Shown here one piece after another: positions 1 through 27,815 of a DNA stretch of 27,815 nucleotides; position 1 is the stretch's first letter; every line of letters starts with the position of its first letter. The stretch lies in the NCBI RefSeq assembly GCF_000160835.1, contig NZ_GG700733.1, forward strand, positions 553,964 to 581,778, written 5' to 3'. This DNA is from Limosilactobacillus antri DSM 16041. GTDB lineage: Bacteria > Bacillota > Bacilli > Lactobacillales > Lactobacillaceae. The position numbers and the translations under genes are program-made. Below the pieces are notes generated by a model. That model did not search any database and was not told where the DNA came from. It saw only the letters and a list, made by a program, of their open reading frames with translations.

Positions 1-57
1 TTAAATGTTAAAATAATAATCGTGACTTTTTAGTTCAAAAAGGAAAGGGTAAAAATT

Positions 58-699
58 ATGATTGCTTTAGCGGGAACAATTGGCGCAGGAAAAACCAGCC
101 TGACACAGTTGCTGGCTGACCACCTCAACAGTACGGCCTTTTACGAGTCGGTTGACGACAATAAAATCCTCCCATTATTTTATAAAAATCCAAAGAAGTA
201 CGGCTTCTTGCTGCAAATTTACTTTCTGAATAAGCGGATTGACGAAATTAAGGATTCTTATGACAACGACCTGAACGTTTTGGACCGGTCGATCTTTGAA
301 GACGCCCTCTTATTCAAACTCAACGCGGACATGGGTCGGGCAACGCAGACGGAATCAGATATTTATAGTTCGCTGCTGGCAAACATGATGGAAGAGTTGC
401 CAGAGCAGCCTCACCAAAAGGCCCCTGACCTCTTAATCACGATCCAGGTATCCTTTGAAACGATGCTCAAGCGGATTGAAAAGCGGGGCCGAGCCTACGA
501 GCAGATTGCTAATGACCCGTCGCTTTACAGCTACTATCAGAACCTCAATAACCGTTACCGGGACTGGTACGTCCAGTACGATGAGAGTCCGAAAATGCTG
601 ATCGACGGGGATAAGTATGATTTTGTGGAGGACCCGGCAGCGGCACAGACGGTGTTGAAGATGGTTGACCGGAAGTTAGTAGAGTTAAATTTAAAATAG
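58..699 (+). CDS. Deoxynucleoside kinase (dGK/dCK family)
   Basis: A 213-residue protein that would phosphorylate deoxyribonucleosides (deoxyadenosine, deoxyguanosine or deoxycytidine) with ATP in the cytosolic salvage pathway. The P-loop GTIGAGKTS is at residues 6-14, the DRS substrate and arginine motif at 76-78, and an arginine-rich lid (KRIEKRGR) near 138-145. The length fits the Lactobacillus dGK/dAK family. The ATG follows an AAAGGAAAGG ribosome site. The gene stands alone here, and the tRNA promoter begins only five bases after its stop, with no terminator between, so read-through into the tRNA cluster is possible. Substrate specificity cannot be read from the sequence. Confidence 0.93.
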   Translation: MIALAGTIGAGKTSLTQLLADHLNSTAFYESVDDNKILPLFYKNPKKYGFLLQIYFLNKRIDEIKDSYDNDLNVLDRSIFEDALLFKLNADMGRATQTESDIYSSLLANMMEELPEQPHQKAPDLLITIQVSFETMLKRIEKRGRAYEQIANDPSLYSYYQNLNNRYRDWYVQYDESPKMLIDGDKYDFVEDPAAAQTVLKMVDRKLVELNLK

Positions 700-703
700 G
701 GAT

Positions 704-732
704 TTGACAATTTCACGATGAGATGATATATT
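704..732 (+). promoter_or_regulatory. Promoter of the tRNA cluster (P1)
   Basis: TTGACA at 704-709, a 17-base spacer and TATATT at 727-732, which is near the sigma-A consensus. It lies 33 bases upstream of tRNA-Val and directly after the kinase stop codon. Confidence 0.85.
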
Positions 733-765
733 ATTTGAGCTGGCTTATTTAAGTTCAGTTCATTC

Positions 766-838
766 GGAGGATTAGCTCAGTTGGGAGAGCATCTGCCTTA
801 CAAGCAGAGGGTCACAGGTTCGAGCCCTGTATCCTCCA
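766..838 (+). tRNA. tRNA-Val (anticodon TAC)
   Basis: A 73-base cloverleaf. The acceptor stem GGAGGAT pairs with ATCCTCC, the anticodon loop is CTTACAA, the T-arm contains GGTTCGAGCC, and the discriminator is A. The 3' CCA is not encoded. Confidence 0.97.
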
Positions 839-841
839 TAT

Positions 842-923
842 GCGGATGTGGCGGAATTGGCAGACGCGCAAGATTTAGGATCTTGTATCTTTTGATGTAA
901 GGGTTCAAGTCCCTTCATCCGCA
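842..923 (+). tRNA. tRNA-Leu (anticodon TAG)
   Basis: An 82-base class II tRNA with a long variable arm. The acceptor stem GCGGATG pairs with CATCCGC, and the anticodon loop TTTAGGA lies in the stem CAAGA/TCTTG. Only three bases separate it from tRNA-Val, so the two are co-transcribed. CCA is not encoded. Confidence 0.96.
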
Positions 924-945
924 TTAATATTATTTGAAATAAGTA

Positions 946-974
946 TTGACATTTTACTGGGGTTCAGGTAATAT
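946..974 (+). promoter_or_regulatory. Internal tRNA promoter (P2)
   Basis: TTGACA at 946-951, a 17-base spacer and TAATAT at 969-974, just downstream of tRNA-Leu and upstream of tRNA-Gly. It probably drives Gly and Arg separately from P1. Confidence 0.8.
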
Positions 975-1011
975 TAATAATCGTTGATAGCAATTAAATA
1001 GCTAAAGATAT

Positions 1012-1083
1012 GCGGAAGTAGTTCAGTGGTAGAACATCACCTTGCCATGGTGGGGGTCGCGGGTTCGAATCCCGTCTTCCGCT
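1012..1083 (+). tRNA. tRNA-Gly (anticodon GCC)
   Basis: A 72-base cloverleaf. The acceptor stem GCGGAAG pairs with CTTCCGC, the anticodon loop is TTGCCAT, and the discriminator is T as usual for glycine tRNAs. CCA is not encoded. Confidence 0.97.
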
Positions 1084-1089
1084 TTTCTT

Positions 1090-1163
1090 GCACCCATAGC
1101 GCAATTGGATAGAGTGTCTGACTACGAATCAGAAGGTTGAAGGTTCGACTCCTTCTGGGTGCA
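1090..1163 (+). tRNA. tRNA-Arg (anticodon ACG)
   Basis: A 74-base cloverleaf. The acceptor stem GCACCCA pairs with TGGGTGC and the anticodon loop is CTACGAA. A34 would be deaminated to inosine by TadA. It lies six bases after tRNA-Gly. Confidence 0.97.
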
Positions 1164-1173
1164 TCTACACATT

Positions 1174-1216
1174 GAGCGTGACAGTTACTCATCAGTAGGT
1201 GTGGCGCTTCTTTTTT
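1174..1216 (+). terminator. Intrinsic terminator between tRNA-Arg and tRNA-Pro
   Basis: A long hairpin with arms 1174-1189 and 1194-1209, loop 1190-1193 and two G-G mismatches, followed by a T-run to 1216. The T-run ends at the base before the first base of tRNA-Pro. Confidence 0.75.
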
Positions 1217-1290
1217 CGGGAATTAGCTCAGTTTGGTAGAGCGCTGCGTTCGGGACGCAGAGGTCGCAAGTTCAAATCTTGTATTCCCGA
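1217..1290 (+). tRNA. tRNA-Pro (anticodon CGG)
   Basis: A 74-base cloverleaf. The acceptor stem CGGGAAT pairs with ATTCCCG, the anticodon loop is TTCGGGA, and the first base is C as is typical of bacterial tRNA-Pro. No promoter fits between it and the terminator directly upstream, so it seems to depend on read-through. Confidence 0.96.
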
Positions 1291-1302
1291 CTAGTTTAGA
1301 AA

Positions 1303-1338
1303 CCCACTGCAGTAATTTTTGTTGCAGTGGGCTTTTTT
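1303..1338 (+). terminator. Terminator of the tRNA cluster
   Basis: A nine-base-pair perfect stem, CCCACTGCA (1303-1311) with TGCAGTGGG (1323-1331), followed by C and six T. Confidence 0.9.
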
Positions 1339-1419
1339 ATTCGGCTGCAGTGAGAATTAGCAAAAGAGAGTGTCAGCTATCTCATTGGCATAGTATACAA
1401 ACGGCTTGAGCGCATTTCT

Positions 1420-1466
1420 AAAGGCTCCCTAAACCGGCTTTTTAGCAGGTTTGGGGAGCCTTTTTT
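1420..1466 (+). terminator. Strong second terminator before the pyc region
   Basis: The stem AGGCTCCC-AAACC pairs with GGTTT-GGGAGCCT around a loop at about 1436-1447 and is followed by six T. An A-rich 5' flank suggests it may work in both directions. No gene was seen between 1339 and 1419, so it may insulate pyc from the tRNA cluster. Confidence 0.85.
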
Positions 1467-1589
1467 CTATCCTTGTCCGTCAGCTTGAGCCCGGACTAGC
1501 TAATTGTGCTTCATTAAAATCTTGACCGATCCATGTGGACGCCATTCAGTGAGCTTGCCGTACCAGCCCGTTTTTAATCCTGCCAATGG

Positions 1590-1618
1590 TTGACAAAGCA
1601 CAATATTGTGAGTATAGT
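1590..1618 (+). promoter_or_regulatory. pyc promoter with palindromic spacer
   Basis: TTGACA at 1590-1595, a 17-base spacer and TATAGT at 1613-1618. The spacer contains the perfect 12-base palindrome CACAATATTGTG at 1599-1610, placed where a bound repressor would block RNA polymerase. The regulator cannot be named. Confidence 0.8.
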
Positions 1619-1619
1619 T

Positions 1620-1656
1620 TAACCAAATTTTAATGAACGATTAATAAAATTGGTTA
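1620..1656 (+). repeat. Inverted repeat at the 5' end of the pyc leader
   Basis: TAACCAA (1620-1626) and TTGGTTA (1650-1656) flank two further A/T-rich complementary segments (around AAATTTTAAT and ATTAATAAAATT). It starts directly after the -10 box, so it would lie in the first bases of the transcript. It could be an operator or an mRNA 5' stem. Confidence 0.55.
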
Positions 1657-1705
1657 CTCAGTCCAAGCATTGCTTAGGTAAAGGACATTTAAGGAGGTGA
1701 TGGCC

Positions 1706-1786
1706 ATGACAGACAGTGATAATGGTAATATTGGGATTTTGAGCAATTCTGCAGGCTTCACTCCAAAATCGAGGGAGGATCAGTAG
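1706..1786 (+). CDS. 26-residue leader ORF upstream of pyc
   Basis: An ATG eight bases after a very strong AAGGAGG ribosome site (1691-1697) opens a 26-codon frame beginning MTDSDNGNIG and ending SREDQ. It ends 53 bases before the pyc start, inside the predicted pyc leader. The protein is polar, with no signal peptide or recognised domain. An in-frame ATG at 1700 lies too near the ribosome site. It could be a regulatory leader peptide or a small protein. There is no codon run suggesting attenuation. Confidence 0.45.
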   Translation: MTDSDNGNIGILSNSAGFTPKSREDQ

Positions 1787-1839
1787 TTAAGTACAGAGAG
1801 TAATTGATGGCAGCACTTTTGAGTGGGAGGGTGCTTTAG

Positions 1840-4800
1840 ATGTTTAAAAAAATTTTAGTAGCTAACCGTGGTGAAATTGCCACCCGGGTCGTCCGGGCTT
1901 GTCATGAGCTGGGCGTCAAGGCCGTGGCAGTTTACCCCAAGGAAGATGAATACTCTGCTCACCGCTTTGCTGCGGATGAGGCGTATTTGATCGGTCAAGG
2001 CGAAAAACCGATTGATGCCTACCTAGACATTGACGAAATTATTAGGGTAGCCAAGGAATCAGGTGCGGAAGCCGTTCACCCCGGATATGGTTTCTTGGCA
2101 GAAAATGCCGACCTGGCCCAGGCCTGTGCCGACAACGGTTTGAAATTTATCGGGCCGAAATCGGAGCACCTGCGGATGTTTGGTAACAAGCTGGAGGCGA
2201 AGAGGGTTGCGGTTGAAGCGGGACTTAAGCCAATTCCGGGCCTTTCTGGTGACATTAAGGACGTTGAGCAGGTGCGGGACTTTGCCCACCAGTACGGCTA
2301 CCCGATCATGGTCAAGGCTGCCAATGGTGGTGGCGGCCGTGGAATGAGAATCATCAATGATGATCAGGAGCTGACTGACGAATTTGACCAGGCCCGTGAC
2401 GAGGCCCTCAAGTCATTTGGCTCCAGTGAAATGTACGTCGAAAAGGATGTCCAGGAGCCTAAACACATTGAGGTGCAGGTGATTGCCGATGAACACGGGC
2501 ACGTCATGCACCTCTTTGAACGGGACTGCTCCGTTCAGCGCCGTCATCAAAAGGTAATTGAATTTGCCCCCAGCGTCGTTCTGAGCCCGGAACGACGGGC
2601 GGAAGTCTGCAACATGGCGGTTAAACTGATGAAGAGCGTCCACTACCAAAACGCCGCCACGATTGAATTTTTGGAAACTCCGGACCAGTTCTACTTCATT
2701 GAGGTCAATCCCCGGATCCAGGTTGAACACACGGTCACCGAGTTGATTACGGGAATTGACATTGTTAAGACCCAGATTCGGGTTGCGGCCGGCGAGGATC
2801 TACATGCGGATATCCACCTTCCGAAGCAGGCGGACCTGCAGTTTCACGGTGCCGCCATTCAGTGCCGGGTTACGACGGAAGACCCTAAGAATCACTTCAT
2901 GCCGGATACCGGGCGGGTAATGACCTATAACGCGCCTGGTGGTACCGGGGTTCGGCTCGATGGCAACGTCTATCCCGGCTACCAGGTCACCCCTTACTTT
3001 GACTCCCTGCTTGTCAAGTGCTGTACGAAGGGGGAGGACTTTAACGAAGCACGGGTCAAGATGCTGCGGGCCCTGGATGAGTTTCATATCCGGGGCGTTA
3101 AAACTAACATTCCCTTTATGGAGAACGTCCTGGAGCACCCGACCTTTATCAAGGGCGACTGCTCAACGACTTTCATCGATGAGACACCAGCCCTGTTTGA
3201 CTTTGCCAATCACCCAGACACGCCCAAGCAGCTGGTCGACTACATCAGCAACGTTACCGTCAACGGCTTTGCGGGAGTCAGCAGGCAAGCTGAGCTGACT
3301 ACGCCGGCAATGCAAGCACCCCGGCCTGACCAGATTGAAGTGAAATCGCCGGCTGGCAAAACGGTCAAGGACATCCTCGATGAACAGGGGGCTGCGGCGG
3401 CGATGGACTTTGTCAAGAACCAGCCGCGGGTTATGCTGACGGATACGACGATGCGGGATGCTCACCAGAGCCTGTTTGCTACTCGATTGCGGACGCATGA
3501 TATGCTGCCGGCGATGAAGGTTTATGACCGCGCCATGCCGAACCTCTTCTCAGTTGAAAGCTGGGGTGGGGCAACCTTCGATGTCTGCTACCGGTTCCTG
3601 GGGGAAGACCCGTGGACCCGGCTGCGGCTGTTGAAGAAGTATATGCCCCACACCCTCCAGCAGATGCTGCTGCGGGCGTCTAATTCGGTCGGCTACCAGA
3701 ACTACCCCGACAACGTTTTGAAACGTTTTATCGACCATAGTGCTAAGACCGGGGTCGATGTCTTCCGGATCTTTGACTCCCTTAACTGGCTTGAACAAAT
3801 GCAACGCAGCATTGAATATGTTCGTGAAACCGGTAAGATCGCCGAGGGGGCAATGTGCTTCACGGGTGACTTCCTGAGTGCCAGTGAGCATAAATACACC
3901 CTTGATTACTACATGAAGATGGCTCAGGGCTTGGTCGATGCTGGCGCACAGATCATTGGCATTAAGGATATGGCGGGCTTGCTCAAACCCCAAGCGGCCT
4001 ATGAGCTGGTCGGCAGCCTGAAGGCCAAGTTTGATGTTCCGGTTCACCTGCACACCCACGATACGACCGGTAACGGGGTGGCAACCTACGTCGCCGCCAC
4101 CAAGGCCGGGGTTGATATCGTCGACGTTGCCATGGCGGCAATGGCTGGCACCACTAGCCAGCCAAGCCTCGGCACCTTCTATTACGCCCTGGAAGGCAAT
4201 GACCGCCAGCCGGCTTTGAACATGGATAACGTCAGCGTGCTCAACAACTACTGGGCCCATGTTCGGCCCCTCTATCAGGACTTTAGCAACGGGGTCAACG
4301 CCCCGCAGCCGGACCTTTACCAGACTGAAATGCCTGGTGGCCAGTACTCTAACCTGAAGCAACAGGCTAAGTCGTTGGGAATCGATGACTTCAGCCTAGT
4401 TGAAAAGAAGTACCGGGAAGTCAACCAGCTGCTTGGCGATATTATCAAGGTGACGCCCAGCTCGAAAGTGGTTGGCGACATGGCAATCTTCATGATTCAG
4501 AACCACCTTGATAAGGACAACATCTTTACCAAGGGCCAGCACGTCGACTTCCCCGATTCGGTCGTAAACTTTTTTGCGGGTGACCTGGGACAGCCATATG
4601 GCGGCTTCCCGAAGGAGCTGCAAAAGATTGTCTTGAAGGATCACCCGGCGATCACCGTTCGGCCGGGCAGCCTGGCTAAACCGGTTGACTTTGTAGCAGT
4701 GAAGGCCGAGCTTGCCAAGAAAATTCACCGCCAGCCAACGGAGGATGACCTGCTCGGCTACATCATGTATCCAAAGGTCTTCGTTGACTACTTCAACAAC

Positions 4801-5271
4801 CACCAGAAATACGGGGCAGTGATGGACCTCGATACAACAACCTATTACCAAGGAATGTGGCCGGGTGAGACTTTGCGGATCAAGATCGGCACCGGCAAGG
4901 AGATGATCCTGAAGCTGGACTTCGTTTCACCAACGGATCAGGATGGCCAGCGGACACTTTTTTACGAGCTGGATGGCCGGGCCTTTCAGATGAAGGTCGA
5001 GGACCGCAGCGTGAAAACACAAACCGCGAGCGTTCCAAAGGCCGATCCGGATGATCCCGGGCAGGTCGGGATGCCGCTGAACGGGAATGTTGTGAAGGTC
5101 AACGTCAAGGCTGGCGATCAGGTCAAGGTTGGCGAAGTGCTCCTCACTACCGAAGCCATGAAGATGGAATCAGCGGTCAAGGCGCCGTTTAGCGGAACGG
5201 TCAAGCAGGTTAATGTTAAGGTTGGCGATGCTTTGAAGAGTCAGGACCTGTTGCTGACGCTGGAAAAGTAG
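1840..5271 (+). CDS. pyc: Pyruvate carboxylase
   Basis: A 1143-residue single-chain enzyme making oxaloacetate from pyruvate, bicarbonate and ATP; anaplerotic, cytosolic, normally a tetramer. The biotin carboxylase half comes first, with the glycine-rich ATP-grasp loop after N162. The carboxyltransferase domain opens with DTTMRDAHQSL at 535-545, has Lys709 in IKDMAG at the position of the carbamylated lysine, and HLHTHD at 736-741. The biotinyl domain ends the chain with AMKMES; Lys1108 is 35 residues from the C terminus. Full length for the family with no breaks. The ATG follows GGGAGG (1825-1830) and is preceded directly by the stop of a ten-codon frame (1807-1839). The biotin ligase gene follows at once, so the two are co-transcribed. 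Confidence 0.98.
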   Translation: MFKKILVANRGEIATRVVRACHELGVKAVAVYPKEDEYSAHRFAADEAYLIGQGEKPIDAYLDIDEIIRVAKESGAEAVHPGYGFLAENADLAQACADNGLKFIGPKSEHLRMFGNKLEAKRVAVEAGLKPIPGLSGDIKDVEQVRDFAHQYGYPIMVKAANGGGGRGMRIINDDQELTDEFDQARDEALKSFGSSEMYVEKDVQEPKHIEVQVIADEHGHVMHLFERDCSVQRRHQKVIEFAPSVVLSPERRAEVCNMAVKLMKSVHYQNAATIEFLETPDQFYFIEVNPRIQVEHTVTELITGIDIVKTQIRVAAGEDLHADIHLPKQADLQFHGAAIQCRVTTEDPKNHFMPDTGRVMTYNAPGGTGVRLDGNVYPGYQVTPYFDSLLVKCCTKGEDFNEARVKMLRALDEFHIRGVKTNIPFMENVLEHPTFIKGDCSTTFIDETPALFDFANHPDTPKQLVDYISNVTVNGFAGVSRQAELTTPAMQAPRPDQIEVKSPAGKTVKDILDEQGAAAAMDFVKNQPRVMLTDTTMRDAHQSLFATRLRTHDMLPAMKVYDRAMPNLFSVESWGGATFDVCYRFLGEDPWTRLRLLKKYMPHTLQQMLLRASNSVGYQNYPDNVLKRFIDHSAKTGVDVFRIFDSLNWLEQMQRSIEYVRETGKIAEGAMCFTGDFLSASEHKYTLDYYMKMAQGLVDAGAQIIGIKDMAGLLKPQAAYELVGSLKAKFDVPVHLHTHDTTGNGVATYVAATKAGVDIVDVAMAAMAGTTSQPSLGTFYYALEGNDRQPALNMDNVSVLNNYWAHVRPLYQDFSNGVNAPQPDLYQTEMPGGQYSNLKQQAKSLGIDDFSLVEKKYREVNQLLGDIIKVTPSSKVVGDMAIFMIQNHLDKDNIFTKGQHVDFPDSVVNFFAGDLGQPYGGFPKELQKIVLKDHPAITVRPGSLAKPVDFVAVKAELAKKIHRQPTEDDLLGYIMYPKVFVDYFNNHQKYGAVMDLDTTTYYQGMWPGETLRIKIGTGKEMILKLDFVSPTDQDGQRTLFYELDGRAFQMKVEDRSVKTQTASVPKADPDDPGQVGMPLNGNVVKVNVKAGDQVKVGEVLLTTEAMKMESAVKAPFSGTVKQVNVKVGDALKSQDLLLTLEK

Positions 5272-6036
5272 GTGAGGGTGATGAATGACTTTCCGCGTTT
5301 ATCCGCTGCCGGGGTCACGGTCCAAAACCTTGACCAGGTCACGTCAACCAACGACCTTGCCAAGCAGCGGCTGGCAACCAGCGCCTCACAACCTTTCCTA
5401 ATTGCCGCCGCTTCGCAACGAGCTGGTCGTGGGAAACCCGGCCGGACCTTTTTCTCACCGGCCGACAGCGGAGCCTATTTTACTCTGGGCCTGCCGTTTG
5501 CCGGTGTGAAGCTGACGGCGGCTCGGTTAACGGTTACTGCCGCGGTCGCCGCCGCAACGGTCCTGCACGAACATTTTCACCAGCCCATTACTATCAAGTG
5601 GGTCAACGACTTGTGTGTTGGCAACCGTAAGGCGGTAGGGATCCTAGCCGAAATGGTGCTCGATAATCACAATCGGCCGGCTGGCGTGGCAATCGGCTGG
5701 GGGATCAACCTTTTCCAGCCCGCTGACCAGTGGCCAGCCGAGATTGCAAAACAGGTTACCACGTTAAGCAATCAGCCAGTAAGCCGACAAGAGCGTTTGA
5801 CGGTGATTGATGAGGTCGCGGCTCGTTTCCTCGACCTCTTAGCGCAACCGTGGCCAGCCGTTTTAGCCGTCTACCGGGACCACCAATATCTGAGTGGGAA
5901 ACGGCTGGTTGTTGATACGGGAGCAGAGCGGATTAGCGGCCAATTTGAACGAATTACGGATGAAGGCTTTCTCTGCATTCGAACAGCGTGTGGGCGCCGG
6001 GTTTTCTCGGCGGGGACTGTCCGGGTACGGGAATGA
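5272..6036 (+). CDS. Biotin-[acetyl-CoA-carboxylase] ligase, no DNA-binding domain
   Basis: A 254-residue biotin protein ligase that makes biotinyl-AMP and transfers biotin to the lysine of carboxylase carrier domains. The biotin and adenylate loop GRGKPGR is at 52-58, KWVNDL at 109-114 and VGILAEM at 122-128. There is no N-terminal helix-turn-helix, so unlike BirA of E. coli or Bacillus it should not act as a repressor. The GTG at 5272 abuts the pyc stop; the ATG at 5281, behind AGGTGAGGG, is an equally good start. Nearby substrates are the pyruvate carboxylase (Lys1108) and the carrier protein at 8066. Biotin ligase directly after pyc suggests matched supply. Confidence 0.93.
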   Translation: MRVMNDFPRLSAAGVTVQNLDQVTSTNDLAKQRLATSASQPFLIAAASQRAGRGKPGRTFFSPADSGAYFTLGLPFAGVKLTAARLTVTAAVAAATVLHEHFHQPITIKWVNDLCVGNRKAVGILAEMVLDNHNRPAGVAIGWGINLFQPADQWPAEIAKQVTTLSNQPVSRQERLTVIDEVAARFLDLLAQPWPAVLAVYRDHQYLSGKRLVVDTGAERISGQFERITDEGFLCIRTACGRRVFSAGTVRVRE

Positions 6037-6051
6037 GCCGGTATCTTGAAT

Positions 6052-6108
6052 CCCGGTCCTAAGCAAAACTGGTTGATTTTGTTTAGGACCGGGGTTCCTG
6101 TTTAAAAG
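6052..6108 (+). terminator. Terminator of the pyc operon
   Basis: A long stem, CCCGGTCCTAA-CAAAA with TTTTG-TTTAGGACCGGGG, around a short loop. The tail (TTCCTGTTTAA) is only moderately T-rich, so termination may be partial. Confidence 0.7.
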
Positions 6109-6188
6109 CACTGATTAAATTATTTTAACTTTGGATGAAATGTGAAAGTGCTGGATTTCTAATTTTTATAATGCTGTTAGTTGCTTTT

Positions 6189-6222
6189 TCTTAACATTAT
6201 TAAGCGGAGATTACTCTTAACA
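6189..6222 (+). repeat. Direct repeat TCTTAACA upstream of the pxp promoter
   Basis: TCTTAACA occurs at 6189-6196 and 6215-6222, 26 bases apart, about 20-50 bases upstream of the -35 box. The first copy lies in a small palindrome, CTTAA-CATTA-TTAAG. It is a possible regulator site, and no regulator gene is adjacent. Confidence 0.35.
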
Positions 6223-6243
6223 CTGGCCATAATTGCCACAAAA

Positions 6244-6272
6244 TTGACATTGATTAGTTGGAACGCTAAGAT
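6244..6272 (+). promoter_or_regulatory. Promoter of the pxp-acc operon
   Basis: TTGACA at 6244-6249, a 17-base spacer and TAAGAT at 6267-6272, 50 bases upstream of pxpB. Confidence 0.7.
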
Positions 6273-6322
6273 GAAAGATAATTTAATTAGATTTTAATCA
6301 AAAAAACGAAAGGGCGAGACAC

Positions 6323-7042
6323 ATGGAAAAATACCAAATCACGGCGGTTGGCGATCAGGCGGTCGCAATCAGCTTTGCAAACCGCATTGATCCGCAGATT
6401 AACCAGCGCTTGCACCAAATTGGCCGCCTGATCTTGCAAGCTGATTTTCCGGCTGTGCAGACTGTTGTTCCCGCCTACCGGACGCTGACGGTGCTCTTCG
6501 ATGGGAGCCGAACGACCGCTGATCAAGTCAGTGCGGAAATCGAGCCGATAATTAAGCAAGCCCTGCAGGTGGCGTTGCCGCCTTCCAGGACCTGGCTGAT
6601 TCCCGTACTATACGGCGGTGATATGGGGCCAGACCTGTCGACCGTTGCCGATTTCGCCCACCTAAGCGATCAGGAAGCAGTCAATGCGTACACGAGTCAT
6701 GACTACCTGATTTATTTTCTCGGTTTTTTACCAGGCTTTGCATACATGGCCAGTGTTCCGGACCGCCTGGCAATGCCCCGGTTGGAGAAACCGCGCCTCA
6801 AGATTCCGGCGGGCAGCGTCGGGATTGCGGGACACCAAACCGGCTTTTACCCGGTTGAATCCCCAGGCGGTTGGCGAATTATTGGCCGGACGCCATTAAA
6901 ACTTTATGACCCGCACAATCCGCAGAGTTTCTATTCGGCTGGTGACAGTGTCCGTTTCTTTGCAATTGATCGGGATCAGTTTGCTGTAATTCAGCAGGCT
7001 GACCGGCAGGGCACGTATCAGGTAAGGACGGTGGAGAAATGA
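6323..7042 (+). CDS. pxpB: 5-oxoprolinase subunit PxpB (KipI/AHS1 family)
   Basis: A 239-residue AHS1/KipI-family protein. With PxpC and PxpA it forms the ATP-dependent enzyme that opens 5-oxo-L-proline (pyroglutamate) to glutamate. Family motifs are LPGFAYM, the RLEKPRLKIPAGSVGIAG stretch, and ESPGGWRIIGRT followed by PLKLYDP. The ATG follows AAAGGGCGAG. The stop overlaps the start of pxpC by four bases (ATGA), which indicates translational coupling. The same fold forms half of the carboxyltransferase domain of urea carboxylase, which matters because a biotin carrier and a biotin carboxylase follow in the operon. A KipI-like kinase-inhibitor role is unlikely, since no sporulation kinase is expected here. 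Confidence 0.92.
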   Translation: MEKYQITAVGDQAVAISFANRIDPQINQRLHQIGRLILQADFPAVQTVVPAYRTLTVLFDGSRTTADQVSAEIEPIIKQALQVALPPSRTWLIPVLYGGDMGPDLSTVADFAHLSDQEAVNAYTSHDYLIYFLGFLPGFAYMASVPDRLAMPRLEKPRLKIPAGSVGIAGHQTGFYPVESPGGWRIIGRTPLKLYDPHNPQSFYSAGDSVRFFAIDRDQFAVIQQADRQGTYQVRTVEK

Positions 7043-8055
7043 TGGCAACAATTGATGTACTCAAGCCGGGCTTTCAGACGACCGTCCAGGATGCTGGTCG
7101 TCCTGATCACCTGATTGATGGTTTCCCCGAGGCGGGCAGCATGGATGCCCAGGCAATGAAGGTTGCCAATATTTTGGTCGACAACCAGCCTGACCAGCCA
7201 GTTCTGGAGTTTACCCTTCACGGCCCTAGCCTTCGTTTCAATGGTCCCGGCTTTATTGCAATTACTGGCGCCGACTTTGCGGTGCAGCTGAATCAACGAC
7301 CGGTTGACCAGTACCGCTGCCTGCAGGTGCGGGCGGGAGACCTGCTAACGATCGGTGCTACTAGTACGGGCCGCTTTGGCTATTTGGCAGTCAGCGGGGG
7401 ATTCCGGCTCCCTAAGGTGATGGGCAGCTGTGCGACGATCCTGCGTCTCCACCTGGGCGGCTACCGGGGTCGTCAACTGCGGGCTGGTGACCAATTACCC
7501 TTCAGCAGTCGGGCAACCATGTCCAGCTACTACCACCGCCATACTGCCGCACCAGCTCCTTCCCAACCGAAGGCGCCAGTTAGTATCCGTCTTCTGCCCG
7601 GTCCCCAGTGGGCTGAATTCAGCCATGCGGACCAGGAACGGTTGACCGCAAGTATCTTTGAGGTTACGAGTAACTCGGACCGGATGGGCTACCGCCTGCA
7701 GGGACCGCGACTGGAGAGCAGCCAACAGAGCATGCTTTCGGCGGCAACGGTGCGGGGCGGTATCCAGGTGCCTAACAACGGGCAGCCGATCGTCCTGATG
7801 GCGGACCGGCAGACCACGGGTGGCTACCCGCTGATCGCCGTTGTGGTTACGGCCGACCTCAGCAAACTGGTCCAGTGTCGCCCGGGTCAGAAAGTTAAGT
7901 TCAGCCTGGTAAACTTAGCGCAAGCCACGAAGCTGCTGCGAACACAGCGAGCCCAGTTAGACCACTTAGCGGCCCAAATCCGCGCGGCAAAGTATCAGCA
8001 GCCGATTGGCCGAAACCGGGTTGCCAGTCGCCGCATTCAGCAACTATTTGACTAA
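7039..8055 (+). CDS. pxpC: 5-oxoprolinase subunit PxpC (KipA/AHS2 family)
   Basis: A 338-residue AHS2/KipA-family protein, partner of PxpB. Near the N terminus it has GFQTTVQDAGRPDH, and it carries the conserved PNNGQPIVLMADRQTTGGY segment. Length is normal for the family. It starts in the ATGATG that overlaps the pxpB stop; either ATG (7039 or 7042) is possible. It ends ten bases before accB, whose ribosome site is AAGGAGTGAG. AHS2 is the second half of the urea-carboxylase carboxyltransferase domain, so PxpB-PxpC could in principle accept a carboxyl group from the AccB encoded next. That is inference. Confidence 0.92.
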   Translation: MMATIDVLKPGFQTTVQDAGRPDHLIDGFPEAGSMDAQAMKVANILVDNQPDQPVLEFTLHGPSLRFNGPGFIAITGADFAVQLNQRPVDQYRCLQVRAGDLLTIGATSTGRFGYLAVSGGFRLPKVMGSCATILRLHLGGYRGRQLRAGDQLPFSSRATMSSYYHRHTAAPAPSQPKAPVSIRLLPGPQWAEFSHADQERLTASIFEVTSNSDRMGYRLQGPRLESSQQSMLSAATVRGGIQVPNNGQPIVLMADRQTTGGYPLIAVVVTADLSKLVQCRPGQKVKFSLVNLAQATKLLRTQRAQLDHLAAQIRAAKYQQPIGRNRVASRRIQQLFD

Positions 8056-8065
8056 GGAGTGAGCA

Positions 8066-8506
8066 ATGGTGGATACAAAGGCAATTAAAGACCTGATTAA
8101 ACTCTTGAAGGATAACGGCCTGACGGAAATCGAATATTCTGATAAAAGTACACACATTAAACTGAAGCGGGAAAAGGCGCCGGTCGTTGCCAGCCCGCAG
8201 GCAGCACCTGCCGGGGCAGGAGATGACCACGCGCAGCAGCTGAAAATGGCTGCAAAGAACGCTGCTACCAGTAATAATACAATCAATGCCCCGAGCGTGG
8301 GGGTCTTCTATACGGCTAAGTCACCCCAGGAACCACCATTCGTCAAGGTTGGTGACCGGGTTAAGAAGGGGGACGTTGTCGGTGTGATTGAGGTCATGAA
8401 GACCTTTGTCAACGTGGTAGCGGATCGTGACGGCGTGGTTGAAAAGGTCCTGGTTAATAATGAAGAAGGGGTAGAGTATGGACAACCACTTATTCAAATC
8501 AAGTAG
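8066..8506 (+). CDS. accB: Biotin carboxyl carrier protein of the pxp operon
   Basis: A 146-residue AccB-like protein. Residues 1-35 form the usual helical and strand segment, followed by an A/P-rich linker (about 38-75) and a C-terminal biotinyl domain starting near APSVGVFY. The biotin lysine is Lys112 in EVMKTF; most family members have EAMKM or EAMKL, so both flanks are altered though Met-Lys is kept. The ribosome site AAGGAGTGAG decides the start. The last 29 bases overlap accC, so translation is coupled. No carboxyltransferase genes (accA/accD) are present here, so this is more likely a dedicated carrier for the Pxp proteins than the fatty-acid-synthesis carrier. Confidence 0.9.
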   Translation: MVDTKAIKDLIKLLKDNGLTEIEYSDKSTHIKLKREKAPVVASPQAAPAGAGDDHAQQLKMAAKNAATSNNTINAPSVGVFYTAKSPQEPPFVKVGDRVKKGDVVGVIEVMKTFVNVVADRDGVVEKVLVNNEEGVEYGQPLIQIK

Positions 8507-9854
8507 GTCGGTCAGTAAGTGGCCTTTTCATAAGGTCCTGGTTGCTAACCGGGGAGAGATTGCCGTCCGGATCATCCGGACCTGCCGCCTGCTCGGCATT
8601 AAAACGGTGGCGGTCTATTCGGCTGCTGATAAAACCGCCCTTCACGTTAAGCTGGCCGATGAAGCCGTTTGTATCGGTCCCGCCAGTGCTAGCAAGAGTT
8701 ACCTGAATATTTCTGCAATCATCGTGGCGGCAAAGATCACGGGTGCCGGGGCGATTCATCCGGGTTATGGCTTTCTATCCGAAAGTCCGGAGTTTGCGGC
8801 GGCGTGTGAAAAAAACGGCCTGAAGCTGATCGGCCCCAGCTCCCAGGTGATCGCCCTGCTTGGCGATAAGGAACAGGCCCGTCTGACAATGGCGGCGGCC
8901 GGTCTGCCGGTGGTCAAGGGGAGTACCCAGGTGATTACGAAGGTCGCCGATGCGCTTGACCAGGCTAGCCAGCTGGGCTACCCGGTGATGCTGAAGGCGA
9001 GTGCTGGTGGTGGCGGCAAGGGGATGCGAATCGTTCACTCGCCAGCGGAGATGAAGGCAAACTTCCCGGTTGCGCAGGAGGAGGCCATGGCATCCTTTAG
9101 CAGCAAGGAGATGTACTTAGAGCAATATCTGCCGAATCCTCGTCACATTGAGGTTCAGATCGTTGCCGACCGGTACGGTAACGTCACGGCGCTTGGCGAA
9201 CGGGACTGCACGATTCAGGCCCGTCACCAGAAGGTCATCGAGGAAGCACCCGCCGCGGTCTTGAGTGATGATGTGCGGGCAGAGATGCTGAAACGGACGG
9301 AGACGGCGGTTTCCCGTCTGCACTACGAAGGGGCGGGAACAATCGAATTCCTCTACAACCGTGACGGCAGCTTCTACTTTATGGAGATGAATACCCGGAT
9401 TCAGGTGGAGCACCCGATTACGGAACTGATCACCGGGACCGACCTGGTCGAGCTGCAGTTGCGGATTGCGGCAGGTGATGAACTAAGCAAGCACCACATC
9501 AAGACGCGGGGCTTTGCACTAGAATGCCGGGTCACGGCACTGACACCGGGCAAAATCACCGGCCTCCACCTGCCGAGTGGCCAGGGCGTCCGGGTTGATA
9601 CCGCCCTCTACCAGGGATACGTGGTGCCCGGCAACTATGATGGGATGATTGCTAAGATTATCGTTTACGGTGACCGGCGCCAGCAGGTTCTTCAACAGAT
9701 GCAGGCGCTGGTTGGTGAAACCGTGATTAAGGGAATTAAAACGAACCTGGAAATGCTGGCCCAGATCTTGCAGGAGCCTGATTTCCAGCGTCTAACAACC
9801 AACGTAAACTGGCTTGATAAGCTAGAAAAGAGGGGTCCAAATGCAAACAGTTGA
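8478..9854 (+). CDS. accC: Biotin carboxylase of the pxp operon
   Basis: A 458-residue ATP-grasp enzyme that carboxylates the biotin of its carrier using bicarbonate and ATP. KVLVANRGEIAVRI near the N terminus, AGGGGKGMRIVH around residue 176, the HIEVQI strand, GERDCTIQARHQK and EMNTRIQVEHPITE are all present. It is full length for AccC. The start is fixed by GAAGGGG ahead of ATG 8478; no later in-frame start precedes the KVLVANRGE motif, so the 29-base overlap with accB looks real and gives a 19-residue N-terminal extension. It overlaps pxpA by 14 bases. It resembles the N-terminal half of the pyruvate carboxylase upstream but is a separate gene. Confidence 0.95.
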   Translation: MDNHLFKSSRSVSKWPFHKVLVANRGEIAVRIIRTCRLLGIKTVAVYSAADKTALHVKLADEAVCIGPASASKSYLNISAIIVAAKITGAGAIHPGYGFLSESPEFAAACEKNGLKLIGPSSQVIALLGDKEQARLTMAAAGLPVVKGSTQVITKVADALDQASQLGYPVMLKASAGGGGKGMRIVHSPAEMKANFPVAQEEAMASFSSKEMYLEQYLPNPRHIEVQIVADRYGNVTALGERDCTIQARHQKVIEEAPAAVLSDDVRAEMLKRTETAVSRLHYEGAGTIEFLYNRDGSFYFMEMNTRIQVEHPITELITGTDLVELQLRIAAGDELSKHHIKTRGFALECRVTALTPGKITGLHLPSGQGVRVDTALYQGYVVPGNYDGMIAKIIVYGDRRQQVLQQMQALVGETVIKGIKTNLEMLAQILQEPDFQRLTTNVNWLDKLEKRGPNANS

Positions 9855-10590
9855 TTTAAACAGTGATTTAGGTGAAAGTTATGGCCGCTACAAGTTGGGA
9901 CGGGACGCTGAGGTAATCCCACTGATTTCTTCGGCAAACGTTGCCTGCGGCTACCATGCTGGAGATCCTGACGTCATCAGGCAGACGGTCGACATGGCCC
10001 AGGAAAATCAGGTGGCGGTGGGGGCTCACCCTAGCTACCCCGATCGATTAGGCTTTGGCCGCCGGCGGATGGACATGGCCCTGGATGACGTTACCAACAT
10101 GATTACCTACCAGATTGCGGCTGTAGCGGGCTTTACAAAGGATCACCGCTTGCACCATGTTAAGCCCCACGGGGCCATCTACAACGCGGCTGCCAAGGAC
10201 CGGGAACTTGCACTGGCAATTTGCCGGGGCATTCAGCGCTTTGATCCCCAGCTGCCGATTTACGGCTTATCAGGCAGCCAGCTAATTGTGGCGGCCAAGC
10301 AGGTTGATTTGCCCTACTGTTCGGAAGCATTTGCCGACCGGGCCTACCAGGCGGACGGAACCCTGGTTCCCCGCTCACAGGACGGGGCGGTTCTGACCGA
10401 CCCCGCGCAGGTCGCACAGCGGGCGGTGAAGATGATCCAAGACCAGGCAGTCACGGCGATTACTGGCGAACGGGTTCCACTGCGGGTGGACTCCCTTTGC
10501 GTACACGGGGATAACGCGGCGGCCCTTAGGATTGTCAAGGCGCTGCGGAAGGCGCTAGCCGACGCTAATATCAAGGTTCAAGCGTTTTAG
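9841..10590 (+). CDS. pxpA: 5-oxoprolinase subunit PxpA (LamB/YcsF family)
   Basis: A 249-residue protein of the LamB/YcsF family, the third subunit of PxpABC 5-oxoprolinase. It has the family signature VDLNSDLGESYGRY at the N terminus, then SANVACGYHAGDP, GAHPSYPDRLGFGRR and HVKPHGAIYN, which supply the conserved Asp and His residues of the fold. The length is typical. The start lies inside the end of accC, behind AGGGG. The transporter gene follows after 27 bases with its own strong ribosome site, so the six genes 6323-11847 read as one operon. Confidence 0.95.
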   Translation: MQTVDLNSDLGESYGRYKLGRDAEVIPLISSANVACGYHAGDPDVIRQTVDMAQENQVAVGAHPSYPDRLGFGRRRMDMALDDVTNMITYQIAAVAGFTKDHRLHHVKPHGAIYNAAAKDRELALAICRGIQRFDPQLPIYGLSGSQLIVAAKQVDLPYCSEAFADRAYQADGTLVPRSQDGAVLTDPAQVAQRAVKMIQDQAVTAITGERVPLRVDSLCVHGDNAAALRIVKALRKALADANIKVQAF

Positions 10591-10617
10591 GCATGAGATT
10601 GAGAGAGGGGGAAGACA

Positions 10618-11847
10618 ATGAAAAAAGAGCAGCAGAATGCAGGACTTCCAAAGTCGCGCCGCAATAAGCTGCACGCGGCGGCCATCGGGGGTGCCTTCCT
10701 GATGGCGATGTCGGCGGTCGGCCCGGGCTTTTTAACCCAGACGGCCACTTTTACCAGTCAGATGGGTGCTAACTTTGGCTTTGCCATTTTAGTCTGTATC
10801 CTGGTTGATATTATTGTGCAGCTAAACATTTGGCGGATTATCGTGGTGGCCGGTAAGCGGGCCCAGGTAATCGCCAATGAGGTTTTCCCGGGTCTAGGCT
10901 ACCTCCTATCGGCGTTGGTGGCGATTGGTGGCTTATTCTTTAACATCGGCAATATCGGTGGTGCTGGCTTGGGCTTGAACGTACTTTTTGGAATTTCGCC
11001 ACAGAACGGGGCGATTATTGTGGCAGCTTTTGCCATTATTGTCCTAATCATCAAGAATGCGTTGACGGCGGTGGACCGAACCGTGCAGGTGCTGGCGGTC
11101 ATTAAGATTGCAATTCTGCTTTATATCCTGTGGGTCATGAAGGTTCCCTACGCTACCGCCGTTCAGCATTCCTTTGTTCCGACCAAGGTTGACTTCTATT
11201 CGATTGTGACGATTGTTGGTGGTACGGTTGGTGGCTATATTTCCTTTGCGGGTGGTCACCGGCTGCTCGAGGGCGGTGCCCGTGGTCAGCAGGACATCAA
11301 GTATGTCAATGAAGGGGCCTTAACCGGGATCGGCCTGGCTTCCGTTATTCGGATCATGCTGTTTTTGGCGGGCCTGGCGGTCATTGTTGCCGGCTATAAG
11401 CTGGACCCCGCTAACCCGGCAGCTTCTATTTTTAAGGTGGCGGCTGGCGATTTCGGTTACAAGTTCTTTGGCCTCCTTCTCTTGGCGTCAGGTCTTTCGT
11501 CGATTCTCGGCTCGACCTTTACTTCCGTTTCGTTTTTGGACTACGCCATCAGTGCTAAGGAAGATACCCATTTTGAGAAGTACCGGCGGATGCTGATTAT
11601 GGCCTTCATTGTTTTCTCGACTGCGATCTTTTACTTCATCGGTCAGCCAGCAAAGGTTCTGGTGGTTGTCGGGACGCTGAATGGCTTTATCCTGCCGATT
11701 GCCTTGGCAATGCTGCTCTTGGCGGCCCGGCGCAAGGACATTATCGGGACGACTTACCGGCACCCCCGCTGGCTAAGCATTACCGGCTGGCTGGTAGTCC
11801 TCTTTATGGCCTTTGCCAGTGTCGAAGCCGCAATCAAGCTCTTCTAG
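10618..11847 (+). CDS. NRAMP-like transporter (YcsG type), probable 5-oxoproline uptake
   Basis: A 409-residue integral membrane protein with about eleven hydrophobic segments, related to NRAMP carriers and to YcsG, which neighbours ycsF in Bacillus. The first helix carries GPGF as in NRAMPs, but the metal-binding DPGN that follows in true NRAMPs appears to be replaced by TSQM. The helix-6 MPH motif appears to be GGH. The canonical metal ligands therefore seem absent, and metal transport is unlikely. Its place at the end of the pxp operon suggests uptake of 5-oxoproline or a related compound; that is inference. The ribosome site is AGAGGGGG, 27 bases after pxpA. Confidence 0.85.
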   Translation: MKKEQQNAGLPKSRRNKLHAAAIGGAFLMAMSAVGPGFLTQTATFTSQMGANFGFAILVCILVDIIVQLNIWRIIVVAGKRAQVIANEVFPGLGYLLSALVAIGGLFFNIGNIGGAGLGLNVLFGISPQNGAIIVAAFAIIVLIIKNALTAVDRTVQVLAVIKIAILLYILWVMKVPYATAVQHSFVPTKVDFYSIVTIVGGTVGGYISFAGGHRLLEGGARGQQDIKYVNEGALTGIGLASVIRIMLFLAGLAVIVAGYKLDPANPAASIFKVAAGDFGYKFFGLLLLASGLSSILGSTFTSVSFLDYAISAKEDTHFEKYRRMLIMAFIVFSTAIFYFIGQPAKVLVVVGTLNGFILPIALAMLLLAARRKDIIGTTYRHPRWLSITGWLVVLFMAFASVEAAIKLF

Positions 11848-11886
11848 GAGATCTGCGCCTAATTAATTTAGCCAGCCCTTTAGAAG

Positions 11887-11914
11887 ATTATCTAAACTGG
11901 TTTTGGTAGATAAT
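11887..11914. repeat. Perfect 8-bp inverted repeat after the transporter gene
   Basis: ATTATCTA at 11887-11894 and TAGATAAT at 11907-11914 around a 12-base loop. There is no T-run, so it is not a clear terminator. Confidence 0.5.
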
Positions 11915-11922
11915 AGCAAGGG

Positions 11923-11965
11923 GCCTGTGACAAAATTCTGTTTTGCCGCAGGCTCTCGTTTTAGT
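11923..11965 (+). terminator. Terminator of the pxp-acc operon
   Basis: GCCTGTG-CAAAA pairs with TTTTG-CGCAGGC (one mismatch and one G-U pair) around TTCTG, followed by TCTCGTTTTA. This is a moderate intrinsic terminator. Confidence 0.65.
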
Positions 11966-11988
11966 TCCGAATAATTTAAAGATATCAC

Positions 11989-12097
11989 GTGACCCAACCC
12001 AGGGACTTAGAGTCTAGCTACGGACAATCACCGACCCGTGCCGTGTCAATGATTGTCCTAGGCTAGCCTTACAGTCCCTAACCGTGGGTTGTGTCAC
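11989..12097. repeat. 109-bp imperfect palindrome between convergent genes
   Basis: Five pairs of complementary blocks are nested in order: GTGAC/GTCAC at the ends (11989-11993, 12093-12097), CAACCCA/TGGGTTG (11995-12001, 12085-12091), AGGGACT/AGTCCCT (12001-12007, 12073-12079), CTAGC/GCTAG (12014-12018, 12062-12066) and GGACAATCA/TGATTGTCC (12022-12030, 12050-12058). The 19-base tip is unpaired. It lies between the ends of the transporter (+) and kinase (-) genes. It may be a bidirectional terminator, a small RNA or a MITE-like element. Confidence 0.7.
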
Positions 12098-12119
12098 AGC
12101 TCCTTTATTCCTTTTAATA

Positions 12120-13472
12120 CTACTTTTTCGGCAGGACAATCTTTTGCTCCAGCCAGTGCTGGTTGCTGCTCCGGTCGTTGACGGCGTTCGGGTAGTGACC
12201 GAGGATAATTTTGAGGTTTCGCAGGCCCAGGTGGTGATTGTTGCCGATGCTGATCGAATGCTCCAGCTCGGCTAACTTGTTGAGGTCGACCTGGGCCTCC
12301 TTAGTCGAGTTGCCGACAATAATAAACTGGGCGTTCTCATTTTCAAAGAGGCTCAGGCTCACCTTCTTTTGCTTTGATACTTGTGCAGCATTGATGGCGT
12401 TATCAAGGAGGATTGCGGTGATCCGGATGGCATCGAGCGGCTGGAGGGTCGTCGTCAGTTCAAGCGGACGGACGACTTCTAAGCGGGGATGCAGGCCATC
12501 TTTAATGGCATCGCTCAGCTTTTGATAAACAATTGATTTAACTCCCAGGTCAGTGATGTTTTGCAGGGCCTCGAAGACGCTAGTCGGCATATCGACAATT
12601 CTGCTAGAGGACTGGGTCAGCTCTTGAATTGCTTGCTTAGCATAAGCAATGTGGTTGTCACTCAGCGCACTGGAAAGGCTGATAAGAATGTTTTGATAGT
12701 CGTGGCGAAAACGGCGCAGGTCATCATACATTACTTCCAGTTTATCGGTGTAGTTAGTAAGGCTGTCCAAATTGTGGCTGGCGAAAGTCGCCTGATCACG
12801 GTAATGGAGGTCGCTGCCAACATGGTTCATCACTAGGAGGGCGAGGATGAAGTAGGCGAGTGTAATCAACAGGGCAGCGGTGTTTCCGCCTAAATTATTG
12901 GCCGTCAGGAAATGTTGGACGAAGAAGAAAAAGAGACTCAGGGGGATAAAGAGGACGCTCAGACACCACTCGGCAACGGGGTGGCGGTTGTTAACCCGGC
13001 TAAAAAAGCGGTCGGCGAGTGGGCGAACGATTTTAATCACCAGGAGGGCGAAACCATAGATAAGTGGGATGAGGAAGGTGTGGGGGAGTGAACTAAACTG
13101 GGGGTATTTGACGAGGATGATTCGTGACAGTAGCAAACATACTACCGAGCTGAAGTAGTAAACTAACATACTGTAACCGAAATGGCTAACAATGGTTGCG
13201 AGGTGGTCACCAAACGGGTTCGCTAGGTAGTAAACTGCGACGATTGCCAGGCTGGCGGTGACCAAGTCATTAATGAAAAGACTCGGTGGCCAGAAGATGA
13301 AAGCTGCTCCCAAAACAACGTAGAAACCGATGGGGATAGTCCGGCGACTGATGTGCCGATAGCACCCCCAGAAAAGCCAGGGGTAGAAAAGGCATACTTT
13401 GACCAGAAATAAAATTAGGGAGGTCGGCGAGGCTACCCGTATAAATGGATTGTCAACAGCAAACAAGGTCAT
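12120..13472 (-). CDS. AgrC-like sensor histidine kinase (HPK10, GHKL ATPase)
   Basis: A 450-residue membrane sensor kinase. Residues 1 to about 220 form six or seven hydrophobic segments, as in peptide-sensing HPK10 kinases. A coiled segment leads to the phosphoacceptor box FRHDYQNIL with His257. The GHKL ATPase has N-box LLDNAINAA (355-363) and G-box HLGLRNL (414-420). GAGGTG precedes the start on the minus strand. The response regulator gene lies upstream in the same direction but 558 bases away, an unusually large gap holding a decayed gene. The ligand is probably a peptide, by family. No precursor gene was found beside it. Confidence 0.93.
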   Translation of the reverse strand: MTLFAVDNPFIRVASPTSLILFLVKVCLFYPWLFWGCYRHISRRTIPIGFYVVLGAAFIFWPPSLFINDLVTASLAIVAVYYLANPFGDHLATIVSHFGYSMLVYYFSSVVCLLLSRIILVKYPQFSSLPHTFLIPLIYGFALLVIKIVRPLADRFFSRVNNRHPVAEWCLSVLFIPLSLFFFFVQHFLTANNLGGNTAALLITLAYFILALLVMNHVGSDLHYRDQATFASHNLDSLTNYTDKLEVMYDDLRRFRHDYQNILISLSSALSDNHIAYAKQAIQELTQSSSRIVDMPTSVFEALQNITDLGVKSIVYQKLSDAIKDGLHPRLEVVRPLELTTTLQPLDAIRITAILLDNAINAAQVSKQKKVSLSLFENENAQFIIVGNSTKEAQVDLNKLAELEHSISIGNNHHLGLRNLKIILGHYPNAVNDRSSNQHWLEQKIVLPKK

Positions 13473-13509
13473 AAAATGAACACCTCAAGTAAAAGGATGG
13501 AGTAAACAG

Positions 13510-13950
13510 GTGAGCGTCATGGGTCCACATTGTGACAAGTTGAATCGACGAAATGCTATTAACTGGACTAGCTGTGGTCAGCAGGTCATGCAGCAGCTAG
13601 AACGACACCAGCGCCGGATCCTGCTGGGAGCCGATTCTTTGTCGTCATTTTTCGAGCACTGGTCGTGAAATAGAGCCAGCTTATTACGAACTTCAACACT
13701 GACGATAACGCCGTTTCGCGTTAAATTTTACGATCAGCAGCGCAAACTGATGATTAAGTATTCCCGTGGTGGGGATTTCAAACGGCATTATGAATATGTG
13801 AGTGGCACCATGCAGAGCTCTAACTAACTAAAGGGACGTACCGACATCGTTAGGTGTGCTAAGAAAAAGATGGCAGTGAATAACAAGCCCCAGCTGACGT
13901 TCGATTACGAAGGCCGCCGGGGCAGTTTTAATGATTATGATCGCTGTTGA
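13510..13950 (+). pseudogene. Decayed gene between kinase and regulator genes
   Basis: One reading frame runs about 146 codons from GTG 13510 (or ATG 13519), broken only by TGA at 13666-13668 and TAA at 13825-13827, and ends at TGA 13948-13950. The frame is kept across both stops, and the composition is protein-like (for example FRVKFYDQQRKLMIKYSRGG and KPQLTFDYEGRRG). GGATGGAG precedes the GTG as a ribosome site. No family is recognised. It lies opposite to the two-component genes that flank it. It may be a disrupted small gene, or chance openness; the stretch 13473-14030 holds no other candidate gene. Confidence 0.4.
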
Positions 13951-14030
13951 GGTGCCGGGCATCCTGAACTCAGGACTTTTTAAATAATTAAACTGATTGG
14001 TGAAAAGGGCATGACTTAATTAGTGCCGCT

Positions 14031-14792
14031 TTATGAATTGATAGAATAAAACTGATCGTTGAGCTCTCCTAGCTTGCTCAGGAGGGCTTTATTTTTTAAC
14101 TGCGATAGCGGCTGAGGATGCTGGGCACCGTTGAGGGTCACCAAGTGGTTGTGCGTGTCAATTTTGCTGACCTTGCTCAGGTTGACCAGGCAGTGCTTGT
14201 GTGTCCGAAAGAAAAGGGGTGAGCGGTCTAATAATTGGTTGAGGTTGGCATTGATGGTTGTGACCTGGTTATTAACGGTGTGCATCAGTGATTGGTGCGT
14301 GTTGGTCGGACTGGGTTCGAAGTAGACGATGTCGTCCAGGCTAACGCGAAGGAAACCGCTGGTGACTTTAAGGGTGATTGTTGGGGTTGAAAAGTGGGCT
14401 AGCTTGTTGGCGACATGGAGCAGGTCCTTAGTGAGCTTTTCTTTAATATTATCCTGATCCTTAGCAATGAAGTCGAGGGCCTCCGACTCGTAGTTATAGG
14501 TTGTTGGCAGGAGTTCATTGTGGATCGTGATAAAAATAATCGACGCGAACAGGTCGTTTTGGCGGATGTGCTGACTAACTTTCAGCCCGGCTAGGGTATC
14601 GCCGTTGATTTCCAGGTCAAGCAGGAAGAGGTTTTCAACACTCGGCGATGGCAGGCTGTTTAAGAAATCGGTGGTATTAGAAAAGAGGTTGATTTTGAAA
14701 GGCGCGAGTTTATGCGCAGCCTCAATCTCATGGAGTATTTTTTCCAAATGAACTTGTTGGGCCCATTGGTCTTCGAGAATGTAAACATTCAT
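14031..14792 (-). CDS. LytTR-type response regulator (AgrA/ComE family)
   Basis: A 253-residue regulator. The receiver domain has the acidic pair E7/D8 and the phosphoacceptor Asp59 in FLLDLEI. The C-terminal part (about 145-245) is a LytTR DNA-binding domain with FFRTHKHCLVNL. Such proteins bind pairs of roughly 9-base direct repeats spaced about two helical turns apart. The start follows GGGGGAAATAAGCC on the minus strand. It is divergent from the surface-protein gene at 15034, which has direct repeats 20 bases apart in its promoter. A 7-base-pair inverted repeat (14809-14826) lies 17 bases upstream of its start and could be an autoregulatory site. Confidence 0.93.
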   Translation of the reverse strand: MNVYILEDQWAQQVHLEKILHEIEAAHKLAPFKINLFSNTTDFLNSLPSPSVENLFLLDLEINGDTLAGLKVSQHIRQNDLFASIIFITIHNELLPTTYNYESEALDFIAKDQDNIKEKLTKDLLHVANKLAHFSTPTITLKVTSGFLRVSLDDIVYFEPSPTNTHQSLMHTVNNQVTTINANLNQLLDRSPLFFRTHKHCLVNLSKVSKIDTHNHLVTLNGAQHPQPLSQLKNKALLSKLGELNDQFYSINS

Positions 14793-14808
14793 GGCTTATT
14801 TCCCCCAA

Positions 14809-14826
14809 TTAGTATTCATATACTAA
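14809..14826. repeat. Inverted repeat upstream of the response regulator
   Basis: TTAGTAT and ATACTAA flank a four-base loop (TCAT). It lies in the untranslated leader or promoter region of the minus-strand regulator gene. Confidence 0.5.
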
Positions 14827-14894
14827 ATAATAGGGAAAGCCGGGGCTAAAAAATAGGGACGTTTCGGCCCCAGAATAAACTTCTGGCAGTTAAC

Positions 14895-14994
14895 TGAAAT
14901 TTTCAGCACATTCTTCCTGACGGCGATTGCACAGAATGAAATAATCTGCATATTCGTGAAATTTGCCCAATTATCGCCAGTCGTTTCTTATAAT
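14895..14994 (+). promoter_or_regulatory. Regulated promoter of the first GWHA surface protein
   Basis: TATAAT at 14989-14994 has no good -35 box at 17 bases. Instead TGAAAT occurs at 14937 and 14957, 20 bases apart, with a further copy at 14895. The second full motif, TGAAATTTGCCCA, starts 32 bases before the -10. The palindrome CAGTTAACTG (14887-14896) overlaps the first copy. The arrangement recurs at 21098-21155 and suggests activation by a response regulator. Confidence 0.6.
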
Positions 14995-15033
14995 TTTGAG
15001 TGTGTAAAAAACGGATTGGGGGAGGAAAATAGG

Positions 15034-17364
15034 ATGGCAATTCGCAAATCAGAACCAACCTGGCGGCGGACATCTTTGTTTACCGCTACCCTGGGAATTA
15101 GTATTTTACTGAGTGGTCAGGTTGGACACGCTGACCGGACAACTGCTGTAACACCAGCACAACAGCCCGTGGCCCAACCAGCGGCAACGCAAGATAACGG
15201 AACTGCACAGCAGACAGCAACTGTTGCAGCGGGACAAGAGAACCTGGCGTCAGTGACGACGCAGCATCAATATGGAACCGCAGACCAACCAATTATTGTT
15301 ATTAGTGATGATCTTAATGCAGAGCCGCGCCAAAAATACCAAGAGCAACTAGAGAAGTGTATTGCTGAAGAAAAGCAGGACGAAGAGGCTATTCAAAATG
15401 ACCAGAAGGAAAGTGTAGATATATCAGGTCAGATAGGTACTTTGACGGCCAAATCATATTACGATTATACTAAACACCCGGAAAACTATGATAATACAGA
15501 TGCTCCTGCTGAGTTACAAGAGATACTCAAAAATTACGAACAACTAAAGCAAAAAGTAGCAACTCAGCAAAATGCAGTTGATGAAGAAGAGCAATTAGTG
15601 GCAAAAAAGAAAAAGGTAAGTGATGACTGGGAAAAGTTTGTTGATGAACAAGAAAAAAGGGGAACCCATCCAATGGCTGAATATTGGAACAAATCAGCAG
15701 CTTATTTATCTGATCTACGTGTCCATATAGATAAACTGAGGAAAATGGAAAAAGCTCTTTGGGACGATGAAAATACACTGTCTACTCTTTCTTCTTCCTT
15801 AAGTGATGAAATAGAAAAAAACAAATCGTGGATTTACTCAAAGATTGAGCAACGTTCTGACATCATTGCTTTACGGACAAAAGAAAAGCAATTAGACGAA
15901 GATGCTCATAAGCGTTTCGGTCAGACTATCCTTCTTGGGAACCAAATTAAGACCTTGCCCGATGTCATAGCAACCGTAAAACCTGAGGATTATGCGGTAA
16001 ATAAGTTGATTACCCGAACAATTCACATTGTGATTCCCGGACAGGCGCCTACGGATATTAAGCAAGTCGCCAGCTGTTACGCCCACCAAATTCGTGATGG
16101 TCAAAAGATTACTTATGAGGAGTGGCAAAAAGATAGTTGGAGCTGGAAAGCCTATACTCCAAAGGCCTACTTCGGCTATAACTGCGATGTTACCGAAGTT
16201 CCAGCCGTCACGGTTTATCACGACACGCCGAATCAGACAATCACTGTTACTTACACAGCTCAGGCAGGATTAGACAACAACTACGACCATAACGACCACG
16301 GCAACTATGCCTGGCTTGACCACTACCAGCTGAGTGGCGACCAGCTCCAGGTCAGTGGCTGGCACGCGACGAGCGACGTTAAGAATAAGCCGTACCACTA
16401 CCTGATTGTCTTTGATAACACGACGCACAGTGAAGTGACACGGTTGATGGTCCGCCAGACCGCCCGTCCTGATATTGCTGTTGTGCACAATGTTTACGGT
16501 GCCGGGTTGGCCGGTTTCCAGACGAATCTTGATTTGCCAGCGGCCGTCTTGCAAGCTGGCGACCACCTTTCCCTCATCAGCCGCTACACGGATGACCAAG
16601 CCGGCAACGGCGACGCCACAGACTACTGGTTTGACTTGCAAATGGACCAGGGCAACCACGGCTACCTTGACGTGGCTCAAGTACAAAACGGCAAACTTCA
16701 CGTGGCCGGTTGGCACGCGACTAACCAGGCATTTGGCCGTGACCACCATGTCCTGATTCTCTTTGACGCTAGTCGGGGGCACGAAATCGCCCGGGTCAAC
16801 GCTACGAATGCCGAACGTCCTGATATTGCCAAAATTTATCCCACGGTAGGAAATGCGACGATGGCCGGCTTTGTGGGCGACTTTGATCTTACACCGGAGC
16901 TAGTGACTGATAACCTGCAAATCATTAGCCGGTACAGCAGCGACGCGGACGCCAATAGCGACTACGTTGACTTCTGGTCGGCTCCCCGGCGGCTAACGAC
17001 TGATACCAGCAACCAGGGCTGGCTAGATGACGTTAGCGTCCGGGATGGTCAGCTCCACATTGTCGGCTGGCACGCAACTGACCGCTCGCTGGGGCGTAAG
17101 TACCACTACATCATTATCTTTGATGCCACACCAGGGATTGGCCATGAGCTAAGGCGGTTCAACATTACCGACCAGGAAGTGAGCCGTCCGGATGTCGCTA
17201 AGGCTTTTCCAACCATAATGACTGCTGGCAACTCCGGCTTTAATATTAGTTTTGCCAACGATCCGGACTTCACTGAGGAGCACGATTTGCAAATTATTAG
17301 CCGTTGGACCGATGACCCAGCCGGCAATGGCAATGCGGTCGATTACTGGTTTAAGCCGGTTTGA
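15034..17364 (+). CDS. Secreted surface protein: coiled coil, Mub-like domain, three GWHA repeats
   Basis: A 776-residue exported protein. ATG 15034 follows GGGGGAGG, and a signal peptide ends near GQVGHA. A Gln/Ala/Thr-rich linker leads to a Lys/Glu-rich coiled-coil stretch (about 90-300). A domain beginning ITRTIHIVIPGQ and ending QTITVTYTA (about 320-405) resembles the mucus-binding B-type repeats of lactobacilli. Three ~118-residue repeats follow, with GWHA at 442, 559 and 678, each ending in a variant of ISRY-DD-AGNG-DYW. The chain stops right after the third, with no LPXTG anchor, so the repeats may bind the wall or glycans. The coding DNA for the coiled coil is visibly AT-richer than the repeats, suggesting domain shuffling. 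The role is probably adhesion or a wall-associated function; binding partners are unknown. Confidence 0.8.
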   Translation: MAIRKSEPTWRRTSLFTATLGISILLSGQVGHADRTTAVTPAQQPVAQPAATQDNGTAQQTATVAAGQENLASVTTQHQYGTADQPIIVISDDLNAEPRQKYQEQLEKCIAEEKQDEEAIQNDQKESVDISGQIGTLTAKSYYDYTKHPENYDNTDAPAELQEILKNYEQLKQKVATQQNAVDEEEQLVAKKKKVSDDWEKFVDEQEKRGTHPMAEYWNKSAAYLSDLRVHIDKLRKMEKALWDDENTLSTLSSSLSDEIEKNKSWIYSKIEQRSDIIALRTKEKQLDEDAHKRFGQTILLGNQIKTLPDVIATVKPEDYAVNKLITRTIHIVIPGQAPTDIKQVASCYAHQIRDGQKITYEEWQKDSWSWKAYTPKAYFGYNCDVTEVPAVTVYHDTPNQTITVTYTAQAGLDNNYDHNDHGNYAWLDHYQLSGDQLQVSGWHATSDVKNKPYHYLIVFDNTTHSEVTRLMVRQTARPDIAVVHNVYGAGLAGFQTNLDLPAAVLQAGDHLSLISRYTDDQAGNGDATDYWFDLQMDQGNHGYLDVAQVQNGKLHVAGWHATNQAFGRDHHVLILFDASRGHEIARVNATNAERPDIAKIYPTVGNATMAGFVGDFDLTPELVTDNLQIISRYSSDADANSDYVDFWSAPRRLTTDTSNQGWLDDVSVRDGQLHIVGWHATDRSLGRKYHYIIIFDATPGIGHELRRFNITDQEVSRPDVAKAFPTIMTAGNSGFNISFANDPDFTEEHDLQIISRWTDDPAGNGNAVDYWFKPV

Positions 17365-17481
17365 TCCATCAGGCTTTCAGTAAGGAACACCTTATTTAAT
17401 GGCATGAAACGCTAAGCAAATAAGAGGAAGGACTGCCATAGTTGACAGACCTTTTTATTGGGAGAAGGAGTGATAGAACGA

Positions 17482-18408
17482 ATGAAAAAATTATGGATAC
17501 TAATAGTAACAATGATGATGGCTATTGTCTGTTTGCCCATAACTGTTATGGCAGAAAAATACAGCAAGATGGTTGCCTTGCCGCAAGGATCAGAGCAGAT
17601 GTATGTATATGATAATGGCAAAAAAACCAATACTCATTTGCGGCCAGATCGAATGACGCCAATTAAGCAGAACCGAACTAATTTAAATCCGTTAGTGTTA
17701 AAGGGAAAGTTTCCGTTAGTTGGTTGGGCGGGGATTACCTTAAAGCAGTCTGATTATAGCCTCATGAAGCCAACAGAAGATCAAGCTGATGCACTAGGTA
17801 TTTCACGCATTTTAGTTCCCAGAAATAACGATTATGAAAATCGGGATGGCAAGGGATTGGACTACACTTTACAGAACCGGTGGGTTATAAAAAGTAAGGT
17901 TGCGCCGATGGCAATCAATGATTTGAAGCAATTTACGCAAGCTCATAACAGCAGCGATAAGAGTCAGCTGCAAAACCAGAGCAAGACCTTGGTGGAAAGC
18001 TGGCGCAAAATCGCTAACTATAACTTTAATTTGGATAAGCTGCAGGTAAACTCATTTTCAATGGGATATGCTCAAGAAGACGGAAATCACGATGATGCAA
18101 GCCCAAGTATAAAAAATACTACGTACATGGACGTAGTAATTAAGGCAAAAACTTCCCGAAAGATAGGAGAGCACAACTTTAAGAATGAGGAAGATGGTGA
18201 AGATCCAGAGATGGCTGAATTGGATCGGGGAAATCACGAAATAATCGAGAAAAACGATCCAGAGGCCAAAAGCAGTTCGATTGAAGGGACGGGTAAAACT
18301 ACTGACACGGAACATGAATACGATAACTTTCATGTGCACTACAACTTGATCGATGGTAAATGGCAGTTGAGTTGGGTTCAAATGAAGGCAATTCCATGGG
18401 GGGATTAG
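17482..18408 (+). CDS. Secreted protein of unknown function
   Basis: A 308-residue protein with a clear signal peptide (MKKLWILIVTMMMAIVCLP, cleavage after about VMA). No domain is recognised. The mature part is polar, with an Asp/Glu-rich stretch (about 220-270), and ends in a segment that alternates aromatic and charged residues (HVHYNLIDGKWQLSWVQ), which looks like a beta-sheet edge. Upstream in-frame TTG 17458 and GTG 17470 exist, but only ATG 17482 starts at a signal sequence. GGGAGAAGGAG precedes it by 11 bases. It is AT-rich like its downstream neighbours; the next gene starts four bases after its stop, so they form an operon. A TTGACA at 17442 has no matching -10 box. Confidence 0.75.
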   Translation: MKKLWILIVTMMMAIVCLPITVMAEKYSKMVALPQGSEQMYVYDNGKKTNTHLRPDRMTPIKQNRTNLNPLVLKGKFPLVGWAGITLKQSDYSLMKPTEDQADALGISRILVPRNNDYENRDGKGLDYTLQNRWVIKSKVAPMAINDLKQFTQAHNSSDKSQLQNQSKTLVESWRKIANYNFNLDKLQVNSFSMGYAQEDGNHDDASPSIKNTTYMDVVIKAKTSRKIGEHNFKNEEDGEDPEMAELDRGNHEIIEKNDPEAKSSSIEGTGKTTDTEHEYDNFHVHYNLIDGKWQLSWVQMKAIPWGD

Positions 18409-18412
18409 GAAA

Positions 18413-19129
18413 ATGAAATTTTGTCCAAACTGTGGCAATAAGCTAAATGGAAATGAAAGTAAATGTCCAAAATGTGGGCTTGTATTAAAGAAAAAACAGC
18501 CCAAGGAAAATAAACAGGATCATGATATTAAGGAAATCCTTAATAAGGTCGACTCTACTAGGTTCAAAGATTTAGGTAGACAGCATAAAAAGCTAATTAT
18601 TGGGATTGTCTGTGCAATTGTTGCCGTGATTGTTGTGTATTCACAAATTTACGTGCCCCATGTTGTTGATTCAGCACTGGAGAACAATGGTTTTACGAGC
18701 GCTAAGGGCTATAAAGTTAATATCGACCGGGGAAATAAAACGATTACTGTAATGCCTAATTTTGGTTCACAACAACAAATTAATAGCCAGCTTGAGTCCA
18801 ACGGCTTTGATACACGGGTGGTGACGGCCGAAAGTCAAATGTCCAATGTAGCTCATGAGATTGCTGGGAAAACGTTTGGTAAGTGGACCGTGCGAATGAC
18901 AGCAGAAAATGTTCATACTCGTGATTATAAATTAGCTTATTATTGGGTATTTAAAGGAACCAAGGAGACTACACGTTTTCAGACCAGCCCGGTTGGTCAG
19001 GAATTTAGACGTCATTATCTTCAGCAAAAAGAAGATGAAGCTAATGAAGAGGATAAAGCACATACTGATGATGTGATCACTGCGGGTGCGCTTGGTGGAG
19101 CACTTGGCTTTATGGCGGGGGCTTGGTAA
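18413..19129 (+). CDS. Zinc-ribbon membrane protein
   Basis: A 238-residue protein with an N-terminal zinc ribbon (Cys4, Cys7, Cys18 and Cys21 in CPNCG and CPKCG), a charged linker, one transmembrane helix (about 60-78, IIGIVCAIVAVIVVYS) and a predicted extracellular domain of about 130 residues. It ends in a Gly/Ala-rich hydrophobic tail (ITAGALGGALGFMAGAW). The layout, cytosolic zinc ribbon then membrane then outside domain, is shared by several Firmicutes envelope-stress proteins (inference). It is coupled to the PrsW-type gene just downstream, which also starts with a zinc ribbon. Function unknown. Confidence 0.8.
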   Translation: MKFCPNCGNKLNGNESKCPKCGLVLKKKQPKENKQDHDIKEILNKVDSTRFKDLGRQHKKLIIGIVCAIVAVIVVYSQIYVPHVVDSALENNGFTSAKGYKVNIDRGNKTITVMPNFGSQQQINSQLESNGFDTRVVTAESQMSNVAHEIAGKTFGKWTVRMTAENVHTRDYKLAYYWVFKGTKETTRFQTSPVGQEFRRHYLQQKEDEANEEDKAHTDDVITAGALGGALGFMAGAW

Positions 19130-19131
19130 AA

Positions 19132-20283
19132 ATGCCTGATAGCAAAATCGTCTTTTGTACGAATTGCGGTGCTAAAAATAGTACTGACAGTAAGTTCTGT
19201 ATTAACTGTGGAAAGCCATTAGTTAAAAGCAATGGTCAAGTAATCGATTCGACTAGTAATGATAATGAAGAGTCGATAAACAGCTCAAACAAGCAAGGGG
19301 TAATGGATAACGTTACGTCTCACATTAATGCTTGGACGGGTGGCAAGGGAGCGGTCAAAGTTAGTCTGAGCGAATTCTTCAGCCAAGTCTTTAGACGCCA
19401 CACAACAGAAGAAGCTGAGGAGTTATTTATTGTGGGAACCGACAAAACGACACCATCGTTAAGTGAAATTGTTAATGATAAGGTTCAGCCTTGGCTATTT
19501 TCGCGGGTGTTGGGATTCGTTTTAGCTATCGGAATTTTAATGTACTTTCTGCTTGGACTTTTGCCAGCATATGGTATTTGGATATCTATGGATGCCTTTT
19601 TAGCGGTTGCAGTTCCCCTATCAGCACTAGTTCTTTTCTTTGAATGTAACGTTTTTCAGAATATTAGTTTTTACCAGGTAACTAAGATGGCTCTGCTTGG
19701 TGGAGTGTTGTCGTTGATTGTTACAATTTTGTTTGTCAATTTCTTTGGCAATCGGGAGCTCGACCTGCTTGGTGCCCTGCAAACAGGATTCGTGGAAGAA
19801 CTTAGCAAGGTGTTGGTAGCAGCTTACTTTGTTTATAAAATCAAAGCTAAACGAATCTTTAATGGGCTATTAATCGGTGCTGCTGTTGGTACTGGATTTG
19901 CTGCCTTTGAAAATGTTGAGTATATGTTTAATGATAAAACTGGCCAAATTGCTTCCATGCAAGAAGCAATTGGTCGGACGATGTTTTCAATTTCAGATCA
20001 TACGGAATGGTGTGCGATAGCTACGGCGGCGCTTGTAATGGTGATTGCGGGGAAACAGCTATCGTCAAGTGACTTTTTCAACTTTAAATTCTTGCGCTTC
20101 TTGTTGCTGGTGATGATTATTCATGCCCTTTGGGACTGGAATGCCCTAAATCAGTTTGGCATTTTACGATACATGGCGTTAGCGGTGGCTACTTGGATAG
20201 TTGTTTTTGTCTTCATTCATGCAGGACTACGGGAAGTGAAGTTGTTGCAAAGTGAAACTAAAGATAGTCAAATTAATATCTAA
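19132..20283 (+). CDS. PrsW-type intramembrane protease with N-terminal zinc ribbon
   Basis: A 383-residue protein. The zinc ribbon has Cys9, Cys12, Cys23 and Cys26. A Ser/Asn-rich linker leads to about seven or eight transmembrane helices. PrsW-family catalytic motifs are in order: FVEELSK with Glu222/Glu223, FAAFENVEYMF, SDHTEWC and IIHALWDW. PrsW in Bacillus cleaves an anti-sigma factor within the membrane. The substrate here is unknown; the single-pass protein encoded just upstream is a candidate. ATG 19132 lies two bases after the previous stop; a TTG at 19123 would overlap that gene and is possible. Confidence 0.87.
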   Translation: MPDSKIVFCTNCGAKNSTDSKFCINCGKPLVKSNGQVIDSTSNDNEESINSSNKQGVMDNVTSHINAWTGGKGAVKVSLSEFFSQVFRRHTTEEAEELFIVGTDKTTPSLSEIVNDKVQPWLFSRVLGFVLAIGILMYFLLGLLPAYGIWISMDAFLAVAVPLSALVLFFECNVFQNISFYQVTKMALLGGVLSLIVTILFVNFFGNRELDLLGALQTGFVEELSKVLVAAYFVYKIKAKRIFNGLLIGAAVGTGFAAFENVEYMFNDKTGQIASMQEAIGRTMFSISDHTEWCAIATAALVMVIAGKQLSSSDFFNFKFLRFLLLVMIIHALWDWNALNQFGILRYMALAVATWIVVFVFIHAGLREVKLLQSETKDSQINI

Positions 20284-20744
20284 TTGTGAAATCTTGGGAG
20301 GAAAATTAATTATGAAAAAATTAGCACTAATCGCCACCACTTGTTTAGCGGGATTGACGTTAACAGCGTGTGGCAACCAACATCATGGCAGTAAGGGTGC
20401 AGACAGTTCTTCGACCACCAGCAAGACGGTCCGCTCGTCGTCACAAAAGAGCGGTTCTAGCTCGGTCAGCCAGTCGAGCAGCTCAGCGGCTGCTTCTTCG
20501 TCATCGGCGGCGGTTCACCTCACCGGCGGGCAGAGCTCAATCGACTACATTACCCAGAAAATGGGTGACCAGGGCTGGACAATTGATGGCGGAACCTATG
20601 GCGGGGCCCATGGTGCACCAACCGATGGCAGCTACGTTCCGTATAATTCAGTTCGCAACGACAACGGGGATGTCTACTACGTTTATCAGGATGGCCGGAT
20701 TGAAAAGCAGGCCGAATAATATCTAATTGTGAGATTTTGCGAGA
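20275..20744 (+). repeat. 27-base direct repeat flanking the lipoprotein gene
   Basis: 20275-20301 and 20718-20744 match at 23 of 27 bases, with the first 15 (AATATCTAATTGTGA) identical. The first copy spans the stop of the PrsW gene and the ribosome site of the lipoprotein gene. The second follows the lipoprotein stop and runs into a 35-codon ORF. Duplication or insertion of the lipoprotein gene between the copies is suggested. Confidence 0.7.
20312..20719 (+). CDS. Small serine-rich lipoprotein
   Basis: A 135-residue protein with a lipoprotein signal peptide and lipobox LTAC (Cys20 predicted to be lipidated). A long Ser-rich spacer (about 30-68) is followed by a compact C-terminal region with Gly and Tyr (GWTIDGGTYGGAHG, VYYVYQDGRIEKQ). 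It is anchored outside the membrane. ATG 20312 follows GGGAGG. The gene lies 28 bases after the PrsW gene and is flanked by a direct repeat. Function unknown. Confidence 0.8.
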   Translation: MKKLALIATTCLAGLTLTACGNQHHGSKGADSSSTTSKTVRSSSQKSGSSSVSQSSSSAAASSSSAAVHLTGGQSSIDYITQKMGDQGWTIDGGTYGGAHGAPTDGSYVPYNSVRNDNGDVYYVYQDGRIEKQAE

Positions 20745-20851
20745 TGAATGCCGATCCGAACATTGATCCGGAATTCAAACGGCGAATCAACCTGCCGCCA
20801 GATGATTCAGACTACATTCAGCCAACCCATGATCCGGATAGTTGGCGTTAA
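20744..20851 (+). CDS. 35-residue acidic ORF, possibly a remnant
   Basis: ATG 20744 opens 35 codons beginning MNADPNIDPEFKRR and ending HDPDSWR before TAA. The composition (Asp, Pro, Arg-rich) looks protein-like. The upstream region is a mutated copy of the sequence ahead of the lipoprotein gene, in which GGGAGG has become GCGAGA, so translation should be weak. It may be a small protein or the rest of a longer gene. Confidence 0.35.
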   Translation: MNADPNIDPEFKRRINLPPDDSDYIQPTHDPDSWR

Positions 20852-20861
20852 TAAGCTAGGG

Positions 20862-21092
20862 AGCGAGACAAACCGTGAAACAGAAATCAGGATGATTTCG
20901 TTTTTGAACGGTTCTAACGTGGAAGTCGGAATCGACTTCGTTTTTCGACGCGTAGCTAGCCTGTGGGGAGCCCCCGCAAGCGCAAATAGGGTTTCAGAGT
21001 TTGGCTTTACCGAACACTGGAACCCATTTGCGTACTGCGCCGTTCGTATTTTATCTAAGTAAGAGGGCTTATGTCACAGCCTCTTTTTAGCG
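20862..21092 (+). other. Multi-hairpin intergenic element
   Basis: A 230-base stretch without a credible gene but with ordered hairpins. GAAATCA/TGATTTC (20883-20899) and GAAGTCG/CGACTTC (20922-20939) are each followed by GTTTTT, 39 bases apart. A GGGGAGCCCC stem lies near 20965. A long imperfect stem (about 20980-21003 with 21011-21033) brings CGCAAAT against ATTTGCG. A terminator closes the set at 21060-21086. It could be a dispersed repeat element or a structured RNA. Confidence 0.55.
21060..21088 (+). terminator. Intrinsic terminator before the second GWHA protein
   Basis: AAGAGG-CT pairs with AGCCTCTT (one bulged G) around TATGTCAC, followed by five T. Confidence 0.75.
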
Positions 21093-21097
21093 CAGCC

Positions 21098-21155
21098 TGA
21101 AAGAATATCCCGATTCCTGAAATGTGCCCACATCCGGTTAGAAAGCACTTATAAT
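21098..21155 (+). promoter_or_regulatory. Regulated promoter of the second GWHA surface protein
   Basis: TGAAAG at 21098 and TGAAATGTGCCCA at 21118 lie 20 bases apart. TATAAT at 21150-21155 starts 32 bases after the second motif and 45 bases before ATG 21195. All three distances equal those at 14937/14957/14989/15034. The -35 is poor, consistent with activation. Confidence 0.6.
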
Positions 21156-21194
21156 CACGGTTGTATAAAATTTGATTCTGGGGGAGATTATACG

Positions 21195-24100
21195 ATGCGG
21201 AAAAAGTTATACAAAGCAAAGAAAAACTGGGTTATCGGCTTAGCCGCCGGTGCGTTGCTATTAGTGGGCGGGGCAACCACTGCCAGCGCTGATGCCAATT
21301 GGAACCCGCCTGCGGCCCAATTCAGCCAATTTGGCTACAATTCACGGCCCACGGTTACCTGGAGCGGTATTGACACGTCTCAGTATCCGGGTGTGACGTC
21401 TAATGACCCCGCAAACATCAACTCAGCTGTCCTGGATGCTAACGTTAATGTGCAGACAGCGGGAGAAGACGCGGGGCTCAACCAAACAACGCCAGGCTTT
21501 TCTTATAACGTGACGACTAATGGTCATTCGCTGAGAAACGATGAGAGCGTTAATGTCGATTACTACTTCAGCAATGGCGTGAATTATGGAACGAACGGAG
21601 CCGAGTTTGACTCGACCAACAGTAGCACGATTAGCTATGCTGGCACCTTCCGGAACAGCGTCGAAGCAAATTACCTAGGGGTCAGTGGTTCGATTAACGA
21701 CCACCAGATCACGATGCGCCGTGAAAATGACGCGCAAATGACCCATACATCTGATCCGCATAATGTTTCATATCTAACTAAAGAAGCGACCGTCAACGGC
21801 AACACCGTTACCAATACTATCCGGGTTAATACCGACAATGGTGCGGTGCAGCCTGGCGTGTGGGGACTGACGATTAAGCCATACTGGGCGGTTAATGGCG
21901 ACGTTAGTGTCTATGATACGGCGGCGCCATATAAAAACGGGAACGCCTTCTACTACATTATTCGGGATGCCCAGGGTCGGCCACAATGGTTGGAAGTAAT
22001 CCGGCCGCAAAATGGTATGAGGCTCTTTTCCGGGCATGACATTAACTACACCACCGGCCCGCTTGGCGGCTACCAGATGAGTGGCAATAGCTCGACTGCG
22101 CCAGGATCGGCACGGAACCTTTACATGATGGCACCGGCAGGGCTCAATGCTGAGTTTACCTACACCGAATCTTACTACTGGGTCGGCGACGGGTATAATA
22201 ATCCGCAAGCCAACGTGAATGCCGGCTACCTTGATGGCTACCAGCTGGAGCAGGATAACTATGGCAATCCACTTCTCCACGTGGCCGGCTGGCACGCTGC
22301 TTCGACCAGTGCCGACTTGCAGAACGGCTGGCTGATTGTGTTCGATAACACGACTGGGACCGAAATTAAGCGGCAGCGGATTAACCCGGTCGCCCGTCCT
22401 GACGTGGCAGCCCAGTACCGTAACGTGGCTAATAGCAGCCAAGCTGGTTTTGATGAGCGGATTAGCCTGCCGAGCAGTGTCCTTGGTCACCAGCTGACCA
22501 TTATTGCCCGTTATTCTGATGACGCTAATGGTGGTGAAGGTCATCGCACCGACCTCTGGCTGGGGCAACGGATTAACATTAATATGGACAATAATGCCCA
22601 CATTGATGGGACTAAGCTGACCGGTGGCAAGGTGGTTGTTAACGGCTGGCACGCCACGAATACTGCCCTGGGGCGGCGGTACCACTACGTCATTGCCTGG
22701 GATGCGACCCGCGGTCAAGAAATTACCCGTCAGCAGGTTGCTAACGTTAGCCGGGCTGATGTTGGTCGGGCCTTTCCAACCGTCATCAATGCGGACCGGT
22801 CTGGCTTTAGTGCTAGCTTTGACCTTAACGACCCCCGCTATGCCAACGACCAAATCCAATTTATCAGCCGCTACACCGATGACTGGGCTGGGAACGGAAA
22901 TTGTGTCGACTACTGGTTCGCTCCCCAGCGCCTGCTGGCTGATACCGGCAACCATGCCAGCTTGGACGGCTACCGGTTGACTAATGCCGGATTGCAAGTG
23001 GCCGGCTGGCACGCTACGAATGCCGCGCTAGGGCGGAACTATCACACGATTATCGTGTTGGACGCGCGCAACGGTCGTGAACTCGGTCGGCAGACAATTT
23101 ACTCCGGGAGCCGGCCAGATGTCGCCCGGGCCTTTCCTGGAGTAATGAATGCGGACCAGTCTGGTTTTAACACGACAATTGCCTTTAATTCCGCGATGGC
23201 GACCGACCCGGTTCGAGTGATCAGCCGGTGGAGCGCTAGCCGTGACGCTAACAGCAACTACGTAGATTACTGGTTTGCGCCGGTTCAGCTGCTGGCTGAC
23301 CAGGGCAACTACGCCAACTTGGATGGCATAAGCTGGACTGGTCGCCAGGTACAAATGGGTGGTTGGCACGCCAGCAACCAGGCCTTTGGCAAGCAGTATC
23401 ACTACATTATTCTCTTTGACCAGACCCGGGGCTATGAGGTCGGTCGCCAGCTAGTCGAAAGCGGCAGCTACCGGCCAGACGTTGCGAACGCCTTTCGGGG
23501 AGTAAGCAACGCTGATAATTCTGGCTTCAATGTTACAATTACCCCTAGTGTGGATATTCGTGGCGACCGCCTGCAAGTGGTCAGTCGGTGGACAGACGAC
23601 CCAGCCGGTAATGGCAATGGGACCGACTACTGGTTCGCCCCACGGGTGGTTGCTAGCCGGCCGAGCGACGCCGACTATTCCCTGGCCCAGCTGAATCAAC
23701 GGAGCGTTACGGATCCTGCTGCTTGGGGGATTTATGCAACGGCTACGGCAGATGCGCGGGCGGCGGCTCAGGAATGGCAAAATGGCAATCATGATTATCA
23801 GATAGCAGATCGAATGAAAGACGGTTTGCAAGTTCGGTACAATCCAACTCCTAAGGATAGTAGTACAATTTTGAATAATCAGGTGTATGTTGACGATAGT
23901 ATGCCAGCGGTTATTAATGAAATGTATAGTGACCCACAAATGAAATTGCATGTAAATAAGTTTACAGCTGCTATCCTTAATGGCATTCGTCAAGCTTTAG
24001 GAATTAATAATAGTACAGTATTGACTAATTCTGCTTTAATCGAAGATGCTCAAAAATATATTTTCAATCCAAAAATTAGTAACACCCAACTTTTTGGAGA

Positions 24101-24545
24101 GGTTGCTGATTATTCTGATTTAACAGGTAATGTTGGAGAAAATCTAACATGGCAGAATTCATTCGGCTATGGTGGTGGTAACTACCTTACTGGTGATAAA
24201 CCATACGAAACAACCTGGAGAACGGGAAGAAATGACAAGCCCGCACATTCATTACGGTTGGCTGACTTTAAAGGCTTCATTTTCTCAATGCTCTTAACTG
24301 GAAACGGGGGAAATACGCACGGCTTTGTTAACGGCCAAATTGATAATAAGCATTATTGGGGACCGAACGATGTAGATCTCGGATCTGCTTTTAACATTGC
24401 CAATCCAGAAATAATTTTTGGAAAAGTTGACAACCCCAAAGAATATGTTGGCTTGACGCTTGCTAATCCTACTGTTGCTACTCATGGTAATATTATGTTA
24501 CTTCTGACTAGTAGTAATGTTGGCGCAGGAATTGATTATAATTAA
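21195..24545 (+). CDS. Large secreted surface protein: four GWHA repeats and CAP-like C-terminal domain
   Basis: A 1116-residue exported protein. The signal peptide has a KxYKxGKxW-like start (KLYKAKKNW, Gly replaced by Lys), cleaved near TTASA. Residues about 35-335 form a Gly/Asn/Tyr-rich beta-type domain I do not recognise. Four ~119-residue repeats follow, with GWHA at 365, 484, 604 and 723, the same family as in the protein at 15034. The C-terminal ~280 residues, in AT-richer DNA, contain FTAAILNGIRQALG, an ALIEDAQKYI helix and GENL at 981-984, recalling the CAP-like domain of SEC10/PgrA surface proteins. No LPXTG motif. The 57-base gap to the lipoprotein gene downstream lacks a clear terminator. 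The promoter is shared with the 15034 gene. Confidence 0.82.
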   Translation: MRKKLYKAKKNWVIGLAAGALLLVGGATTASADANWNPPAAQFSQFGYNSRPTVTWSGIDTSQYPGVTSNDPANINSAVLDANVNVQTAGEDAGLNQTTPGFSYNVTTNGHSLRNDESVNVDYYFSNGVNYGTNGAEFDSTNSSTISYAGTFRNSVEANYLGVSGSINDHQITMRRENDAQMTHTSDPHNVSYLTKEATVNGNTVTNTIRVNTDNGAVQPGVWGLTIKPYWAVNGDVSVYDTAAPYKNGNAFYYIIRDAQGRPQWLEVIRPQNGMRLFSGHDINYTTGPLGGYQMSGNSSTAPGSARNLYMMAPAGLNAEFTYTESYYWVGDGYNNPQANVNAGYLDGYQLEQDNYGNPLLHVAGWHAASTSADLQNGWLIVFDNTTGTEIKRQRINPVARPDVAAQYRNVANSSQAGFDERISLPSSVLGHQLTIIARYSDDANGGEGHRTDLWLGQRININMDNNAHIDGTKLTGGKVVVNGWHATNTALGRRYHYVIAWDATRGQEITRQQVANVSRADVGRAFPTVINADRSGFSASFDLNDPRYANDQIQFISRYTDDWAGNGNCVDYWFAPQRLLADTGNHASLDGYRLTNAGLQVAGWHATNAALGRNYHTIIVLDARNGRELGRQTIYSGSRPDVARAFPGVMNADQSGFNTTIAFNSAMATDPVRVISRWSASRDANSNYVDYWFAPVQLLADQGNYANLDGISWTGRQVQMGGWHASNQAFGKQYHYIILFDQTRGYEVGRQLVESGSYRPDVANAFRGVSNADNSGFNVTITPSVDIRGDRLQVVSRWTDDPAGNGNGTDYWFAPRVVASRPSDADYSLAQLNQRSVTDPAAWGIYATATADARAAAQEWQNGNHDYQIADRMKDGLQVRYNPTPKDSSTILNNQVYVDDSMPAVINEMYSDPQMKLHVNKFTAAILNGIRQALGINNSTVLTNSALIEDAQKYIFNPKISNTQLFGEVADYSDLTGNVGENLTWQNSFGYGGGNYLTGDKPYETTWRTGRNDKPAHSLRLADFKGFIFSMLLTGNGGNTHGFVNGQIDNKHYWGPNDVDLGSAFNIANPEIIFGKVDNPKEYVGLTLANPTVATHGNIMLLLTSSNVGAGIDYN

Positions 24546-24601
24546 AGCAAATGGCATACTCCGTTACGGAAAACCATTAATTAGCAAAGGAAGAAATTAA
24601 A

Positions 24602-25357
24602 ATGAAAATTGCAAAAATGATAATTTCTACCATGGCTGTATCAGCCTTGCTATCCTTAGCTGGCTGTGGCGCCAATAATAGTCAGAACAACGCTAGTGGT
24701 AAGCAGAGCTCTTCTGCCACCTCAACAAAGCAAGCGGCCGCTTCGGTTGTCGGTACTTACCAAAACAGCAGTAAAGGGTCCGCGGTCCAGCTAAACTCCA
24801 ACGGTACTGGCCGCTACGTTTATGCCGACCCAGTCAACAGCGACACTAATGACCAGCTGACATGGAAGAAGACCGGCAACAATGAATACACGCTGAACTT
24901 CGCTGATAGCGACGTCACCAGCCCGATTACGGCACGACTATCTGGCAACCAGCTGACTCTGACCGGTGATAGCAACTGGGCGACCGACACGTTGACTAAA
25001 ACCACGCATCAGCTGAACCTTGACCAGTTTCTGGCTAAGAAGCACGGCAGCAGCAACGAAAGCAGCTCTAACCAGGGGAATTCCTCTGCTGACCCGCGTC
25101 GGGTGGGGGCAATGCTTTTCCAGTACACCTACCAGGGAATGCCGGGGCGTGAAACCTTTACCTGCACCCAAAACGGTGACAGTTATACTTTTAGCGAAGG
25201 CAGCGATTCCGCTAGTGGTATCACCTTCAAGATCAAAGGCGACACCGTCAGGTACAGTGTCGGCGGCTCTGCTGGCCAAAAGACGATTAGTATTGGTACG
25301 TTGCAATCACAGACCGATGCCGCACAGATTGATGGTATGATGAAAAATGTTCATTAG
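24602..25357 (+). CDS. Lipoprotein of unknown function
   Basis: A 251-residue protein with a lipoprotein signal peptide and lipobox LAGC (Cys22). A Ser/Asn-rich spacer is followed by a beta-rich domain beginning VVGTYQNSSKGSAVQLN, similar in outline to lipocalin-like or DUF lipoproteins of lactobacilli. A second Ser/Asn-rich spacer (about 148-163) precedes a second beta-rich segment with VGAMLFQYTYQGMPG. The ribosome site is AAAGGAAG. It probably shares transcription with the surface protein just upstream. Confidence 0.82.
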   Translation: MKIAKMIISTMAVSALLSLAGCGANNSQNNASGKQSSSATSTKQAAASVVGTYQNSSKGSAVQLNSNGTGRYVYADPVNSDTNDQLTWKKTGNNEYTLNFADSDVTSPITARLSGNQLTLTGDSNWATDTLTKTTHQLNLDQFLAKKHGSSNESSSNQGNSSADPRRVGAMLFQYTYQGMPGRETFTCTQNGDSYTFSEGSDSASGITFKIKGDTVRYSVGGSAGQKTISIGTLQSQTDAAQIDGMMKNVH

Positions 25358-25600
25358 GACTTAGGGAGAAGCAACCGGTATTCAGGCGGATAAGCAAGGA
25401 TTCAGCGTTCGGCTTCAAACCTACTAGGCCTACAAGAAGCGGCTTAGCAGGCGGCGAAATTCACTGGGCGGTAATCATTCTGAAAGTCCTGCTCATCGAA
25501 CATATCCTTGGTTAAAGCAAAAGGTTGGGAAAATGTCCCAGCCTTTTTGCTGTTTTAAAGTTAATAACGTTACAGCTTAGCAGGCTGGCAAGCATGAAGT
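25358..25600 (+). other. Gene-free stretch with a possible gene remnant
   Basis: No complete gene is seen here. One plus-strand frame stays open from the lipoprotein stop to about 25515, with a hydrophobic end (AVIILKVLLIEHILG) but no start or ribosome site, so it is at most a fossil. A terminator follows at 25517. Confidence 0.4.
25517..25550. terminator. Bidirectional terminator
   Basis: AGCAAAAGGTTGGGA pairs with TCCCAGCCTTTTTGCT around AAATG. T-rich on both strands, so it may end both the lipoprotein transcript and the small minus-strand gene. Confidence 0.85.
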
Positions 25601-25678
25601 TCATACAATAAAGGTTAGACCGATTAATGCGGCACCAGTCCCGAAGGAGATTACCGTGTAAAGTACCGTTTTGTTCAT
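25601..25678 (-). CDS. 25-residue hydrophobic membrane peptide
   Basis: On the minus strand, ATG at 25678 follows a very strong GGGGAGGAG ribosome site and opens 25 codons starting MNKTVLYTVISFG and ending LIGLTFIV before TGA. It would form one transmembrane helix with a short polar N terminus. It is followed by a terminator hairpin 50 bases later, which fits an independent small gene. It resembles single-helix small membrane proteins or type I toxin peptides only in general shape; no family is recognised. It is divergent from the matrixin gene. Confidence 0.55.
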   Translation of the reverse strand: MNKTVLYTVISFGTGAALIGLTFIV

Positions 25679-25803
25679 CGTGTCGCACTCCTCCCCTTAA
25701 CAATTCTGCCAATAATTTTGGGTGGTGACATGGCTTGTCTTTTCTACTATTAAATGAGAACATTATCAGAAAAGAGCGTGTAACTAGGAAGGGAATGATG
25801 GTA

Positions 25804-26496
25804 ATGATTAAATCGCTGATTGTCAACGCAACGCTGGTGCTGGCTCTGGCTCTACCAGTGACGGCATGGGCGGCTGACCAGCCGATAGTCTACCCGGTCC
25901 CGGCGTTCAGCGTGAATGCAAATTCCGCGACTGACCAGTCTGCCGATAATGATTCTCCCCAGGCCATCCGCGCCGCTAAGCACCAGCTTTACCTCCCGTC
26001 GAAGACGCCGCTTCCACTGGAGGGGTATCGCTGGCCCACTACCCGCTTGAAAATTTACCTGGCGACCCGTAATCATCCGCTCGTGACCGCCTTCCGCGAT
26101 GCGGTCAAAGCGTGGAATAGTACCGGTGTCATCCACCTAACTTGGACCCGGCACCGCAGCCAGGCGGACATCATTGCGGAAGCCGGTGACCTTTCTGCTA
26201 ACCAAGCTGCTCCGGGGGTCGGGGTGGTTACCACCCAGCTGGGCTCGACCCGCTCTGAATATAATCCCGACACCCACGCCTTAATTCAGGCCCGGTCGAC
26301 GCTGGATGTTTCGCACCTGGAATACGCAAACCGGACCTTTCGCAGCGAGGTGGCCCAGCACGAACTAGGGCACGCCCTCGGCCTGGCCCACGCACCGCAG
26401 GGCAGTCACAGTGTAATGATCCCGAATAATGTTCGGACCGGGATCACCAAGGAGGACCGGCAGACGATTCGGCTATTATATGGCAGCGGCGATTAG
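25804..26496 (+). CDS. Secreted matrixin-type zinc metalloprotease
   Basis: A 230-residue exported protein. The signal peptide runs to about VTAWA. The matrixin core has the zinc site HELGHALGLAH at 186-196 (three His and catalytic Glu) and a Met-turn SVMIPN about nine residues later. An upstream segment GYRWPTTRLKIYLATR is typical of the first strand of this fold. AGGAAGGG (25786-25793) fits ATG 25804, or 25798 as the next choice. A pro-region with a Cys switch is not evident. Its place beside the large surface proteins suggests processing of envelope or host proteins; the substrate is unknown. Confidence 0.85.
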   Translation: MIKSLIVNATLVLALALPVTAWAADQPIVYPVPAFSVNANSATDQSADNDSPQAIRAAKHQLYLPSKTPLPLEGYRWPTTRLKIYLATRNHPLVTAFRDAVKAWNSTGVIHLTWTRHRSQADIIAEAGDLSANQAAPGVGVVTTQLGSTRSEYNPDTHALIQARSTLDVSHLEYANRTFRSEVAQHELGHALGLAHAPQGSHSVMIPNNVRTGITKEDRQTIRLLYGSGD

Positions 26497-26776
26497 TGGT
26501 TGGAAGCACCACCTTGCTCGAGAAAATGATTGTGAGCACCTTTGCAATCTTGTTATTTTTAGTTAGCAGACACCAGCCGGTAATTTTGACGAATGGCGAA
26601 ATTGGTTTGATCGTTGGCAAGTGCGTGATGGTGACGAAAAGCGTGCTAAATTAGTCCCGGTGGTTTGACAATTAATTATAAAATGTCCGAAAGGGGGCTT
26701 TAAAAAAACGGGGGCCTCTGGTATCATAAGAATTGTGAAAAAAATAACATGTCTTTTGAGAAGGAGATCTTAGCAT
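26497..26776 (+). other. Intergenic region ahead of adh with possible coding remnant
   Basis: No firm gene. A 42-codon frame at 26526-26654 starts with a hydrophobic segment but has only a poor ribosome site. In another frame, 26567-26668 is open with a Trp/Asp-rich stretch (NFDEWRNWFDRWQVRDGDE), which reads like the tail of a lost gene. The Rex-like site lies further on, at 26733. Confidence 0.35.
26722..26750 (+). promoter_or_regulatory. adh promoter region with Rex-like half-site
   Basis: A -10-like TATCAT (26722-26727) is followed by TTGTGAA at 26733-26739, with a weaker mirrored half in AATAACAT to 26750. The layout resembles the Rex operator (TTGTGAA, spacer, TTCACAA), which controls fermentation genes by NADH/NAD+ in Firmicutes. 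The right half deviates. Confidence 0.4.
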
Positions 26777-27799
26777 ATGAAAGCTGCTGTTATCAATGAT
26801 CCAGTCGATGGATACGTTACTGTTAAGGATGTTCAACTTCGTGATTTGAAGCCGGGCGAAGCACTGGTTGACATGGAATACTGTGGCCTTTGTCACACTG
26901 ACCTTCACTGTGCCGCTGGTGACTTTGGTAAGAAGCCGGGCCGGATTATCGGTCACGAAGGTGTCGGCCGGGTATCAAAGGTTGCCCCTGGCGTTACCAG
27001 CTTAAAGGTTGGCGACCGGGTATCAATCGCTTGGTTCTTCAAGGGCTGTGGCCACTGTGAATACTGCCTGACTGGTCGGGAAACTCTTTGCCGCAACGTT
27101 CTGAACGCCGGTTACACTGCTGATGGTGCGATGGCTGAACAATGTATCGTTCCTGCCGACTACGCCGTTAAGGTTCCAGAAGGTCTGGACCCAGTTGAAG
27201 CTACTTCCTTGACCTGCGCCGGGGTTACGATGTACAAGGCCCTGAAGGTTGCTGACATCAAGCCTGGCCAATGGGTATCAATCGTTGGTGCCGGTGGTTT
27301 GGGTAACCTCGGGATCCAATTTGCCCACAACGTCTTTGGCGCTCACGTTATCGCCGTTGATGGTAACGAAGACAAGCTGAAGGCTGCTAAGGAAAACGGT
27401 GCGGAAATCTGCATCAATCGTCACGATAACAACGTTGATGAACAAATCCAAGAAAAGGTTGGCGGGGTTCACGCCGCAGTCGTTACTGCCGTTACTACCG
27501 CAGCCTTTGACCAAGCTGTTAACTCTCTGCGCCCAGATGGCAAGTTAGTTGCCGTTGCCCTTCCACAAGGGGACATGAAGCTGAACATTGCTAAGACTGT
27601 TCTGGACGGGATTATCGTTGCCGGTTCCCTGGTTGGTACTCGTCAGGACCTGGCTGAATGTTTCCAATTCGGTGCTGAAGGCAAGGTTCACCCAATCGTT
27701 AAGACCCGGAAGCTTTCTGAAATCAACGACATGATCCAAGAATTGAAGGACAACAAGGTTGTTGGTCGGAACGTGGTTGACTTCTCCCTCGAAAAGTAA
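26777..27799 (+). CDS. adhP: Zinc-dependent alcohol dehydrogenase
   Basis: A 340-residue medium-chain dehydrogenase that interconverts aldehydes and alcohols with NAD(H), regenerating NAD+ in fermentation. Catalytic zinc ligands are in CGLCHTD (Cys39) and GHE (His60/Glu61). The structural zinc site is Cys91, Cys94, Cys97 and Cys105. The Rossmann fold has GAGGLGNLG (about 171-179). The length is full. A strong AAGGAG precedes the ATG. Codon use is strongly biased to GTT, GCT and GGT compared with neighbours, which suggests high expression. It stands alone in the window; nothing else follows the stop. Confidence 0.95.
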
Positions 27800-27815
27800 T
27801 TAATAAGTAAATAAT

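Follow-up and report, generated by a model that had tools for sequence, protein, structure and literature searches.

Among the described systems closest to the locus reported here is the ComE (LytTR) regulon of Streptococcus pneumoniae and S. mitis, the binding site of which is given as aCAnTTcaG-12-aCAgTTgaG, located 31-32 bp from the -10 element in most rows of Table 2 of that report and 13-42 bp in the others (PMC6001120). For the LytTR Regulatory Systems (LRS), most of the repeats are 12 bp apart, with a minority at 11 or 13 bp (PMC6193735). In Lactiplantibacillus plantarum, the agr-like systems lamBDCA and lamKR have been associated with an adherence phenotype in strain WCFS1 (PMC12405376). 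In L. reuteri 100-23, the two-component systems bfrKRT and cemAKR have been linked to biofilm (PMC5917019, PMC5039595). Two host-specific L. reuteri systems with LytR/AlgR-family regulators adjoin a bacteriocin-like peptide or a bacteriocin-processing peptidase (PMC3873254), and their identity with bfrKRT or cemAKR is not implied.

Here, we report a computational analysis of a 27,815-nucleotide stretch of Limosilactobacillus antri DSM 16041 (contig NZ_GG700733.1, positions 553,964 to 581,778; hereafter the window), in which two surface-protein genes are preceded by the same promoter module, TGAAA-N15-TGAAA-N27-TATAAT (promoters P1 and P2; Table 1). On sequence evidence, we consider it probable (about 0.8) that the module is an activator-dependent promoter with a LytTR operator of the family to which the regulator in the window belongs, and that it serves wall-associated surface genes.

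Table 1. Features of the window, in window coordinates.
Feature	Position	Strand	Remarks
GHKL (HATPase_c_5) sensor kinase, distantly AgrC-like	12120..13472	-	
Zinc-ribbon membrane protein gene remnant	13501..13995	+	In-frame stops; tblastn E 7e-35 to L091 13172-13747
Response regulator, receiver and LytTR domain	14031..14792	-	Proposed to bind the half-sites
Third half-site, CTGAAATTTTCAG	14894..14906	not assigned	TGAAA at 14895
P1 paired half-sites	14937..14961	+	TGAAA at 14937 and 14957; second copy reaches 14969, TGAAATTTGCCCA; spacing kept in close relative G034
P1 -10, TATAAT	14989..14994	+	
Gene 1 ribosome-binding site, GGGGGAGG	15018..15025	+	Assigned from the sequence
Target gene 1, secreted surface protein	15034..17364	+	Muc_B2 domain, 3 GWHA repeats
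P2 paired half-sites	21098..21122	+	TGAAA at 21098 and 21118; second copy reaches 21130, TGAAATGTGCCCA
P2 -10, TATAAT	21150..21155	+	
Gene 2 ribosome-binding site, GGGGGAG	21180..21186	+	Assigned from the sequence
Target gene 2	21195..24545	+	KxYKxGKxW signal, 4 GWHA repeats

A preliminary description of this DNA had listed the TGAAA repeats at a period of 20 bp, the sequences of the second copies, the 32 bp from the second TGAAA to TATAAT, the 45 nt from the first base of TATAAT to the ATG and the divergent orientation of the regulator gene and gene 1, and all of these were reproduced to the base. Its view that the -35 boxes are poor agrees with a sigma-70 scan of 13400-21400, which returned no promoter using the -10 of P1 or P2. 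The layout it took to be fixed is kept in the close relative G034 as regards the repeats and their spacing to the -10, but the leader varies, being 45 nt in the window, 46 nt at gene 1 of G034 and 39 nt in genome G009. The full module with its TGCCCA extension matched the window twice at 0 mismatches, and none was added at up to 3 mismatches. By itself, the 13-mer (up to 2 mismatches) was found 4 times in the window where 3.4 were expected, which is chance level, and the evidence therefore lies in the spacing. The conserved parts of the module are the repeats and the -10, and in part the bases that separate and follow the repeats. A third TGAAA, absent from the preliminary description, lies upstream of P1, 42 bp from its first copy; in G034 this TGAAA and its spacing are kept and the palindromic right half is not. 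A role for it in autoregulation of the regulator is possible.

Related LytTR genes are repeatedly preceded by TGAAA pairs spaced exactly 20 bp apart, 12 such pairs falling in 9 of 30 non-redundant upstream sequences (a subset of the regulator loci, from which the near-duplicates L007, L020, L110 and L025 were dropped), or 10 pairs in 7 when the window and its G034 orthologue are left out; the other 21 have no exact pair at this distance. The shuffle expectation was a mean of 0.23, with a maximum of 2 for distances of 20 and 21 bp combined. In 263 control upstream sequences, four pairs at 20 bp were found, two of them belonging to the gene-2 promoters of the two orthologues and the other two being a single site that was counted twice; a further five pairs were at 21 bp. 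The half-site consensus is ACTGAAA, with a 20 bp period. The repeated occurrence of this pair ahead of LytTR genes of the same kind, together with the specificity of the module for surface genes in G034, makes a LytTR operator the most likely meaning of the module, and the earlier proposal is supported in so far as it concerns a shared, regulator-type promoter.

In the G034 genome (2.0 Mb), the module occurs at exactly three sites, all upstream of surface genes, namely the orthologues of gene 1 and gene 2, such that P1 and P2 are both retained, and a third gene encoding an LPXTG surface protein. The possibility that the motif is common upstream of unrelated genes, raised in the preliminary description, was thus not borne out in this genome for exact sites (3 of 3). 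The gene 1 region has diverged in G034, yet TGAAA-15-TGAAA-27-TATAAT is retained there. Judged by these candidate sites, the regulon is defined by the operator and has at least three members in G034. Allowing 1-2 mismatches yielded 10 further matches in G034, of which 2 were inspected; the reversed control, with up to 2 mismatches allowed, gave 4. Four exact sites were found in 50 genomes of the genus (three from G034; reversed control, 0) and eight in 396 Lactobacillaceae genomes (three from G034; reversed control, 1). Five other Lactobacillaceae genomes have one exact match each, none of them upstream of a surface gene as judged from reading frames, and the whole-genome specificity of the module rests on one relative, G034.

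The TGCCCA extension, described from both window promoters and present in both, is retained in G034 at the gene-2 promoter only and is missing at the other two sites. With up to 2 mismatches allowed, the longer pattern that includes it matched 29 times, in 18 of the 50 genomes, against 8 in the reversed control; one match was exact, at the G034 gene-2 promoter, and the extension was rejected as part of a general operator. The same string was common to several genomes among these 29 matches. When a profile of five promoters was run on the 50 genomes, the top two new matches among those listed were found to precede KxYKxGKxW GWHA genes in G009 and G034, with per-genome E-values (0.0064 and 0.012) that are weak by score alone; many matches had E-values of 0.0147-10, among which G034 1875455 and 292984 were inspected. 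One degenerate G034 site has a -10 distance of 31. Another pattern, derived in part from sites already known, gave 19 matches (4 in the reversed control), six of which were not counted as support (L127 and L128, hairpins; L129, L130, L138 and L141, no fitting gene). It added sites in G009 and G004, as well as one in G010 that had also been found earlier (G004: ~155 nt from the start codon, closest -10 candidate at 39; G010: 34). A pheromone gene under the module was considered at the one-mismatch G034 site 292983 (L095/L124), where inspection by eye gave no convincing gene, just a 42-aa TTG frame that overlaps another gene; the site's 97% conservation in G009 is uninformative as the entire stretch is conserved.

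The preliminary description had equated the regulon with the two GWHA proteins, which does not hold, as the G034 sites include the LPXTG gene, GWHA repeats are missing from the gene 1 orthologue of G034 and most GWHA genes are without a site. Among 37 surface ORFs of the window, G034 and G009 stretches that were scored for the site (GWHA or KxYKxGKxW ORFs and three L123 ORFs), 7 were above the null, with scores higher than those of all 451 null windows except the one that is P2 itself. These 7 include three training sequences, an orthologue of one of them and L244 (3.2), which is barely above. Some of the ORFs start inside broken genes, and for these the score does not refer to the true start. 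The wider candidate, a regulon of all GWHA genes, was rejected on the same count. Gene 2 and the third G034 target have a C-terminal module in common. The GWHA repeats matched no Pfam family; an Enterococcus endolysin has an uncharacterised C-terminal domain to which they are related in sequence, and the regulated proteins may for this reason attach to the cell wall non-covalently. The predicted model of the repeat fold is confident (pLDDT 94.2), and its comparison with the PDB returned nothing at E ≤0.001, the best matches being antibody domains at E of about 0.007.

The LytTR domain of the regulator scored 50.6 bits with PF04397 (cut-off 22.6) and its receiver 29.9 bits with PF00072, slightly below the cut-off of 30.2, but D8, D59 and K111 are invariant across 23 aligned sequences, and the domain is accepted as a receiver. 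The nearby kinase scored 48.6 bits with PF14501 (cut-off 22) and is taken as the cognate GHKL kinase. The label AgrC used earlier is to be dropped except as a likeness, since the NCBIfam scores for AgrC (84.1 of 500 bits) and AgrA (87.2 of 400 bits) are both far below cut-off, and Agr quorum sensing is not supported. AgrB (PF04647) was found in 0 of 7 relatives searched, a result without a positive control as 0 of 14 control genomes passed the cut-off. In relatives, a gene for a zinc-ribbon membrane protein lies between the regulator and kinase genes, and zinc-ribbon genes were counted at 17 of 30 loci; the predicted model of the protein is moderate (78.9), with weak, mostly lipocalin-like matches. 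A tentative further reading, which we hold to be possible but doubtful, is a three-part sensing system in which this small membrane protein, whose gene lies on the opposite strand and in many cases separates the regulator and kinase genes, tunes an otherwise peptide-free LytTR system. A portable cassette of operator and promoter would bring varying sets of cell-wall-bound surface proteins into the regulon. If so, control of the surface coat would be altered where the zinc-ribbon gene has been lost, as it has in the window.

In the mechanism that we propose, the kinase would phosphorylate the regulator upon a signal, and the regulator would sit on a single helix face at the two half-sites, with TATAAT 32 bp downstream, and recruit polymerase in place of the weak -35. 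Its targets would be large secreted wall-associated proteins, comprising those of the two window genes and the LPXTG protein of the close relative. Autoregulation is suggested by comparable sites that precede the regulator genes in relatives.

A different LytTR paralogue (for example, near G034 1555399 or 1754694), or several acting jointly, could bind the sites, the neighbouring regulator not being the main one. Where relatives have a match, each genome holds 1-3 members of the regulator family, several of them with the same half-site upstream, and G009 has modules upstream of GWHA genes but no close orthologue of the window regulator (best 41%, plus a broken copy); in G009 a paralogue may act on the modules, or the sites may be relics. 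We nevertheless regard this explanation as unlikely, given that the triple exact module is confined to G034, the sole genome among the 50 with a close orthologue (83%), and that P1 abuts the neighbouring regulator gene. Repression rather than activation is improbable: an operator beside the regulator gene is compatible with either sign, but no -35-like hexamer lies 16-18 bp from the -10s in the sigma-70 scan, and the distance of 32 bp to the -10 is close to that of the ComE boxes of induced genes. Slightly less credit is given to the view that a promoter-leader cassette was copied from one surface gene to another with no special regulation. Of 39 leader positions, 21 are identical between P1 and P2 where chance predicts about 11, for which reason part of the likeness may be due to descent, and the surface genes share modules while their 3' parts differ between relatives; the spacer 33-52, however, is at chance level in each of P1/P2 (6 of 19 identical), P1/P3 and P2/P3 although its length is fixed, and the same TGAAA pair stands upstream of regulator genes as well. 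Chance coincidence, to which the unremarkable count of the lone 13-mer might point, can practically be dismissed, as the full module appeared in 0 of 100 dinucleotide shuffles of the window and the G034 count already contradicts it.

Read as a LytTR operator-promoter, the module would probably provide a coordinated change of the surface coat through one shared switch in a gut-type lactic acid bacterium; were the regulated proteins to bind the wall in this way, a single signal would remodel this wall-associated coat. It also supplies an operator for one family of Limosilactobacillus LytTR systems that can be tested (ACTGAAA, period 20, 32 bp to the -10), with a short target list that ties LytTR systems to the surface proteins of gut-type lactobacilli.

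Compared with the described systems, the locus resembles lamBDCA/lamKR in its AgrC-like kinase and AgrA-like regulator, whereas lamBDCA has the LamB/LamD peptide genes and the proteins here miss the NCBIfam Agr cut-offs (PMC12405376). It is likened to bfrKRT and cemAKR, by description, as a two-component system of the same genus. With LRS it appears to share a LytTR protein and paired direct repeats close to the promoter of its own operon, but LRS, as characterised in that report, pair the LytTR regulator with a membrane inhibitor, and the receiver-type regulator and GHKL kinase here place the locus outside that class (PMC6193735). Unlike the ComE regulon as tabulated, the targets are surface proteins and not competence genes, no pheromone gene was found here, and the half-sites lie on the opposite strand relative to the promoter with a period of 20 instead of 21, so that they do not qualify as ComE boxes. 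Common to both are a LytTR regulator, direct repeats that occur in pairs at some two turns of the helix and about 32 bp to the -10; the half-site (CTGAAAT) resembles the reverse-complemented ComE box (ATTTCAG), and that of P2, reverse-complemented, reads ACATTTCAG, the exact ComE-box letters.

We found shared LytTR-type regulation of two surface-protein genes, as proposed in the preliminary description, to be well supported at the sequence level by the promoter module at both genes (P1 at gene 1, P2 at gene 2), by its conservation in the close relative G034 and by similar pairs before related regulators. A pattern search of the window confirmed all the coordinates and spacings described for the module. 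The pattern TGAAA-N15-TGAAATNTGCCCA-N19-TATAAT matched twice in the window, with no others at up to three mismatches and none in 100 shuffles, and the count of the 13-mer on its own at two mismatches was not above chance. In agreement with the poor -35 boxes described, a sigma-70 scan reported a -35/-10 pair with neither -10. An extra TGAAA lies at 14895, 42 bp 5' of the first P1 copy.

Features of the window and of related loci (window positions unless a locus is named)
Feature	Position	Strand
GHKL kinase	12120-13472	-
Zinc-ribbon remnant (pseudogene), between-gene copy	13501-13995	+
Receiver-LytTR regulator	14031-14792	-
Gene 1: Muc_B2 domain, three GWHA repeats	15034-17364	
Two zinc-ribbon membrane proteins side by side; a PrsW-type intramembrane protease domain in the second	18413-20283	
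Gene 2: KxYKxGKxW signal, four GWHA repeats	21195-24545	
Gene-1 orthologue in G034	L091 11424-12167	
Gene-2 orthologue in G034	L091 6196-9153	
Zinc-ribbon gene of relatives	L091 13172-13747; also L001-L008, L011, L015, L107, L109	

The regulator belongs to a narrow family, with 22 relatives found in a protein search; among related loci whose genome record is named (n=31), 13 have Limosilactobacillus in the record title, the closest included. The pair had been described as AgrC/LytTR; regulator and kinase score far below the AgrA/AgrC cut-offs, and a search without a positive control found no AgrB in seven relatives. In relatives, a zinc-ribbon gene encoding a small protein with one membrane helix lies on the opposite strand, between regulator and kinase in 12 loci and after the kinase in five (17 of the 30 loci listed, counted by a simple pattern that missed the L003 copy; the L105 copy is in another order). 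In six loci (L001, L003, L004, L005, L007 and L107) the 3' ends of this gene and the regulator gene overlap by 8 bp. The protein is a candidate third component of the system. The intact zinc-ribbon match of the window is a different gene from the between-gene copy.

G034 has 93% DNA identity to the window in the longest shared piece, and its regulator is 83% identical. The gene-2 promoter is nearly identical in both, and the gene-1 intergenic region has diverged with TGAAA-15-TGAAA-27-TATAAT and the TGAAA 42 bp upstream retained; the TGCCCA extension, formerly counted as part of the module, is absent from the G034 gene-1 promoter. The gene-1 orthologue there, besides the promoter, has the signal peptide and N-terminal part in common (31% over 212 aa), is a 247-aa protein without GWHA repeats, and by eye ends in what resembles a membrane anchor. 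Gene 2 and its orthologue have promoter and repeats in common and differ in their C-terminal parts, apparently through module swapping at the 3' end.

The genome search suggested in the preliminary description, for the paired motif plus -10 at fixed spacing (TGAAA-N15-TGAAA-N27-TATAAT), was run here in G034 (2.0 Mb) and returned exactly three exact matches, all before surface genes, namely the gene-1 and gene-2 promoters and a site 45 nt before the gene of a 1000-aa LPXTG protein. This protein, whose SEC10/PgrA match is below threshold (52.8/70 bits), contains a 210-aa module that is also found in gene 2 of the window (33% identity, E 3e-23). At one to two mismatches G034 gave 10 further matches, against four in all for the reversed pattern. 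Exact matches numbered four in 50 genus genomes (three in G034; reversed control 0) and eight in 396 family genomes (three in G034; reversed control 1); judged from reading frames alone, no surface gene follows the five non-G034 family matches or the extra genus-set match.

For 34 genes of related regulators (n=30 after four near-duplicates were dropped), we also counted TGAAA pairs at every spacing within 400 bp of upstream sequence. Twelve pairs at exactly 20 bp occurred in 9 of the 30 upstreams, or 10 in seven once the window and the G034 orthologue are set aside; other spacings reached at most five each, and the shuffle mean for 20 plus 21 was 0.23. Among 263 control upstreams taken at these loci, four pairs were at 20 and five at 21. 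Those at 20 are the gene-2 promoters of the window and G034 and a single L011 site that was counted twice, once from each side. From 19 sites we derived the approximate consensus ACTGAAAwAAw-n3-CA-n-wT-nn-CTGAAA, and to judge from these upstreams the TGAAA motif belongs to the LytTR regulator family. In L015, L018 and, with one altered copy, L011, four TTTCAG-type half-sites stand immediately before the regulator gene as two 20-bp pairs at a distance of 47 bp.

Part of the promoter likeness possibly stems from cassette copying, as the P1 and P2 leaders are alike beyond chance (21/39); however, the 19-bp spacer from operator to -10 is at chance identity (6/19 in every pairwise comparison of P1, P2 and the promoter of the G034 LPXTG gene) though its length is fixed, and conservation among these promoters falls on the repeats, on the -10 and on some stretches of the operator. 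A working site is favoured because the distance is fixed while the spacer sequence is free. Such a module would most likely work by activation: a phosphorylated LytTR dimer would sit on the two half-sites about two helical turns apart, occupying the place where polymerase would otherwise require a -35.

A degenerate operator pattern, partly derived from sites that it later matched, gave 19 matches at one mismatch in the 50 genomes against four for the reversed control: seven before regulators, five before surface genes, one in the interval separating a zinc-ribbon gene from a surface gene, and six without a fitting gene. The two best new matches to a five-promoter profile, in the genomes G009 (E 0.0064) and G034 (E 0.012; E-values are per genome, and scores alone are weak over 50 genomes), both lie before GWHA genes with a KxYKxGKxW signal; their -10 boxes are at 32 and 31, respectively, and one repeat is altered. 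A weaker match (G034 1875455, E 0.048) precedes remnants of another GWHA gene, and a G009 module with spacings 20, 32 and 39 precedes a broken one. Beside GWHA genes in L106 (G034 about 1754694) and L010 (G009 C6) lies a paralogous LytTR regulator gene, broken in both; in G009 the adjoining GWHA gene has a degenerate operator. A near-perfect operator with a correctly spaced TACAAT at L095 about 1501-1558 (G034 292983) is not followed by a clear gene; downstream of it is a 42-aa frame that begins with TTG.

Of the regulon first proposed, the system plus both GWHA proteins, the shared module at both genes stands. GWHA genes are present in 23 of the 50 genomes, and a simple GWHA regulon is disfavoured because only 7 of the 37 surface ORFs scored (window, G034, G009) exceed the null windows; the LPXTG gene carries the module as well. 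The definition needs to be widened beyond the GWHA proteins and loosened from them. No Pfam family matches the GWHA repeats (0/28), which are confidently modelled as a beta-rich domain (pLDDT 94.2). Their profile (repeats of about 119 aa; 22206-23657, 16276-17361) matches the C-terminal domain of EfAmi1, an Enterococcus prophage amidase (E 1.1e-11), and the repeat is possibly a wall-binding module. In two GWHA genes that have operator-like sites, an L,D-transpeptidase (YkuD) or a beta-lactamase-like domain is encoded too, and the targets would fit wall-bound enzymes and adhesin-like proteins.

No description of the TGAAA operator was found among the listed titles and abstract openings of the open-access literature, which is weak evidence since the subscription literature lies mostly outside it. 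The nearest described systems are bfrKRT/cemAKR of L. reuteri and the lam systems. According to most rows of Table 2 in PMC6001120, the distance to the -10 is 31-32 bp for the ComE box of pneumococcus (aCAnTTcaG-12-aCAgTTgaG). The second P2 copy, on the other strand, reads ACATTTCAG, a letter-perfect half-site of ComE type, but the orientation differs and the period is 20 here as against 21 in ComE.
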